Positions 1 through 64,000 are shown, counted from the first letter of the stretch. The stretch: DNA of 64,000 bases from Candidatus Obscuribacterales bacterium (GCA_019637435.1 JAHBVO010000006.1:372001-436000); one strand, 5' to 3'. Notes: generated by a model not told the origin, from the letters alone. Numbers and translations are program-made.

Positions 1-474
1 TAGAAAGTGGTGATTGTTATCATCGTCGAAAAAAACCGCATAGTGTTTCAGCGTACCGGGTTTCTGCTCCCAGTAATAAAACAACGAGCGTCCATTGAAT
101 TTCGCACCTGGAACTCTTTTGCGCTCACCCCAGACATCGACGATGATTCCAGCATCGTCCATCATGAGTACAATCTCTTCGGCGGGTCCCTCGTCCGCAT
201 CTTGAAACGGCAGCTGCGGAGGATGTAGAACCAAAAATTCATCTGTGAATTCTGCTACCGGAGCATTGCGACCGGCAGAGGAGAATGTTTTTCCGCGACT
301 GTCGCGCAGCGTTTTTTTCAGGTCACGAACATCGAGTTCGTCCACAAGACTAAGAGACTCGGTAAACTGCTCACCAGATGGGAAAGCGTTTCCGGCGCCG
401 GTCGGAGAAACACCTGGCAGACTTGTATGTCCGCCCTGGGCATCGTTGTTAGCTTCGTCATCTTGAGGGTCCAT
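1..474 (-). CDS. Partial protein with PAS-like segment, runs off left edge
   Basis: Reading leftward from ATG at 474-472, the frame stays open to base 1, giving 158 residues without a stop, so the gene is truncated by the window. The first ~60 residues are acidic and Gly/Ser/Pro-rich, probably disordered. Residues ~100-155 contain an EEIVLMMDDAGIIVDVWG stretch followed by GAKFNGRSLF, which resembles the first strands and helix of a PAS fold; this is a resemblance, not a secure domain call. It begins 45 bp after the stop of the HerA-like ATPase gene and is probably the fourth gene of the same leftward operon. The ribosome-binding site is weak (GGAA about 11 bases before the ATG). A sensor kinase or cyclase is possible but the catalytic part is outside the window. 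Confidence 0.7.
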   Translation of the reverse strand, partial: MDPQDDEANNDAQGGHTSLPGVSPTGAGNAFPSGEQFTESLSLVDELDVRDLKKTLRDSRGKTFSSAGRNAPVAEFTDEFLVLHPPQLPFQDADEGPAEEIVLMMDDAGIIVDVWGERKRVPGAKFNGRSLFYYWEQKPGTLKHYAVFFDDDNNHHFL

Positions 475-519
475 AAACTATTCTGTTCCAACCGCGCTTC
501 GTGCTTGAGACCTAGTCTA

Positions 520-3500
520 CTAACCTTGTTGTTCCCCGCCGCCTTCTTCACTTTCTTTCTGGAAATTCTCCAGAGCTGTTCTTACCTTGTGGAGCAAGAC
601 CAACTGAGCGTCCGTAGATAACTGCTGATCCTTAATCAAGTGCGCTGCCAAACAGTACGCCAGATCGACATCGCCCTGACTTACCAGACGTTCGGTAAGC
701 AGTCGGCAGAACCAGGCAGCAGAGTCGGAAGCCGGCGTATCCTTTCGGTTAATAGAAGAATTGAAGTCGAATTTGATTTTTGGATCTCGAACAACTTCCG
801 ACACTTCGAAACGATACAAACACTTCGAAGTGCACGGACCACAGGTAGGAAGCGGTCCCTGGTCACGTTTATGCAATTCGATAAAATCATCGCGCCACTG
901 GCGCAGAACGTTGATGTCCAGTTTTCGGTTTACTTCAGTGGGTTGGAAGGCTGGTCTCAAGAGATTCAACCACCGCATGTGCTGTTCTCGCACCTGGTCG
1001 TAAAACCAATAGTTTTCCTCACCCTTGCGCTCGAAGTATCTCTCGGTCGCCTGAGTTAGAACGCACCAGGTTATGCCGGTGATATTTCCGGTTCTCGCTC
1101 GACCACCAATGACACGCTGAATTTCGTGAATGATCTGCGCACGAAAGTGAACCAGCTGAGTCAAATCTTTCAGCGTGGATAAGAGATAGCGGTTGTAGAC
1201 TTGCCTGAAAAGCGTATCGTCAGCGACAGGTACGGCTGTGTCCAGAATCGTCGAATCGCATCGGTGCAAACAAAAACGGCAGCCGAGATGCCGGTCGAAC
1301 TTGCCGACGATATCTAACGGTTTCATCGCCTGCCTGACGACCTCATCAGATTCTTCCGGTGTCCTCGGCGGTGGCACCTCTTTTGTCTTGTCGAACATGA
1401 TCGCAAGGTGGAACGGTTGTTCCATCTTCTCAGCGTAAACAATCGCGCGCCCCTGTCCGAGCGCTGTTACGTGCCTCTTTTGAATGTCGTCCAAGTTCAT
1501 AGCACCACCCATGGAGTCACGGTCATCGACCGCCACGATACGGTGCATAACTTTCAAGTTAGTGTTCTTCAACGCTTCCGGAGCCAGTTTGTTCGGGATT
1601 TGGTCCGCGATGATGAACCCTTGTCCATACGAACGAATTTCTGCAAGCATGTTGGTGAAGAACTCAACTGCTTTACCCGCAGGGTTGGCGGATTCACCCG
1701 ATTGCCCGGTCGGCACGTTCTTCAAAAGACGGTGAGCCTCCTCGATCAACATGACGTGTTTCAAGTCATCGTGCGGACCGCCGGCTTCTCGATATTCATA
1801 GAGGAATACGAGCAACATTCCCATGAGGAAAGACTTTTCACTATCTTCGGAAACCATCTTCAGTTCGATAACTGTAGGTCTTTTGAACAGCGCTTCAGCA
1901 GGGATTGACCGGCGCGTGTTTAGCATCTGCCCCTTACCGCCGATCAGTAGAGAGCCGATACGAGCTTTCAGAGCGGCTTGTACGTCAGGTCCGATTCTTT
2001 CTGAATATCCGAAACTCTCGACGACCGGATCGATAATTTCGAAAAGATCCTTCATGGTCGGGTAAATTTCCGGCGGGCAATCGGGGTCGCCAGGCTCGAT
2101 TCCCGGAGGCAGTCGCCTGTTCTTGTTGTTTACCAGATCCCATCCGCGAACGTTATAAATTTCGTTCAACGCTTTTTCCAATACCTGCGGCATCGGAGAA
2201 TACATTTCAAAACTGGCGTTAAATACTGACTTGAGCGCGTCCAGGTGGGTTTGAACTTTTACGCCTCGCATGATTTCGAAAGGGTTCAATCTAAACGGTG
2301 ATACTGTTTCATCACCCAGAGAAAACGCCTGTCCAATACCTTTAAACTGTTCGGACATCAGCATCATGTGCCGATATTCCGATTTCGCCGGCTCGATAAC
2401 CATGAATGGAATCTTGTAATTCCAAAGTTGACCCAGCAAGTAGAAGCAAGTATTCGTCTTGCCGCCCCCTGTGACTCCGCAGACGATGGTGTGCTTCTGC
2501 ATTGCGTCAACGTCGATGTAATAAAGGTTCCCCGTATCCATGCCGCGGTCGAGGATGTTCCCAATCGCGATCGTTCGCGTCGGATCCTTCGGAGGAACTG
2601 GCGCTAAGGAGAACTCTGCGGACCTTCGAATTCGGAAGCCCGGCATCTCACGCTTTGGCAAGTGAACAAACGCAGACAACATGCGAGAGTTCAACGGCGT
2701 CAAAAATTTGTATTCTAAGAGATCTTGGAAGATCTCATCGTTTCGTTTGTTTCTAAGCAATCCGAAAGATTGAACGTGAGGTTGAAGACCCTTGATCTCG
2801 TGCGTGCGAAGCGGTGTTGGACGGCTGGTTTCATCAACATACGTTGCGCGAATCAAGGACTGTAGTCTGACAAATACGGAACGATCCGGAGCAAAGAAGT
2901 AAACAGCAGTCAACCAATGTCCGACCGCGATACCCAGCTGAACATGCTTCAAGTAAGCATCTTGAAGTTCAAGATAATATTTGATTCTTCGTTTCTTTTC
3001 CGGGTCTTCATTTTCCTGCGCGCGCTGGATCTGGTCGACAACAGTCATCTCTTCCCGGTTTACTTTCTGGTTTGGAATCGGGATTGCGAGCACGAGGAAG
3101 CCGAAGTCATGCCCCTGAAGACCAGTCGCAAGACGTTCTATCTGTTCCGATTCCATGGTATCACCAGCAGTGGACTTCAAAGCCGGGATTCCTGTAACAA
3201 GACCGGTATGGACAGCAAGTGGATCAACCATGCGCTTCATCTGCTCCGTCGTAAACGGCTCATTATGAATATCAACACCGTTGTAGACACTGTGCATGAT
3301 CGAGCGCAAAGACGTATAAGCAACCATATTCGCACTGCTGTCGCCGTTGCCGGTTGAGTCGGCAGGCAGCGAGACGCCCATATAGTAGTTGACCCCGGTC
3401 TTGTTTCCGAGTACAACGAACGAGAGATTAGCTTTCTGGCTGTGCAAGCCGGTCAAGGCATCCTCAGAAAGGTACATCCGCTTAGGCGGCTTGCTTGGAT

Positions 3501-3720
3501 CCTGGTCTTGTTGAGGCTGTTGACTCTGTTGATTTTTTTCACGTTCGATGTCCCACGAACGCAAAACACCGTCGATGCGCACGAAGGTGAGATCGGGGAG
3601 CGGCCAGCTGTGCAACTGGGCTCCGTCAAACGGTGTGACCTCGAGATCATCAAGGTCATAGCGCCTGAGGTCGGCGATTTTCTCTTCCCAAATGTTGCGG
3701 TCTCTAGATGTACTCACCAA
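520..3720 (-). CDS. HerA/VirB4-like P-loop ATPase with two CX2CX3C clusters
   Basis: A 1066-residue ATPase of the HerA/FtsK superfamily (DUF87-type). The N-terminal ~380 residues are a family-specific region with a Gln-rich linker near 62-80. Walker A is GVTGGGKTN at ~415-423, followed by a PAKSEYR segment typical of HerA/VirB4 relatives; Walker B is MLIEEAH at ~657-663. After the ATPase core come two identical-spacing cysteine motifs, C814-x2-C817-x3-C821 and C960-x2-C963-x3-C967, suggesting a metal-binding C-terminal domain. No membrane segment is visible. Translation starts at TTG (3720) or GTG one codon later, with AGGA ~9 bases upstream. It lies 169 bp after the zinc-ribbon membrane gene and reads with it. 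Family knowledge: such motors form hexamers moving DNA or protein; the substrate here is unknown. Confidence 0.85.
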   Translation of the reverse strand: MVSTSRDRNIWEEKIADLRRYDLDDLEVTPFDGAQLHSWPLPDLTFVRIDGVLRSWDIEREKNQQSQQPQQDQDPSKPPKRMYLSEDALTGLHSQKANLSFVVLGNKTGVNYYMGVSLPADSTGNGDSSANMVAYTSLRSIMHSVYNGVDIHNEPFTTEQMKRMVDPLAVHTGLVTGIPALKSTAGDTMESEQIERLATGLQGHDFGFLVLAIPIPNQKVNREEMTVVDQIQRAQENEDPEKKRRIKYYLELQDAYLKHVQLGIAVGHWLTAVYFFAPDRSVFVRLQSLIRATYVDETSRPTPLRTHEIKGLQPHVQSFGLLRNKRNDEIFQDLLEYKFLTPLNSRMLSAFVHLPKREMPGFRIRRSAEFSLAPVPPKDPTRTIAIGNILDRGMDTGNLYYIDVDAMQKHTIVCGVTGGGKTNTCFYLLGQLWNYKIPFMVIEPAKSEYRHMMLMSEQFKGIGQAFSLGDETVSPFRLNPFEIMRGVKVQTHLDALKSVFNASFEMYSPMPQVLEKALNEIYNVRGWDLVNNKNRRLPPGIEPGDPDCPPEIYPTMKDLFEIIDPVVESFGYSERIGPDVQAALKARIGSLLIGGKGQMLNTRRSIPAEALFKRPTVIELKMVSEDSEKSFLMGMLLVFLYEYREAGGPHDDLKHVMLIEEAHRLLKNVPTGQSGESANPAGKAVEFFTNMLAEIRSYGQGFIIADQIPNKLAPEALKNTNLKVMHRIVAVDDRDSMGGAMNLDDIQKRHVTALGQGRAIVYAEKMEQPFHLAIMFDKTKEVPPPRTPEESDEVVRQAMKPLDIVGKFDRHLGCRFCLHRCDSTILDTAVPVADDTLFRQVYNRYLLSTLKDLTQLVHFRAQIIHEIQRVIGGRARTGNITGITWCVLTQATERYFERKGEENYWFYDQVREQHMRWLNLLRPAFQPTEVNRKLDINVLRQWRDDFIELHKRDQGPLPTCGPCTSKCLYRFEVSEVVRDPKIKFDFNSSINRKDTPASDSAAWFCRLLTERLVSQGDVDLAYCLAAHLIKDQQLSTDAQLVLLHKVRTALENFQKESEEGGGEQQG

Positions 3721-3889
3721 TGAAGGAATCCTGTAGAGAGGTTCTGTTTAATGACTTCTTATACTAATTGAATAACTGATCTAACTATACACGTGACTCT
3801 TCTAAAACTCTGCTCCTGCCAGTAAATATGCCCCTTTGCCTTTCGCAGATCCGAAGATTACCGCACGGCGACTGATAATTGTTCGCATC

Positions 3890-5875
3890 TCAGCCACCGC
3901 CACCGGGAGTGGCGAACCCACCTTGGGTCGGCATGCCCTGCGGCATAGCTCCTTGCGGTGGATAGCCTTGCTGCTGTGGATAACCTTGCTGCGGAAAACC
4001 TTGTTGGGGAGCGCCTTGCTGTTGTGGGTAGCCCTGCTGAGGGAAGCCTGGCTGCCCCTGCGGGTTCTGCTGACCAGACATTCCAGGCGGCTGCGCGCCT
4101 TGCAATCCCGTCGCACCCGGTTGAGCCATCAATTGATTCGGTAAGCCGGCTCGCCATGTGCCTTTCAGTCGCTCCTCATCTGTTTTTCTCCAGGAATAAC
4201 TACCTGAGGCAAAGGAGCCATCCTGATTCTGCCCGATCGTTCCACTAAAAAGAATCGGCCATATGTAGCCAACCGAGTCGTATTGCTTCTGCAGCGATAA
4301 TATATTTCCTTTGGAAACCTCGCCGGTAAGCGTGAAATCACCTACATTGTCGCGCCCCTTACCACTTATGCTTTTGCCGGATTGCCGGATCTCTACTCCA
4401 AAACTCTGAAAAGGTTGTCCACTTTCAGAATCAGTTAGAAGGACCATCCATTGAGATGGCAATGCAGCACCATTCGCGGTGGCACCTCCCGTTAACTGCC
4501 CACCACTAAATTCACCGAGTTTGGTGTACACCACAAATCCAATCACAGCTAAAACACCGACGATACCAATCATGGCGGCAACCATTGCCAATGGATTTTT
4601 CTTGGGTTTAGGGCGCGCAGCAGCCTTCGCCTCCGCTCTCATCTTGCCAATATCAATCTCCTGTTCCAGAGGAGCTCTTTTGGGATTAAACACACTTCGC
4701 TCTCTCGGCTTCTCGCTTACCAGAGCATCACCTGCGGTATCATTCACGTCACTCTCACTCGAAGCAGATGGTCCTTGAATAAACTTCGATCGAAACTCAT
4801 CGCGTCCTTCCGGCGTTTCGAAACCTATGACGCCGCTGCTTTGCAGCGCGCCTTGCATGCGCAATGCCGAAATTCTGCTGAGTCCCTCTTCAAAGGATAA
4901 TCTGCTGTCGATGTTTAAAGAAGATTCGTTGTGCTGATCACTATCATCGCCGTCATTGTTCGCATCATGAAATGACAAAGCATTGGCCGAAAGCGAGACC
5001 GCGCTTAAAGGCAACTCTTGAACCAAAACAATATTGAAATCACTCGAGGCGGGAAGCAAACCAAATACGGGCACACCGGATGCTGTCTCCTGAGCTTGTG
5101 TGAGACATATCGTCTGACCATCATTTTCCTGGACAACCAGCAATAGCGAGTCGGCCAGCATGAATGAAGGATAAGCTGTACGAACGATCTTCGATGTCTT
5201 GCCAGTCGTTTCTAAGGTATTTGATTTGGATGATGACGATGACGACGCGCGTTCAACTCCCGGCAATGCACTATCCGGAGCGGGTGCAATTACTTGCTCC
5301 GACGAATTTCGCCTTATCTCGGCAGACGACGAATCAACCGCATCCGCACTGTATTGAGCAACTGTACTCTCGGAAGAAGAAGAAGAAGAAGAAGAAGAAG
5401 AAGAAGAAGAAACAAATTCGCGCGCAGGAGGCTCAGCGGTGCGAATCGCAGCCCTGAAAAAATCATTCTTCTCATCACCTTTTGCCTGCTGCGGCGGTCC
5501 GAAGTCAGCAAACATACCCTCAGCCAGAAGCGTTTGGCTCATAGGCTTACTTTCATCAGCACGCTGAACATCCCCGCTGTCCTGGAGGAAAGCACGACTT
5601 CCGTGAAACTGCCTCGGTTTTGGAGTCAGGGCATCTTTGAACTTACATCTGGTAACAACCCGCTCCATTACCAAAGGGTCGTTCTCCGGACGCAGATGCT
5701 GGGGGCTCGAAGCAGGCGCACGCTTAATAACAAGGTTAGGCATCACGGTCGGAGAGTACCGCGACATTACGCTGCCGCAGTCACGACAATTTTTCACTCG
5801 CTGCCTGAGGACGACGCCGCAATGCTGGCAAATCAACAGGCCTGCGTTCGCGTCCTGCGTCCACTTATTGTTCAT
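3890..5875 (-). CDS. Zinc-ribbon, single-pass membrane protein with extracytoplasmic beta-domain
   Basis: 661 residues, unknown function. An N-terminal zinc ribbon (C16, C19, C30, C33) is followed by a motif pair, SPTVMPN and VMERVV, also present in the adjacent 1494-residue protein. The middle (~60-400) is acidic and low-complexity, including a 13-Ser run coded by a GAA/TTC microsatellite. One transmembrane helix lies at ~430-452. The outer part (~475-590) has the beta-rich pattern of a small barrel, with the motif GTWRAG matching GKWRAS in the neighbour. The C-terminus is a Pro/Gln/Gly/Tyr repeat (PQQGYPQQQG-like), then a Gly tail. The ATG overlaps the upstream stop by one base (TAATG), so translation is coupled to the VirD4-like gene. 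Topology predicts ribbon inside and beta-domain plus PQQG tail outside. Confidence 0.85.
   Translation of the reverse strand: MNNKWTQDANAGLLICQHCGVVLRQRVKNCRDCGSVMSRYSPTVMPNLVIKRAPASSPQHLRPENDPLVMERVVTRCKFKDALTPKPRQFHGSRAFLQDSGDVQRADESKPMSQTLLAEGMFADFGPPQQAKGDEKNDFFRAAIRTAEPPAREFVSSSSSSSSSSSSSESTVAQYSADAVDSSSAEIRRNSSEQVIAPAPDSALPGVERASSSSSSKSNTLETTGKTSKIVRTAYPSFMLADSLLLVVQENDGQTICLTQAQETASGVPVFGLLPASSDFNIVLVQELPLSAVSLSANALSFHDANNDGDDSDQHNESSLNIDSRLSFEEGLSRISALRMQGALQSSGVIGFETPEGRDEFRSKFIQGPSASSESDVNDTAGDALVSEKPRERSVFNPKRAPLEQEIDIGKMRAEAKAAARPKPKKNPLAMVAAMIGIVGVLAVIGFVVYTKLGEFSGGQLTGGATANGAALPSQWMVLLTDSESGQPFQSFGVEIRQSGKSISGKGRDNVGDFTLTGEVSKGNILSLQKQYDSVGYIWPILFSGTIGQNQDGSFASGSYSWRKTDEERLKGTWRAGLPNQLMAQPGATGLQGAQPPGMSGQQNPQGQPGFPQQGYPQQQGAPQQGFPQQGYPQQQGYPPQGAMPQGMPTQGGFATPGGGG
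5373..5411. repeat. Trinucleotide microsatellite (GAA)13
   Basis: Thirteen uninterrupted GAA units on the + strand, read as a poly-Ser tract (TCT codons) in the leftward zinc-ribbon membrane gene. Unit changes would alter tract length without shifting the frame. Confidence 0.9.
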
Positions 5876-8800
5876 TAGCCGGCCTTGTCGCTATCGTTGT
5901 CTCTATCCTTGCTCTTCTTACTCTTCTTCTTATCGCCGAAACTATCAGTGATGGCATGCATTTTCTCAACCAACTTGCGATTGATCTTCTTCTCCGAAAT
6001 ATCTTTGAAGTCAGGCGCCCTCATCTTAAAGACACCAGCTACGGTACCAACCCTGTAACAGAAGTACGTCTGAATTTCTTGACCGACGATTCTGTCGATA
6101 TTCAGCTTTTCTTCGTCCATAATCAACTCGAACTGTGGCGAAGTGTTGACCTGGTTAAAGAAGTTCTGAATCGTCTGGTGTTTGATCTTTCGTCCATCCA
6201 CACGGAACATCTGCGGACCGAGCATGTCTCCGTCCTTTTTAGCCAGAGCGAACACAGCCATAGTGCCCATATTGATTGTAAGTTGGTTTCTGTAATCCTC
6301 GGGGAGGTGTTGCAGCGTCTTGATACTGCCGATGAAACCAATCTGATACCGCCGAGTTTCCGACGTTATCGTTTCGATTGTCTCCTTTTCGATGAAGCTA
6401 TCCATTTCATCGAGATAGAGCGAAACTGGACGATCGTCGTTATTCGACTTCGACAAGTTCATTGCCGCTTGCTGAATTCCAGTCACAATCAAGCTTCCCA
6501 ACAGGTTGGCATTCTGGTCCAACTCGCCTTGTGGAACTTTTACAATCAGAATCTTCTTCTGCTTGATGATGTCTTTCAATTTAAGGTCACTGACCGGCTT
6601 CGTAAGAATCGGACGAATACGTCCATCCGACAGCATCGGTCCAACTCTGTTCAAAATCGGCTCAACCCAGTTGATCCACTGATCCGTTCTAGCCAGCTTC
6701 TTGTACTGGTTCCAAGTTTCCAGAATGGTAATGTACTCGGTCTTGTCGTGTTTCTTACGCTCAACAGCTTCCAACATGATGTCTCGGAAGTCGTTGTCCT
6801 GCAGGAGGTTTGGCAGGTCGGTCAAGGTTCGTCCATTGGCCATCAACAGCAAAGCAGCGTTTCTCAAAATGTTGGCAGTTTGAGCGTTCCATTGACTCTG
6901 AGCGCCCGGAGGCTCTGTGTAAATTGCTTTAAAACCGTGAACGATTGCCGACGATGCCGCTTGCAGGTCGCCATCATCCGGCATCTCGAGAGGGTTGTAC
7001 GCTAATGAACCGGCCTTGTACGTCGGGTCTACGAGTACCACGCGTTTAGCGTATTTCGAGCCTTCAGGCTGCGAAGCGATCCACTCAATGACTAAATCAC
7101 ACAGCTGTCCGTCGGAATCAATCACAACAACTGCTCGATCTTCAGACTTGATGTCGTGCGTGATCATTGATGCCATCAGCCTTGTCTTACCTTTGTCGCC
7201 ACCACCGATGCACAATATATGTGGATTAGCTTTGCGAACATCAGGAGGCAAATTCAAGAATTTAGGAGTCCAGAACGACCACCAGCCCCATTCCATGCGC
7301 GTTCCGAACGGAGTGCCACCAGGAGTGAGAGGCTTACCGTACTCGCGCACCATCTTCATGTGGTCAGGTCTAAACTGCGATGGAATGTATTTCTGCTTCT
7401 CCCAAACGTTCATCCAGCCTGAGGGACCGAAGAGCTTGAGGAAGAATAAGAATATGAGCACACCCAAAGTGACCAGACCGATCGCTATAGTTAAGAACAT
7501 CTGTTGGAGGTTTCCAGGTCCAGGCTTTCCAGTGGCCGAGGGAGTTGGAACGTTGACCAGACCAGGCTTGGGCAGACCCATATTAGGTAATGCAAACGCA
7601 CCTGCTTGAGGATTGTTGGCAGCAACCATTGTCTGCGATGCGCGCCACTTTCCTCGAATAGGTATTACTTTCGACGGCTTCAGCGTGCTGAATGACGAAC
7701 CGACGCGCTTCTGAGTTTGATAGGCTCCGACGGCTTGAAGCTGAGCGCCGTTTGGTATCAACTTTCCTTGGAACACTATGTACTCATTGTGAGCGTTGTA
7801 TTTATGCCGCGACTCCTGATCGTATCTCATGTTGAAAATGATGACGTCCGGTGCTTGCAGTTGCCCCTGTATCTCGAACACACCAGACGAGTCTTTGCCC
7901 TGACCGGCAAAATTGACGCCTCCCTGGTTCAAATTCATTTGTCCGGTCAGGATTTTCGCGCCGACCTGACTTTCAATTGTCCAGTTGCCACCAACAACTG
8001 GAATTCCATTGGTGAACTCCGCTGCAGGCGCCTGTTGCCCCTGACCGGGCATTCCCTGTCCAGGTTGGCCCTGTCCGGGCATACCTTGCATTCCACCCTG
8101 CCCAGGCATTCCACCGGAAGCCGACATGGCGCCCTGACCGGCGAGACCACCGAAAGCCCCAGCTCCCTGTCCCAATCCGGAGCCGGCTCCGGAACGGCCA
8201 CCGCCCAGACCTCCCAGACCACCGAGGGCTCCCATGCCACCACCTGCGGGGGCTTGAGCAGTCTGCTGCTGAGCTGCGCCACCGTTCGCCATGTTGACGA
8301 AACTCATCACCCAGCCTGGGATTTGAATGGCGATAAACAGCCCGACTGCACATAGCACGCCGGCAGTTTTTCTTGAAACATTCAATCCGATGAATTTGAC
8401 ATCTTCTTCCAGCCAGCCAAGTGCGCCGCCAGATGCTGCGCTGGAGTCATCATCATCGTCTTCGTCGTCATCGGAAACCTTTCCTTTTTTGACTGCTTTC
8501 GTTATTGTTTTTGCTCTAGACTTAGGAGCAGTCTCATCACCACTGAAGTTCCGACGCTTCGGCGGTTTGTACTTCGGCGTATCATCATCGTCATCATCAT
8601 CTTCTTCATCGGTGAGCTTGTCTTCGATATCGCTCGAGGATAAAACATTCGCATCATCGTCGCTGACCTTCAAGCGCGTCTTTGTCTGGGTCTGGGTCAA
8701 GCTCTTAGGCATGGCTACTTTAGGACGATCTTGGGCGGTTGAGTCTACCGCAGAGTCAATAGTCTGCTGCGGAGTAGCGGGGGACGGCACTTCGGAACTG

Positions 8801-10359
8801 ACATCAGCGGAGACGGTCGGAGAACTGGCATTTGGCTTATCGGCATCATCGGAGAATGATTGTTTTCGGGCAGCAGCGCTGGCCGGGCTTGAAAAGAAAT
8901 CGAAACCGTTATCGTCATCACCGAAGAAACTCGAGGACTCCGCGCGCTTCATCTCCGGTTCCGGCGATGCCACCGCGGGCGGTTCCACAGACGGAGCTGC
9001 GGACACCGGAGTAACCGGCGCAGGAGGAGCAACTGGAACCATTGGTGTGTCTGCACCTGGTGCGGCTGAGCGCGCGGAAAAACTTTCCAGTGACGTGCTC
9101 GCCGTATCCGGCGTATTGGTTTCAGCTGTGAGATCAGACTCAATAGGATTTCTCTCCGGCTCGGCTTTGGTTTGAGGACCGAAGAAATCTTCGAGTTCGG
9201 ATTTACTGCTGGATTCAAAAAAGTCGTCTTGCGAATCGCGTGCGGCACCAGGTTCGGTACCAGGTGCGAAATTCTCCGCAAACGAACTTGTCTCGGAAGA
9301 TGGTTCAGTTAGCGGACTCTCGGTGGCGGGCGCGCCGGGTTCAAGAGCGACCGACTCGCGAATGGGTGCTGTCGACTGTGTCGGCTCTATCGACTGTGAA
9401 TCGCTCGGCGCCTGCGTCGGCTCAGCCCGCTTGTTCAACATCTGATTGGCAACTGCTCCAACACCGATTCCGGCACCAATGGCGATAGAAATTGCGGCTC
9501 CTGGGTGTGCCCCAAAGCCAGCCAGATGCATACTGGGATTTGTAATCGAGGAGGATTGCGGTTGAGCCGCAGTCTCAGGTTGAACGTCTTGCGCCTCGAG
9601 ATCTCGAGCAGCTGGTATCTCTGATGCGAGGGTCGGGAAATCGGTCGAGCTATCTTCCAGAGACATTTCGCCGAGCGCTTCAACCGCTTTATTTTTCGGC
9701 AGCGCCGGCGGTTCAGGCTCTTCAATCAACTCCACAGATTCTCGAGCATTTTTTAAATAGTAATCGTTGGGACTTCCAGGATTATAGAACCCGCTCCCCG
9801 AGCTGGGAGCAGCTGGCTGTGCCTGCGGCTGAGGATCGGAATTCCAGAACTCACCGGATGGCGCACTTGAAGAATTTTGCGAACCAGGATCGACGAAACG
9901 CCCCTCGGCAGGCGTCATTTGAGAGCTAGAGTTGCTCCAGCCGAAGCCGTTGGGATCCTGAGCCGGGTCGGCATACTGAAGAGTGGCGTACGGACTTCCA
10001 CCGCCATTGCCTCCATATCCATCGTGGCCATTTCCGCCATTGCCGCCGTTGCCATTACCGCCGTTCCCTCCATAGCCTGCATATCCGTTGCTCGGAGAGT
10101 AGTCTTCTCCTCCATCGTCGTACATCGGCGTGGATGTCACCTGCGGTCTCAGGGTCATGACACTGACTTGACGCTCAGTGACGACTCTTTCCAGCAGAAG
10201 ATGGTCCTGACTGTATCTCACAGCTAGCGGCGGACGCTCAACAGGAAAGTTGGGCATCGCAGTCGGTGAGTTCAGTGCCAGTTGTATGCCGCATCCGGAG
10301 CAATGTTTCCCCTTAGTCCGAATAACTACCCCACAACTCTGGCAAATAAGAAGTTTCAA
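5875..10359 (-). CDS. Zinc-ribbon membrane protein fused to VirD4/TraG-like coupling ATPase
   Basis: 1494 residues and first gene of the leftward operon. In order: zinc ribbon (C6, C9, C20, C23), SPTAMPN/LLERVV motifs shared with the next protein, a long disordered region with Gly/Asn and Asp/Glu/Ser-rich runs (~90-660), a transmembrane helix at ~665-690, a Gly/Met/Gln-rich segment, a beta-rich domain (~783-906) like that of the neighbour, a second transmembrane helix (~950-978), then an ATPase. Walker A is GGGDKGKTR at ~1050-1058; Walker B is SLYLDEMDSF near 1316, within the TraM-recognition-like region of TraD/TraG/VirD4 proteins. The C-terminus is Lys/Asp-rich. VirD4 relatives couple substrates to type IV secretion channels; whether this one moves DNA, protein or something else is unknown. 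Start ATG at 10359. Confidence 0.85.
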   Translation of the reverse strand: MKLLICQSCGVVIRTKGKHCSGCGIQLALNSPTAMPNFPVERPPLAVRYSQDHLLLERVVTERQVSVMTLRPQVTSTPMYDDGGEDYSPSNGYAGYGGNGGNGNGGNGGNGHDGYGGNGGGSPYATLQYADPAQDPNGFGWSNSSSQMTPAEGRFVDPGSQNSSSAPSGEFWNSDPQPQAQPAAPSSGSGFYNPGSPNDYYLKNARESVELIEEPEPPALPKNKAVEALGEMSLEDSSTDFPTLASEIPAARDLEAQDVQPETAAQPQSSSITNPSMHLAGFGAHPGAAISIAIGAGIGVGAVANQMLNKRAEPTQAPSDSQSIEPTQSTAPIRESVALEPGAPATESPLTEPSSETSSFAENFAPGTEPGAARDSQDDFFESSSKSELEDFFGPQTKAEPERNPIESDLTAETNTPDTASTSLESFSARSAAPGADTPMVPVAPPAPVTPVSAAPSVEPPAVASPEPEMKRAESSSFFGDDDNGFDFFSSPASAAARKQSFSDDADKPNASSPTVSADVSSEVPSPATPQQTIDSAVDSTAQDRPKVAMPKSLTQTQTKTRLKVSDDDANVLSSSDIEDKLTDEEDDDDDDDTPKYKPPKRRNFSGDETAPKSRAKTITKAVKKGKVSDDDEDDDDDSSAASGGALGWLEEDVKFIGLNVSRKTAGVLCAVGLFIAIQIPGWVMSFVNMANGGAAQQQTAQAPAGGGMGALGGLGGLGGGRSGAGSGLGQGAGAFGGLAGQGAMSASGGMPGQGGMQGMPGQGQPGQGMPGQGQQAPAAEFTNGIPVVGGNWTIESQVGAKILTGQMNLNQGGVNFAGQGKDSSGVFEIQGQLQAPDVIIFNMRYDQESRHKYNAHNEYIVFQGKLIPNGAQLQAVGAYQTQKRVGSSFSTLKPSKVIPIRGKWRASQTMVAANNPQAGAFALPNMGLPKPGLVNVPTPSATGKPGPGNLQQMFLTIAIGLVTLGVLIFLFFLKLFGPSGWMNVWEKQKYIPSQFRPDHMKMVREYGKPLTPGGTPFGTRMEWGWWSFWTPKFLNLPPDVRKANPHILCIGGGDKGKTRLMASMITHDIKSEDRAVVVIDSDGQLCDLVIEWIASQPEGSKYAKRVVLVDPTYKAGSLAYNPLEMPDDGDLQAASSAIVHGFKAIYTEPPGAQSQWNAQTANILRNAALLLMANGRTLTDLPNLLQDNDFRDIMLEAVERKKHDKTEYITILETWNQYKKLARTDQWINWVEPILNRVGPMLSDGRIRPILTKPVSDLKLKDIIKQKKILIVKVPQGELDQNANLLGSLIVTGIQQAAMNLSKSNNDDRPVSLYLDEMDSFIEKETIETITSETRRYQIGFIGSIKTLQHLPEDYRNQLTINMGTMAVFALAKKDGDMLGPQMFRVDGRKIKHQTIQNFFNQVNTSPQFELIMDEEKLNIDRIVGQEIQTYFCYRVGTVAGVFKMRAPDFKDISEKKINRKLVEKMHAITDSFGDKKKSKKSKDRDNDSDKAG

Positions 10360-10990
10360 GGTACCGCTCCAATAGAATCTTAGATTTACTTACCCGGCTT
10401 TGGCGATTCCCGCACAGCCCAGCGGCTGATTAAAAACACAGTTCGGAACAAAAGCCGTTCAACTAGCTCGAGAAATTCTGGGTTGTTAGTAAGTGTCGAA
10501 CTGCTGAACGGAGAAGCGATCTGGCTACTCAAGCTGCATACTAACCTCAGCAAATACACTTGTCAAGCGGCTTTATTACTAATCATCGCTCTTTTTGTTC
10601 AGTTTGTCTCGGAAAGATTAGGCAGATAAATCGGACGATTTCGCGAAACCGAATATCGAATTTGTATTTCATTTAAAACAGTAGAACTACAGCTTTCTAC
10701 TGTTTATGGGGGTCCAGAGAGACATCAATAGAGCGAGTTCGTGGCAAATATATACCTCACCCAAAATTGAAGTGAAGACATCCGCTAAGCAAGGCATTAA
10801 ACTAGGAATAGGCAGAAATCTGCCTGGGAGTTCATCCTGACTACCTGCGCGTTTGCTTAAACAAACGAGATTGACCGAGAGCGAGCGCAGAGTTACCAGC
10901 GATTGCGGGTACAAGTAAATAAGGTGTATCCGAATGTCAGATCACGGGGGCGACTGACACTCGGTGTAAGGATCTGGAGAAGGCAACCAA
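10360..10990. other. 631-bp divergent intergenic region with hairpins
   Basis: No convincing protein gene. It separates the leftward ATPase operon from the rightward coiled-coil gene and should hold both promoters. Visible inverted repeats are a 10-bp stem AACAGTAGAA/TTCTACTGTT at about 10677-10705 that could act as a terminator or regulatory hairpin, GGCAG/CTGCC at about 10810-10825, and CGTTTG/CAAACG near 10850-10866. An untranslated leader or small RNA is possible but not shown. Confidence 0.6.
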
Positions 10991-13975
10991 ATGGCACGGG
11001 ACGAAGACAGTAACGGCAATGGCAATGGCAACGGGAATGGAAAGTCTGGAAGACAAGACTCGCCGCTCTCCGCTCGCAGAGCCCGTCTACGCTCATTAGC
11101 GAAACAGGCGCTACCTCCGGATCCATACTCAAAAAAGCAGGATACGGAAGGCGAAGACCCAGCCGCAGGATTTGAATTTGCCGATCAGCAAGGAGCCGCG
11201 AGCGGAGCAATTGTACCGCCGCAGCCGACCCAGCAGGCAGCCGAACCCTGGCTCGATGAGGCCATGAAAGCAATAACCCAAGATCCAGCACAGCAAGGCG
11301 CGGCTCCGCAACAACCTGCGATGCCAGTCGGTCATGATCCGAACATGCTCGGGATGCAGTCTCCGATAGGCGACGCGGGCTATGCAGCAAGCGGATCCTA
11401 CGGGCAATTTCCGCAAGAAAACCCTTTTCCACCCGACCACTTCAACCAGGGTCAAGCGCAGTTTCCATCACCGCAACAACAGTTTCCGCAAGATCCGGCT
11501 CAGCACTTCGGACAACAACCAGACATGAGCCAGTATGCAGTTTCGACGGCTCAAACAGCCCCCGTCGCCCCTCCACCCAACCCCGCCGCGGCAGACATCT
11601 TCGGCGAACAGGATGGAGAATCGTTCGAAAGTTTTATGCAGGGTCCTCCCGAGGCGCCGACAGCCTTCATGGGCATGTCGCAGGAGCCAACCGGGTATGG
11701 TCAGATGCCTGCCACGCCGGTGATGCCCTCCGAGCCATCGACAGGCTTGGCTCAGGAACAGCCGATTGAATCACCTTCACAATCGACATCGCAATCGATT
11801 GAGGTGTCCTACCTGCCTAACTCAAGCGACAAAGATTTCACGTCAAGTCTGGATTTGGACTACGGAGATCTCGATGATTCGAAGGTTTCAGAAGAAGATG
11901 ACTCCGTGACGTCTGAGACAGCCGGAAGTTCACCCCATTCCGAATCCGCTGGAGACTCCGATGCGGAACCGGAAAGCCGACCGTGGGAAGTGAACAAGCC
12001 AGGTCCCGGAAAGATTGAGGATGCCTGGACCGCGGAAGATGATGGCACAAAAACAGTTGCTCGCAACTTGGTGACGGAACCTCCCCGTGAACCGATTCCT
12101 GCCCGAGAGGAAGAAGCGCCCAAGGAGCCGACACCAGCCCCGAAGAAAAAGAGCCGGCGCAAATCTGATCCGGAAGAGGTCTCGGAAAGAGCATCAGAGC
12201 CAAAGGCTTCTGATGAAGCGGACGAGCAGGGCTCGGAGAGTTCGGAATCAAGCGAAGTCGAAACACAAAAAACGGAACGAAGACCAGCTCACTCAAAGAA
12301 GGTCGAAGAAGAAGAGAAGCCCGAACAGCAAGAAAGAGCAGAGAAGAAATTGCAAGACCCATCGCCGTCGCCGTCTGCGGACTCACCATCCGGGTCTGTA
12401 GTTCCTGTTGAACTCCTGACGAAGTCACAAGCAGAGGCGCTGGAGTTGCTAACGTCAATCGACCAGGCGCTCGGAATCTGCGCAATGAATTTATCCTCGC
12501 TGCAGAGCGCGTCTATCGAACAGACTGACGTCATAAAAAATCTACGCGAGACTCTTCAAAATCAAACATTTTTTGAACTGGGATTGAACCTCAATACCTT
12601 GATGGAATCTATGTCAGCCGCTCTTGAGCCAATGAAGGCAGTGGGCGAATTGGTTCCAGCCATCGATCAGTTGGTATCGACAATGGTGGCGCAGGAGGAG
12701 GTTAAAAAGGAAACACGTCTCAGTCCTGACAAGCTGGTCATGAGCCTTGCCGACCAACTCGGAAACGGTCAAATCGATCCATGGACGTTCAAATGTGCAT
12801 ACATGGCGGTTTATCCGGACGAGCATCCTGCAGACTTGCTGCACCGTCTCGTCGACCTGCTAGGCACCCAAAGATTATCAGGAGACATGTTCCGCGCCGC
12901 CTACGACGCGGTTCAAGCAGCCGAGCCACCGCGTCGCGTTATGAATGGCGACAAGGAAGTGATTGAAGTCGTAAAGGAAGTGATCAAGGAAGTCGAAGTC
13001 GTTAAGGTTGTTCCGGACGAAGAGGTTCTTCGACAGCTCGAGGACTTGCGGCGAGCCAATGACGACCTCAAAGCTCTCGTCGATGCTAAAGATTCCGATG
13101 TCGGGACGAAGTTCGAGGAGCGCGAGCGTGAGATGGCTCAGCGCCTCGAAGAGAAAGAGCAAGAGCTGAACAAACGCCTGGGCGAGCGCGAAGCCGAGTT
13201 CGCAGAACTGCTTGCTTCCAAAGAGCACGAAATTCAAGAAACACAAGAGATGCTGCATTCGCGGTTCGAAGAATTCAATTCGCGATATGAGGAGATGGTA
13301 GAGACCGTCAACCAGAGAGATGAAGAACTCAAGGTCAAAGACGATGATCTGATGCGTAAAGAGTCTGAGATCACGCAACTCAAAGCGCAACTCGATGAGC
13401 TCAAAGACTCATTCAAAGAAACCGTCGACAATTTACAAAAGCAACTGACCACCACGCAGAAAGCCGCTCAGGAAGCCAGCATGCAAGCGCAGGCTGTGGC
13501 AAAACCGGAAGAGCCCCAGAAGCCGGCTTCAAACTTCTTCGACACCGAAGCCAACAAGCCTGCACCAACAGGTAATTTCCTGGACAGCCCCCAGGCTCAA
13601 CGACCGCTTTTCCAAAATCAGATGGATACGTTCAACAGCATGTCAAAGGCTCCGCCCAGCCAGCCAGGTGGGCCACCCACGCCTAGCGAGCCTAAGCCGT
13701 TCGGCGGAGGCGCTCCGCCTACCGCGCCCATGCCGGAACCATCGAACCAGGCAGTGCCAAAACCGCCCCAGCCGTCTCCGGGCATGAGTTCACTGACAGG
13801 CACTGGCAGCTACGGAAGCGGAGTGCGCGCACAAGTTTTCGAAGTCATCGTACGCCAGGCGCTTGCAGGCGCGCCATGGCGCGAAATTTGCGCCGGTCCG
13901 ATGAGCGTCAACAACATATCGCCGGACGAAGTTGAAACCGAAGTCAAACGTCGCGAGCAACTGCTCAAGAAATAG
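10991..13975 (+). CDS. Long disordered and coiled-coil protein next to the ATPase operon
   Basis: 994 residues, no recognised family. The start ATG follows GGAGAAGG about 8 bases upstream. Residues 1-470 are low-complexity: an SNGNGNGNGNG repeat, Pro/Gln-rich stretches, then acidic Ser/Glu-rich segments. Residues ~470-640 form a helical region that could be a folded domain. A Val/Glu/Lys stretch (~655-672) leads into a heptad-rich coiled coil (~673-835) with many Glu, Lys and Arg. The C-terminal ~70 residues contain a compact segment with APWREICAGPMSVNN that looks conserved in style. There is no signal peptide or membrane helix, so a cytoplasmic scaffold or tether is likely. Divergent position beside the two-motor operon suggests a functional link, which is inference. 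Confidence 0.8.
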   Translation: MARDEDSNGNGNGNGNGKSGRQDSPLSARRARLRSLAKQALPPDPYSKKQDTEGEDPAAGFEFADQQGAASGAIVPPQPTQQAAEPWLDEAMKAITQDPAQQGAAPQQPAMPVGHDPNMLGMQSPIGDAGYAASGSYGQFPQENPFPPDHFNQGQAQFPSPQQQFPQDPAQHFGQQPDMSQYAVSTAQTAPVAPPPNPAAADIFGEQDGESFESFMQGPPEAPTAFMGMSQEPTGYGQMPATPVMPSEPSTGLAQEQPIESPSQSTSQSIEVSYLPNSSDKDFTSSLDLDYGDLDDSKVSEEDDSVTSETAGSSPHSESAGDSDAEPESRPWEVNKPGPGKIEDAWTAEDDGTKTVARNLVTEPPREPIPAREEEAPKEPTPAPKKKSRRKSDPEEVSERASEPKASDEADEQGSESSESSEVETQKTERRPAHSKKVEEEEKPEQQERAEKKLQDPSPSPSADSPSGSVVPVELLTKSQAEALELLTSIDQALGICAMNLSSLQSASIEQTDVIKNLRETLQNQTFFELGLNLNTLMESMSAALEPMKAVGELVPAIDQLVSTMVAQEEVKKETRLSPDKLVMSLADQLGNGQIDPWTFKCAYMAVYPDEHPADLLHRLVDLLGTQRLSGDMFRAAYDAVQAAEPPRRVMNGDKEVIEVVKEVIKEVEVVKVVPDEEVLRQLEDLRRANDDLKALVDAKDSDVGTKFEEREREMAQRLEEKEQELNKRLGEREAEFAELLASKEHEIQETQEMLHSRFEEFNSRYEEMVETVNQRDEELKVKDDDLMRKESEITQLKAQLDELKDSFKETVDNLQKQLTTTQKAAQEASMQAQAVAKPEEPQKPASNFFDTEANKPAPTGNFLDSPQAQRPLFQNQMDTFNSMSKAPPSQPGGPPTPSEPKPFGGGAPPTAPMPEPSNQAVPKPPQPSPGMSSLTGTGSYGSGVRAQVFEVIVRQALAGAPWREICAGPMSVNNISPDEVETEVKRREQLLKK

Positions 13976-13980
13976 AGATA

Positions 13981-14283
13981 CTAGCGTTGCTGGCTTTCCA
14001 TCAGCCGTTCGTACTGGTGCCAGAGGCGCACGACCGGTTCCAAATTACTCATGTAGTGCGCGTTTACTTGAGACGGCAGACTCTGGAAAGTGGCTAGAAT
14101 AGTGAAGATCACCAGCCCCAGGTTGACCAACGTGCAGAGCACTATGACCGTGCGCGTGAAGCGAAATTGATCGTCCACCTTTTTGCTGAGTTGGGCGAAC
14201 TGTTCGTCCAATGTCTTATCCTTGCTGTCCATTTTTGAAAGACGCTCCCGCACAATTCCGTCGGTCTGAAGTTTGGCTTCCAA
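13981..14283 (-). CDS. Small coiled-coil, single-pass membrane protein
   Basis: 100 residues. Residues ~1-42 are charged and heptad-like, residues ~45-66 (TVIVLCTLVNLGLVIFTIL) form a transmembrane helix, and the C-terminal third is soluble. The gene is convergent with the coiled-coil gene, with only 5 bp between the stops. It lies just after the GT-C glycosyltransferase gene in the same direction and may be its last operon partner. Function unknown. Confidence 0.7.
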   Translation of the reverse strand: MEAKLQTDGIVRERLSKMDSKDKTLDEQFAQLSKKVDDQFRFTRTVIVLCTLVNLGLVIFTILATFQSLPSQVNAHYMSNLEPVVRLWHQYERLMESQQR

Positions 14284-14307
14284 CGAATCACGACAATTAT
14301 GCCACGG

Positions 14308-15957
14308 CTAGTCAAACGTTATGCGCAACACGACAAAACGCCCGTCAGGACTTATATAGACAGGCTCGACGGACTCTTTATAGTTAATGCCGAGAGAGGA
14401 CGCGAGCGAATAAGCTTGCCCTTCTTCCGCATAACCTGGTTGTGGAGTGACGACCAGGAAACGAACCTTATAGCGCTTCAAGGTTTTTACCAGTTCTTCG
14501 ACCGTCCCTAACATGGATTCGGACTGACCGTAATATGCAGCGCCAATATTCAGGTCGTACGGTCTGATGCACTTGCGTCCCGTATACAAGAACGTGAGAC
14601 CATCATAAGTACAAGCAAGCGTATCATCATCAGCCGTATTATGTTTTATCCAATCAAACAATTTTTCGAATCCGCTCCAGTCCGCTCCAGTTCGAGGCAC
14701 CGATATTAGTGGCATCTGATTGGAGTGGCTATTTCTGACCACGGCAGTAAGAAAAACAGCATTCGTTGCGACCATTGCCACCGCCAGTAATACTATAATT
14801 AACGACCTCATCTTTACTCGCGCCAGCAAATTTGAAACAGCTCCCAGAAATCCAGCAGAGAGAAATGGCATCAGCGGAATTAAAAAGCGAAACGGAGGCC
14901 AGGGCCAGAGAATTACGACCATGGCGTAACCGGCGACCAGAGTTGCAAGCGGTTTCATCTGCCGCACGCCACCAACCACTACCCCCCAGGCGAGCAAGCC
15001 TCCAAAAACGTAAAGAACGAGGTTGTATGGAGTCGGATTCACAGTTTGAGATACGCCGCAAAACAATGCTTTTGTAGTGACGGCTAACATCTCTTGCAAG
15101 TTCTTGCACACGACAGCAAACTCATGAGATATGGCCAGGCGCAGAGCCCACTCGATATAGTTATCCTGATAGGACTGAATTCGATCAGACGCGCCGCCGG
15201 TTCTCGAGCCAATTCCAAGCAGCACATGGGAAAGTGAAGCAAGCGCAGTCAAACTGCATGAGACAATCAAAATCGGGTTTAGTAAACGTCGCCGCCAGAG
15301 AACCACTAATGCCGCTATCGGTGCAACCCAGCCAATCAAGCGAATCGACGCGGGTGCAGCCACTGCCACTCCAACGAGAAACTGTACAATTGGCGACTGG
15401 TATCTAATCGTACAATAGCTATCCATTGCCCACAGGCAAACTATCAGACTCAACGCAAACGGCATCTCCGACAACACCTGACCGCCGAAGAATGCAAAGC
15501 CCGGAATGCTAATACAAATTGCAGCAGCCGAGGCTGCCACCACCCGTGATGCGTATGAGAATCGTACCAGGTACAGATATGAAAGAGGGAGAAACAGCGA
15601 GGCGCTGAAGACACTTACAAGTTGGAGCGCAAAAAGATTTTGTGGAAATTTGGGCAGGGCGGTCCAGACCGTTGCCAGAATCAATGGATACAAAATCGGG
15701 TATTTCATTTGAGCAGGCTCGCCTGGAAAACTCACGATCCTGTATCCGTGTCCTTCGGCTAGTGATTTAGAAATAATTACGTAGACGGCATCATCATGGA
15801 AGGTGCCGGCCACTTCAGGGATGCAGAAGGCAAACGATACACCGAACATCGAAAGAAAAAGAAGAGCCGCCACAACGTAATCGAGTTTGTTTAAACTCTG
15901 CGAGGTCGAAGCATGCTCATCGTTGAACACAACATTAAGTAGCGCCTTACCCATCAA
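14308..15957 (-). CDS. Polytopic membrane glycosyltransferase (GT-C / family 39-like)
   Basis: 549 residues with roughly ten or more hydrophobic helices. The first extracytoplasmic loop carries an HDDAVYVIISKSLAEGHGYR segment; acidic residues in this loop followed by a Tyr/Pro-rich turn are typical of ArnT/PMT-like (GT39, PMT_2) enzymes, which transfer sugars from polyprenyl-phosphate donors at the outer face of the inner membrane. A soluble C-terminal portion (~400-549) includes a WSGFEKLFDWIKHNT stretch seen in such proteins. Acceptor and donor cannot be told from sequence. Its ATG overlaps the preceding gene's stop by 4 bp (ATGA), so the two are translationally coupled and probably work on the same glycan. 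Confidence 0.8.
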   Translation of the reverse strand: MMGKALLNVVFNDEHASTSQSLNKLDYVVAALLFLSMFGVSFAFCIPEVAGTFHDDAVYVIISKSLAEGHGYRIVSFPGEPAQMKYPILYPLILATVWTALPKFPQNLFALQLVSVFSASLFLPLSYLYLVRFSYASRVVAASAAAICISIPGFAFFGGQVLSEMPFALSLIVCLWAMDSYCTIRYQSPIVQFLVGVAVAAPASIRLIGWVAPIAALVVLWRRRLLNPILIVSCSLTALASLSHVLLGIGSRTGGASDRIQSYQDNYIEWALRLAISHEFAVVCKNLQEMLAVTTKALFCGVSQTVNPTPYNLVLYVFGGLLAWGVVVGGVRQMKPLATLVAGYAMVVILWPWPPFRFLIPLMPFLSAGFLGAVSNLLARVKMRSLIIVLLAVAMVATNAVFLTAVVRNSHSNQMPLISVPRTGADWSGFEKLFDWIKHNTADDDTLACTYDGLTFLYTGRKCIRPYDLNIGAAYYGQSESMLGTVEELVKTLKRYKVRFLVVTPQPGYAEEGQAYSLASSLGINYKESVEPVYISPDGRFVVLRITFD

Positions 15958-16925
15958 GCTGCATCGTGCGACTGGTCTAAAACCGGCATCGTCAGGGGAT
16001 CTTGCCGACGTCCCCTCATGCTGGAGATCTCACCTGCAATGTGTTTAAAAGAACGCCAGTTGAGTGGAAATTCCAGGTACACATGCGCGACACTCAAGAA
16101 GAGTAAAACATTCAAACCCATCTTGAAGTCGTACGCATAAGTCGCCATCGCCAAGACGTACAGCACACCTACTGTCGCGATGCCACGCTTCGACAACTTA
16201 TGCCATTGAATAACTTTTGTTTTGGAAAACCAATTCAGATAATGGTATGTATATGCAAAGGCGACAAGCCTCATTGCAGCAACAAAGTTATCGTAGTTAG
16301 CATTCCAGCCAAGCAAGCTGCTCAGGCGTCTTTCGATGTAACCGAACGCCTGAGCGCTTTGCGCGAAGTATGGTGCAAATTTGTAACCATTGGCAGTTTG
16401 CGGAACAAACAAAAAGCTCAGCGTACAAAGAGTGAGCACCGCGACCGATACATAACCGGAAAGCTTGCGTTCTTTCAAACTCCCCAGCAGCATGAACAGC
16501 CAAGTGAAGAGAAGAACGTGAATCAACGTAGTCAGATACAAGCCGAATAAAAACTCAGTAAAAGTCATCAAGGTGACGACCGGTGAAAGAGCGATGACCG
16601 CAGCAATTCCGGCAGCACGCTTCACCATGTGTGGTGTTATCACCATCACTAACGCAGAACCGAAGGCGATGAAACTTACAATAGCAAAGCCGTAAACCAC
16701 ATGCATCAAACTCACAGCTGTAGCCGCGATCGCAAGAATCCAAAACCACCATGTTGATTTCGAGGACTCAACAAAATAGCCCTTTCGATTCAGCCACGGA
16801 ATCTCAGTTAAATAGTGAAGAGGTCCCAGAATGGCGTAGGTCACTATAAATAGTTCGAAAGGAATTAAATACGCAAGCACGTACGAGATCAGGATTAGGA
16901 TCGTGTTCAAGGCGTTAAGTGACAA
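15954..16925 (-). CDS. Polytopic membrane protein with conserved His motifs
   Basis: 323 residues with about eight to nine hydrophobic helices. Motifs that look functional are GPLHYLTEIPWLNRKGYF after the first helices, YHYLNWFSKTKVIQWHKL in the second half and AHVYLEFPLNW near the end. The histidines at membrane borders could bind metal, as in membrane di-iron or carotenoid-cleavage-like proteins, but no family is assigned. The gene is coupled to the GT-C glycosyltransferase by a 4-bp overlap, hinting at a role in making or modifying a lipid carrier or envelope glycan. Confidence 0.75.
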   Translation of the reverse strand: MSLNALNTILILISYVLAYLIPFELFIVTYAILGPLHYLTEIPWLNRKGYFVESSKSTWWFWILAIAATAVSLMHVVYGFAIVSFIAFGSALVMVITPHMVKRAAGIAAVIALSPVVTLMTFTEFLFGLYLTTLIHVLLFTWLFMLLGSLKERKLSGYVSVAVLTLCTLSFLFVPQTANGYKFAPYFAQSAQAFGYIERRLSSLLGWNANYDNFVAAMRLVAFAYTYHYLNWFSKTKVIQWHKLSKRGIATVGVLYVLAMATYAYDFKMGLNVLLFLSVAHVYLEFPLNWRSFKHIAGEISSMRGRRQDPLTMPVLDQSHDAA

Positions 16926-17034
16926 AATAATCGGCCCGAATTTGTTAATCCGGGTTCATCATAACAACTTAAACAGAAGTTGCAACTTTTTTTCCGTCTC
17001 GTGACAAATTCAGCGATTTGCCAATTTTACCCGG

Positions 17035-18552
17035 CTAAATTGCCGAAATTTGCGCACTCAAGTTTTCCAGCGCTCGCTGCAAATCACCCTCATCGCGAGG
17101 CAAAATCGTCCGGAAGTCTATGTGCACCTTTTCGTCCTTAACTGTAGTGATAATAGGCGTCTCGAAATTTCGCAGGAACGAAGAGAGCTTCGCCGACGAA
17201 GTCTTTTCGGCGGAAATTTCCAGAGCAAAACTTGGTAGAACCTTTCCAGGCAGACTGCCTCCGCCCAGCGTTGACTCGGACTGGACAATCGAAAATTTAA
17301 TCGCGGATGCTTGCACCGTATTTTCAACTTTAGTTAAAAACCGCTCGAGACGACCGCGAATTTCTTCTGCAGATTGAGAAGCAAGATTAATGACTGGGAG
17401 GAACGCGCCCGGGCTCGGAGAGAGATATTGCGTAAGCACAATTTCAATAAGAGAAATTATTAGTTTGTCCGCACGCAAAGCGCGATACATCGGATCTTTC
17501 CGCATTGCGGATACATATTCGCGCTTTCCAGCCACGATGCCGGCTTGCGGCCCGCCAAGCAGCTTGTCACCGGAAAAGAGAACTACGCTCACACCACTTT
17601 CAATTACTTTATCGACAGTGGGCTCGTAGGCCAGCCCCAGTTTTGAAATGTCGAAAAGCGCTCCACTACCGAGATCTTCAACAAGTGGAATTTTTCGAGC
17701 TTCGGAGATTTTCACGAGATCATGCAGTTTAGCTTCTTCAGTAAATCCAGTGATCTCAAAATTGGATCGATGGCAACGCATCATCATGCCGGTATTCTCT
17801 GTAATTGCGTTGGAAAAATCGCTAGCCCGAGTTCTATTAGTCGTGCCGACTTCCTTAAGGGTGCCACCAGCGGCGGTGATAACGTCCGGAAGTCGAAAAC
17901 TGCCACCAATCTCTATAAGCTCGCCTCGCGAGACTATCACTTCCTTTCCGCGAGCCAGAGCGGAAACTGCCAGCATTACGGCTGAAGCATTATTATTCAC
18001 AACAATCGCGCTTTCACTGCCGGTTAAGAGCCCGAGCAGTCGGCTGACCATTGCGGTTCGCTCGCCGCGTTTTCCAGTTTCCACATCTATTTCTAAACTG
18101 GTGTAACCCTGCCCAATCTCTGTCAGCTTGTTTAAGGTGGCAAGAGGAAGCGGAGCCCGGCCGAGGTTAGTGTTCAGAATCACACCGGTTCCGTTAATTA
18201 CCCTTCGCACACCACCGCGCAATAACGAGCGCGCGGTCTCAGCCACACGCCTTGCCACTTCGACAGGATCAAGTAAAGTCGGGTCAGACGAAGGCGCACT
18301 GGATTTCTTGCCATTGCCAGACTTTCCGGCTACCGCAGAAACATCTCCTTCGTATTTTTTTCGAAGCTTCGCCAGATCTTCGCGAACCAAATCCGCCAGA
18401 ACATCGCGACGAAAAGAATTCGACAGCTCAGCCAAAATTGGCTCACGCAAAACTCTGTCGACCTGGGGAAATTTGATTGGGTTTAAATCTGTTTCGCTCA
18501 AAATAAATACCTGTCTCAAAATCTTTCCCAGATTTGCGGACCAAACCGCCAT
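17035..18552 (-). CDS. selA: L-seryl-tRNA(Sec) selenium transferase
   Basis: 505-residue PLP enzyme that converts seryl-tRNA(Sec) to selenocysteinyl-tRNA(Sec) using selenophosphate. Family features are the N-terminal FPQVDRVLREP region, the RRVINGTGVILNTNLGRAPL segment, GYTSLEIDVETGKRG, and the PLP-lysine region FSGDKLLGGPQAGI near residue 329. It is somewhat longer than common ~460-residue forms: ~25 extra N-terminal residues and a Gly/Lys/Ser insertion after residue ~70. No selB, selD, tRNA-Sec or clear selenoprotein gene is seen nearby, so selA stands alone here. The gene reads away from the helix-turn-helix gene. Confidence 0.95.
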   Translation of the reverse strand: MAVWSANLGKILRQVFILSETDLNPIKFPQVDRVLREPILAELSNSFRRDVLADLVREDLAKLRKKYEGDVSAVAGKSGNGKKSSAPSSDPTLLDPVEVARRVAETARSLLRGGVRRVINGTGVILNTNLGRAPLPLATLNKLTEIGQGYTSLEIDVETGKRGERTAMVSRLLGLLTGSESAIVVNNNASAVMLAVSALARGKEVIVSRGELIEIGGSFRLPDVITAAGGTLKEVGTTNRTRASDFSNAITENTGMMMRCHRSNFEITGFTEEAKLHDLVKISEARKIPLVEDLGSGALFDISKLGLAYEPTVDKVIESGVSVVLFSGDKLLGGPQAGIVAGKREYVSAMRKDPMYRALRADKLIISLIEIVLTQYLSPSPGAFLPVINLASQSAEEIRGRLERFLTKVENTVQASAIKFSIVQSESTLGGGSLPGKVLPSFALEISAEKTSSAKLSSFLRNFETPIITTVKDEKVHIDFRTILPRDEGDLQRALENLSAQISAI

Positions 18553-18644
18553 TTAAAAACCGTGTGACTGATATCAAAGCTCCAGTGTGCAATAAAGCGA
18601 ATCGTCGGAAAAATCTCAGACCTCAGACACATTCAAGAATTTAC

Positions 18645-18670
18645 GACAAATTACCCGCAAGGGGGTTGTC
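18645..18670. other. Hairpin upstream of small HTH gene
   Basis: GACAA-N4-CCC...GGG-GG-TTGTC inverted repeat in the gap between selA and the helix-turn-helix gene. It has no U-tract and may be an operator or leader structure. Confidence 0.35.
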
Positions 18671-18815
18671 AGAAGGACGATTTGAAGGAACAATTAGAGT
18701 ATGTAGTAAGCAACTGGAGTTTCCATCAGGATTTCGGCGATTACTTTCCGGTTTATCAAATACCGTCGCCGGCTCAACCAACTCCACTCACTCCAACAAA
18801 GAGGGTTTCAGAAAA

Positions 18816-19073
18816 GTGGGCAAGAGTTTACGTCACCAAACGCTCTACCAGGACAAAGACTGGCTTTACCAGAAGTATGTCAAAGAAAAGCTCAGCACTG
18901 TTCAAATAGCGAAGATTTATCGAGAAGCCGAGAACAAATGGTGTGATCCGAACACCATATCTCGCTGGCTGAAGAAACACGGCATTAACATGAGGTCGCT
19001 GGCGGAAGCGCAACAGAATCGCCATATCGTACCTCCGCCCCCGCAAAACACTCGTAAGGCACGCACACAGTAG
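18816..19073 (+). CDS. Small helix-turn-helix protein
   Basis: 85 residues from GTG at 18816, chosen because GAGGG lies ~10 bases upstream and the longer open frame into selA's promoter is compositionally unlike protein. Residues ~10-60 read as a DNA-binding fold: DWLYQKYVKEKLSTVQIAKIY, then DPNTISRWLKKHGI, matching the turn and recognition helix of HTH modules found in small regulators and phage-type proteins. The C-terminus is Pro/Arg/Lys-rich. Target unknown. It is followed by a strong terminator at 19128-19156. Confidence 0.7.
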   Translation: MGKSLRHQTLYQDKDWLYQKYVKEKLSTVQIAKIYREAENKWCDPNTISRWLKKHGINMRSLAEAQQNRHIVPPPPQNTRKARTQ

Positions 19074-19127
19074 GCCTGAACTGCGCAGCAACCCCCGCTA
19101 TAGGCGAGCGGTTTCCAAATCTTTTAG

Positions 19128-19156
19128 AACGCAAGGTCTCGGCCTTGCGTTTTCTG
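19128..19156 (+). terminator. Rho-independent terminator after HTH gene
   Basis: Nine-base perfect stem AACGCAAGG/CCTTGCGTT, six-base loop, followed by TTCTG. The stem also suits termination of the leftward gene at 19182. Confidence 0.75.
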
Positions 19157-19181
19157 CAAATTGGCGAATTGATTGCAAAAC

Positions 19182-19442
19182 CTAACCTATTAGACCGCCA
19201 CTGTTCAAGACGCCGCCGCCCATCATCATTATGGTTAGCAACCAAAGGATGACTTCTCGTCCACCAAATAAGTAGAAGGTGCAGTAGGAGAACATCGAAA
19301 CTGCCGGCAGCCAAAATTTCGGAGCCTCATCTCTGACGGCATGGGCAGCCAGACATCCGGAGATGACCAGAGGAATTCCAAAGAAGCATGCGTCGATTAA
19401 CATGATGTTTAGTTGACAGTGAACACAAACTCGGAAGCGCAT
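19182..19442 (-). CDS. Small hydrophobic membrane protein
   Basis: 86 residues with two to three hydrophobic helices and a GGREVILWLLTIMMMGGG segment. An internal ATG at 19403 (starting MLIDACFF) could be the true start, giving 73 residues; neither start has a clear ribosome-binding site. No family recognised. Confidence 0.5.
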   Translation of the reverse strand: MRFRVCVHCQLNIMLIDACFFGIPLVISGCLAAHAVRDEAPKFWLPAVSMFSYCTFYLFGGREVILWLLTIMMMGGGVLNSGGLIG

Positions 19443-19527
19443 ACAGCTGCTTGATTAAGAGGAAACCATGCTTTACTCTCTGTGTCCATGGTAGTTTGCC
19501 CACAGCATGGGCATTTGGGGTGTGGCG

Positions 19528-20604
19528 ATGACTAAAGGGCGGCCGGGTAAAGGACAGCGTGCACCTGGCGGATATGACAGCCGCAAGGGCTCCCGCGAGC
19601 ACGACGGCGGTGCGGAGCGTCGCGAGCGAAAAGACTTCGGCAGAAATAGTTCAGACGCCGGTTCCAACAGAGAGCGGGGCGGGAGTTTCAAACGAGAGCG
19701 CGGAAGCGAGAGTTTCAGCCGCCAGCGCGGTCGGGAAAGTTCTGACCGCCAACGAGGGGAAGCGAGTCCCCCACGCGACAGCGACGACGGCGCTCAGAGA
19801 GATCTTCTGGTGTTCGGAAAAAACACAATCGTCTCCTATCTTGAACGTATGGATGAGGAAGAAGAGCCGAGCGAACAGGCTCAAGAGATCAACAAAATTT
19901 TTCTGGCAGAAGGCGGCGTCATCGATGAGCGAGTTCGAAAAATAAAACACCTGGCCGGAAAACTTGGAATCCCGGTCGTCAACTGCCACTCCGCCAAGCT
20001 CGACAACATGGTTCCACACGACAGCCGACATCAGGGAGTGGTCGCGCAGATTAGTCCCATCAAACTGCTTGATTTTGCAGAATGGCTTGAACGGCTGCTT
20101 TCAGACAAGGAAAACCGTGAGAGCTCCGGTAGAAACCTAGACGGTTATCTCATCGTTGTGCTCGATGGCATCGAAGATCCTCGCAACGTGGGCGCGATCA
20201 TCCGATCGGCAGAGTCTCAGGGCGTGAAAGCAATCTTGATACCTGAGCGGCGCGCAGCACAGGTAACGGATACCGTAGCAAAAACAAGTGCTGGTGCGAT
20301 TGCGCACATTCCAATAGTGCGTATCGTCAATACCGTTCGCGCCCTTGAAGAACTGAAAGAACATGGCTTCTGGGTTATGGGCCTCGCGGCGGATGCTCCC
20401 CAACCTCTATATAGGATGGACCTCAAAAGACCGCTTGTCATCGTGGTCGGCAGCGAGGGAAAAGGTTTACGACCTCTAGTCGTTTCCACCTGCGACCTGA
20501 TGGGCTCGATTCCCCTCCCTGGCAAAACGGAATCACTAAACGCTTCGGTCGCTTTGGGAATCGCCGTATATGAGGCAGTCAGACAAAACACATCCAATAT
20601 TTAG
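19528..20604 (+). CDS. rlmB: TrmH/SpoU-family 23S rRNA 2'-O-methyltransferase (RlmB-like)
   Basis: 358 residues from ATG 19528 (an ATG at 19507 is in frame but lacks a ribosome-binding site). The first ~90 residues are Arg/Gly/Ser/Asp-rich with RGRE and SDRQRG-like repeats, an unusual basic tail that may bind RNA. A substrate-binding domain starting LVFGKNTIVSYL follows, then the SPOUT catalytic domain: motif 1 DPRNVGAIIRSAE, motif 2 VVGSEGKGLRP, motif 3 IPLPGKTESLNASVALGIA, which form the trefoil knot that holds SAM. RlmB methylates the ribose of a guanosine in 23S rRNA; TrmH- or tRNA-directed relatives cannot be excluded. The tRNA/tuf unit starts ~90 bp downstream. Confidence 0.88.
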   Translation: MTKGRPGKGQRAPGGYDSRKGSREHDGGAERRERKDFGRNSSDAGSNRERGGSFKRERGSESFSRQRGRESSDRQRGEASPPRDSDDGAQRDLLVFGKNTIVSYLERMDEEEEPSEQAQEINKIFLAEGGVIDERVRKIKHLAGKLGIPVVNCHSAKLDNMVPHDSRHQGVVAQISPIKLLDFAEWLERLLSDKENRESSGRNLDGYLIVVLDGIEDPRNVGAIIRSAESQGVKAILIPERRAAQVTDTVAKTSAGAIAHIPIVRIVNTVRALEELKEHGFWVMGLAADAPQPLYRMDLKRPLVIVVGSEGKGLRPLVVSTCDLMGSIPLPGKTESLNASVALGIAVYEAVRQNTSNI

Positions 20605-20642
20605 CAACGTGAACAGGCAAGGGTTTCCAGTAGCCGCGAAAA

Positions 20643-20672
20643 TTGACACGTGGGATGAAACATCTGTAGAAT
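20643..20672 (+). promoter_or_regulatory. Sigma-70-type promoter of the tRNA-tuf unit
   Basis: TTGACA (20643-20648), 18-bp spacer, TAGAAT (20667-20672), 24 bp before the mature 5' end of tRNA-Thr. Close to consensus and well placed. Confidence 0.75.
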
Positions 20673-20696
20673 GCCTGTTTACGTCGTAATTGCCGG

Positions 20697-20768
20697 GCCG
20701 GTGTAGCTCAACGGCAGAGCAACGGTTTTGTAAACCGTAGGTTGCGGGTTCGAATCCCATCACCGGCT
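20697..20768 (+). tRNA. tRNA-Thr (anticodon TGT)
   Basis: Complete cloverleaf of 72 nt. Acceptor GCCGGTG/CACCGGC, anticodon stem ACGGT/ACCGT with loop TTTGTAA, T-arm GCGGGTTCGAATCCCAT with GGTTCGAATCC core. CCA is not encoded. Confidence 0.97.
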
Positions 20769-20773
20769 CTTAG

Positions 20774-20856
20774 GGGCAGATGTCCGAGTGGCTAAAGGAG
20801 ACGGGCTGTAAACTCGTTGGCGTAAGCCTACGCTGGTTCGAATCCAGCTCTGCCCA
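20774..20856 (+). tRNA. tRNA-Tyr (anticodon GTA)
   Basis: 83 nt with the long variable arm of class II tRNAs. Acceptor GGGCAGA/TCTGCCC, anticodon stem ACGGG/CTCGT with loop CTGTAAA, T-arm CTGGTTCGAATCCAG. It starts five bases after tRNA-Thr, so both are cut from one transcript. Confidence 0.96.
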
Positions 20857-20866
20857 TATTTCGACA

Positions 20867-20998
20867 CCAGCTGTCTTTCACTCAGACAGCTGGTCGAGTT
20901 ACGCTTCTCGCTTGACAATTCACTTATCAAGCGAGAAACGTACCAAATAGTTAAATTAACTTGTGCCGAATCTAACTATTGGAGATATTTCGCGAAAT
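20867..20998 (+). other. Tandem hairpins between tRNA-Tyr and tRNA-Thr
   Basis: Four consecutive inverted repeats fill this gap: 10-bp CCAGCTGTCT/AGACAGCTGG (20867-20893), 11-bp TTCTCGCTTGA/TCAAGCGAGAA (20905-20937), CCAA(A)TAGTTA/TAACTATTGG (20943-20982) and the palindrome ATTTCGCGAAAT (20987-20998). No U-tract follows the first two, so they look like RNA structure or processing signals rather than simple terminators. No tRNA-Gly is found here. Confidence 0.7.
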
Positions 20999-21013
20999 AA
21001 TGATAGGCGCTTC

Positions 21014-21088
21014 GCCCACGTAGCTTAGCGGTAGAGCACCCCCTTGGTAAGGGGGAGGTCACCAGTTCAATCCTGGTCGTGGGCTCCA
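21014..21088 (+). tRNA. tRNA-Thr (anticodon GGT)
   Basis: Acceptor GCCCACG/CGTGGGC, anticodon stem CCCCC/GGGGG with loop TTGGTAA, T-arm CCAGTTCAATCCTGG. Unlike the first two tRNAs the 3' CCA (21086-21088) is encoded. It lies 118 bp before tuf. Confidence 0.96.
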
Positions 21089-21206
21089 CTTTTAAACGAG
21101 ATGTCGCTGATAGACCTGGTTCGGCGAATTCGAAGTCAAAGTTCCAGGTATTCGGTTCAAAGTTAAGTTCAGTTAGGTCAGACGTTTAGTTAAGGAGATA
21201 GCAGGG

Positions 21207-22391
21207 ATGGCCCGCGCAAAATACGAAAGAAACAAGCCAAACGTCAACGTGGGAACCATCGGGCACGTTGACCACGGTAAAACAACTCTTACAGCAGCAA
21301 TCACCAAGATTCTCGCTGAACAGGGCAAAGCAAAATATAAGAAGTACGACGAAATCGACGCTGCTCCTGAAGAGAAAGCACGTGGTATCACAATCAATAC
21401 CGCTCACGTCGAATACGAAACCGACAATCGCCACTATAGCCACGTTGACTGCCCTGGTCACGCTGACTACATCAAAAACATGATCACCGGCGCAGCTCAA
21501 ATGGACGGCGCTATCCTCGTGATCTCTGCGAACGATGGACCGATGCCCCAAACCCGTGAGCACATCTTGCTCGCTCGTCAGGTAGGCGTTCCTTACATCG
21601 TCGTGTTCTTGAACAAGTGCGACATGGTTGACGATCCGGAACTTCTCGACCTCGTCGAAATCGAAGCTCGCGAATTGCTCAGCAAGTACGAATTCCCAGG
21701 CGATGACATTCCGATCATCCGTGGTTCCGGCTTGAAAGCACTCGAAGGCGACAAAGAATACGAAGCAGCAATTCACGAGCTCATGAAGCAAGTTGATGCT
21801 TACATCCCGACACCTGAGCGTGACATCGACAAACCGTTCTTGCTGGCTGTTGAAGACGTGTTCTCCATCACCGGTCGCGGTACCGTAGCAACGGGTCGTA
21901 TCGAACGTGGACAAGTCAAAGTCGGCGAAGAAGTCGAAATCGTTGGTCTCGGCGATACCCGTAAGACGACCGTAACCGGCGTTGAAATGTATCAAAAGAC
22001 TCTCGACAGCGGTATCGCAGGCGACAACGTCGGCGTACTCCTCCGTGGTATCGACAAAACCATGATCGAGCGTGGACAAGTTATCGCTAAGCCAGGTTCC
22101 ATCAAGGCTCACACCAAGTTCGACGCTGAAGTATACGTACTCAGCAAAGAAGAAGGTGGTCGTCACACCCCGTTCTTCCCAGGCTACAGACCTCAGTTCT
22201 ACATCAGAACAACTGACGTAACCGGTTCAATCACCCTGCCAGCAGGCGTTGAAATGGTTATGCCTGGCGACAACGTCAACATGGTTGTTGAACTGATTCA
22301 ACCTGTTGCTGTTGAGCAAGGGATGAGATTCGCAATCCGCGAAGGCGGCAGAACCGTCGGCGCAGGCGTTGTAGCTAAAATCATCGAGTAA
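21207..22391 (+). CDS. tuf: Elongation factor Tu
   Basis: 394 residues, normal length. This GTPase delivers aminoacyl-tRNA to the ribosome. GTPase motifs are GHVDHGKT (P-loop), the switch I segment ending RGITIN, DCPGHAD and NKCD; domains 2 and 3 include [12 protein letters not shown] and a C-terminal [10 protein letters not shown]. The sequence style ([28 protein letters not shown] in two parts) is close to cyanobacterial and plastid EF-Tu. AAGGAG lies ~10 bases before the ATG. The gene sits directly behind the tRNA cluster and not in a str operon with fusA. A second long frame on the opposite strand is a shadow caused by codon bias. Confidence 0.99.
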
Positions 22392-22430
22392 TTGACGGCT
22401 CGCAGGAGCCATCATTCGAAAAACACTTGA

Positions 22431-22466
22431 GGCTGCCGTTCTCCCGAGATCGGCAGCCTTAAACTT
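22431..22466 (+). terminator. Terminator after tuf
   Basis: Eight-base stem GGCTGCCG/CGGCAGCC with a 12-base loop, followed by TTAAACTTT, 40 bp after the tuf stop. The U-tract is imperfect. Confidence 0.6.
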
Positions 22467-22559
22467 TGAGGGCTACTAAAAGATCAGTACCATCAGCGGT
22501 GGCAATCCTCCGGCATCATATATGGTGCAAAGTCTGTCCACTTTCGCAGAGGAATTTTT

Positions 22560-23213
22560 GTGAAACTTATAAACGAGCTTCAAGATCAAGGCGTTCTAAC
22601 GGCTGTCGCCGTGGCGACCGACGTGGTGGTACAACCCTCAAGTGAACGTTTGAAAGCGGAAATCGAACAGCTCATCGAAGAGCGGAAATCGAATGAGTTT
22701 CCCACTCCGGAGATCAAAGATGCGGTTCGCAACCTGTTAAAAACCGGTGGTTTCAAACCGAGCGGACGCAACAAACCAGCAAGCGAGTATCTCGCTCAAG
22801 CAGCCAGAGAAGGTCGCTTCCCGTATATAAACAATCTGGTGGACATCAACAATTTGATCTCCCTTCGAACCGGACTGCCAATCAGCTTGCTCGACAAAGA
22901 TGCGATCGGAGAAAGTCTGCGCCTGCGATTCGGTCGCGAGGGAGAGCGATATGTGTTCAATTCGAGTGGTCAAGAGATTGAACTGAGAGGTCTGATTTGC
23001 GCCTGCAATGGTGAGCGGGACGAACCATTAGGCAACGCCGTAAAAGACTCAATGACGGGCAAAATCAAAGAGAATACGACAGACGTCGCAGCAATCATCT
23101 ATGCCCCGAGCGGCGGCGAGTTGGCACGTGTGGCTAGAGAGCAGATACAGGTGTTCGCAGACCTGCTTCGAGAAGAAGGTAAAGCAAGCTCCGTGCAAAC
23201 ATTTGACGGCTAG
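22560..23213 (+). CDS. B3/B4 tRNA-binding-domain protein
   Basis: 217 residues from GTG 22560, preceded by AGAGGA. The sequence matches the stand-alone B3/B4 domain family, homologous to the editing domain of the phenylalanyl-tRNA synthetase beta subunit. Features include a central FPYINNLVDINNLISLRTGLP (two short runs: FPYINNLVD and NNLISLRTGLP), then DKDAIG, and GNAVKDSMTGKIKENTTDVAAI near the end. Family members bind or may hydrolyse misacylated aminoacyl-tRNA or small substrates; the specific role is unknown. It lies downstream of the tuf terminator, so is probably transcribed separately. Confidence 0.8.
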   Translation: MKLINELQDQGVLTAVAVATDVVVQPSSERLKAEIEQLIEERKSNEFPTPEIKDAVRNLLKTGGFKPSGRNKPASEYLAQAAREGRFPYINNLVDINNLISLRTGLPISLLDKDAIGESLRLRFGREGERYVFNSSGQEIELRGLICACNGERDEPLGNAVKDSMTGKIKENTTDVAAIIYAPSGGELARVAREQIQVFADLLREEGKASSVQTFDG

Positions 23214-23485
23214 TTTCAGACGTAACGTTTGTAACTTTCGTGGAAGAAACTATCGAAAGTCTACCGCCTGAAATAAGTGCAGCTCGACAGTAAACACACT
23301 TGTTCGACTCAATAATTCATGAATCTGGCAAGCCTGAATGTGGTATTTTTCTAAGCTTGCAAAAGGCTTACGATCACAAGAGATTCCTGGAAGCATCACT
23401 CTCATCGCGCCCCGAGCAATAACAAAAACAGGACCTGGCACAAGAGTCCTGGCGTAATCCGTGTGCGTAATCGCAGGAGAAATTC

Positions 23486-26400
23486 ATGAGTAAGAAAATC
23501 GTCCGAGATCGAGTTTCGTTCTCCAAGAACTGGGCTGCCGTAATTGCCGGCTCGCTAATGGTAGCAAGCACGCAGCAATCGCATGCAGCTAACGAAAACT
23601 CTTTCCGCGCGTTCAGAGACCAAAATCCGAATCTCGACCGAGCAACTCAGCGCCAGATGTTCCGCGAGCAACGCGGCATAGAACGCACTCAGAACCTGGG
23701 TATACAAACCCCCGCCTTGAACGTTCCAACCAACGCGCTTCCGAGCGTCGACAGCAGTTCCCGAGCTGTTCGCCAACTCGAAAGAAGGTTGGAAAACAAC
23801 GGCAGTCGCAATCAAACGTTCCAGGCTCTCGATGGTCAGCTCGTCCGCGTCAACAAAGGCATCGACCTCGACCTTACCTCCAATACAAGAAATATAACTC
23901 TCGGCAGCAACCTCTTCAATAACGCTTCCGCCATCACAATCAACGTCGGCGGACATGAGAAAACAGTTTCCGCAGGCGATCAAGTCTCCGCAGCAGAATA
24001 CGTTGCAGTTAAACAGCTGATATCCGGCGGCGGACAGAAAGTTACGCTCGATGCACAAGGTCGCGCGACAGGCGGCGATGTCGACCTCAGCGTTCTCACG
24101 AACGGCAACGACACCATGCGCGCCTCCGACCTCGTCGTTCCAGTCAATGTCACCGCCATTGGTGACTTCGGAAGAGGCAGCGACTTCAGATTGCTCGGCG
24201 ATTTGACAAACAGCGGTACCGTCCACGCTCTCACCACCGGCGTTCGCAAGAACAGCGGCGGCGCGCTCAGAGCCGACGATATCATTAACAACTCAGGCGC
24301 ATTGATTCAATCAGATGTTTCCAACTTGCTCGTTGATGCATCAGGCAATTTTGTCAACGCAGGAACGATTTCTGCTAACGGAAACATCACTCTTCAAGCT
24401 GGTGGATCACTCACCAACTCCGGCAGCGTAAGCGCATCGGGCGACGTCGGCATCAACTCGAACAACGTCACGAACACTGGCACCATCGCTTCGACAAAAG
24501 GCAACGTCAACTTCGACGGTGCTGACACCGCGGCATTGAATATCAACAACGCAGGTGGAACCGTTAGCGCAGAGCGAGGCGCCATCAACTTCCGCACGGA
24601 ATCATATACCGGCGTATTCGATAACAATATCAGTGGCGGCGACTTCTTGAGCAAAGAGTTCAACACTCATGCTGGTCAAGCCACCAACTACGTCAACGTT
24701 AACCAGTTGACCGGTGTTCTCAACCAAACCGGTGCGGCCGCTCACGTTCAAGCAGCCACGGACAACCTTGAAATCGGAACCGTGTGCTTAACCGGCGACC
24801 CGACTTATCGCAACTCCGCGGGAAGCATCACCGTCAGCGGTGATCTCACCGTCTCCGAAGCCCTGACGATAATTGCAGAAGGCGATATCACAGTACTCAA
24901 TGGCGTTCACATCACTGCCGGCGGATTTGCCTCAGGTTACGACGTTACACTGATCGCAGGTGCGGATATTACCGGAGTCGATGGCGGAGCTAACATTCCA
25001 TCTATACCGCCAGGAATCACAGGTTCAGTAACCATCAACGGGAATGCATCGGCCACCGGCGGCAGCGTCCTCTTCGGAGCAAACACAACTCTTTCGACAA
25101 GAGGAACGGCTCCTGGAACCCCAGCAAACGGCGGCAATGTTGCCCTCTACGCATTTGAAGGTAATACAGCTGGTTCCGGTCGAGTCGACGCCAGTAACGT
25201 TTTGATCAGAGTTGGTGGTCAAGTCAATGGTCTCGACGGCAGCGTCACAATCATCGCCGGAGCGAATTCCGGTGATGCGATCAAAGTCGGACCTATCGAG
25301 ACAGTCGGAGGCGGCTACACAAGCGGTAGCACAGTCGCAATCATCAATGCTCAACCAATTTCAAGCGGCGGCTCGATAACTTGGGGACCTAATGGTCAAC
25401 GCACTACAACTTCGAACCTGATTGCAAGTGCCGATGTAGCTAACGGCAACGTCGTATTCAGCGGCGACGTCCAAGTTGACGATGCTCTCGTCGTCACAAC
25501 CGGCGGTAACATCTCTTTTCTCGGCAATATAAGTCTCAGCGCTAACATCGCCGTTTTGGCAGCAGGTGGAAGTCTGATAGGCAACGCGCAAAGTCAGGTA
25601 GGTGCAACGGACCTCTACCTCTTCGCTCATAACGACATCGGAGCCAGTGGAAATCTGTTCATAACCCAAGCGAACAATTTGAATATTAGTTCGGATGGAA
25701 GTGCCTACATTCACAACGAACTCGGCTTAACGACTCTGACTAACGGACCTCAACTCGTAGCCGGAAACTTCGTTCTCGACAGTTCAGGTTCCATCAACGT
25801 CGGATCTAGTATCGTCGCGACAAACGTCTCCTTGATTGCAGGTGACGTCGGTCCCGGAAGCATAACTTTCGATTTTGCAGGACAGATTAACGCAACTGGC
25901 AACGTAAGCTTGACAGCACAGAACGACCTGACCGTTGGCTCTAACACGACGATCACCGGTACTGAGCTCACACTCGCGTTCACCACCGGTTCAACCGACC
26001 TCAAAACCAACGTTGATGGTTTAACCGTCACCAGCGGCAACAACTTGAGCGTCCACAATGCTAAGACACTCACCATCCATGACGTGACGGTAGCGAACAG
26101 CTTCTCGGCTGATACCACAGCAACCGGCAATCTCATAGTCGATGGTGACGTCGTCGGAACCACCGTCAATTTAACCAACGCGAATGGCAACATCACGCTC
26201 GACGGAGACATTAATGGCGCGACCGTGAACTTGAGTGCCTTCGGTGGCAGCGGTGCAATTGAACAAAACAGCGGAGTTGTGAGTGCCGGCGGTCTTTCGA
26301 TAGTCGCTGGTGCCGGCGGAGTCGGCAACAACGGCGCGCTTAAATACATCGCAAACACAATCAATGTGAATTCAGCAACAACGGGAGCCAACGTAAGCCT

Positions 26401-29400
26401 CGCCTATATAGGCACCCTGCCTACCAACTTCATCGGCGCAAACGACATCTTTGGCAACTTCAGTTTGGAAGCCAAACAAGCGAGCGTAGTCGGATTTGGA
26501 GCTGGCTCTAGTCTCAGCGCGACCGGTTCTGTATTCATCAACGCAGGAAGCATCGACCTCTCAGACCGTTCAGTATCCGGTAACGGTGGTATCACCTTCA
26601 AAGGCGATACCGATCTCGTCGTCACCGGTGCTGCTTCACCTGGCGCTGGTCTATCGACAACCGGCGGAAACTCTATCGAGTTCATCGCCGGCAACGGTAA
26701 CTTGACCACCAACGGTTTCTTGAACTTCGTCGGCGGCGACGCGAAGATGACGTTGCAAAACAACAACGGCACGAATTCGTTCACCAACTCTGTCGGAGCG
26801 ACACTCAACGGTGACACCACCAACGACCTCATCATCACTGCTCAGGTCTACAACGCAAACGGAACGGTTCAAAACTTCGCCAACACGATCATTGTTAATG
26901 GAAACACAATCGCTAACTCAAACGGCGATGTCGTTCTTCCATCCAACTTGATCTTCAGCGGTCAGAACCTGGCGATTATCGCTTCCGGCAACATCACGGG
27001 AACGCTCACCCAAATCAACTTAGGCTCGACCACCACCGGTGGTGGCAACCTTACGATTTTAGCGGGTGTAGCTTTCACGCCGGCAACTTTAGGTCAGGTT
27101 CAATCGGCTCAGCCATTCACAATCACGACGGCAAGCTCATCGGGGGGTCGCATCGACCTCGGAAGCACCGACATCATCACCAGCAGCACATTGGGTAATG
27201 GAGGTAATGTCGTTCTCGCAGCGTTCGCTGGTTCAGACCAATCACTCTCGACGATATCGGTCGGTAACATCGACACAGTCGCAGCGAGTGGTTTCACGAG
27301 TGGTTCAATCAGAATTTTAGGTCCCGGCGCAATCACCACCGGAAGCCTGAATACTGGAGCGCCAAGTAAAGGTGGCGTGATTGACGTCCAGGCAGCTCGA
27401 GCTGGCAACACAGGAAATATAGTCGTCACAGACGGCACCGTCACCGGTTTGGAAAACCTTATTGCAGATTCGTTCGCAGCCGGCAGTATCTCTACCGGAA
27501 CGTTGTCAGCACAGACAGCCAACCTGACGTCAACTACCGGAGCTATTGCGGTCAACGGCACCGGCGGTGGTTTGACAAACTTGAACGTTACAACGACCTC
27601 AGGCAATTTCACGCTGACAGGGACAGCCAACAGCGTAACGAACACCACGTTCACCTCGGGCTCCGGAAACTTCACCGTAGCTGGTCAGAACTTCCAAAAC
27701 CTGACCTCGAATTCAACCAGCGGCACGGTATCTTTGACAAACAACTTCGTCGACATTATCGTCCTGGGAGCTACGGGTACGGCTCAGAATCTAACTCTGA
27801 GCACCGCCGGCGTCGCGCGCGTCAATATCAACGGAGCTGTCAATCTGGGAACGGGTAATTTGACGGCAACCTCCGGCGGATCCGGCGCGGAAGCCATTAA
27901 AGTAAGCGCCCCGATAACGGCGAACGACATCAGCCTGACGTCGACGCTCACTGCTCTCAACGGCGGCATCACGTTGAATGATGACATCACCGGTACCGGC
28001 ACGATCACGCTGTCTTCGCAAGGCACAATAGATCAACTGTCCGGCAAAGTGATAAACGGCGGCAACCTGATCGTAAGCGAAGTTACATCGGCAACCGCTG
28101 GTCTGGCTCTCGCTGTTGATTCGCTGCAAGTCAACAACGCAACTGACTTCAAGTTCACTCAAACTGGTGATTTGGAACTGCGTGGTTTGACCGCTAACTC
28201 AGTGACCGGCACGGTCACCACGGGTAATGTCACGACCGGAGCCGACATTACGGTGCCGACGCTCGACCTGACGGTTGACGGCGCTGTTTCCGTTCTCAAC
28301 GCGATCACCGCATCTACCGAAGCGAAGATCACGGCGAAGAACAACATCACGACAGCCGGCAGCGGTTTGATCGCGACACCGAAGCTCACGCTGACAAGCA
28401 ACACTGGAAGCGTCGGTACAGTTGGTACCTTGTTGGCTATCAACACTCCGGACCTCACCATCTCCGCCCCGACTGGTAACGTATTCGTCTCGAATGCGAA
28501 TGCCACGAATACCGATTTGTTCGGTCTGACGACCACCGGCACCGTACGAATCGAAACGGTAGGCACGCTGGAAAATATCGGTGGAATCACGGGTTCGACA
28601 GTCACTCTCAAAGCTGCAGGTTTCGACCTGCTCGGCGCCGTGAACGCGACCACTTTGATCGACATCAACCAAACAGCAGGCAACATCACCCTGTCTGAGT
28701 TCTCCGGTGGATTGAACGGAACGGCGCTCAGATTGAACGCCACCGCAGGTAGTGTCGGCACGAGCGCAACTCCGTTTGCAGCTGTTGCCGGTTTCAACAC
28801 CATCTCGGCATTCGGAACTTCGGTCTACGTCACCAGCGCTAACACCGCTGGAGTGACGCTCTCAGGAGGTTTGGCCAACGGTGCTGTCGGCTCCGGTGAC
28901 TTCGAGTTCAGAACGACTGGACCGCTCACCGTTTCCGGCAATGTAGAATCGACAAACGGCGCAATCCTGTTGCAAAACACTGCTGGTCTGTTGCAGATTG
29001 GAGCAGGTATCACCATCCTCGGTGACACTGCAATCAACATCCGCAATACCGGAAGCGTTGACGAGGTAGACCTGATCGCGATCGGAGCTAACGCGACGAT
29101 CAGAACAGACACAACGACCAAGGGCAATGGCGCCGGTCAAATCAACATCGTCCAAGGTGTTCCCAAGGATGGTAAGGTTCGCAGAAACATCAAGAACGTC
29201 GTTCAGAATCTTCAGGGCGGCGGCGAAATTACCTTCGGTGGATCTAAGGCATCGTACATCGCGCAAGCTCCGGACAACACCTTCAACGCCATCGGAGCCA
29301 ACATCTATTTCAGCACTGATCAGAGCAAGAAAGATGGCGGCTTGACCTTCGGCGGTGGTGTCACAATCACAGCGGACCCGCCGGTACCGGCAGGTTCCGC

Positions 29401-30280
29401 GACCATCACCTATGGTGTGAGAAACGCAGCGCCAACAACGTTGGAACTGAATGCGACCCAACCGGTTAACGCGGACACCGCAAACATCGCTAACGTTTCT
29501 CTCGTTAACGCAGTCAACGCACCTGCAGTGACCTTCAACCAAGCGCAAAACAGCATCGCGAACAGCTTGCTCAACATCGCTACGAACGATGCTAGATTGC
29601 CTGGACTGGTTAGCGATTCCAGCGACAACTCCTACATCGTTTCAACCCAACCGTCGACTTTTGAAGTAGACGCTCCGGTTTGCAGCGATATGAACATTGC
29701 CATCACTGGCTGTGCTGCGGGAACGGCTGGAACTAAGGGAATTGCAACGATGCCGCACAGCGAGATTGTCACACTGAACAACGGAAACGCTCTGTTCGTG
29801 CCTTCGAAAGATACGACAGTCGTCACTCCCAAAGGCACTGTGAAAATCGCTGCGAACTCGGTTGCGATGGTTATGGTCGATGAGAACCAGTTGTCGGTTT
29901 ACGACATCAACGATCACCACAAACGCAGTGTCACGATTGAAGCAGGTGGACGTTCCATCGCGCTCTCTCCCGGTCGCCACGTTTCGATCGCAAGTGTTCG
30001 CGCCGCTCAGTTCTCCGACGTCAACCCGCTGGAAGCAATGATGCACAGATCGGTTTCATCTCAAGAAATCGGCGACAAGACGGCCTTCACGAGCGAATTC
30101 TCGATGCCGGCAGCAGTTCAAGTAATGAAACCGCTGAAAGCTATATTCGCTTCCGACAACGAGAACGCCAAGAAAGTCGCTCAACGCGTTTTGAAAACAT
30201 CTGCAGTCATCATGCAAGTTTCCGGCAACGCGGCTCCGTTCGAACATCACGTTCGTGCACGCAGAGTAGCTTTCAACTAG
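23486..30280 (+). CDS. Giant secreted beta-helix-like repeat protein with FecR-like C-terminus
   Basis: 2264 residues. Start ATG has AGGAG 7 bases upstream. A Sec signal peptide (positively charged start, hydrophobic 15-29, SHA-AN cleavage near 34/35) is followed by an FHA-like segment (~110-230) with ITINVGGHEKTVSAGD and, later, GDLTNSGTVHALTTG. The bulk (~230-1980) is rich in Gly, Asn, Thr, Ser and Val with endless TGNxxLT, GGNI and NGNITL strands, the pattern of right-handed beta-helical adhesins. The C-terminal ~180 residues resemble a FecR-like domain (NGNALFVPSKDTTVVTPKGTV, read in two parts), then a basic tail. No TpsB transporter or beta-barrel is seen, so the secretion route is unknown. 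Probably a surface structural or adhesive protein. Confidence 0.85.
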   Translation: MSKKIVRDRVSFSKNWAAVIAGSLMVASTQQSHAANENSFRAFRDQNPNLDRATQRQMFREQRGIERTQNLGIQTPALNVPTNALPSVDSSSRAVRQLERRLENNGSRNQTFQALDGQLVRVNKGIDLDLTSNTRNITLGSNLFNNASAITINVGGHEKTVSAGDQVSAAEYVAVKQLISGGGQKVTLDAQGRATGGDVDLSVLTNGNDTMRASDLVVPVNVTAIGDFGRGSDFRLLGDLTNSGTVHALTTGVRKNSGGALRADDIINNSGALIQSDVSNLLVDASGNFVNAGTISANGNITLQAGGSLTNSGSVSASGDVGINSNNVTNTGTIASTKGNVNFDGADTAALNINNAGGTVSAERGAINFRTESYTGVFDNNISGGDFLSKEFNTHAGQATNYVNVNQLTGVLNQTGAAAHVQAATDNLEIGTVCLTGDPTYRNSAGSITVSGDLTVSEALTIIAEGDITVLNGVHITAGGFASGYDVTLIAGADITGVDGGANIPSIPPGITGSVTINGNASATGGSVLFGANTTLSTRGTAPGTPANGGNVALYAFEGNTAGSGRVDASNVLIRVGGQVNGLDGSVTIIAGANSGDAIKVGPIETVGGGYTSGSTVAIINAQPISSGGSITWGPNGQRTTTSNLIASADVANGNVVFSGDVQVDDALVVTTGGNISFLGNISLSANIAVLAAGGSLIGNAQSQVGATDLYLFAHNDIGASGNLFITQANNLNISSDGSAYIHNELGLTTLTNGPQLVAGNFVLDSSGSINVGSSIVATNVSLIAGDVGPGSITFDFAGQINATGNVSLTAQNDLTVGSNTTITGTELTLAFTTGSTDLKTNVDGLTVTSGNNLSVHNAKTLTIHDVTVANSFSADTTATGNLIVDGDVVGTTVNLTNANGNITLDGDINGATVNLSAFGGSGAIEQNSGVVSAGGLSIVAGAGGVGNNGALKYIANTINVNSATTGANVSLAYIGTLPTNFIGANDIFGNFSLEAKQASVVGFGAGSSLSATGSVFINAGSIDLSDRSVSGNGGITFKGDTDLVVTGAASPGAGLSTTGGNSIEFIAGNGNLTTNGFLNFVGGDAKMTLQNNNGTNSFTNSVGATLNGDTTNDLIITAQVYNANGTVQNFANTIIVNGNTIANSNGDVVLPSNLIFSGQNLAIIASGNITGTLTQINLGSTTTGGGNLTILAGVAFTPATLGQVQSAQPFTITTASSSGGRIDLGSTDIITSSTLGNGGNVVLAAFAGSDQSLSTISVGNIDTVAASGFTSGSIRILGPGAITTGSLNTGAPSKGGVIDVQAARAGNTGNIVVTDGTVTGLENLIADSFAAGSISTGTLSAQTANLTSTTGAIAVNGTGGGLTNLNVTTTSGNFTLTGTANSVTNTTFTSGSGNFTVAGQNFQNLTSNSTSGTVSLTNNFVDIIVLGATGTAQNLTLSTAGVARVNINGAVNLGTGNLTATSGGSGAEAIKVSAPITANDISLTSTLTALNGGITLNDDITGTGTITLSSQGTIDQLSGKVINGGNLIVSEVTSATAGLALAVDSLQVNNATDFKFTQTGDLELRGLTANSVTGTVTTGNVTTGADITVPTLDLTVDGAVSVLNAITASTEAKITAKNNITTAGSGLIATPKLTLTSNTGSVGTVGTLLAINTPDLTISAPTGNVFVSNANATNTDLFGLTTTGTVRIETVGTLENIGGITGSTVTLKAAGFDLLGAVNATTLIDINQTAGNITLSEFSGGLNGTALRLNATAGSVGTSATPFAAVAGFNTISAFGTSVYVTSANTAGVTLSGGLANGAVGSGDFEFRTTGPLTVSGNVESTNGAILLQNTAGLLQIGAGITILGDTAINIRNTGSVDEVDLIAIGANATIRTDTTTKGNGAGQINIVQGVPKDGKVRRNIKNVVQNLQGGGEITFGGSKASYIAQAPDNTFNAIGANIYFSTDQSKKDGGLTFGGGVTITADPPVPAGSATITYGVRNAAPTTLELNATQPVNADTANIANVSLVNAVNAPAVTFNQAQNSIANSLLNIATNDARLPGLVSDSSDNSYIVSTQPSTFEVDAPVCSDMNIAITGCAAGTAGTKGIATMPHSEIVTLNNGNALFVPSKDTTVVTPKGTVKIAANSVAMVMVDENQLSVYDINDHHKRSVTIEAGGRSIALSPGRHVSIASVRAAQFSDVNPLEAMMHRSVSSQEIGDKTAFTSEFSMPAAVQVMKPLKAIFASDNENAKKVAQRVLKTSAVIMQVSGNAAPFEHHVRARRVAFN

Positions 30281-30352
30281 CGATGCAGTTAAAACGTTTC
30301 ACTCGACTGCCAAATGCAGTTTATTGACACGAAAGAGAACGATCACAATGGA

Positions 30353-30387
30353 AACCGTCAGGCGGCGCGCCTGGCGGTTTTCCTTTA
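30353..30387 (+). terminator. Strong terminator after the giant secreted protein
   Basis: Twelve-base stem AACCGTCAGGCG/CGCCTGGCGGTT with one G-U pair and a 3-base loop, followed by TTCCTTT, 73 bp after the stop codon. Confidence 0.9.
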
Positions 30388-30413
30388 CAAGGGAAATGCA
30401 TCGAGCCATATTT

Positions 30414-30445
30414 TTGAGCGCACTCGATTCAACCTTTAGTAGAAT
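30414..30445 (+). promoter_or_regulatory. Possible promoter of the small secreted protein gene
   Basis: TTGAGC, 20-bp spacer and TAGAAT, followed by a ~110-nt leader. The -10 is the same hexamer as in the tRNA-tuf promoter, but the spacer is long. Confidence 0.35.
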
Positions 30446-30562
30446 GCGAACTGAACGGGGCTCAGATGAGTAAAACCCAATCTTTCCACCGCCCTAAATG
30501 CGCCGGACCGCCGGTAAAAAGTTTGCTGATGCCAGCACCGACTGTCCACGGAGGTCCAATTG

Positions 30563-31213
30563 ATGTTGAAACCGAATCGCCAAATTTTACTTGTGGCTAT
30601 GGCTATTGGCTCCGGAGTTGCGCAGCCTGCGTTTTGTGAGAATCAAACCGCAGCAGGTTCACTCCAGAAACCATCGGTCTCGAGCCATACGCAATCACCC
30701 GTGCCTCAGTCAAATCAGCCATCTTATAGTCAAAGCGCGCCAGCGACGGTTCCGCAGCAGGCTGTTGGGACGGCTCCCACATTAGGAGAAGTCCTCGAGC
30801 GGGAGGCACAGCAACAGGGACCGAGCGCGCCTCTCGGTTATCCATCTAATACTCCGCCCTACGCGCAAGGCGCTCCAGTTGTTGCACCAAACACTTCTGC
30901 GTATCCGCAAACACCGCAGGGCTTGCCGGGCTACGTTCCCAATGCGTATCCGCAAAGCGGTTATCCGGGAGGCGGAGTGAGAGCCGGCGTCGGTAATATT
31001 TTGAACGAAGTGCGCGGCATGGTGCAAAATATGGTGCAGGTAAACCCGGGCTCTGAGAACGTCAGAGTTCGCGTTCCGTTCGTAAACGTCGATGTAAATC
31101 ACGGACAACCGAATGTGAAAGTGAACGCACCATTTGTGAAGGTCGACAAGGCTCCTGACGCGCCGGTCTCGGTCAACGCTCCATTCGTGAATGTCTCGCC
31201 TCCAAATCCCTAA
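30563..31213 (+). CDS. Small secreted Pro/Gln-rich protein with repeated VNAPFV motif
   Basis: 216 residues from ATG 30563, chosen because GGAGG precedes it by 9 bases (a TTG one codon earlier is possible). A Sec signal peptide (LLVAMAIGSGVAQPAFC) leads into a Pro/Gln/Ser-rich stretch with PYAQG and AYPQTPQG repeats. The C-terminal ~65 residues contain a short amphipathic region and three copies of a VPFVNV/NAPFVKV/NAPFVNV motif spaced ~15-20 residues apart. If Cys24 is the first mature residue it could be lipidated, but the lipobox is poor. Function unknown; likely envelope. Confidence 0.75.
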   Translation: MLKPNRQILLVAMAIGSGVAQPAFCENQTAAGSLQKPSVSSHTQSPVPQSNQPSYSQSAPATVPQQAVGTAPTLGEVLEREAQQQGPSAPLGYPSNTPPYAQGAPVVAPNTSAYPQTPQGLPGYVPNAYPQSGYPGGGVRAGVGNILNEVRGMVQNMVQVNPGSENVRVRVPFVNVDVNHGQPNVKVNAPFVKVDKAPDAPVSVNAPFVNVSPPNP

Positions 31214-31240
31214 ATCTGTTTGGTTGGCTTAGACCTGTTT

Positions 31241-32392
31241 CTACCGGGCAGGCAACCACACGCAAAACTTAGCACCCTTTTCCTGCGGCTGTAGCCATAT
31301 TTTGCCATTGTGCTGCGTCACTATCTTCTTACAAATCGCCAGACCCATTCCTGTTGATTCAGCGTCTGGTCCACCATCCAGACGGTGAAACAGCTTAAAA
31401 ACGTCATTTTTGTAGACGCTGTCGATACCAATTCCATTGTCTTCTATTTCAAAAAGAAAACCGCCATCTTCTTCAGAGCACCCGATATGAATGCGCGGTT
31501 TTTCTTCGCTACGATATTTGATCGCGTTGGAAACCAGCTCTTTAAACAGATAGACCAGTTGCGATCGATTTCCTGGCAAAGAGGGAAGTTCGCCACGAAT
31601 CACATCACAGTTACCTGAGTCCGCATGAAGTTCCGCCAGAGCATCGTCTAAAACTCGACCGATGTAGACAGTTTCTCGTTCAATGTTCGGTCTGGCAACT
31701 CGCGCATAAACCCAGATGTCATCGACCATACGGGCAACGAGAGCGCTCGATGATGTAATCTTGTCAATGAATTCATTGGCATCGGCACCAAGTCTGTCTC
31801 TGTATCGAGCGCTCAAAAGATTGCAGTAGCGAGCGATTGTGTAGATGGGTGCCTGTAACTCGTGCGAAACCACGTAAGCGAGTCTCTGCAACTCCTCGTT
31901 AGACTCATTTATCAAACGCAGCGTCTCTTCTCTCAGCTGCTCTGCTTGCTTACGCTCAGTCAAGTCTCTTGTAACTTTCGAAAAACCTATAAGTGTGCCT
32001 TTCTCATTGCGAAGAGCAGTGATCACCACGTTTGCCCAAAACAACGATCCATCTTTGCGAAGACGCCACCCCTCTTCCTCGTATCGTCCGGTCGAAGCGG
32101 CCAATTCTAATTCGTGCTCTGGATGCCTCGATTCAACAGCATCTTGCTCGTAGAACGTGCGAAAGTGCTTTCCAATAATTTCGTCAGGAGCATAACCCTT
32201 GATTCTCTCGGCGCCCTCGTTCCACGTCATGACGTGACCTTCGGTATCAAGCATGAAAATGGCATAGTCCTTCACGCTGCTGACAAGCAGTCGAAACATC
32301 TCATCGGAGATTTCTTTGTCGTTGCTTATGCCGGATGCGGGCGCACCGGTCGACACCGCCCGCGGATCAAAGGTCATTGAGTCATCTGCCAT
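31241..32392 (-). CDS. PAS-domain sensor histidine kinase, phytochrome-type transmitter
   Basis: 383 residues from ATG 32392 (an upstream in-frame TTG at 32425 is less likely). A PAS domain (~25-140) contains DYAIFMLDTEGHVMTWNEGA and IKGYAPDEIIGKHF, typical of ligand- or redox-sensing PAS folds, plus a PAC tail ending VTRDLTERKQ. The transmitter has an H-box YVVSHELQAPI (His near 175) and an ATPase with N-box LVSNAIKY, G1 EDNGIGID, F-box FKLFHRLDGG and G2 TGMGLAICKKIV. No membrane helix: a soluble kinase. There is no adjacent response regulator. The transmitter is closely similar to that of the kinase at 35298. Confidence 0.92.
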   Translation of the reverse strand: MADDSMTFDPRAVSTGAPASGISNDKEISDEMFRLLVSSVKDYAIFMLDTEGHVMTWNEGAERIKGYAPDEIIGKHFRTFYEQDAVESRHPEHELELAASTGRYEEEGWRLRKDGSLFWANVVITALRNEKGTLIGFSKVTRDLTERKQAEQLREETLRLINESNEELQRLAYVVSHELQAPIYTIARYCNLLSARYRDRLGADANEFIDKITSSSALVARMVDDIWVYARVARPNIERETVYIGRVLDDALAELHADSGNCDVIRGELPSLPGNRSQLVYLFKELVSNAIKYRSEEKPRIHIGCSEEDGGFLFEIEDNGIGIDSVYKNDVFKLFHRLDGGPDAESTGMGLAICKKIVTQHNGKIWLQPQEKGAKFCVWLPAR

Positions 32393-32650
32393 CTTAGAGG
32401 TCTCAAGTTTAGCGTACACGAACAAACTTCATAGCACAACCGGCACTCTCCCGTGCAATCAGGCTTCGCGGCTTGCCGGAAAAGGTTAGACAAGCCGCTC
32501 TCAGTGAGGCAATCCCGAACGAAATGGGACAAACACACGTTACGAATCGACACTCAAATTCGTACAGTGGTAACGAAGAACCTGATGGAATCACAGCTTC
32601 GAGAGGAGTGTGATTTCCACACACCCTCAGTTTTTATGCAGGTCGGACAT

Positions 32651-33337
32651 ATGAAAAAAATTCACTCTCTGCGGTCAAACACAGCCAAGCTGCTATCAAT
32701 CGTTATCAGGCACACTTACCTCAAAACCAGTGTCGCCCTAGCCGTTGTAGCATTCGCATCATCAGCACCATCTGCTTATGCACAAGACAGACCCTCAGCG
32801 CGTTTTAAATTCGCGCCTCAATATTATCCTTTGGAACAGCCACGATTTCCCCGAGCTAATTACGGCTCCAATGTACACTTCCCAGAGAGTAATCGACAAA
32901 CGCCCACCTCAGTTAAAGCCGGTAGTGTTCCCAACGTAAACTCTTTATTTGGTTTCAACCCGAGTTTTATGGTCCAATCGGCAAATACGAATGTCGCCTG
33001 GCAAAACCCGGCACTACCTGTGATACCAGTACAACAGCCGGTTTACACAGCACATACTCAGTCGCTACCAACCACTCCGCGATCGAGTTCACTTCAAAAT
33101 GAGAAACCTGTAGTGAGTAAAACCGTTTCAGCTAAACTATCGCCTTCGCGAAAACAGCCGGCGCTGAATGCAAAGCCAACGAATTCATCCCGCCAACCGT
33201 ATCATCAGCGTCCATCTAAGCCAGCAAAGATCTTGAATTACGACAATGGCATGTTCGATCCTAGTTCAACCCATCCCGGTCTATACAGCATCGACACCCA
33301 TGCCACCACAACCCTGAGCGGAAAAGTACTTCGATAG
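32651..33337 (+). CDS. Secreted protein of unknown function
   Basis: 228 residues from ATG 32651, with AGGT ~9 bases upstream. The longer open frame starting at 32453 lacks coding character before this point. Signal peptide: basic start, hydrophobic core (VALAVVAFASSAPSAYAQ) with cleavage after AYA near 50. The mature part is Pro/Ser/Gln/Asn-rich with many Tyr and basic residues and no recognised domain. It ends just before a bidirectional terminator shared with the convergent gene at 33484. Confidence 0.72.
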   Translation: MKKIHSLRSNTAKLLSIVIRHTYLKTSVALAVVAFASSAPSAYAQDRPSARFKFAPQYYPLEQPRFPRANYGSNVHFPESNRQTPTSVKAGSVPNVNSLFGFNPSFMVQSANTNVAWQNPALPVIPVQQPVYTAHTQSLPTTPRSSSLQNEKPVVSKTVSAKLSPSRKQPALNAKPTNSSRQPYHQRPSKPAKILNYDNGMFDPSSTHPGLYSIDTHATTTLSGKVLR

Positions 33338-33430
33338 AAATCGTAATGCGTACTGCCCAGGTCACCAAAGCTTCGAAAACTTGAACGGAAACGTAAAACC
33401 GTTCGAATGATTGCTCCTGAAACGCAAGAG

Positions 33431-33470
33431 AAAAACGAGCTACCGAAGCCAGTTCGGAAGCTCGTTTTGC
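33431..33470. terminator. Bidirectional terminator between convergent secreted-protein genes
   Basis: Stem AACGAGCT-CCGAA/TTCGG-AGCTCGTT with one bulged A on each arm, loop GCCAG, flanked by AAAAA on one side and TTTT on the other, so it can act in both directions. Confidence 0.85.
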
Positions 33471-33483
33471 TGTGTCGATCCCG

Positions 33484-34122
33484 TTATTTAGATTGGAAGG
33501 TTGAAACTTTTGTGATTTCCTTCATTGCTTCGATTTCCGAAACAGTTGAAATTTGCGCCTCTACGACGACTTCATTTTTATCCTTGTCTACGGAAACAAC
33601 CTTCAAAGACTTAACAGCCTTCACGGTTTTTAGAAACGTAGGGTCTATGGTCGAGCAATTCAAGCGCAATTTGATAAATCGCTTTTCGCCCGGTTTGATT
33701 GAGTTGAGTTCAGAAAGTACCGATGGTTCGATCTTCCCTGATGAAGTCGATGTCGTTTCACCAGTCGTTTCCACACTCGACTTGACCGCGTCTTTCTTAA
33801 CTTCGGTCTTCGGCGCATCACCCGGAACGCCCTGCACCGAATAGGGATAGCTGGTCCCCGTGTAGTTGTCGGGTATCGGGCTACCCTCCGGGAGCGTAGG
33901 CGAGGTCTTTTGATGACGCTCAGCCCGACCGGATGTGTAGTAACGCTCATCGATGACGGTCGGTTCCACCTGGAACATATTCATATCGCGCGGAGCATCA
34001 GTTGCCGAGGTTCCTTTATCGGCGGCCACAGCCGGTTGATTGATACCAGGTGCTACGATTACCGCAGCCACCAATATCGCTTTAGTAACGGATGATAGAT
34101 TCGTCGCAATGCTGCTGTACAT
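33484..34122 (-). CDS. Secreted protein of unknown function
   Basis: 212 residues, ATG preceded by AAGAGGAAAG. Signal peptide with hydrophobic core AILVAAVIVAPG and cleavage near AVA-AD (residue ~34). The mature N-terminal half is disordered (Ser/Thr/Pro/Lys). The last ~70 residues form a compact alternating strand/helix region (KRFIKLRLNCSTIDPTFL, then VVSVDKDKNEVVVEAQ) that could be a ferredoxin-like or similar small fold. One cysteine only. No family recognised. Confidence 0.75.
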   Translation of the reverse strand: MYSSIATNLSSVTKAILVAAVIVAPGINQPAVAADKGTSATDAPRDMNMFQVEPTVIDERYYTSGRAERHQKTSPTLPEGSPIPDNYTGTSYPYSVQGVPGDAPKTEVKKDAVKSSVETTGETTSTSSGKIEPSVLSELNSIKPGEKRFIKLRLNCSTIDPTFLKTVKAVKSLKVVSVDKDKNEVVVEAQISTVSEIEAMKEITKVSTFQSK

Positions 34123-34322
34123 CAGTCTTTCCTCTTAGATACTTCGTGCGAACGTGACACGAATAAGCGGCAGTTTAGCAAAGCCGCCACAAACAGCAAG
34201 TGAGAACATTTCAAATCTTTCTCAGGAACAAACTTTGAAGAGCTAGGCTTAGAGCGATTCCAGTTAGTTTCAAAGCAGCCGATTGAAGCGCTCACAAATT
34301 AATGAGACCAATAAAAAAGCAG

Positions 34323-34769
34323 CTAAGCGTCTGGTCGCAATACGTTTTCAACAGCTTCAGTATCGGCATTATAGCCTTTCAAGTGCGCATCTATCATTCG
34401 TTTAGTCACAATGAATACCGGTGAAGGAAGATCGTCGAAACGATACCACTTCCACTCCGCGCATTTTTCGGGTTCCATCGCGATAGGCTCTCCGTCGGGA
34501 CATTCAACGACTAGATCCACGTCGACATAGTGTTTTGTGCCGAACATGTAATTTCCGATTAGTAGAAATCTTACGGCACCGGCAACCAAGCCAGTCTCTT
34601 CGAGAACCTCTCGTCGAGCGCATTCAGCGAAACTCTCGCCATACTCCAGGTGTCCCCCAGGTGCAGCATAAACGCCGGATTCATGAGCCCCAATTCTCTT
34701 ACCCAGCAGATATCTATCTCCGCGGGTGACCAGAACTCCAACGCCAACCCTGGTCACATCGTCTCTCAC
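34323..34769 (-). CDS. Nudix hydrolase, NUDT15/MutT-like
   Basis: 148 residues. The Nudix box GGHLEYGESFAECARREVLEETGL (read in two parts) fits Gx5Ex7REUxEExGU, whose glutamates bind Mg2+ and hydrolyse a pyrophosphate bond of nucleoside diphosphate-linked substrates. The flanking VGVGVLV, GKRIGAHESG and MEPEKCAEWKWYRFDDLP match the NUDT15-like subgroup that acts on nucleoside triphosphates such as oxidised or thio-dGTP, so house-cleaning of nucleotides is likely. It begins 8 bp after the WL-repeat gene, so both are one operon. Confidence 0.9.
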   Translation of the reverse strand: MRDDVTRVGVGVLVTRGDRYLLGKRIGAHESGVYAAPGGHLEYGESFAECARREVLEETGLVAGAVRFLLIGNYMFGTKHYVDVDLVVECPDGEPIAMEPEKCAEWKWYRFDDLPSPVFIVTKRMIDAHLKGYNADTEAVENVLRPDA

Positions 34770-34777
34770 AGCTGCCT

Positions 34778-35134
34778 CTACTTCTCGGTGTCACCACCAA
34801 TAGTATCATCAATTTGCCTCAACTCTTCCGGTGTCAAATTGCTGTCTCTAGAAACACGACCGGTCAACCAGCCGATCAAATCGCGTGATTCGTCGGGTTT
34901 CACAACCGCATCCTTCATACGTCCTTTAAGCCACCCCATCAACTCCACAACGTCACCAAGAGAAATACTGATTGGTGTCGAATCGGACGCCGAGACTTCG
35001 TGTTTCTCACCGCCGGACCGAGTGGAGAGCCAGGTTGTGAGTTCGGAAACTTCCTCAGCAGAAAGGTCCTCCTCGGTCATTCGTTTCCGAAGCCAATCTG
35101 TTAGCTCGCCGATATCCTCTTTCTTTCCTGCCAT
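34778..35134 (-). CDS. Small cytoplasmic WL-repeat protein
   Basis: 118 residues made of four imperfect units centred on ELTDWLRKRM, ELTTWLSTRS, ELMGWLKGRM and DLIGWLTGRV, each an amphipathic helix with a central Trp-Leu, separated by acidic linkers such as EEDLSAEEV and NLTPEEL. No signal or membrane segment. It is directly upstream of, and probably co-translated with, the Nudix gene. The repeats suggest a helical binding module; function unknown. The ribosome-binding site is weak (GGAA). Confidence 0.72.
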   Translation of the reverse strand: MAGKKEDIGELTDWLRKRMTEEDLSAEEVSELTTWLSTRSGGEKHEVSASDSTPISISLGDVVELMGWLKGRMKDAVVKPDESRDLIGWLTGRVSRDSNLTPEELRQIDDTIGGDTEK

Positions 35135-35297
35135 CCGTTCAGTTCCAAGTTTCCTTGAAATAATTTACCCATCACTGCATCACAATGTAGCGAAAACCGC
35201 AAAGAAGAATGTCATCATTGTTCCGGAAAGCGTCAGTTGCTCCGTGGGGGTCCACTTGTCTTTCACAAAAGCCGTTCTCGAAAAAAGCACGGGAGAA

Positions 35298-37508
35298 ATG
35301 CGCGACCTTATCTTGCAGAAAGATTGGTCGAAAACTGAGTTAGGGCCGATTGATAGTTGGCCGAGCGTCTTCCAGACAGCACTGGGAATCGCTCTCAACT
35401 CAAAATTTCCGATGGTGCTCTGGTTCGGCGAAAATCTTCTCATGCTTTACAACGATGCCTGGAGACCGATCGCAGGACAAACAAAGCACCCTCACTTCCT
35501 GGGCGAACCTTGCGAAACGGCCTGGGCTGAAATTTGGGATGTCGTAGGTCCAATGCTCAAAGGCGTTATGGAATCGGGAACAGCCACATGGGTTCACGAT
35601 CAGCTTCTGGTTTTAAACAGAAACAATTACATCGAAGAAGCTTACTTTACCTACTCGTACAGCCCCATTTACGATGAGGCTGGAGTCGTCAAAGGCGTTT
35701 TCACGGCAGTCACCGAGACTACTCATCAGGTCATAACGAATCGCCGCATCGCCTTCCTTCGAGAGCTGGCGGAGAAGGTTTTCGAAACTGACTCGGTAGA
35801 TGAAACAGTCCAGAGCATCCTGAAAGTTTTAAACGACAATAGAAAAGACGTACCATTTGCAGCCATTTATCTGAGAGATAACGATCGAATGGTGCTTCGA
35901 GGTTCTACGGAACCGTTGCCCGAGGCTCTAGCACCACATACTCTCCCGTTTGATGACACAAAAGTCGCGTCAACGTTCGCGAACGCACAACCATTTGAAA
36001 TCACGGAACATGGAATGCTAAGTTCCGTGTGGGACCAGGCAGTCGAACACGCACTTTTGCTGCCGCTCTCCGCCGTCGGCCAATCGGAAGAAGTCGGTTA
36101 TCTGCTGGTCGGACTGAACCCAAGACGATCTTTCGGAGACCCTTACCAGAGTTTCTTGGAAATACTGACAGGGCAGATTGCATCAGCAATTAACAGCGCA
36201 CTGGACGCTTCGCGCTTGCGGTTTCTCGTCGAAAAAAGAACCGAAGAACTTCAAGACATCGGAAACATCCTAAACTCGTTCGTTGACACAGGCAGCTTCC
36301 GAGAAGCCAGTACAAAGATCTTGCGACGCGCGCTCGACGAGACTCAAAGTGAATATGGCTTTTGCGGCGCCACAGTTCCCGGAGGTCCGCAAGGAACGAC
36401 TCTACGCGTGTTTGCAGATCTCGGTTTTACCTGGAGTGAAACGACAAATCGCGAACTCTACGAAAAAATCATCGCCGATTATGACACCAGGGGATATGTC
36501 GAATTTCCACAACTAGACAATCTTTTCGGTTGGGCAATCACGAACGGAAAACCGATGATCGCAAATTCCCCATCGTCAGACTCGCGCCGAAGCGGTCGCC
36601 AACCGGCAGGACACCCGCCGACCCACAGCTTCATGGCTTTACCGGTATTCAAAGGAGAACAGGTAGTCGGCGTAATGGGACTGGCAAACAAGCAGGGCGG
36701 ATATTCAGAAGCCGACGTGAAGGCGCTTGAGTCGCTGCTTAAGACCACCAGCGTAATCTTCGATAGCTATCGCCGTTTGCAAAACGAAAACAAAATCATT
36801 CAAGAACGAATAGTTGCGGAAGACAACCTGAGAAGAGCTAACCAGGCGCTTATTGACTTGGCTTATTCGGTCTCGCACGAATTGCAAGAACCACTCACAT
36901 CAATGCGCGGCGACCTGTCTCTTCTGGCCGCGCGGTATCGAGATCGGCTTGGAGCGGACGCAGATCAGTTTATCCAGGATGCAGTGAAAGCCAACGTAAA
37001 AATCAATTGGATGATCGACGACCTCTGGACTTATGCGAGAATCGACCGTCCTCATCTGGTTTTTAGCGAAGTGGCTATGAACAAATTATTTGACGACGAA
37101 GTGAAGTCGATGCAGAACTTTATAGAGGAGAAGAAGGCTACGGTTCTGAGAACAGACCTGCCGACGGTGATGGCGGAACCGAAGGAGCTGGTGATCTTGC
37201 TTCAAAAACTTCTGGACAATGCCCTCAAGTTCTCGGGAGCGGAACCGGAAATAGATTTCACAGCGACGCAACTGGTTGATGAATGGCTGTTCTGCATGAC
37301 CGACAATGGAATTGGTTTCATGCAAACTGAAGCGCGTGAGATCTTCAAGATGTTTAGAAAACTGGATCGCAACTCAGAGGGGACCGGGATGGGACTGGCA
37401 ATCGCCAAGCGCATCGTCGAGTTTCACGGCGGCCGTATCTGGGCGGAATCTGAGCCCGGGCATGGCACGAAGTTCTATTTCACGCTGCCGCTCGTGCCGA
37501 TTCGCTGA
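35298..37508 (+). CDS. PAS-GAF-GAF sensor histidine kinase
   Basis: 736 residues from ATG 35298. The frame is open further upstream but that part is antisense to the WL-repeat and Nudix genes. The N-terminus (LQKDWSKTELGPIDSWP, then FPMVLWFGENLLMLYNDAW and SYSPIYDEAGVVKGVF) is the PAS variant seen in many soluble hybrid kinases. Two GAF domains follow (~150-310 and ~330-500), the second with HSFMALPVFKGEQVVGVMGLAN. The transmitter has H-box AYSVSHELQEPL (His near 526), N-box LLDNALKF, G1 TDNGIGF and G2 TGMGLAIAKRIV. Soluble; probably senses a small ligand or light-linked cue, but no bilin-binding cysteine motif is obvious. No response regulator adjacent. Confidence 0.92.
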   Translation: MRDLILQKDWSKTELGPIDSWPSVFQTALGIALNSKFPMVLWFGENLLMLYNDAWRPIAGQTKHPHFLGEPCETAWAEIWDVVGPMLKGVMESGTATWVHDQLLVLNRNNYIEEAYFTYSYSPIYDEAGVVKGVFTAVTETTHQVITNRRIAFLRELAEKVFETDSVDETVQSILKVLNDNRKDVPFAAIYLRDNDRMVLRGSTEPLPEALAPHTLPFDDTKVASTFANAQPFEITEHGMLSSVWDQAVEHALLLPLSAVGQSEEVGYLLVGLNPRRSFGDPYQSFLEILTGQIASAINSALDASRLRFLVEKRTEELQDIGNILNSFVDTGSFREASTKILRRALDETQSEYGFCGATVPGGPQGTTLRVFADLGFTWSETTNRELYEKIIADYDTRGYVEFPQLDNLFGWAITNGKPMIANSPSSDSRRSGRQPAGHPPTHSFMALPVFKGEQVVGVMGLANKQGGYSEADVKALESLLKTTSVIFDSYRRLQNENKIIQERIVAEDNLRRANQALIDLAYSVSHELQEPLTSMRGDLSLLAARYRDRLGADADQFIQDAVKANVKINWMIDDLWTYARIDRPHLVFSEVAMNKLFDDEVKSMQNFIEEKKATVLRTDLPTVMAEPKELVILLQKLLDNALKFSGAEPEIDFTATQLVDEWLFCMTDNGIGFMQTEAREIFKMFRKLDRNSEGTGMGLAIAKRIVEFHGGRIWAESEPGHGTKFYFTLPLVPIR

Positions 37509-37540
37509 GCGTTCGTTCACAAAGGCAAAGCTTTTTGCGC

Positions 37541-38449
37541 TTATTTCCCGTTACCAACCGCGTCTCTGGAAGCGTCAGATTCTGCGCAATCCGTTTCCTC
37601 GCGCCCCTGTTCACCAATTACCGGTTCAACAGCTTCCGTTTCCACAGCTGCCCTTTCCAGAGCTGCCGATTCAACAACTGTTGATTCAACAACAGGTGAC
37701 ACGTCTAGCAACGAGCCGCCTTTTGCCAGCACCATCGGCGGTTCAACAGAAAAGGTAGCCAGCTTGTTGTCATCAATCCGAATTTGTAGAGAAATTCGGT
37801 GACCACGCGGCGCCGGTGGAATGTTCGAGATGACATAGACTTCGTGCGTCGTGACACCTTCCTCTGTCCAGCGCAGTTGAAGGTCCATTCGAGACTGGTT
37901 GTCGTCGACAGTGCCAATCTCCTTGATCACATTAATAGGAATTGGATGCCATTCCGAAATGACTAGAAACGGGACCTGCCCGACGCCGACCATCGACAGA
38001 GTTTTGCCGAGAAACTCTTTGGCAAAAATCAAATCGGATATCTCCGAAATTGTCTTGCGCAGCAGCTTGCTCTCCCTGCACAGATAGCCTGCAAGGATTG
38101 GGTAGAGAAACGGAACCAGCACTGAAGGGAAGGAAAGCGCTTCATGCGGCGCGGTTATCAATGCGTAGGCGAACGTAAACGCCGTATAAAGGATGTGCGG
38201 AAGAAATGGATGACCTTCATGCAACATCTTGTCCGTGAGCCGAACGTATACAACTAATAGGATTGGCAAAAGCGTGAAGAGCATAAACGCACTCGCAAGC
38301 TTTGGCTCTGTAATCTCCGTTCCGAAGAAGCCGAAGGTCTTCGTAAGCCAGAGCCCGATCAAGCCGCCTACAATCGAGGCAAAGTATGTGAACGAAAGGA
38401 AAACCCACTTCCGTACCAGCCACTTCTTGGTTCTCGCCACTTCGTTCAT
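37541..38449 (-). CDS. Polytopic membrane protein with Val/Glu repeat tail
   Basis: 302 residues. Four to five hydrophobic helices in the first ~130 residues are followed by a soluble domain (~130-240) with a beta-rich EVYVISNIPPAPRGHRISLQI stretch (read in two parts) and a tail (~245-302) of five-residue repeats such as VVEST, VVESA, ALERA, AVETE. The repeat is encoded by 15-bp units at 37621-37695. No family recognised. The gene is convergent with the PAS-GAF kinase and its start backs onto the ribosomal leader region. Confidence 0.75.
   Translation of the reverse strand: MNEVARTKKWLVRKWVFLSFTYFASIVGGLIGLWLTKTFGFFGTEITEPKLASAFMLFTLLPILLVVYVRLTDKMLHEGHPFLPHILYTAFTFAYALITAPHEALSFPSVLVPFLYPILAGYLCRESKLLRKTISEISDLIFAKEFLGKTLSMVGVGQVPFLVISEWHPIPINVIKEIGTVDDNQSRMDLQLRWTEEGVTTHEVYVISNIPPAPRGHRISLQIRIDDNKLATFSVEPPMVLAKGGSLLDVSPVVESTVVESAALERAAVETEAVEPVIGEQGREETDCAESDASRDAVGNGK
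37621..37695. repeat. Five 15-bp tandem units
   Basis: Units on the + strand: CCGGTTCAACAGCTT, CCGTTTCCACAGCTG, CCCTTTCCAGAGCTG, CCGATTCAACAACTG, TTGATTCAACAACAG. They resemble the sixteen-unit array at 62269-62508, though the host gene there reads in the opposite direction. Confidence 0.8.
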
Positions 38450-38684
38450 TTGATCAATGATGTCATGTAGAAGGACAATTGCCTAGTCGGAGGCGAAAAC
38501 CTTCAAAGCCATCTTGCAAACCCTTGGGTCTCAAGCGGTTTGTTGCAAACGTGTTAACAGAAGCAGGAACGGCTCCCGGCAGGAACTTTGTGCCGAATGT
38601 CCCACATCGTCAGCGTTTTGAACGATCCAGACCGAAAACGGAAACTTGCCAAATCGAAAGAAAACATTATTCTGAAAAATAAAT

Positions 38685-38714
38685 TTGGCGAATATCTATT
38701 GTTAGTATGTAGAA
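38685..38714 (+). promoter_or_regulatory. Probable promoter of the ribosomal superoperon
   Basis: TTGGCG (38685-38690), 18-bp spacer, TAGAAT (38709-38714): same spacing and same -10 as the tRNA-tuf promoter. An AT-rich tract lies just upstream. The transcript would have a ~280-nt leader before rpsJ. Confidence 0.55.
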
Positions 38715-38839
38715 TGTGTGGTTCGTTCGCCGGAAACGGCAACCTGTGACGCCTTCGAACATAAGACCGAGTTAATCTGGTCTAGTGTGGAAGAGAGAGG
38801 TCGCGGGCTGTATCGTTTGCCCTTCGTTCAACGAATTAT

Positions 38840-38886
38840 GAGGTCCCACGGGGACGCTGCGGAAATCCGCTCCCAGTCTTGACCTC
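38840..38886 (+). promoter_or_regulatory. Candidate structured leader RNA of the S10 operon
   Basis: GAGGTC (38840-38845) pairs with GACCTC (38881-38886), enclosing a GCGGA-AA-TCCGC hairpin (38859-38870). Such two-level stems are typical of ribosomal-protein leaders that bind a product of their own operon; the regulator here is unknown. Confidence 0.4.
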
Positions 38887-38999
38887 AGACAGCACCGGCG
38901 AAACTGCAAGAGAAGTATTGAATTCGACTCTCAGTCGCAAGTCGTTCCTTCTATATGTAGGCAACGAAGTAGTTCCACCACCAAGGAGAACATGGGCAT

Positions 39000-39347
39000 A
39001 TGGCTGGCGCCAAAAAACTAAAAGCAGAAGCCGGCACTGGCAAGGTGCAGCGCATTAGAATCCGTCTGAAGTCTTACGACCACAGACTTCTCGACAAGTC
39101 AGCAGATCAGATCGTTGACACAGCGCGTCGCACTGGAGCCACTATCTGCGGACCAGTACCGCTGCCGACCCGCAAGAGAGTCTATTGCGTGTTGCGCTCT
39201 CCTCACGTCGACAAGAAGTCGAGAGAGCACTTTGAAATCCGCATCCACAAGAGACTGATCGATATCAACGATCCGACACCGACAACCGCAGATGCGCTGA
39301 TGCGCCTTGACCTGCCGGCCGGCGTCGACATCGAAGTGAAACTATAA
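39000..39347 (+). CDS. rpsJ: 30S ribosomal protein S10
   Basis: 115 residues, ~10 longer than usual at the N-terminus (basic [11 protein letters not shown]). Core shows [15 protein letters not shown] and [27 protein letters not shown] (two short runs: [11 protein letters not shown] and [12 protein letters not shown]). S10 lies in the 30S head and also pairs with NusB in transcription antitermination. First gene of the superoperon. AAGGAG is upstream; an out-of-frame ATG 8 bases earlier is not used. Confidence 0.98.
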
Positions 39348-39392
39348 GAGTGAAGGCAACTGGCAAAAGTTGCATTGTTGAGGAATTCTAGA

Positions 39393-40037
39393 ATGAAAAC
39401 TCTAGGCGTGATGGGCAAAAAAGTTGGAATGACTCAGGTCTTCAGTAAAGAAGGTCTGTCTATTCCTGTGACGATCGTTCAACTCGGTGACAACATCGTC
39501 ACCCGCAAGCTCACCAAAGACAAAGACGGCTATGAAGCAGTTCAAGTCGGCGGCTTCAAAGTAAAAGAGAAGAAGCTCAACAAGCCGGAACTCGGCGCAT
39601 TCAAAAAGAACGAAGTTCCGCCTGTTGCACCGCTCAAAGAGTTCCACGTAGCTGATTCTGCTAGCTACAACGTCGGCGACTCGCTTCCGGTTGGCGATCT
39701 TATTAAAGAAGATATGCTCGTCGACATTCGCGGCAAGTCGATCGGTAAAGGATTCCAGGGAACCGTCAAGCGTTATCACGCTGGTCGTGGTCCTATGACC
39801 CACGGTTCCAAGTTCCACCGCTCGATGGGTTCCATCGGCGCAGGCACCACTCCAGGTCGTGTATTCGTAGGAACACATATGCCTGGTCAGATGGGCAACG
39901 TAAATGTATGCACCCGACGCGCCAAAGTCGTACGCGTCGATCAAGAAAAAGGCCTTCTGTTGATCAAGGGACCAGTCCCTGGAGTCGAGGGAGGTCTTGT
40001 TGTAATCAGCCCCACGAAGAAGAAGTGGAACGGCTAA
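39393..40037 (+). CDS. rplC: 50S ribosomal protein L3
   Basis: 214 residues from ATG 39393, with GAGG nine bases upstream (an in-frame TTG at 39375 is not needed). Starts [17 protein letters not shown], as L3 should, and contains the [17 protein letters not shown] loop that reaches toward the peptidyl-transferase centre. L3 is an early assembly protein of the 50S subunit. Confidence 0.99.
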
Positions 40038-40090
40038 TTAGCCAACGAAACTCAAAACGGTTTTCTAAATAAAGTAGAGAGACGACGAAA

Positions 40091-40999
40091 ATGACATCCA
40101 CGCAAGTGCTAGATCTCAAAGGCAAAAAAGTAGGCGAGCTTCAGCTTGAAGACAGCGTTTTTGCAGCCGAACTCAAAGTCGGTCCAATGCACCAGGCTGT
40201 AATCAGACAACTCGCAAACGCCAGAGCCGGCAGCGCCAACACCAAAACCCGCGCTGAAGTTCGCGGCGGCGGTCGTAAACCATGGCGTCAAAAAGGCACG
40301 GGCCGCGCAAGAGCAGGTTCCATCCGCTCGCCGTTATGGCACGGTGGTGGTGTCGTGTTCGGACCGAAACCGCGTGATTACTCGGTTTCCATGCCGCAAA
40401 AAATGCGCCACGTAGCAGTCCGTTCGGCTCTCTCGGTAGCCAAAGACAAACTCGTAGTCGTCAAAGACTTCGATGGTCTCTCGGCTCCGAAGACTAAAGA
40501 GTTCGCTCAAGTTTTGAAAGCACTAAACATCGAGTGCGGCACCAAAGTTCTCGTCGTCCTTGCCAATCCGAAAGAAGGCGCTGGCGCAACGGTTCTGAGA
40601 GCTGCTCGCAACATCGAAAAATTGAAAGTGATCGCTGCAAGCCAGGTCAACGTAAAAGATTTGCTTCACTTCGACGTCATTCTGACTTCGGAAGATGCAA
40701 TCGAATTGTTGAACAAGACTTTCAAACACGAGCCTTCGCCGAACGCTCCGAAAAAAGAGAAGAAGGAAACTTCCTCGAAGAAGAAAGACGCGAAGAAAGC
40801 AGTAAAGAAAGCTGTAAAGCCTAAAGAGAAGAAAGAGCCCAAGGCTAAAGTAGCCAAGGAAGCTAAACCGGAAAAGGCAAAGGAAGAAAAACCGAAAGCC
40901 AAGAAGGAAGATGCTCCTAAGAAAGAAAAGGCTGAAAAAGAAAGTAAGAAACCTGCAGCCAAAGACAAAGACGCCAAGTCGAAAAAGAAAGAAGACTAA
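40091..40999 (+). CDS. rplD: 50S ribosomal protein L4 with long basic tail
   Basis: 302 residues against a usual ~205. The L4 core (1-~212) has the loop RGGGRKPWRQKGTGRARAGS, which lines the exit tunnel, and LLHFDVILTSEDAIELL near its end. From ~residue 213 a tail of ~90 residues is nearly all Lys, Ala, Glu and Pro (AKKAVKKAVKPKEKKEPK-like), resembling a histone H1-type tail. The tail is in frame with normal codon use, so it is not a frameshift artefact. L4 of some bacteria represses its own operon; whether it does so here is unknown. Confidence 0.98.
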   Translation: MTSTQVLDLKGKKVGELQLEDSVFAAELKVGPMHQAVIRQLANARAGSANTKTRAEVRGGGRKPWRQKGTGRARAGSIRSPLWHGGGVVFGPKPRDYSVSMPQKMRHVAVRSALSVAKDKLVVVKDFDGLSAPKTKEFAQVLKALNIECGTKVLVVLANPKEGAGATVLRAARNIEKLKVIAASQVNVKDLLHFDVILTSEDAIELLNKTFKHEPSPNAPKKEKKETSSKKKDAKKAVKKAVKPKEKKEPKAKVAKEAKPEKAKEEKPKAKKEDAPKKEKAEKESKKPAAKDKDAKSKKKED

Positions 41000-41055
41000 G
41001 TTCGAGTCTTGAAGAGAAAGTTCAAAACTAAGCCAGGAAAAACCAGGAAAAGATA

Positions 41056-41361
41056 ATGGACAAGCGATACTCCCAAATTATTCTGAGACCAATCGTTACT
41101 GAGAAATCAGCTCAGATGACTCAGCTCGGTCAATACACCTTCGAAGTGACGAAAGACGCCAACAAGGTGGAAATCAAACAAGCGATGGAGCAACTGATCA
41201 AGGAGCTCTACCCTGGCAACAAGAGCGAAGTGCTCAGCGTAAACACCGTTGCGACACGCGGTCGTTTCAGCCGCAGAAGACGCCACAGCCGGGTGCCGAA
41301 AGATGGCAAAAAAGCCATTGTCACCATCGGCGGTGACCCGCTAGAACTCTTCGAATCCTAA
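41056..41361 (+). CDS. rplW: 50S ribosomal protein L23
   Basis: 101 residues, normal length. Contains ILRPIVTEKS at the start and the RGRFSRRRRHSRVPKDGKKA basic loop that reaches rRNA. L23 surrounds the tunnel exit and docks trigger factor and SRP. Confidence 0.98.
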   Translation: MDKRYSQIILRPIVTEKSAQMTQLGQYTFEVTKDANKVEIKQAMEQLIKELYPGNKSEVLSVNTVATRGRFSRRRRHSRVPKDGKKAIVTIGGDPLELFES

Positions 41362-41409
41362 TTCGAAATTCCCCACACTGAGTAACTAAGAGCAAGAAGG
41401 ACAACCATC

Positions 41410-42237
41410 ATGCCGGTCAGGAAAGTCAAGCCAACATCCGCAGGGCGACGAAATATGTCGTTGTTCGATTTTTCGGACATCACGACAGACAAGCCTGAAA
41501 AATCGCTCGTCTTCTTCAAGAAGTCGACAGGCGGTCGCAACAACCAGGGCAGACTGACAGTGCGCCACAAAGGCGGCGGTCACAAGCAAAAATATCGCAT
41601 CATCGATTTCAAACGCGATAAATTCGATATCCCTGGCAAGGTTGCCACTATCGAATACGATCCCAATCGCAACACCAGAATTTGTTTGATTCAATACGTC
41701 GACGGCGAGAAGCGTTACATTCTCGCTCCGCACGGAATCAAAGTCGGCGACCAGGTAATGTCTGGTCCTAAAGCTGAAATCCAAATCGGAAATGCGCTTC
41801 CTTTGCGCAACATCCCGTTGGGTACCATGGTGCACAACGTCGAGCTCACGCTCGGTCGCGGCGCCCAGCTCGGTCGTTCGGCAGGCGTGCAAATCCAATT
41901 GCTCGCTAAAGAAGGCAACATGGCAACACTGAGATTGCCGTCGGGCGAAATGCGCATGGTCAACATGAACTGCATGGCGACCATCGGACAGCTCGGCAAC
42001 ACGGATGCTAAAAACGTAACTTTAGGTAAGGCTGGACGCAAACGTTGGTTGGGCATCAAGCCTGCCAACCGCGGTGTAGCCATGAACGCAGTCGACCACC
42101 CACATGGCGGTGGCGAAGGCAAATCGCCAATCGGCGGCAAACCTCAAACACCTTGGGGCAAGCCGGCTATGGGATACAAGACCCGTCGTGGTCGCAAACC
42201 GTCGGATCGTTTCATCGTTAAGAGAAGAACGAAGTAG
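41410..42237 (+). CDS. rplB: 50S ribosomal protein L2
   Basis: 275 residues, standard length. Motifs are [37 protein letters not shown] with the conserved histidine near the peptidyl-transferase centre, and a basic C-terminus ([11 protein letters not shown]). Needed for subunit association and tRNA binding. Confidence 0.99.
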
Positions 42238-42250
42238 TTAGGAGGTAATT

Positions 42251-42532
42251 GTGGGTCGATCACTAAAGAAGGGACCATTCATCCATCCCTCGCTGTTCAA
42301 AAAAATTGAAGAGATGAACAAGAAGGGTGAGAAGAAGGTGATCAAATCATGGTCGCGTGCGTCAATGATCACGCCTGACATGATTGGACATACGATTGCA
42401 ATCTACAACGGTCGTAAGCACGTTCCCATCTACGTAACCGAGCAAATGATCGGTCATAGATTGGGAGAATTCGCACCGACAAGACTTTTCAAAGGTCACG
42501 CCGGCGGCGACAAAACTTCCAAACGCGGTTAA
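42251..42532 (+). CDS. rpsS: 30S ribosomal protein S19
   Basis: 93 residues from GTG at 42251, preceded by GGAGG with 5-base spacing, 13 bp after rplB. Starts [14 protein letters not shown] and includes [16 protein letters not shown] and [18 protein letters not shown]. It sits in the 30S head next to S13. Confidence 0.98.
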
Positions 42533-42551
42533 TTAAAGAGGAACCAGGGCT

Positions 42552-42902
42552 ATGCAAAGCAGAGCACAGGCAAAGTGGATAAGAATGTCGCCCCGTAAGG
42601 TGCGCCGCGTCGTCGATCAGATTCGCGGAAAGAAAGCCGGAGAAGCAATCGACATGCTGCTTTTTATGCCTTACAAGGCAGCCAAGCCAGTATGGAAAGT
42701 ATTGAATTCGGCAATGTACAACCTCATCCACAGTGAGAAGCATCCGATTTCGCGCGACGAAGCCGAACAAATGGTAATCGTCGAAGCATTCGCGGACCAG
42801 GGGCCGACCCTGCCACGCAGATTCAGAGCACGTGCTCGCGGAAGAGCGATGCCTATTCTCAAAAGAACAAGTCACATCACGTTGACTATCTCAGACGTTT
42901 AA
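42552..42902 (+). CDS. rplV: 50S ribosomal protein L22
   Basis: 116 residues. WIRMSPRKVRRVVDQIRGK at the start and GPTLPRRFRARARGRA near the beta-hairpin that lines the exit tunnel. An 85-bp gap containing a small stem precedes rpsC. Confidence 0.98.
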   Translation: MQSRAQAKWIRMSPRKVRRVVDQIRGKKAGEAIDMLLFMPYKAAKPVWKVLNSAMYNLIHSEKHPISRDEAEQMVIVEAFADQGPTLPRRFRARARGRAMPILKRTSHITLTISDV

Positions 42903-42987
42903 AAGACTGGTGGCGTGGTGCCACCACCCCAAAAGAAATCGCAGTAGTCGGTTTCACAAGAGACGGTAAGAAAGAGAGGACAAGATC

Positions 42988-43752
42988 TTGGGTCAGAAAG
43001 TAAATCCTAACGGTTTTCGACTAGGCATTCACAAAGGCTGGTCGTCGAACTGGTTCGTCACGAAGAAAGACGTTGCTCCTCTCATTGAAGAAGATCATCG
43101 CCTTCGCGCCTTTCTAGCCAAGGAATTGACCGGCGCAGGCGTATCGAAAGTCGAAATCGAGAGAAAAGCCGACCAGATTCAAATCAACATCTACACCGCT
43201 CGTCCGGGCGTTGTAGTCGGCAAAGGCGGACAGGGCATCGAAAACCTGACCGGCAAAATCAAAGGTCTTCTCAACAGAACCGGTCTCGATATCCGTATCA
43301 ATATTCTAGAAATCAACCGCGTCGACCTCGAGTCGAAACTGGTTGCCGATTCAATTGCACAACAATTGGAAAAGCGCGTCGCATTCCGCCGCGCAATGAA
43401 ACAAGCGATGCAACGCTGCATGCGCGCCGGAGCCATCGGAGTGAAAGTAATGGTGGCAGGACGTCTGGGCGGCGCTGAAATCGCTCGTACGGAATGGGCT
43501 AAAGAAGGTCGTATTCCGCTTCAAACACTTAGAGCCGACATCGATTACGGAACATCCGAAGCGAACACCCTCATGGGAATCATCGGCATCAAAGTATGGG
43601 TATTCCGCGGCGAGCTCGAAAGCGGGCAGTGGTCGCCTCCGAACATCAAGACGCAAACGGATCGCGAGCGTCAAGGTCAAGGACAAGGCGGCGAACGCGG
43701 TGATAGAGGCGGACTCAACAAATCTGGGCGCAGACCCAGGAAGGCAGGTTAA
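42988..43752 (+). CDS. rpsC: 30S ribosomal protein S3
   Basis: 254 residues from TTG 42988 (GLY-GLN-LYS-VAL-ASN follows, matching the normal GQKVNP start), with AGAGAGGA upstream. KH domain with [14 protein letters not shown], and [16 protein letters not shown] in the second domain. The C-terminal ~30 residues are Gln/Gly/Arg/Asp-rich. S3 lines the mRNA entry channel. Confidence 0.98.
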
Positions 43753-43757
43753 TCGCC

Positions 43758-44174
43758 ATGTTAATGCCGAAGCGCACTAAGTATCGCAAGTTTCACAGAG
43801 GTCGCATGTGCGGCACTGAAACCCGCGGCGTGTCAGTGCAGATGGGTGAATATGGATTGCAAGTGCTGGAGCCAGCTTGGATTACCTCCAGACAAATCGA
43901 AGCAGCCAGAAAAGCGATGACCAGATCCGTAAAACGGGGCGGTCAACTCTGGATCCGCGTTTTCCCAGACAAAGCTTGCACGAAGAAACCAGCTGAAGTC
44001 CGGATGGGTTCCGGTAAAGGTAACCCGGAATTCTGGGTAGCGGTCGTTAAGACCGGACGCGTTATGTTCGAAATGGCAGGCGTCAGCAGAGAAGACGCTC
44101 ACAAAGCGTTGAAATTGGCAGCTCAAAAACTTCCGGTCAAATGCCGCGTTGTCGAGCGCCATCACGGAGGTTAG
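43758..44174 (+). CDS. rplP: 50S ribosomal protein L16
   Basis: 138 residues, five bases after rpsC. Starts [17 protein letters not shown] (a second ATG two codons later is equally possible) and has [18 protein letters not shown] and [13 protein letters not shown]16 contacts the A-site tRNA elbow. Confidence 0.98.
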
Positions 44175-44178
44175 GCAC

Positions 44179-44385
44179 ATGAAACTGCAAGATATCAGAG
44201 ATCTTTCTGCTGAAGAAATCAAAGCCCACATTGCAGACGCACGCAAGCAAATTGTCGAATTGCGTTTTCAACAAGCTTTGAGAAAACTGGAGAGCCCAGC
44301 AAGACTGCGCAACGCGAAGAAACTTCTGGCTCAACTTCTCACCATCGAAACCGAGAAGGCAAACGCGGCTGCAGCAGCCAAGTAG
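44179..44385 (+). CDS. rpmC: 50S ribosomal protein L29
   Basis: 68 residues from ATG 44179, chosen because GGAGG lies 8 bases upstream, overlapping the end of rplP. Helical hairpin with LRFQQALRKLESPARL (the conserved R-QxxT/L-N region). An Ala-rich tail ends the protein. Confidence 0.97.
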   Translation: MKLQDIRDLSAEEIKAHIADARKQIVELRFQQALRKLESPARLRNAKKLLAQLLTIETEKANAAAAAK

Positions 44386-44460
44386 TTATTAATGTAAATC
44401 AGATGGATACCACGGATGCGGTATCACAGGACGGGACAACGAAGAGGTTCGGAAAGAAAA

Positions 44461-44730
44461 ATGCCCAAGAAGGAATTAGTCGGAAAGGTCGTTTCCAACA
44501 AAATGGAAAAGACGATTGTCGTCGCCATCGAAAGCCGCTTTCCCCATCCTAAGTATGAAAAACAGATGGTGAAGACGAAGAAGTTCAAAGCTCACGACGA
44601 AAAAAATGAATGTGGAATCGGCGACAGCGTTCGTATTCAAGAGTGCAGACCGCTATCCAAGGATAAAACCTTCACTCTGGTCGAAATCATCGAAAGATCG
44701 CCAGACGCTCAACTCAAGGAGTCAAAATAA
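44461..44730 (+). CDS. rpsQ: 30S ribosomal protein S17
   Basis: 89 residues from ATG 44461, preceded by GGAAAG. OB-fold with [19 protein letters not shown] and [18 protein letters not shown]. Its stop overlaps the rplN start by one base (TAATG), so the two are translated in a coupled way. Confidence 0.97.
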
Positions 44731-45098
44731 TGATTCAACAAGAAACGCGATTGACCTGCGCGGATAACACCGGTGCCAGAGAGCTTCTCTGCATTCGCGT
44801 CCTGGGCGGTTCCCGCAAAGTGTATGCCACTGTCGGCGACACCATCGTCGCGACCGTGAAAGAAGCATTGCCGAACATGCCGGTCAAAAAATCGGACGTC
44901 GTCAAAGCAGTAGTTGTCCGCGTCAAGCAAAGCGTCCATCGTCCTGATGGCACGACCATCAGATTCGACGACAACGCAGCCGTAATCATTCAAAAAGATA
45001 ACAACCCGAAAGGGACCCGCGTTTTCGGACCGATCGCCCGCGAACTTCGGGACAAAAACTTCACCAAGATCATTTCGCTTGCTCCGGAGGTTCTGTAG
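44730..45098 (+). CDS. rplN: 50S ribosomal protein L14
   Basis: 122 residues, standard. Starts [20 protein letters not shown] and contains [16 protein letters not shown] and [23 protein letters not shown] (as [10 protein letters not shown] and IISLAPEVL). Coupled to rpsQ and 3 bp before rplX. L14 forms an intersubunit bridge. Confidence 0.98.
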
Positions 45099-45101
45099 AC
45101 A

Positions 45102-45557
45102 ATGGCTACCGCTGAAAAGAAAAAACAAATCAGCTACTGCCAGGCACCGGTTTCACCCAAAGTGAAGAAGGGCGGCAAGACTGTTGTGTCCCAGGCGTTG
45201 ATCAAGAAGGGTTCGACCAATCTGGTTCCTTCCATTCACGTCAGACGCGGCGACATGGTCAAGCTCATGTCCGGTTCCGAGTCAGTAGGCAAAGGCAAGA
45301 CCGGTAAGGTTCTGACCGTGCTCCGTTCGGAAGGCAAAATTATTGTTGAAGGCATCAACGTCGTCACCCGCGCCACCAAAGCGAAAAACGCGATGGGCAA
45401 TGGCGGACTGGTTACGAAAGAAGCGCCGATTTTCGCAAGTCGCGTAATGCTCTTCTGCACCTCGTGCAAAAACACCACCAGAATTGCGCACAAGGTATTG
45501 GAAGGCGGCAAAAAAGCTCGCGTTTGCAAGAAGTGTGGAGAGTCGTTAGACACGTAA
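45102..45557 (+). CDS. rplX: 50S ribosomal protein L24, N-terminally extended, Cys-containing
   Basis: 151 residues against ~105-115. About 40 extra basic residues precede the KOW-type domain ([20 protein letters not shown]). The C-terminal half has CTSCKNTTR and [11 protein letters not shown], a CxxC pair that can bind zinc, as in zinc-retaining L24. L24 starts 50S assembly. ATG 45102; an internal start that would remove the extension (near residue 50) has no ribosome-binding site. Confidence 0.96.
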
Positions 45558-45612
45558 TACAAGGTCGGCCGGCAAAGACCGTCCCACCAGCTGATTACAA
45601 AAGGATTTAGAG

Positions 45613-46152
45613 ATGATCAACATAAAAGACCACTACGACGGCAACGTCAAAAAAGCACTGAAGAGTCAGTTCAACTATACGAACGACTTGCAGATTCCGC
45701 GCATCGAGAAAGTTGTTATCAATATGGGTGTGGGCGAAGCCACCTCGAACTCGAAAGCTATCGAAAGTGCCGTTAAAGAGATGGCGACCATCACCGGTCA
45801 AAAACCAATCGTCAACAGAGCGAGAAAATCGATTGCGGTTTTCAAAGTCAGACAAGGCATGCCCCTCGGCGTTTCAGTAACGCTGCGCGGCAAGAGAATG
45901 TATGACTTCCTCGCCAAACTCCTCCACATTGCCCTGCCCCGTATCAAAGACTTCCGCGGACTCTCGCCGAAATCCTTTGACGGACGTGGCAACTACTCGC
46001 TCGGTATCAAAGAGCAGCTTATATTCCCCGAAATTAGTTACGACAAAATCGACGCTACAAGAGGGATGGACATCGCCATGGTGACGACGGCGCGCACCGA
46101 CCAGGAAGCGCTTGCGTTGCTCAAAGAACTTGGCATGCCGTTCAGAAAGTAA
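45613..46152 (+). CDS. rplE: 50S ribosomal protein L5
   Basis: 179 residues, normal. Motifs are [52 protein letters not shown] and the C-terminal [11 protein letters not shown]. It binds 5S rRNA and bridges to the 30S head. Confidence 0.99.
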
Positions 46153-46180
46153 TCTTTCAAAATTAGGAGAGGACACACAC

Positions 46181-46387
46181 GTGGCCAAAACATCGATGAT
46201 CGACAAAGAGCACAAGCGCCAGGTGCTTGTTGCTAAAGGCAAATACCCGAAGATTCGTTTGCACAATCGTTGCCGAATCTGCGGAAGACCGAGAGGTTAT
46301 TACCGCGACTTCGGATTGTGCAGATGCTGCCTGAGAAAGATGGCTCATCAAGGTTTGCTCCCAGGCGTCACAAAGTCTAGTTGGTAG
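46181..46387 (+). CDS. rpsN: 30S ribosomal protein S14, zinc-binding (type Z) form
   Basis: 68 residues from GTG 46181, preceded by [29 protein letters not shown] (C-x2-C...C-x2-C) is the zinc-binding form; the length is close to the 61-residue type Z class, not the ~100-residue type without zinc used in most cyanobacteria. Stop precedes the rpsH start by 14 bp. Confidence 0.96.
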
Positions 46388-46401
46388 GAGAGATAAATCA
46401 A

Positions 46402-46803
46402 ATGCCCGTAATAGACCCTATTGCCGACATGTTCACACGCATCAGAAACGCTGTTCGCGTGCAAGCACCTGTCGTTGAAATGCCAGCCTCCAAGCAGAAA
46501 GTGGCGATCGCCAAACTGCTCAGAGACGAAGGCTTCATCAGCTCTTTCGAAACGAAAGACCTGGGCACTCCTGTTCAGAAGATGCGTATTGTTTTGAAAT
46601 ACGGCCCGAAAGGCGAACAAGTAATTCAAGGCATCAAGCGCGTCAGCCGTCCTGGTCTGCGTATTTATCGCGCCTCCCAGAAAGCTCCTCGCGTGTATGG
46701 CGGTTTGGGAATCTCGATTCTCTCCACCAGCCGTGGTGTCATGACCGATCGCCAGGCTCGTAAGAGCAACATTGGCGGCGAAGTCGTCGGTCAAGTTTGG
46801 TAA
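46402..46803 (+). CDS. rpsH: 30S ribosomal protein S8
   Basis: 133 residues from ATG 46402 (GGAG upstream). Contains [33 protein letters not shown] and [21 protein letters not shown]8 nucleates the central domain of 16S rRNA and represses spc genes in E. coli; regulation here is not shown. Confidence 0.98.
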
Positions 46804-46887
46804 TCGGTTTCTGACTGAACGAACCAACCGAGCGGTTTAACTCGCTCACTGAGACTGAAATAAACATCAAAATAAAGGTAGAAAACC

Positions 46888-47430
46888 ATGTCTCGTATAG
46901 GCAAAGCTCCAATCAAAGTCCCGTCCGGCGTCACCGTCGAGATCAAGGGTTCTGACGTCAAAGTCAAAGGTCCTAAGGGCGAACGCTCGAGAACCTTCAG
47001 ACCCGAAATCGAGCTCAAACAAGAAGACGGCGTCGTATATGTACTTCGCAAGAATGATGACCGCATATCGCGTGGTCTTCATGGCTTGAGCCGTACACTC
47101 CTGGCCAACATGGTCAAAGGTTTGTCGGAAGGCTTCGTGAAGAGGCTCGAAGTTGTAGGAGTCGGCTACAGAGCGGCAGTGGAAGGCAAAACTCTGACCA
47201 TGCAGCTCGGCTATTCGCATCCTGTTGTTGTTGAAATTCCCAAAGATACGACTGTTGAAGTCGGCAAAAACAACGTCATCACGGTGACGGGTGTCGATAA
47301 ACAAGAGCTCGGCGATTTCTGCTCATTCGTCAGAAGCAAACGTCCGCCTGAAGTTTACAAAGGCAAAGGCGTCAAGTACGAAGGCGAAGTCATCCGGAAG
47401 AAAGCTGGTAAAGCTGCCGGCGGTAAGTAA
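46888..47430 (+). CDS. rplF: 50S ribosomal protein L6
   Basis: 180 residues, standard. MSRIGKAPIKVPSGV start, LLANMVKGLSEGFVKRLEVVGVGYRA and a C-terminal KRPPEVYKGKGVKYEGEVIRKK (two parts of the conserved signature). Located near the factor-binding site. Confidence 0.99.
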   Translation: MSRIGKAPIKVPSGVTVEIKGSDVKVKGPKGERSRTFRPEIELKQEDGVVYVLRKNDDRISRGLHGLSRTLLANMVKGLSEGFVKRLEVVGVGYRAAVEGKTLTMQLGYSHPVVVEIPKDTTVEVGKNNVITVTGVDKQELGDFCSFVRSKRPPEVYKGKGVKYEGEVIRKKAGKAAGGK

Positions 47431-47469
47431 GAGAGCGAGCTAGTTTTAACGCTTAAGGAAGTAAGAGAA

Positions 47470-47832
47470 ATGATTACGAAGCCCAACAGAAAAGAAATGA
47501 GACTGAAGAGACATCGGCGTATTCGCCGCTCTCTTTGGGGTCAATCCGAGCGCCCGAGACTTTGCGTTTACCGCTCCAACAAGCACATCTACGCTCAACT
47601 CGTAGATGATTCCAAGTCAGCGACCCTCGCATACGCGTCAACACTCGACGCCGAATTGAAGGTCGAAAAACCATGGAATAAAGATTCGGCGAAGAGCGTC
47701 GGAGAATTGCTCGCCAAGCGCGCCATGGAAAAAGGAATCAAGGCAGTCGTTTTCGATCGCGGCGGTTACATCTACCACGGACGTGTAGCTGCAGTTGCAG
47801 AAGGCGCTCGTGAAGCAGGTTTAGAGTTCTAA
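47470..47832 (+). CDS. rplR: 50S ribosomal protein L18
   Basis: 120 residues. [21 protein letters not shown] basic N-terminus, [17 protein letters not shown] and [26 protein letters not shown]. Binds 5S rRNA together with L5. Confidence 0.98.
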
Positions 47833-47871
47833 TTCGGATCTATATAAGGACAGAGGAAGAGGATTTTCCAA

Positions 47872-48477
47872 ATGGAAAAAGATCACAAAGGTCACGGAGC
47901 CCCAGAAGAGACTGCAGCAGACGGCGCTAAGCGTGGTCGCCGCACATCGAGTCGCGAAAAGAATCGTTCGCAAGACGAAACCAAACGCGACCGCGAACAA
48001 TCCGAATGGGAAGAAAAAATCATTCAAGTTCGCCGCGTGACCAAGGTCGTCAAAGGCGGTAAGAAACTGAGTTTCCGCGCCGTTGTCGCTGTCGGCAACA
48101 ACAAAGGTCAAGTCGGGATCGGCATCGGCAAAGCGTCCGAAGTCATCGTGGCTATCCAGAAAGGCGTAGCTGATGCGCGCAAATCGCTTATCAGCGTACC
48201 GCTCATCGGAGCGACTCTGCCTCACCAGATCGTCGGCAAACAAGGTTCGAGCCGCGTGCTTCTCAAGCCCGCTGCAAAAGGTACAGGCGTCATCGCCGGT
48301 GGTGCCTCACGCGCCATTCTTGAACTGGCAGGCGTCGGCGACGTTATGTCGAAATCGCTCGGTTCGCGTTCGCCGCTCAACGTAGCACGCGCCACCGTCA
48401 ATGGTTTGAACGAACTGAGAACATTCGATCAGTCGGCAAGACTGCGCGGAATCACAGTTCAACAAATGCTCAACTAA
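47872..48477 (+). CDS. rpsE: 30S ribosomal protein S5 with charged N-terminal extension
   Basis: 201 residues against ~165. The core begins [20 protein letters not shown] and has [17 protein letters not shown] and [20 protein letters not shown]. About 47 extra residues at the N-terminus are highly charged ([20 protein letters not shown]). S5 sits at the mRNA entry helicase site. ATG 47872. Confidence 0.98.
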
Positions 48478-48573
48478 TAGAGCGTTCGTTTCTAGAGTTC
48501 ATCGAACTCAAATTAGTGGAGTCGAGCCAAACGAGGCACGACGAACGGAACTAAAAAATTGGAGTTTAGTCCC

Positions 48574-48840
48574 ATGTTGAAGATCACCTTGACCGCCGGA
48601 AAGGTCGGCAAGCAAGAGAAACAGCTCAAAGTGCTTACCGCACTTGGTCTGAAAAAATTCGGCAGCGTTGTAATCCGCCAGGATTCACCGACGATCCGCG
48701 GAATGGTCGGCAAAGTCCATCATCTCGTTTGCGTCGAAGAAGTTGCCGAAGGCACCACCGGTAAGGTCACGCGTAAAGCGAAAGCCGCGTTGTGCACAAA
48801 GACAGAAAAAGAAACGACCAAGAAGAAAGCTGCCAAGTAA
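48574..48840 (+). CDS. rpmD: 50S ribosomal protein L30, C-terminally extended
   Basis: 88 residues from ATG 48574 (GGAG nine bases upstream). L30 core ~60 residues: LKITLTAGKVGKQEKQLKVL and SPTIRGMVGKVHHLVCVEEV. A Lys/Thr/Ala-rich tail of ~27 residues follows. Many bacteria, including most cyanobacteria, lack L30, so its presence is informative. Confidence 0.95.
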   Translation: MLKITLTAGKVGKQEKQLKVLTALGLKKFGSVVIRQDSPTIRGMVGKVHHLVCVEEVAEGTTGKVTRKAKAALCTKTEKETTKKKAAK

Positions 48841-48916
48841 GCGCTTCTTGTCGAATAACCCACAAGGAAAGTGAGCCGAGTCGAAAGGTTTTTCGGCGCA
48901 AGGCGAAGGAGAAGAG

Positions 48917-49465
48917 ATGAAACTCAATGAGCTGGCACCGCCGGAAGGCACACGCAGCAAAAAGAAAATCGTAGGTCGCGGTCGCGCGTCCGGTCACGGT
49001 AAGACATCGACACGCGGTCACAACGGACAAGGTCAGCGTTCCGGTGAAGCAACCCGTTTCGGTTTCGAGGGTGGTCAAACCCCCTTGTTCCGTCGTCTTC
49101 CGAAGATCCACAATTTCTATCGCATTGAAAAGCGCACATGGACTGCCATCAATGTCGGTGACTTGAACAAATTGAAAGCAGGCTCGGAAGTCACTCCTGA
49201 GTCGCTGGTCGAATTCGGAATTTTGCGCTCAGTGACTTCGTCTTTGCGCGTTCTCGGAAACGGCGAACTGAAAGTATCTTTGAAAGTGAAAGCGCACCAC
49301 TTCTCGCAAGGCGCGATCGACAAGATCACCCAGGCCGGTGGTAGCTATGACGTGATTCAGCCTGCACCGCGCCATCGCGGACGTCTTCCGCATGGTCTGG
49401 TGAACACGATCAAAAAAGAATCAAAACAAACCAAAGAATTGAAAAAAGAAAGCAAAGATAGTTAA
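48917..49465 (+). CDS. rplO: 50S ribosomal protein L15 with charged C-terminal tail
   Basis: 182 residues. MKLNELAPPEGTRSKKKIVGRG start, GRASGHGKTSTRGHNGQGQRSG and FEGGQTPLFRRLPK are the family signature. The last ~30 residues (KKESKQTKELKKESKDS) are an added Lys/Glu/Ser tail. Confidence 0.98.
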   Translation: MKLNELAPPEGTRSKKKIVGRGRASGHGKTSTRGHNGQGQRSGEATRFGFEGGQTPLFRRLPKIHNFYRIEKRTWTAINVGDLNKLKAGSEVTPESLVEFGILRSVTSSLRVLGNGELKVSLKVKAHHFSQGAIDKITQAGGSYDVIQPAPRHRGRLPHGLVNTIKKESKQTKELKKESKDS

Positions 49466-49486
49466 CTTTTGCTTTTATCAGGAGCT

Positions 49487-49535
49487 ATGCCCGCTGCCGT
49501 CTAATATGATGGTGCATTGTCGGGCATTTTTTCCT
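49487..49535 (+). terminator. Possible attenuator between rplO and secY
   Basis: Seven-base stem ATGCCCG/CGGGCAT around a 27-base loop, followed by TTTTTTCC. Placed inside the operon 22 bp after rplO, so partial termination is more likely than full. Confidence 0.45.
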
Positions 49536-49603
49536 TTTTGGGGATATTGTCGCGAAGCGATTTGACTAGGAAATCCGGTTTTGAATCCGGTCGGGAGGAA
49601 TAA

Positions 49604-51058
49604 GTGACGAATGCGCCAAAGAGAGGGACTCCGATTGGAGGACCGACCGATCTGTGGACGATGTTGCAGGCGGCCGGGCTCAAAGAGCGGATCTTCTTCA
49701 CTCTCGCTATGATCCTTCTATATCGCGCCGGCGTTCACATTCCATTGCCGGGCGTCGATTCGCATGCCTTCCTCAAGCACCCTGAGTATGCTCAAAGTTT
49801 GCTTGGCATGGTCGACTTGTTCACAGGCGGCGCCTTGAACAAACTCTCGATTTTCTCGCTCGGTATTGGACCTTACATCACAGCCTCAATTATTTTGCAG
49901 CTCATGACTGCGGTTATCCCGCAGCTTGAAGATCTGCAGAAGAACCAGGGCGAGCAGGGTCGGAAAAAACTTCAGCAATACACGCGTTGTTTCACCGTTG
50001 TGATTTCCATACTCCAGTCTGTCATGCTCGCCAATGTGCTCATGAAGATTCAGGCTCCGCCTGTCGTCATCACACCTGGCCCCTTGTTTGTCCTGACGTC
50101 GGCTATCATCATGACCGCGTCAGCGCTTTTCATCATGTGGATAGGCGAGGTTATAACCGAGCGTGGTGTCGGCAATGGTGCGTCTCTTCTCATCTTCCTG
50201 GGTATCGTCGCGCGTTTGCCCTCCATGTTCCACAATACATATGATGCTGTACAGACCGGGCAGACGCCTGTTTGGGGTGTGGCACTCCTGGTCGGAATTC
50301 TCTTGACGCTTGCCGCTTTGATTGTTTGTTTACAGCAGGGCGTGAGAAAAATCATGGTGCTGGGTGCGCGTCGAAACGTAGGCCGGCAGGTCTTTCAAGT
50401 TGCCGCGCCTGACGACTATCTTTATCTACCGATTAACCCATCCGGAGTTATGGCGATCATCTTCGCGTCGTCGCTCCTTATGTTCCCGACCACGGTGATG
50501 CAGTTTGTGAGCCAGGGTAAGGGCAAAGATCCGGGGCAGGCAATTTACGAGTTACTGATTTCGATTCCGGGATTAGGCAAGGGCATCGAGAGTTTTGCGC
50601 AGATTGATTGGGTTCAAAATGTCTGGGGCTTTATCTCGACCGAAGTAGGCAATATGTTCGTCTACTATCGATGGGAGCATTCGCTGGTCTATTTCGCCTT
50701 GATTCTCTTCTTCGCGTATTTCTATGCGTCGATTATTCTTCAGCCTCGCGATATGGCTGAAAACCTCAGGCGTCAGGGAAGAGCGATTCAGGGCGTTCGT
50801 CCGGGTCGACCGACTGCGGAGTTTCTGGAAGACACGCTCAGCAGGCTGGTATTCATCGGTGCATCGGCGATTGCGATTATCGCGATTCTGCCCATTCACA
50901 CGGAGCAATTCACACAAGTTACGACGCTGCAGGGTCTGGGAAGCACCTCGCTAATCATCCTTGTCGGTGTCGCTATCGACACACAAAAGCAGATTAAAAC
51001 ACACGCGCTCTCAGCCAAGTATCAAGCGCGCGGAATTTTCCGCAAGACTACGAGCTAG
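49604..51058 (+). CDS. secY: Protein translocase subunit SecY
   Basis: 484 residues from GTG 49604, with GGGAGGAA upstream; slightly longer than the usual ~435. Ten transmembrane helices. Signature segments are ALGIGPYITASIILQL-like (LGIGPYITASIILQLM) and a cytoplasmic loop with QQGVRKIMVLGARR and PRDMAENLRRQGRAIQGVRPG. It forms the Sec channel with SecE and SecG, which are not in this window. Confidence 0.98.
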   Translation: MTNAPKRGTPIGGPTDLWTMLQAAGLKERIFFTLAMILLYRAGVHIPLPGVDSHAFLKHPEYAQSLLGMVDLFTGGALNKLSIFSLGIGPYITASIILQLMTAVIPQLEDLQKNQGEQGRKKLQQYTRCFTVVISILQSVMLANVLMKIQAPPVVITPGPLFVLTSAIIMTASALFIMWIGEVITERGVGNGASLLIFLGIVARLPSMFHNTYDAVQTGQTPVWGVALLVGILLTLAALIVCLQQGVRKIMVLGARRNVGRQVFQVAAPDDYLYLPINPSGVMAIIFASSLLMFPTTVMQFVSQGKGKDPGQAIYELLISIPGLGKGIESFAQIDWVQNVWGFISTEVGNMFVYYRWEHSLVYFALILFFAYFYASIILQPRDMAENLRRQGRAIQGVRPGRPTAEFLEDTLSRLVFIGASAIAIIAILPIHTEQFTQVTTLQGLGSTSLIILVGVAIDTQKQIKTHALSAKYQARGIFRKTTS

Positions 51059-51126
51059 GCGCCATTAGGTTTCGCACTTTAGAACGTGATTGAAACGGAA
51101 GCACTTCAGTGAGGGAGTTGAAGACA

Positions 51127-51783
51127 ATGCAGATTTTGTTCTTGGGAGCGCCGGGCGCCGGCAAAGGCACGCAGTGCAAACGGCTCGCTGAAAAGCTGGC
51201 TCTGCCGCATTTGTCGTCAGGCGACATGCTGCGCGAGGCGGTCAGACAGGGCACCAAAGCTGGTGTCGAAGCAAAGTCCTTCATGGACAAGGGTATGCTC
51301 GTTCCTGATGATGTTTTGATCAAAATGTTCAAAGAATTTCTTTCGAAACCGGAGATGGACAAAGGTTTCATTCTCGATGGTTTCCCGCGCAACCTGGCGC
51401 AGGCCGAATCATTGTCGACTTTGCTCACTGAGTTGAGCAAAGCACTCACGGTCGTCATCAATCTTCAGACCTCCGACGATTTGCTGGTGGAGCGCATTAC
51501 CGGTCGTCGCGTTTGCCCCAACAAAGAATGCAATGCGGTTTATCACGTCAAATTCGCGCCGCCGGCAAAAGAAGGCGTATGTGACAAATGCCAGACGGAG
51601 TTGTCGCATCGCAGTGATGACAAGCCGGAAGTCGTCAAGCAGAGACTCGCGACATATGCGGAGCAGACCGAACCGCTCATCAAGTATTATGGAGATCAGG
51701 GTCTGGTGAAAACGGTCGATGGAGAAGGCGAGCCTGAGGCAGTCTTCGAAAGTCTGATCAAAGCACTGAAAGTTCCTGCTTAG
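51127..51783 (+). CDS. adk: Adenylate kinase
   Basis: 218 residues from ATG 51127, with GGGAG nine bases upstream. Converts ATP + AMP to 2 ADP. P-loop GAPGAGKGTQCKRLAEK, FILDGFPRNLAQAE (AMP-binding) and RITGRRV before the LID. The LID has a cysteine set CPNKEC...CDKC; the first pair is C-x4-C rather than the usual C-x2-C, so zinc binding needs checking. Typical secY-adk-map context. Confidence 0.98.
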   Translation: MQILFLGAPGAGKGTQCKRLAEKLALPHLSSGDMLREAVRQGTKAGVEAKSFMDKGMLVPDDVLIKMFKEFLSKPEMDKGFILDGFPRNLAQAESLSTLLTELSKALTVVINLQTSDDLLVERITGRRVCPNKECNAVYHVKFAPPAKEGVCDKCQTELSHRSDDKPEVVKQRLATYAEQTEPLIKYYGDQGLVKTVDGEGEPEAVFESLIKALKVPA

Positions 51784-51812
51784 ACATTTTTGCAAAGACG
51801 GAATCTGAGTAC

Positions 51813-52619
51813 ATGATTGTCACTAAAGAAGCTGATTTTGAGCTGATTCGCAAAGCCGGTAATTTAGCCGGGCGGGTGCTCGAGATGATATCCACCATGG
51901 CAGAACCGGGAATGAGCACCTGGGATCTGGATCAAATCGCCGAGAAGCGAATTCGCGAAGAAGGTGCCCTTCCGACGTTCAAAGGCTATCGTGATTTTCC
52001 CGGCACGGTATGCATTTCTGTCAACGAAGAAGTCGTACATGGTATTCCGCGCAAAGATCGAAAAATCAAAGCAGGCGATGTGCTGTCACTCGACCTGGGC
52101 GTGACGTTTCAGCGTACTGAGAACGGCAAGAAATTCGATCTGATTGCAGACACGGCGGTGACGGTTCCAGTCGGCAACTGTCCGGGCAGTTTAAACAAAC
52201 TGCTTGACGACACTCGTGAAGCACTGTATGCGGGCATTCGTAAATGTTTTGCCGGAGCCACGCTTAACGATATTGGCGGAGCAATCGAAGATATTGGCAA
52301 CGAAGGTCAATACGGAATCGTGCGTGAATACGGCGGTCACGGCATCGGCTACGTGCTTCACGAAGAACCGTTTATTTTCAACTACAGAACTCAATCTGGT
52401 AGCAAGACTAAGCTAGAACCTGGTATGGTAATAGCGATCGAACCCATGTTCAATCTTGGCGGAGAAAGAGTCCGCACCAAGAAGGACGGGTGGACAGTTG
52501 TAACGCAAGATTACAAGCCTTCTGCACATTTTGAACATTCAATTTTGATCACGGAAGGCGAGCCAGAGATACTTACTAAACGTCCGAATGAGGAGTTTGT
52601 GTGGCCAAGCAAGGCGTAA
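51813..52619 (+). CDS. map: Methionine aminopeptidase
   Basis: 268 residues, type I. Removes N-terminal Met from new proteins. Metal ligands sit in the [17 protein letters not shown], and AIEPMF segments (conserved Asp, His and Glu). The last 19 bases overlap the start of infA. Confidence 0.98.
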
Positions 52620-52822
52620 TTGAATTCGAGGGCACAATCAAGGAATCCCTGCCCAATGCCATGTTTCGGGTCGAACTCGATAACGGACATAAGGTTCTTG
52701 CTCACATCTCGGGCAAGATTCGGAAGAACTTCATTAAGATTCTTCCGGGCGATCGCGTGCGTGTAGAGCTCACTCCATATGACTTAACGCGCGGACGCAT
52801 CACCTACAGAATCAGAGAGTAA
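52601..52822 (+). CDS. infA: Translation initiation factor IF-1
   Basis: 73 residues from GTG 52601, overlapping map by 19 bases, so it is translationally coupled. OB-fold with [19 protein letters not shown] and [19 protein letters not shown]. Binds the A site during initiation. Confidence 0.98.
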
Positions 52823-52948
52823 TGTACAATTAGATATTCCGCGCAGGCCTGCGTCGGTTTGCATTCGGTTGAAAGCAAGCTGCTGACGGCTTTTGCGTGC
52901 TGTACAGGTATCGGTTTTTTGGAGCGGCGTCCAGGCGCCTGAGTCAAA

Positions 52949-53062
52949 ATGAAAGTAAGAGCATCAGTCAAAAAAATGTGCGATAAGTGCAAGGTAATTC
53001 GCCGCAAAGGTCGCGTAGCGGTCATTTGCGAGAACCCGAAGCACAAACAACGTCAGGGATAG
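52949..53062 (+). CDS. rpmJ: 50S ribosomal protein L36
   Basis: 37 residues, ATG 52949: [20 protein letters not shown], followed by a Cys at 27 and His at 32. This is the zinc-binding form (C11, C14, C27, H32). Fits the usual infA-rpmJ-rpsM order. Confidence 0.97.
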
Positions 53063-53146
53063 TTTGTTAGAGAACGCTAGAAGCGTTAAGCCTTGTCACG
53101 TTAAGTATTTCTCGAAAAGTGACGAGGTGAGTGAATTGGAGGATTC

Positions 53147-53533
53147 ATGGCCCGTATTGCCGGTGTAGATTTACCCAAAAACAAGCGCGTACACATTGCG
53201 CTGACCTATGTGCACGGTATTGGTCGCGCCTCTGGCGAAGCCATTTGCCAGAAGCTGGACATTCCGGTCTCGAAGCGTGTGCACGAGTTGACCGAGGAAG
53301 AAGCTTCCAAAATTCGTGAAGAAGTTGAGAAGTCCGGCAATTACCAGATCGAAGGCGATCTGCGCCGTGTTGAAGGTCTGAACGTCAAGCGTTTGATTGA
53401 AATCAATTGCTATCGCGGTCAGCGCCACAGAAGAGGTTTGCCGACCCGCGGTCAGCGCACCAAAACCAATGCCCGCACCAGACGCGGACGCAAGCGCGTC
53501 ACCGTCGCAGGCAAAAAGGTTGCAACTAAGTAA
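53147..53533 (+). CDS. rpsM: 30S ribosomal protein S13
   Basis: 128 residues, GGAGG before the [29 protein letters not shown] (two parts) and [21 protein letters not shown]. Located in the 30S head, contacting the P-site tRNA. Confidence 0.99.
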
Positions 53534-53724
53534 GCGATGATTGCCGGATAGCCGGCATCGTCAAACCGGATCTGCTTCTTCTTTACGAAAAGCCCGAAAT
53601 CAGTAATATTCGAACGAAATTTCACTTATTTACTGAGTTTTCATCTTAAGATCCGAAAACAATACAAAACTGGTTCCCGTCCCGCTTAAGCGGGTTTCAC
53701 ACACAGGAAAAGAAGAGAACAACC
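53534..53724. other. 191-bp gap with hairpins between rpsM and rpsK
   Basis: Two inverted repeats: TGCCGG/CCGGCA at 53542-53557 and the palindrome CCCGCTTAAGCGGG at 53681-53694. The AT-rich centre could hold an internal promoter. No protein gene. Confidence 0.45.
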
Positions 53725-54120
53725 ATGGCAGCTAAAAGCCCTAAAGCCAGAGGCAAAAAGAAAGAGAAGCGGTACGTGTTGCAAGGTGTCGTACACATCA
53801 AGAGCACCTTCAACAACACCATTATTTCGTCTACCGATCCGCAAGGTCAGGTCATCGCCTGGGCATCAGCCGGAACCGTAGGCTTCAAAGGCGCCAAGAA
53901 AGGCACGCCGTTCGCAGCTCAACAAGCTGCAGACACGGTCGCTCGCCGTTCGATGGACCAGGGCATGCGTCAGGTTGAAGTCCTGGTCAAAGGTCCTGGA
54001 GCCGGACGTGAAACAGCCATCCGCGCATTGCAAGCGGCTGGACTGGAAATCACGTTGATCAAAGATGTTACCCCTATTCCACACAATGGATGCCGTCCGC
54101 CCAAACGCAGACGCGTCTAA
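53725..54120 (+). CDS. rpsK: 30S ribosomal protein S11
   Basis: 131 residues. [37 protein letters not shown] and the C-terminal [15 protein letters not shown] with the conserved Asn-Gly next to the mRNA. Confidence 0.99.
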
Positions 54121-54225
54121 TACATTCAAATCTTTGTCAGTCGCCGGTTTCATTGTGCTTGACCGGCAACTGCGTTTGATACCGCGGCAATTGGATATCA
54201 ACACAAAAGGTTAGGAGATCGTACG

Positions 54226-54852
54226 TTGGCTAGATACACAGATCCTGTTTGCAAACTCTGCCGTAACGAAGGCGCCAAGCTCTTCTTGAAAGGCAGCCGT
54301 TGCTACACGACCAAATGCGCAATCGAGCGCCGCCGTTATGGCCCGGGTCAACATGGCCAGGCGCGCAAAAAACACTCTGAATATGCATTGCAGTTGAGAG
54401 AGAAACAAAAAGTACGTCGCACCTATGGACTGCTCGAGAAGCAATTCGCTGCGTACTATAAAGTAGCTTCCGCCCAGAAAAAGGTTCCTACCGGTTTGAA
54501 GATTCTGCAACTCTGCGAAGCTCGACTGGACAACCTCGTGCACAAGAGCGGCATGGTGCCCTCGAGAGCGCAGGGCAGACAGCTCATCGCTCACGGTCAC
54601 TTCACCGTGGACGGCAAAAAGGTCTATTCTCCTTCGATTCAATTGAAACCGGGTCAAGTCGTTTCAGTTGCTGAAAACAGCAAAAAATTGATCAAAGGCA
54701 TCATCGAAGCCAATCCGGCGCCGCTCGCTCCGAACTGGATTTCGGCAGATCTCGATTCTTTGAAAACATCGATCATTCAAGCTCCTCCGCGCGAAGAGCT
54801 CGACGGAACGATCAAAGAAGCACTTATCGTTGAATACTATTCGAGAAGATAG
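54226..54852 (+). CDS. rpsD: 30S ribosomal protein S4
   Basis: 208 residues from TTG 54226 with TTAGGAG upstream. CKLCRNEG...CYTTKC gives the four-cysteine zinc-binding N-terminus; the S4 RNA-binding domain has RLDNLVHKSGMVPSRAQGRQ. In cyanobacteria rpsD is usually elsewhere, so its place between rpsK and rpoA is Firmicutes-like. Confidence 0.97.
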   Translation: MARYTDPVCKLCRNEGAKLFLKGSRCYTTKCAIERRRYGPGQHGQARKKHSEYALQLREKQKVRRTYGLLEKQFAAYYKVASAQKKVPTGLKILQLCEARLDNLVHKSGMVPSRAQGRQLIAHGHFTVDGKKVYSPSIQLKPGQVVSVAENSKKLIKGIIEANPAPLAPNWISADLDSLKTSIIQAPPREELDGTIKEALIVEYYSRR

Positions 54853-54966
54853 TGTTCGAATCATAGGGCGGCGATGAGCCGCCCATGAGCGTTTTAAACG
54901 AACGCAAACAGTTTCAATCCAAGCGTCATTAACGCACGTTAGACAGATAAACTGCAGGAATAAACC

Positions 54967-56061
54967 GTGAACAACGACTTCAATCGACTTTATATGAATC
55001 AAGGTCTGGGCGGAATGTCCTCTTCGTCATCCTCAATGGGGATGAGCGGAATGGGCAGCTCAATGTCTGGAATTTCGAGCATGGACTACGGTCTCGTTGC
55101 CGAAACCAGCCCGCGCGAGCCAATCAAAATCAAGTGCCTCGAGAACAAAACTCACGCTGATGGATCCATATATGGAAAGTTCGTCATCGAGCCCCTGGAC
55201 AGAGGATACGGAACCACTCTCGGTAACGCACTGAGACGCGTTCTGCTTTCTCACATCGAAGGCTCCGCGGTCACCGCAGTCAGAATCGATGGCATCACTC
55301 ACGAATTCACCACCGTACCTGGTGTCGTCGAAGACGTAATCGACATCATGCTCAACCTCAAGGGACTCGTCGTGAAGACCTTCTCGGCAGACCCACAATA
55401 CCTCCACCTCGATGTGGAAAGACCGGGTCCTGTAACCGGACGCGATATCTTCTGCCCGGCTGATGCAACCATCATCAACCCGGACTGGCAGCTCTGCACA
55501 CTTGCAGAAGGCGGCCGAATTCGCGCTGAAGTTACGGTAGAACGCGGCAGAGGTTATGTGCCTGCTGATGCGCACAGCCACTACAAACAAGCGATCGACG
55601 TACTTCCGATCGACGCAGTTTACATGCCTGTTCGCAAGGTCGCTTACGTAGTCGAGCCCACCCGCGTCGGTGAATCAACCGACTACGATAAGCTCACAAT
55701 CGAATTGTGGTCGAATGGCGCAATCGATGCTACCGAGGCAATCTCGCAAGCAGCGCGTCAGGTCATCGAACACCTGGTTCCAATCGCCGAACTCTCGGGT
55801 AAACCGATGGTGCCGACGACGACCCAACCGCAACAAACAGAAGGCAAGCACTCATCCATCTCTATTGAAGAGCTGGAACTCTCGGTGCGCGCCTACAACT
55901 GCTTGAAGCGTGCCAACATCAACTCGCTGGGCGAGCTTCTCAAGCTCACATACGACGACTTGATGAACATCAAAAACTTCGGTAAGAAATCTGCCGACGA
56001 AGTAATCGAACGTCTCAGACAGTTCGGTCTCACTCTCGCCGACACACCAAAAGATAAGTAA
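54967..56061 (+). CDS. rpoA: RNA polymerase subunit alpha with Ser/Met/Gly-rich N-terminus
   Basis: 364 residues from GTG 54967 (AGGA eight bases upstream). The alpha NTD (GKFVIEPLDRGYGTTLGNALRRVLL) and CTD (LELSVRAYNCLKRANINSLGEL) are normal. About 40 extra residues at the N-terminus are a Ser/Met/Gly repeat (MGMSGMGSSMSGISSM-like). A downstream ATG at 55081 would give a standard start but has only a weak ribosome-binding site, so the extension is favoured. Confidence 0.97.
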   Translation: MNNDFNRLYMNQGLGGMSSSSSSMGMSGMGSSMSGISSMDYGLVAETSPREPIKIKCLENKTHADGSIYGKFVIEPLDRGYGTTLGNALRRVLLSHIEGSAVTAVRIDGITHEFTTVPGVVEDVIDIMLNLKGLVVKTFSADPQYLHLDVERPGPVTGRDIFCPADATIINPDWQLCTLAEGGRIRAEVTVERGRGYVPADAHSHYKQAIDVLPIDAVYMPVRKVAYVVEPTRVGESTDYDKLTIELWSNGAIDATEAISQAARQVIEHLVPIAELSGKPMVPTTTQPQQTEGKHSSISIEELELSVRAYNCLKRANINSLGELLKLTYDDLMNIKNFGKKSADEVIERLRQFGLTLADTPKDK

Positions 56062-56129
56062 AGACAAGGAAGAGCCGTTAGGCTCAATTAGGGCATTCCC
56101 CAGAATGCCACACAAAAAGGAAACGAGCC

Positions 56130-56555
56130 ATGCGTCACCGTAAAGCACGCCACCTACTTGGAAGAGCAGCAGACCAGCGCAATGCTGTGTTGAGAGCGCT
56201 TGCCACCGAATTGCTCCGCCATGATGAAATCATCACGACATTGGCCAAAGCCAAAGCGCTTCGTCCCCATGTCGAGAAGCTCATCACCAAAGGCAAAAAA
56301 GGCTACCTCAAGGATTACAAATCACTCCATGAGAAAGCCGGCAAAGGTGATGCAGCCGCTGCCAAAGAAGTAGCGCATTCAGTGCACATCCGCCGTCAAC
56401 TGCGCGCCAAACTCTACGACCGCGAAGTGGTCTCCAGAGTTGTCGACGAAGTAGCCCCGCGCTACCTCGACAGAGAAGGCGGCTACTGCCGCATCATCAA
56501 GTATCGCGACAGAACCGGCGACAACGCACCGTTGGCGATCATCCAATTGGTTTAG
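56130..56555 (+). CDS. rplQ: 50S ribosomal protein L17
   Basis: 141 residues. MRHRKARHLLGRAADQRNAVL start, then EIITTLAKAKALRPHVEKLI and a C-terminal YRDRTGDNAPLAIIQLV. Last gene of the contiguous superoperon, followed by a strong terminator. Confidence 0.98.
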   Translation: MRHRKARHLLGRAADQRNAVLRALATELLRHDEIITTLAKAKALRPHVEKLITKGKKGYLKDYKSLHEKAGKGDAAAAKEVAHSVHIRRQLRAKLYDREVVSRVVDEVAPRYLDREGGYCRIIKYRDRTGDNAPLAIIQLV

Positions 56556-56635
56556 TTCATCAATTGCCGAGCCACAGGGCATAAGCCTTTAGCGCAGCGC
56601 GATGACTAATGCCCTTGGGGCACCAAACAAAATAG

Positions 56636-56664
56636 GCACCAGCTATAGTGGCTGGTGCTTTTCT
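56636..56664 (+). terminator. Terminator of the ribosomal superoperon
   Basis: GCACCAGC-tatagtg-GCTGGTGC followed by TTTTCTG, 80 bp after rplQ. Confidence 0.9.
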
Positions 56665-56854
56665 GTGCGTAAATAGAATCGGACGAGCGAAAATGAAAAG
56701 CTCTCGAATAACCAGAACGCGCTACCCGAAATTCGCGTTTGGAGAAACGTGAACGCTGACAGTGGTCTCAAGTGGCGTCTTAAGATTGCTTCTACTCACA
56801 GTAGATTTCCATGAAGGCTAAACCGTCTATCATTAGCTTGACTTATTAAGCTCT

Positions 56855-57030
56855 AGTGACCATCTGGCCAGCGTCCAAGGCGAGGCCGCTCGCGAATGGT
56901 CCTCTCTAGCAACCTCTCGGGCGAGGAAGCTGCTCGCGAAATCGTCCCCCGTTAGCGTCCAGGTGAGGCTCTGATCGCGAGTAGTCCCTGCTAGCGACCA
57001 TCTCGCTGGCGTCGCTCACCTGCTAATAAC
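56855..57030. repeat. Imperfect ~40-46 bp tandem repeats
   Basis: Units begin AGCGTCC (56870), AGCAACC (56908), AGCGTCC (56954) and AGCGACC (56993), each followed by GGCGAGG/GGTGAGG-like and CTCGCGA/ATCGCGA cores. The pair TAGTGACCATCTGGCCAGCG and TAGCGACCATCTCGCTGGCG marks both ends. Confidence 0.6.
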
Positions 57031-57257
57031 CGCTGGTCTGCAAAAAGATTCGAACGACTAAAACGGCAAATCTCTTGACGTCCGCCTGGAGCAAACTTCA
57101 AAAAAACGATACGCAGGAAAGCGTTACCTATCATAGTTTTCCGGCATTATAAGGGAGGGTATTTCCAGGGCTTTCAGAATTTTTTTGCATCCAAATTGAA
57201 CTTTTTGGATCGTTTTTACGTATCTAGAAATAGTAGAAGCAATCGTAAGACGTCCGA

Positions 57258-57304
57258 AGAGAGTGCACACTCTCTCTGGTGGACTTTGATGCCTACGGGC
57301 ATCA
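57258..57304. promoter_or_regulatory. Candidate operator: two adjacent inverted repeats
   Basis: Perfect 18-bp palindrome AGAGAGTGCACACTCTCT (57258-57275) and TGATGCC-tacg-GGCATCA (57287-57304), 69-115 bp before the XRE gene. Good position for an autoregulatory site. Confidence 0.5.
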
Positions 57305-57372
57305 GACAAATCGTCGCTCAGCGGTTCCGTGGATTAGGTATCAAAAGCAGATAGCTCAGCTGGAGGTGAACA

Positions 57373-57975
57373 ATGACTAGGATAAGAAGCATGCATGCAT
57401 TCAAATCAGCTAGACGCCAAACTATTCACCTTCGTCAATTCAGGAAGCAGACCGAGAGGCTGCTTGAAATGTACGAGTTAAACGATAAGGAATTTTTCCT
57501 CACGACGATTGATAGCAAGATTCGCGAGTTGAAGACCGACTTGAGTGCCTACGAGGAACTTCATTATCACATCGAAGCTACCACTGATTTTGACCTGGTC
57601 AGAGGACTTGGGAAAACGCTGCTCAATCTTCGTATCTGGCTAGGCTGGAGTCAAGCGACGCTAGGCAACTACTCCGGCATCAATGTCAAATCCATACACG
57701 CATACGAACGAGACGAATATCGAAAGACTCGGCTTGAAAAGATCTTTCAAATCATGCAGGCGCTTGAGCATGGAATACTGGAGAAGACGTCAGCTGACAA
57801 CCGCTACAAACGCTCTCCTTATCAGCCAACTTTATCGTTCGAGTCGGTTGAGGATACTTACAAGAACGCTCACCTGCCCTACGATGAAGATGCTGAGTTC
57901 ATGATTGTGGATGGTCAGTTGGTGGAGCCTCCGCATGAGCCGGATGCGATGGATGATTTTTCAACCGGGCTATAA
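57373..57975 (+). CDS. XRE-family helix-turn-helix regulator
   Basis: 200 residues, ATG preceded by GGAGG seven bases away. Residues ~1-75 form a helical N-terminal part with many charged residues; ~80-125 hold the XRE HTH: LGKTLLNLRIWLGWSQATLG, then SGINVKSIHAYERDEYRKT. The acidic C-terminus may be flexible. It lies between rplQ and truA, genes that are normally adjacent, and is followed by direct repeats. Likely binds DNA as a dimer; the palindromes at 57258-57304 are its best candidate sites. Confidence 0.85.
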   Translation: MTRIRSMHAFKSARRQTIHLRQFRKQTERLLEMYELNDKEFFLTTIDSKIRELKTDLSAYEELHYHIEATTDFDLVRGLGKTLLNLRIWLGWSQATLGNYSGINVKSIHAYERDEYRKTRLEKIFQIMQALEHGILEKTSADNRYKRSPYQPTLSFESVEDTYKNAHLPYDEDAEFMIVDGQLVEPPHEPDAMDDFSTGL

Positions 57976-58002
57976 TTCGGCTTGATTAGGATCGAATGCA
58001 TT

Positions 58003-58108
58003 TTGATGGCTGGGTTCAGTTTGGGTAAGCTGAGCTTAGCTTGATGGCTGGGTTCAGTTTGGTAGCTGAGTCTAGCTTAGTGGCTGGGTTCAATTTGGTT
58101 GGTGGGAA
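58003..58108 (+). repeat. Three ~37-bp direct repeats before truA
   Basis: Units starting TTGATGGCTGGGTTCAGTTT at 58003 and 58041, and TTAGTGGCTGGGTTCAATTT at 58077. The last unit runs into the truA start and supplies its GGTGGGAA ribosome-binding region. Confidence 0.8.
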
Positions 58109-58981
58109 GTGCCGCGGATTGCGTTTTCACTTGAGTATCATGGCAAGCGATTTCATGGGTCGCAGCTTCAGCTTGGCGTGCGGACGGTTCAAGGTGAACT
58201 CGAGAGTGCTTTCGAAGTCCTGGCCAAACAACCTCTGCGCGTTACGCTGAGTGGACGCACGGATGCGGGAGTTCATGCGGCTGGACAATGCTTCCACGTG
58301 GACTGGCCGGAGGGCGTGATACCTGCAGGTGCGGCAACCGCGGCAGCCATTGCCAGCGGTTTAGAACCTGGAGAGGCTGCTGGAGATCTTGATTTATGGC
58401 GGCTGATGCGGTCTTTGAACGGAATTATGAAGAGTGATATCGCCGTTTCCGCGGCGCAGATTGTACCGGAAAGCTTTCATGCACGGTTCTCCGCGAATCG
58501 CCGAGAGTATGTGTATCGAATTTTGAACCGCCAGCAAAGATCTGCTCTGTTAAAAGATACTCACTACCAGGTAACCTATGCCTTAGACGTGAAAGCCATG
58601 CAGGATGGGGCTTCACGCCTTTTGGGTCAGCATGATTTTGCCGCTTTCAGATCGACAAATGCGGAGCAAGTGAGCACCATTTGCACAATTTCTCGTTCAG
58701 AAATATTGCAATTAGATGACGGGCGCCTCGAAATCTGGATTGCTGCCGATCGATTCGTGTACAATATGGTGCGCATAATTGCCGGAACCCTGACTGAGAT
58801 TGGGCTCGGCAAGAGGACGCTGGAGAGTCTCGAGACTGCTCTTGAAAAGGGCGATCGTGATCTGTCCGGACCAACCGCGCCTCCCTGGGGACTGACCTTT
58901 CAGTCAGTTCGTTACCCCAAGGAATACAATCTATTTGAACTAAATTCCTTCGATGAGAAGGCTCAAGGAGTTCTCCCGTGA
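58109..58981 (+). CDS. truA: tRNA pseudouridine(38-40) synthase TruA
   Basis: 290 residues from GTG 58109. [19 protein letters not shown], and the catalytic motif [13 protein letters not shown] whose Asp attacks the uridine. Acts on U38-U40 of tRNA anticodon stems. The stop overlaps the rplM start by 4 bp (GTGA), so the genes are coupled. Confidence 0.95.
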
Positions 58982-59421
58982 AGAGTTATAGCGCTAAACC
59001 CGCAGAAGTAGTCAGAGCCTGGCACATTATCGATGCCGAAGGCCAAACGCTTGGACGCCTAGCCGTCGAAGTTACCAACATATTGCGCGGTAAAAACAAA
59101 CCAGAATTCACTCCGCACGTCGATTGCGGAGACTTCGTCGTCATCATCAATGCCGAGAAGATCAAAGTCACAGGACGCAAGGAGATCCAGAAGGTCTACT
59201 ACAGACACTCCGGTCATCCTCAAGGTTTCAAACAAGAGACGCTTGCATCCCTACGTCAACGCAAACCGGAAGCAATCATCGAGCGCGCCGTCAAAGGCAT
59301 GCTTCCTCACACGACTCTCGGTCGCGAGCAGTTCACCAAACTCAAAGTTTATGCTGGTGCAGAGCATCCGCATGAAGCTCAAAAACCGCAAGTCTACGCA
59401 TCACCAGTCATTAATCGTTAA
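58978..59421 (+). CDS. rplM: 50S ribosomal protein L13
   Basis: 147 residues from GTG 58978. [38 protein letters not shown] and [22 protein letters not shown] (as [14 protein letters not shown]). Early 50S assembly protein. Confidence 0.98.
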
Positions 59422-59453
59422 TCGCTCACTCGGAGAAAAAGGAAGTTAATAGA

Positions 59454-59852
59454 ATGACAAGCGTTATTCAATACTATGGAACCGGCCGCAGAAAGTCTGC
59501 CACAGCTCGGGTTCGCCTGGTTCCTGGAACCGGCACCGTTAAAATCAACGGCAGAACGATGGAAGACTACGTCGGTGGTCGCCATGGTCTTGAGAAACTG
59601 ATCATGCAACCCTTCAAATCTGCCGATGCGGTTGGTCGTTTCGATGTACTCGTCACCGTATGTGGTGGCGGCATCGTCGGACAACTGGGCGCCATCAGAC
59701 ATGGTATCGCTCGGGCGCTGGGCGAAGCTGCCCCGCAAAACCGTCCGGCGTTGAGAACCGAAGGCTTCCTTACCCGCGACCCGCGCGTCAAAGAGCGTAA
59801 AAAATATGGTCGCAAGAAAGCCAGAAAACGTTTCCAATTCTCGAAACGTTAA
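59454..59852 (+). CDS. rpsI: 30S ribosomal protein S9
   Basis: 132 residues. [39 protein letters not shown] and the C-terminal [16 protein letters not shown], whose last Lys-Arg reaches the P-site tRNA. End of the ribosomal block. Confidence 0.98.
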
Positions 59853-60034
59853 TTCGAGTCGCAATTGCGAGCCGGTTTCGAGCAATTCGAAATCATGGGC
59901 TTGCCGATGGCAAATACATTCGGAGGGCGCACTGGTTGCGTCCTCTTTTGTTCGCGTGCAGAAGCCAATTTTTGGAATTCAGACTTCGTTCGCGCGGCAC
60001 AGTTTGCCTGTACCAACTGACAAAGGAGTAATAT

Positions 60035-60070
60035 ATGGTCTGGAACGAAGCGCAGATGGTTTCGTCTTAA
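60035..60070 (+). CDS. Possible 11-residue leader peptide
   Basis: AAAGGAG with ideal spacing before ATG 60035; reads MVWNEAQMVSS then TAA. Very short, so it may be chance; noted because the ribosome-binding site is one of the best in the window. Confidence 0.3.
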   Translation: MVWNEAQMVSS

Positions 60071-60095
60071 GCATCTGCGAAACGATAAACGAGGG

Positions 60096-60146
60096 ATGAT
60101 GTTCGCGGATAGAGTGACGACATCGATGGAGCGCCGAAGAGACTGA
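60096..60146 (+). CDS. Possible 16-residue upstream peptide of the VWA gene
   Basis: MMFADRVTTSMERRRD, with TGA overlapping the next ATG by one base (TGATG). Could couple translation to the VWA gene. GAGGG is very close to the ATG, so use is uncertain. Confidence 0.3.
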   Translation: MMFADRVTTSMERRRD

Positions 60147-61315
60147 TGCAGAGCCGAGAAGACAGAACCATAAAACGCGTGTTCGTTTTGATAATGGCGT
60201 TTTTAATGGTCGGGACAGCAACGATCGTGGCGCAACCGGAAGCAGGCGCACGCAATCAGAATCGACTGGACAGGCCTCGTGGTCGAGACAGAGGCGACGA
60301 TGGCGCTTCGGAAGTGGAGAACTTCAGTAGCGATCCGAATCGCCCTAACCAATTCGAGCAGTACAACAAGGGCCAGGGCAACCCCAATAGCGACTTCAAC
60401 ATCGGAATCCGGAAGGACGTTATCGATGATGGCGCAGACGGACTTCAAGGCGGCGTAGGACAACAGGGAACCGCACCTTTGAGCGGTGGCGCCGGCCAAC
60501 AAGGTCTCAACGGCGGCGTCGGTCAGACAAAACTGAACGTCAACGTCGACGATTTTCAGATGCAGACGCCCTCTTATGAAAAACGAAAGCCGCTGAATGC
60601 CAGTACTACGACATTCGCCCCTCTTGTCGGAGGAATTACACAAACAGACGTTCAGCGCCTCGAACAACGTGACGTCGTCTTGATTATCGACCGCTCATTT
60701 TCCATGGGAAAAATGGACTGCCCGCCGGCAACCGCTATGGGGCGCGCTGCTGGCGCCCTCGGTTTCGGCCAAAGCAGATGGGACTGGTGCCGAGATCAGA
60801 CACGTGGTCTGGCAAACGTAACCAGCTCGTTTAACCGCGGCGTAAAAATTATGATGTTCTCGCGCGGCTTCGAAGTATTCCCCGATGTGAATATGAACCA
60901 GGTGCCAAGCCTCTTTCAACGCTATCAACCCAATCCACTGCAAGGAACGGATATGGTCGATCCTCTGCGCGCCGTAATCGGAGATTATCTAAAACGCCGC
61001 AGCAAAGGTCAAAATCCCAGACCGCTCGCCGTAGCGGTTATCTTTGATGGGCTGACCAGAAAAGGAACTCTGCCTATACTCAGCAACGCTCTGGTTGATG
61101 CCACCAAGTACATGCGCGACCCCGATGAGATCAAAATCACAATCTTTATCGTGGGAAACCGCGGTCCCAGAGCCCTGGAGCCAACGTTTGAAATGGCGCG
61201 TCAATTAAGAAGAAACGGCGCTCGATACAATATTTTGAAAGTCGTCCCCTTCGATCAGGTTCAGCGAGTCGGTCTGGCAAAATCGCTGGCTGATACCCTC
61301 AGACCGGATCAGTAA
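60146..61315 (+). CDS. Secreted VWA-domain protein
   Basis: 389 residues. The N-terminus has a signal peptide or membrane anchor (VFVLIMAFLMVGTATIVAQ, cleavage near VAQ). A Gly/Gln/Asn-rich linker with GGVGQQG repeats (~95-125) leads to a von Willebrand A domain (~170-385). The metal-ion site is visible: DRSFS near 180 (DxSxS), Thr in GTDMVD near 268 and Asp in FDGLT near 300. Such domains hold Mg2+ and bind protein ligands; target unknown. The start has a weak ribosome-binding site and may depend on upstream coupling. Confidence 0.85.
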   Translation: MQSREDRTIKRVFVLIMAFLMVGTATIVAQPEAGARNQNRLDRPRGRDRGDDGASEVENFSSDPNRPNQFEQYNKGQGNPNSDFNIGIRKDVIDDGADGLQGGVGQQGTAPLSGGAGQQGLNGGVGQTKLNVNVDDFQMQTPSYEKRKPLNASTTTFAPLVGGITQTDVQRLEQRDVVLIIDRSFSMGKMDCPPATAMGRAAGALGFGQSRWDWCRDQTRGLANVTSSFNRGVKIMMFSRGFEVFPDVNMNQVPSLFQRYQPNPLQGTDMVDPLRAVIGDYLKRRSKGQNPRPLAVAVIFDGLTRKGTLPILSNALVDATKYMRDPDEIKITIFIVGNRGPRALEPTFEMARQLRRNGARYNILKVVPFDQVQRVGLAKSLADTLRPDQ

Positions 61316-61367
61316 AAACGGCAGCTCCAGCTGGTTCTTCCTGCGATACCGGCGAAGGTTTCGGTCA

Positions 61368-61640
61368 CTACTCAGCTGCGGAATCTTCGCCCTTGGTGAT
61401 GATACCTTTGGCGCGATAGGGGTTTTGAAACTTCACCAGTGCAATGATGGACGCCGTCGCTAGAATGCCGGTGAGCGTGATGAAGCCCCAGCCGGCCGGC
61501 TCGTTGTTGTACAAACAGAAAACACCTGCAGAAAACACCACACAGGACAAGAATAGAGAAAGCGGGATGAATAGCGCTTTTATCGACTGAAAAAGTTCGG
61601 CGCGTTCTGCTCGTTCTGCTTCGCTCAATTCTTTTTTCAT
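61368..61640 (-). CDS. Small two-helix membrane protein
   Basis: 90 residues. A charged, heptad-like start (ELSEAERAERAELF) leads into two transmembrane helices (~24-46 and ~51-70) and an acidic tail. No family recognised. Reads away from the double-zinc-ribbon gene. Confidence 0.75.
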   Translation of the reverse strand: MKKELSEAERAERAELFQSIKALFIPLSLFLSCVVFSAGVFCLYNNEPAGWGFITLTGILATASIIALVKFQNPYRAKGIITKGEDSAAE

Positions 61641-61842
61641 AGTGCTTCTATCTCATCCTCTTACCGAAAAGCGCTCGCGGTGCGGAGCTCTTGGCTTGGC
61701 GTATGCATCGCATATACTTTCGGCTATTCATATTAGCACCGCGCACCTAGAAATATAGCTGGTTCTCACGATTTCTGAGTTTTCTTGACTTAATGATAAA
61801 CTTGCATCATCCTCGTTTTTACTGGAAAGAAGCGGATATCGG

Positions 61843-63693
61843 TTGGACATACAAGAAGTAAGAGGCTCGCAAACTGAGATCGCTTGTAGCACTTCCGAGC
61901 AGGCAGCGACCTGCCCCGGGTGCGCTTCCGTAGTCGTTCCTGGCGATCGCTTCTGTCAGGAATGTGGCACCAGAATCGGTACCACTCGGTCCAAGCGCCA
62001 GGTTCGGGAATCGAATGAGAGCCGCGCGGAAAGGACCAGAGCATCGATAATTTGCATCAATTGCGGAACGACAAATGAACCATCGTCAAACGAATGTGGC
62101 GACTGCAAAATTCCGCTGATTCAGCAGAAGGAAAGACGCGAAGACTCGCGTGTTGAACGCGTAGGTCTGCGAGGCTCGCTTACGCCCAGGTCGACGAAGA
62201 GAAAACGTTCGGATCCTGCAAGCGCAATTGACAATGCATCGAGCAACAGGGCAACGCGAAACGATATCGTTTCGAGTTCAATCGTTCCGAACGCCCCCGT
62301 TTCAAACACTCTCGTTTCAAACGCCTCCGTTTTAAAAACTCCCGTTTCAAACGCACCCGTTTCAAGCGCAATCGTTTCAAGCGCCTTCGTTTCAAACACT
62401 CTCGTTTCAAACGCCTCCGTTTTAAAAACTCCCGTTTCAAGCGCCCCCGTCTCAAACGCCTCCGTTTCAAACACTCCCGTTTCAAAGACTGACGCTTCAA
62501 TCACGCCTGAGAGTTCAGCGCCAACGACCACGAATCCAAGCGACATCAAAACAGAGGAAACGAGGACCAACCGCAAACAGCGGCTGCCGAGGTTTACACG
62601 AGGAGCTGATGCATTTTGGTTTGCCGGAGAGAAATCGACCGATCAAGCTGCACTCGACTTCCTCTACCCGACTGACGAACTGAGCGCTAAAAAGCAACAG
62701 ACCGAACCTTTCGACCAGATCATAGACGAAAGCCGCAAACCAAGCTTGTTTTCGCTGAGCGCAGCACTGTTTAACATCGAAAGTCTTTTTGAAAGAATTC
62801 CACTCCCTCTCGTGTTTCTCGGTGTGAGTCTCGTCATCATTCTTGCCACCGCCAATGCCACCACGCAGTGGAATCGCCACGAGCAAAGATTGGCGGCTAT
62901 AGATAAGATCGCAACAAACGCGGAAAACGATATGCTGACATATCGACTCGATGATGCCATCAACACACTGCAAGAATTAGAGAAAACTGAAAACGGCGAC
63001 CTCCCCCCACGCGCACGAGCGATTCTCAATCAGAGCCTCTGGCTTCGCTCCTACGCGCGCGCGAAAAAACAGCAATATGCCAAGGCAATAGCCGACCTGT
63101 CCGCCGTCACTTCGACATTCATTTCATACGATGACGTAAAAGAGAAATCAGCCGAATACAAAAAACTTCTCGCAGCTCATCCGGAGTTTGCCGACCTCAG
63201 CCAAACGAAATCAAACGAGCCCGCGACTCCAGAAGTTTCAGAACAGCACCGCGCCAAGAAGAAAACTATCGCGTCGTCGACTGAACAGAGCACGCCCAAA
63301 CGCTCTAAAACAGACTCGGCCGACGAAGCTGTTTTGGCGCAAGCGTCAGAACGAGCCCTCCGGCGAGTGGCTGCCGAACGCGCAGAGCGAGTTCAGGTCC
63401 CACAGATATCACCTGAGGAGCAATCTTCGGAAAAGTCGAAACCTACCGTCGACAAACAGAAACAGCCAAAAACGGTTTCGAATAGACCGGATTCAATCAA
63501 AGCAGATTCAACATCCGCCAAGAAAAAGAAAAGCGGCAAAACCGATGCAGCGCTCCTGGACGCGGATATGAAGCGTTACAGCGGCTTACTGGTCGAATAC
63601 TTCTCCAAAGCCGAATCCAGCCGCGGCAGCGGACAAATTGCGGAACCGCCATCCTACGAAGAGTGGTCGGAGGGTGGCAAGCGTGATTTCTAG
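61843..63693 (+). CDS. Double zinc-ribbon membrane protein with VSNxx repeats
   Basis: 616 residues from TTG 61843 (AAGAAGCGGA upstream). Two zinc ribbons near the start (C24, C27, C38, C41 and C71, C74, C85, C88), a Ser/Val/Asn repeat of five-residue units (~143-222) coded by the 15-bp array, one transmembrane helix (~320-342, PLVFLGVSLVIILATA), then a helical TPR-like region (~350-440) and a Lys/Ser-rich tail. The layout (zinc ribbon, disordered linker, one helix, outer domain) resembles the two zinc-ribbon proteins at 3890-10359, but the outer domain differs. Function unknown. Confidence 0.8.
   Translation: MDIQEVRGSQTEIACSTSEQAATCPGCASVVVPGDRFCQECGTRIGTTRSKRQVRESNESRAERTRASIICINCGTTNEPSSNECGDCKIPLIQQKERREDSRVERVGLRGSLTPRSTKRKRSDPASAIDNASSNRATRNDIVSSSIVPNAPVSNTLVSNASVLKTPVSNAPVSSAIVSSAFVSNTLVSNASVLKTPVSSAPVSNASVSNTPVSKTDASITPESSAPTTTNPSDIKTEETRTNRKQRLPRFTRGADAFWFAGEKSTDQAALDFLYPTDELSAKKQQTEPFDQIIDESRKPSLFSLSAALFNIESLFERIPLPLVFLGVSLVIILATANATTQWNRHEQRLAAIDKIATNAENDMLTYRLDDAINTLQELEKTENGDLPPRARAILNQSLWLRSYARAKKQQYAKAIADLSAVTSTFISYDDVKEKSAEYKKLLAAHPEFADLSQTKSNEPATPEVSEQHRAKKKTIASSTEQSTPKRSKTDSADEAVLAQASERALRRVAAERAERVQVPQISPEEQSSEKSKPTVDKQKQPKTVSNRPDSIKADSTSAKKKKSGKTDAALLDADMKRYSGLLVEYFSKAESSRGSGQIAEPPSYEEWSEGGKRDF
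62269..62508 (+). repeat. Sixteen 15-bp tandem units
   Basis: Consensus GTTTCAAACGCCTCC. A 45-bp block (GTTTCAAACACTCTC, GTTTCAAACGCCTCC, GTTTTAAAAACTCCC) occurs identically at 62299-62343 and 62389-62433, showing recent duplication of several units. Coded as VSNxx. Confidence 0.95.
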
Positions 63694-63754
63694 ACTTCTT
63701 CACTGCGTCCTCACTCTAATTTTGCCATAATCAAATTTGCAAAGGCTCGCGCGC

Positions 63755-64000
63755 ATGTCAACAGAGAAGCGAATCGATAAGTACTACAAGAGAAAAAACG
63801 CCGAACGTCGTGCGGCGGAGGAAGAAGCTGCCGAACCACAGGTATCGACGCTTTCCATGCCAGAAGTGGACTGGAAGCGCAGCGGCAAAATCGCAGCCGT
63901 CATCGCGGTTGTTTGCTTCACTTGCTACCTGTGGACACTCTGGGGTGGATACGTTTACTGCGATTCGTTCAACATCACGCCCTTCCGCACGGTAACCCGT
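63755..64000 (+). CDS. Start of a membrane protein cut by the right edge
   Basis: 82 residues from ATG 63755, open to the window end. The N-terminus is basic then acidic (KRIDKYYKRKNAERRAAEEE), followed by a transmembrane helix near residues 50-70 (IAAVIAVVCFTCYLWTLW). No family visible in this part. The gene follows the double-zinc-ribbon gene by 61 bp in the same direction. Confidence 0.65.
   Translation, partial: MSTEKRIDKYYKRKNAERRAAEEEAAEPQVSTLSMPEVDWKRSGKIAAVIAVVCFTCYLWTLWGGYVYCDSFNITPFRTVTR

What the first reader, a model, noticed from the sequence alone, without database searches (positions are those of the whole stretch)
1..14283. Candidate undescribed two-motor membrane system
A leftward operon joins a VirD4/TraG-like ATPase fused to a zinc-ribbon membrane protein, a second zinc-ribbon membrane protein and a HerA/VirB4-like ATPase, next to a divergent 994-residue coiled-coil gene. 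Type IV secretion systems also pair VirD4 with VirB4 motors, but no channel, pilus, relaxase or lytic transglycosylase gene is seen. The stop/start overlap of the first two genes supports a working unit. It may be a stripped-down export or DNA-handling machine.
Basis: partly seen in the sequence, partly recalled or inferred. Interest (0 to 1): 0.75.

Follow-up and report, generated by a model that had tools for sequence, protein, structure and literature searches.

The report
Split secretion-system motors in Obscuribacterales
The window holds a real, deeply conserved operon with two ATP-driven motors, but it is not a machine without a channel: the likely channel genes sit at other chromosomal sites, so this looks like the motor end of a domesticated, DNA-transfer-type secretion system whose cargo is unknown.

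Summary
A leftward operon in an Obscuribacteraceae genome (non-photosynthetic Cyanobacteriota) encodes a 1494-aa zinc-ribbon/VirD4-type coupling ATPase, a zinc-ribbon membrane protein, a 1066-aa VirB4/HerA-type ATPase and a small protein, with a divergent coiled-coil gene. The block is syntenic in about 18 genera of the family; HerA is nearly as conserved as EF-Tu. The VirD4/coiled-coil pair persists in the sister family, where HerA is elsewhere. Neither motor has an ortholog in 21 other genomes of the class.

No channel gene was recognised in the window, but two universal chromosomal operons elsewhere (39/39 Obscuribacterales, 0/21 others) carry a VirB4 ATPase with VirB3-, VirB6- and VirB8-like genes. 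One has its own VirD4; the other has none. The window VirD4's closest outside relatives adjoin VirB4 genes, which in three of four cases fit the VirD4-less operon best. Most likely the window gene is that operon's relocated coupling protein, joined in one family by a HerA-type motor instead of a relaxase. This resembles the domesticated systems of Patescibacteria and the archaeal Ced/Ted-HerA link: a new variant of a known kind. Cargo and direct interaction are untested.

The parts
1..474 (-). P1, start of a 191-aa protein that ends just left of the window; last gene of the operon, no known domain
   Evidence: found after HerA in most family members, 35-73% identity
520..3720 (-). HerA/VirB4-type ATPase, 1066 aa (TTG start); no TM segment; Cys-bearing C-terminal helical domain (C814, C817, C960, C963, C967 invariant within Obscuribacterales)
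   Evidence: model pLDDT 85, best folds R388 VirB4 TrwK (4e-15) and HerA (7e-13)
2452..2478 (-). Walker A of HerA (GVTGGGKTN)
   Evidence: alignment A1, invariant
1732..1758 (-). Walker B region of HerA (HVMLIEEAH)
   Evidence: alignment A1
3890..5875 (-). P3, zinc-ribbon membrane protein, 661 aa; resembles parts of the VirD4 N-terminal half, in three genera only
5875..10359 (-). P4, zinc-ribbon / disordered / TM / beta domain / TM / VirD4-type coupling ATPase, 1494 aa (TTG start)
   Evidence: fold matches DotL, Cag-beta, TrwB
10285..10347 (-). N-terminal zinc ribbon of P4 (CxxC...CxxC)
   Evidence: sequence; present in all 20 syntenic copies listed, absent from the off-locus paralogue
7624..7989 (-). 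Predicted periplasmic beta domain of P4, avidin-like barrel, between the two TM segments
   Evidence: model residues 147-268, pLDDT mostly 77-89; Foldseek rhizavidin/afifavidin TMt about 0.6
5920..7326 (-). VirD4-type motor domain of P4
10991..13975 (+). P5, divergent coiled-coil protein, 994 aa, conserved mainly from about residue 480; linked to VirD4 in both families

Best explanation
The operon is the motor end of a domesticated, chromosomal type IV secretion (T4SS)-like apparatus of Obscuribacterales whose genes are dispersed. P4 is its inner-membrane coupling protein (VirD4 type): two TM helices hold a periplasmic beta barrel, the motor ring faces the cytoplasm, and a long tail ending in a zinc ribbon may capture substrates or partners. 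Its channel partners (VirB4, PrgI/VirB3-like, giant VirB6-like, VirB8-like) are encoded by the conserved VirD4-less operon at G000:C2:262063-273947. The HerA/VirB4-type ATPase, joined to this operon in Obscuribacteraceae, would be a soluble ring motor that processes or feeds substrate (most likely DNA) to P4, in the place a relaxosome takes in conjugation. Shown: genes, conservation, co-distribution, domain order, predicted folds. Inferred: P4 pairing with that channel operon, HerA acting with P4, ring form, DNA as cargo, direction of transport.
For: P4 motor: coupling-protein Pfam models over cut-off; Foldseek DotL, Cag-beta, TrwB at 3e-8 to 1e-7; TM-periplasmic-TM-motor order in 19 of 20 copies. 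Channel parts: L191 operon with VirB4 (P-loop_TraG 1e-19, TraC_F_IV 2e-10), a 127-aa 2-TM protein (marginal PrgI 0.07), a 2202-aa multi-TM protein and two 1-TM proteins, syntenic in both families; PDB profile hit VirB4 4ag5 8e-14. Co-distribution: VirB4 39/39 Obscuribacterales and 0/21 class relatives, VirD4 35/39 and 0/21, HerA in all but a few incomplete genomes and no ortholog in the 21. Pairing: a second operon has its own VirD4, leaving P4 and the VirD4-less operon unpaired; outside relatives of P4 overlap or adjoin a VirB4, and in three of four loci that VirB4 scores better with the VirD4-less operon's model (112 v 78, 131 v 69, 124 v 80; fourth tied 74.1 v 73.7). P4 groups with those relatives apart from the other VirD4 and plasmid-type coupling proteins, SH-aLRT 99 (quick tree). 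HerA: same strand as P4 in all syntenic family loci examined, VirB4/HerA fold, strong purifying selection.
Against: P4 and the proposed channel operon were not linked in any genome examined. The VirB4 tree does not resolve which operon the outside VirB4s are nearest. The VirB6-, VirB3- and VirB8-like calls rest on size, TM count and gene order; Pfam is silent or marginal. HerA is unlinked from VirD4 in the sister family. A Verrucomicrobia genome carries P4-like VirD4 beside zinc-ribbon and HerA genes with no VirB4 found, so a VirB4-free pairing is possible. No outer-membrane core, pilin or relaxase was identified for this system.
Confidence: 0.58

Rival explanations
1. A self-sufficient two-motor machine: VirD4 and HerA work together at the inner membrane, without a VirB-type channel, as an intracellular DNA pump or an export device of new type.
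For: Tight block in all f1 genera examined; Verrucomicrobia locus L164/L214 has VirD4, a zinc-ribbon TM protein and HerA together, and no VirB4 was found in that genome at 1e-5; related small membrane-protein genes lie directly before HerA in 13 loci of other phyla and within a few kb in 7 more.
Against: Every Obscuribacterales genome that has the pair also has VirB4 homologues of this kind; HerA is unlinked in the sister family; outside relatives of P4 often adjoin VirB4.
Confidence: 0.2
2. A chromosome-handling machine replacing FtsK: P4 or HerA pumps chromosomal DNA at division.
For: No canonical FtsK was found in the own genome or most of the family: the weak PF01580 match shared by the genomes is the VirB4 gene; HerA is nearly as conserved as EF-Tu; the locus lies beside the EF-Tu and ribosomal gene region.
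Against: The class relatives searched lack FtsK matches over cut-off too and have neither motor, so FtsK loss does not require this operon; P4 matches coupling proteins, FtsK only weakly.
Confidence: 0.1
3. An anti-invader (defence) module using a HerA motor.
For: HerA relatives in Chloroflexi lie beside TIR-PP2C, TIR-vWA and zinc-ribbon kinase genes; PADLOC HerA and mad8 models match weakly.
Against: No partner defence gene recognised in the operon; near-universal, syntenic and slowly evolving rather than patchy; no relative confirmed in IMG/VR, two distant phage records, and only distant ones on plasmids.
Confidence: 0.07
4. A remnant of an integrated conjugative element.
For: Motor families are conjugation-type; a Rhodococcus plasmid HerA lies near a MOBP relaxase gene.
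Against: No relaxase or integrase recognised beside it; same chromosomal site across the family; dN/dS 0.026 for HerA. Conjugation-type coupling proteins exist apart, at G000:C2 about 30 and 51 kb, and a VirB4/TrbI set in G004.
Confidence: 0.05

Closest known systems
Chromosomal T4SS of Patescibacteria (PMC12102498)
   Same: Chromosomal, widespread in the lineage, PrgI/VirB3, VirB4, VirB6 parts, no relaxase in most clusters, VirD4-type coupling protein usually far from virB4
   Different: Here the VirB6-like proteins are giant, the coupling protein carries a zinc ribbon and an avidin-like barrel, and it shares an operon with a HerA-type motor
Archaeal Ced/Ted DNA-transfer systems with linked HerA (PMC9905601)
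   Same: Domesticated T4SS derivative with VirB4 and VirB6 counterparts, no relaxosome, HerA gene linked in Ted loci
   Different: Ced/Ted are described with VirB2, VirB4 and VirB6 counterparts and no VirD4-type coupling protein was named in the passages read; here HerA is linked to VirD4, and no NurA or Rad50 was recognised beside it
VirD4/TraG/DotL coupling proteins
   Same: Motor fold, Pfam models, two TM segments with a periplasmic part
   Different: Long zinc-ribbon tail of several hundred residues and a predicted avidin-like periplasmic barrel
HerA helicases and VirB4 (TrwK)
   Same: DUF87 motor; predicted fold closest to TrwK and HerA
   Different: Sequence falls far below curated HerA, CedD and anti-phage HerA cut-offs; extra Cys-bearing C-terminal domain; no nuclease partner seen
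Vampirovibrio chlorellavorus T4SS (PMC4451040)
   Same: Same bacterial class, T4SS parts
   Different: That one is a conjugative VirB4_T-class system, two of its three operons on plasmids, with a TrbE-type VirB4; the PF03135 model is absent from this genome and from nearly all relatives

Membership tests
Type IV coupling protein (VirD4/T4CP) | Coupling-protein motor domain | tested here: met
   PF10412 and PF02534 over cut-off; DotL, Cag-beta, TrwB folds at 3e-8 to 1e-7, on a model of modest confidence (pLDDT 61)
Type IV coupling protein (VirD4/T4CP) | Two N-terminal TM segments with a periplasmic segment before the motor | tested here: met
   Hydropathy in 19 of 20 copies; model helices 19-47 and 305-333 flank the beta domain
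Type IV coupling protein (VirD4/T4CP) | VirB4 partner in the same genome | tested here: met
   39/39 Obscuribacterales have VirB4 homologues, encoded elsewhere
Type IV coupling protein (VirD4/T4CP) | Moves substrate into a T4SS channel | not testable with these tools
   needs interaction and transport assays
Complete conjugative T4SS | Relaxase beside the motor or channel genes | tested here: not met
   none among the scanned genes at the window, L191 or L205; the relaxase found in this genome lies beside another coupling protein, L078
Complete conjugative T4SS | VirB3, VirB6 and VirB8 proteins | tested here: inconclusive
   right size, TM count and order around VirB4, but Pfam marginal or silent
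Complete conjugative T4SS | Outer-membrane core (VirB7/9/10) and pilin | tested here: inconclusive
   TrbI-like hits are weak, lack a clear VirB10 layout and also occur in relatives lacking the motors; pilin not searched
HerA helicase | DUF87/HerA central domain | tested here: met
   PF01935 27.9 bits over cut-off 23.2; HerA folds 7e-13
HerA helicase | Curated HerA model cut-off | tested here: not met
   NF040819 29 of 970 bits; NF042943 41.9 of 800; CedD NF053655 56 of 600
HerA helicase | NurA nuclease partner | not tested
VirB4 ATPase (for the window HerA protein) | VirB4 fold including the motor domain | tested here: met
   R388 TrwK 4e-15 (whole-length superposition loose); 4ag5 motor domain TMt 0.76
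VirB4 ATPase (for the window HerA protein) | VirB4 sequence families (PF03135, PF19044, PF12846) | tested here: not met
   no match at 0.1
HerA-based or MADS defence system | Defence partner genes in the operon | tested here: not met
   PADLOC: only HerA and mad8 motor models plus weak coiled-coil matches in P5

The most novel reading that the evidence does not exclude
A bacterial, relaxase-free DNA exchange system of three motors: a HerA-type motor, in place of a relaxosome, feeds chromosomal DNA to a zinc-ribbon/avidin-barrel coupling protein and on through a dispersed, vertically inherited T4SS channel, fixed as core equipment of a whole order of non-photosynthetic Cyanobacteriota, a bacterial parallel to archaeal Ced/Ted.
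Probability: 0.2. Interest if true: 0.8.

Novelty: new variant of a known kind. Interest (0 to 1): 0.55.

Why it matters
It would give Obscuribacterales, known mostly from environmental genomes, an order-wide transport machine that the papers found in the searched library do not describe. It adds a bacterial case to the pattern, described for Patescibacteria and archaea, of conjugation machines turned into chromosomal core functions. The HerA-VirD4 operon also makes a specific question testable: can a HerA-type motor stand in for a relaxosome in loading a T4SS?

Tried and rejected
FtsK replacement as the main idea: FtsK matches over cut-off are missing in the class relatives too, so its absence does not point to this operon. 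The weak FtsK match in every genome was first guessed to be UvrA; it is the VirB4 gene. VirB10: TrbI-like hits led to a widespread beta-domain protein in its own conserved neighbourhood, not a clear VirB10. Canonical VirB4 (PF03135): absent except in G004, whose locus is separate, and one weak hit in the VirB4 gene of G021. Phage origin: no relative confirmed in IMG/VR at this sensitivity and two distant unannotated phage records. Defence: no partner genes. Promoter-like sites are not above chance. A first attempt to scan the giant gene with Pfam failed on a frame error and was not repeated.

Full report
What was checked. The window is G000:C6:372001-436000 of a 7.66-Mb genome in six contigs. 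Named relatives in a public genome set, including Candidatus Obscuribacter phosphatis and several Candidatus Obscuribacterales, carry 79-94% identical HerA proteins, and record lengths show that several of them are the family members studied here (for example the 3,231,268-base contig of G029), so the genome belongs to Obscuribacteraceae or a close equivalent. P4 and P3 share one base of stop and start, TAATG. A fifth gene, P1 (191 aa), follows HerA leftward.

Conservation. tblastn of the window genes against 20-kb stretches of relatives found the order giant gene, P1, HerA, VirD4, P5, SelA, SpoU, EF-Tu in about 18 genera, with some neighbours missing here and there. Median identity to the window is 84% for HerA, 89% for EF-Tu, 48% for SelA and SpoU, and 44% for P5 over the matched part. 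Between two species of the genus, HerA has dN 0.048 and dS 1.87. In the sister family (three genomes) VirD4, P5, SelA and SpoU stay together, while HerA lies elsewhere, in tandem copies near giant genes. HerA and VirD4 are in nearly all Obscuribacterales searched, the exceptions being incomplete assemblies; none of 21 other class genomes has VirD4, and only short weak HerA matches occur there. P3 is young: only three genera have it, and it resembles the zinc ribbon and beta domain of P4.

Domains and folds. P4 carries an N-terminal zinc ribbon, a disordered stretch, TM, beta domain, TM and VirD4-type motor; the zinc ribbon is in all 20 syntenic copies listed and both TM segments were called in 19. 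Its AlphaFold2 model (residues 645-1485) has modest confidence, pLDDT 61, but a good beta domain and motor core. Foldseek gives DotL, Cag-beta, HerA and TrwB for the motor and, at E 0.002-0.009 and target TM-score about 0.6, avidin-type barrels for the beta domain. The HerA model is good (pLDDT 85); its best folds are the R388 VirB4 protein TrwK (4e-15), HerA-NurA (7e-13) and the VirB4 motor domain 4ag5 (target TM-score 0.76). By sequence it falls far below curated HerA, CedD and anti-phage HerA cut-offs. Five Cys in its C-terminal part are invariant across Obscuribacterales; that they bind metal is a guess.

The missing channel. A search for canonical VirB4 (PF03135) found one clear case, G004, and a weak hit in G021. 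That weak hit lies in the same frame as a weak FtsK match found in every Obscuribacterales genome of that search. The gene is a VirB4: P-loop_TraG 1e-19, TraC_F_IV 2e-10, PDB profile match to VirB4 4ag5 8e-14. It sits in a conserved operon (L191, G000:C2:262063-273947) after a 2202-aa multi-TM protein, a DUF2225 protein and a 127-aa two-TM protein with a marginal PrgI match, and before two single-TM proteins; in the sister-family copy, L199, no DUF2225 gene was grouped with the others. A profile of this VirB4 found it, or a second homologue, in 39 of 39 Obscuribacterales and in none of 21 class relatives. The second homologue lies in another conserved operon (L205, C2:1573415-1588753) with a multi-TM giant protein, a small TM protein, a single-TM protein and its own VirD4 (T4SS-DNA_transf 4e-19). 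The VirB3-, VirB6- and VirB8-like labels rest on size, TM count and order, not on family matches.

Who partners whom. The second operon has its own VirD4, and that VirD4 and P4 are not detected by each other's profile. The first operon has none and P4 has no local VirB4. P4-type VirD4 genes outside the order were found overlapping or adjoining a VirB4 in Streptomyces BHT-5-2, Embleya NBC_00888, Ktedonobacter racemifer and Ktedonospora. In three of these the VirB4 scores better with the first operon's profile than the second's (112 v 78, 131 v 69, 124 v 80); Embleya is a tie. A quick VirD4 tree puts P4 with these relatives and apart from the second operon's VirD4 and plasmid-type coupling proteins (SH-aLRT 99); the VirB4 tree leaves the question open, and both trees have long branches. 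A counter-case is a Verrucomicrobia genome with VirD4, zinc-ribbon TM protein and HerA together and no VirB4 found.

HerA elsewhere. Relatives at about 30-47% identity, many of them over most of the length, occur in Actinomycetota, Chloroflexota, Clostridia, Synergistota, Verrucomicrobiota, a haloarchaeon and others. Two families of small membrane-protein genes lie directly before HerA in 13 of these loci and within a few kb in 7 more. In the first family two members were scanned and show a weak zinc ribbon; the second shows a beta stretch and a TM segment by eye. Chloroflexi neighbours include TIR-PP2C, TIR-vWA and zinc-ribbon kinase genes. So a HerA plus small membrane protein module is broader than this order.

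Reading. The best-supported account is a domesticated, dispersed T4SS-like apparatus whose coupling protein is P4 and to which a HerA-type motor was joined in Obscuribacteraceae. Known parallels are the Patescibacteria system, chromosomal, mostly without a relaxase and with the coupling protein often far from virB4 (PMC12102498), and the archaeal Ced/Ted systems, where HerA is linked in Ted loci and NurA-HerA is proposed to make the DNA substrate in place of a relaxosome (PMC9905601). What is shown is gene content, conservation, co-distribution and predicted fold. Pairing, cargo and direction are inferred. Papers searched under the organism and system names did not describe this system; most subscription journals are not in that library.

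Noticed in passing
L008:2044-19845 (+), just left of the window: A 5933-aa gene, convergent with the operon, with LysM-like stretches and a zinc-ribbon-like motif near its C-terminus read by eye; its C-terminal part recurs at this site in most family members.
   Followed up: partly
L205, G000:C2:1573415-1588753: A second universal T4SS-like operon with its own VirD4, independent of the window genes.
   Followed up: partly
L077:9337-11631 (+), G000:C2 about 86 kb: A second P4-type VirD4 (58% identity in the motor) without the zinc ribbon, beside a PMT-type glycosyltransferase gene.
   Followed up: no
L061 and L062: Shorter HerA paralogues: one near a reverse transcriptase gene, one directly followed by a protein kinase gene.
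   Followed up: no
L137, L138: In Chloroflexi, HerA relatives lie beside TIR-PP2C, TIR-vWA and zinc-ribbon protein kinase genes, suggesting a signalling or conflict module.
   Followed up: no
Obscuribacterales genomes: No canonical FtsK in most genomes; G011 has a 2958-aa frame with several FtsK-type stretches and G002 a 1014-aa frame with one. How chromosomes are pumped at division is open.
   Followed up: partly
L059, L060: In the sister family HerA occurs in several copies, two in tandem, whose motor domains are nearly identical while their ends differ widely, near giant genes.
   Followed up: no
window:61843-63693 (+): Another zinc-ribbon protein (616 aa, Pfam DZR 1e-6) with a proline-rich stretch, near the ribosomal gene region.
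   Followed up: no
L078, L079: Conjugation-type coupling proteins, one beside a relaxase, at G000:C2 about 30 and 51 kb; likely mobile elements.
   Followed up: partly
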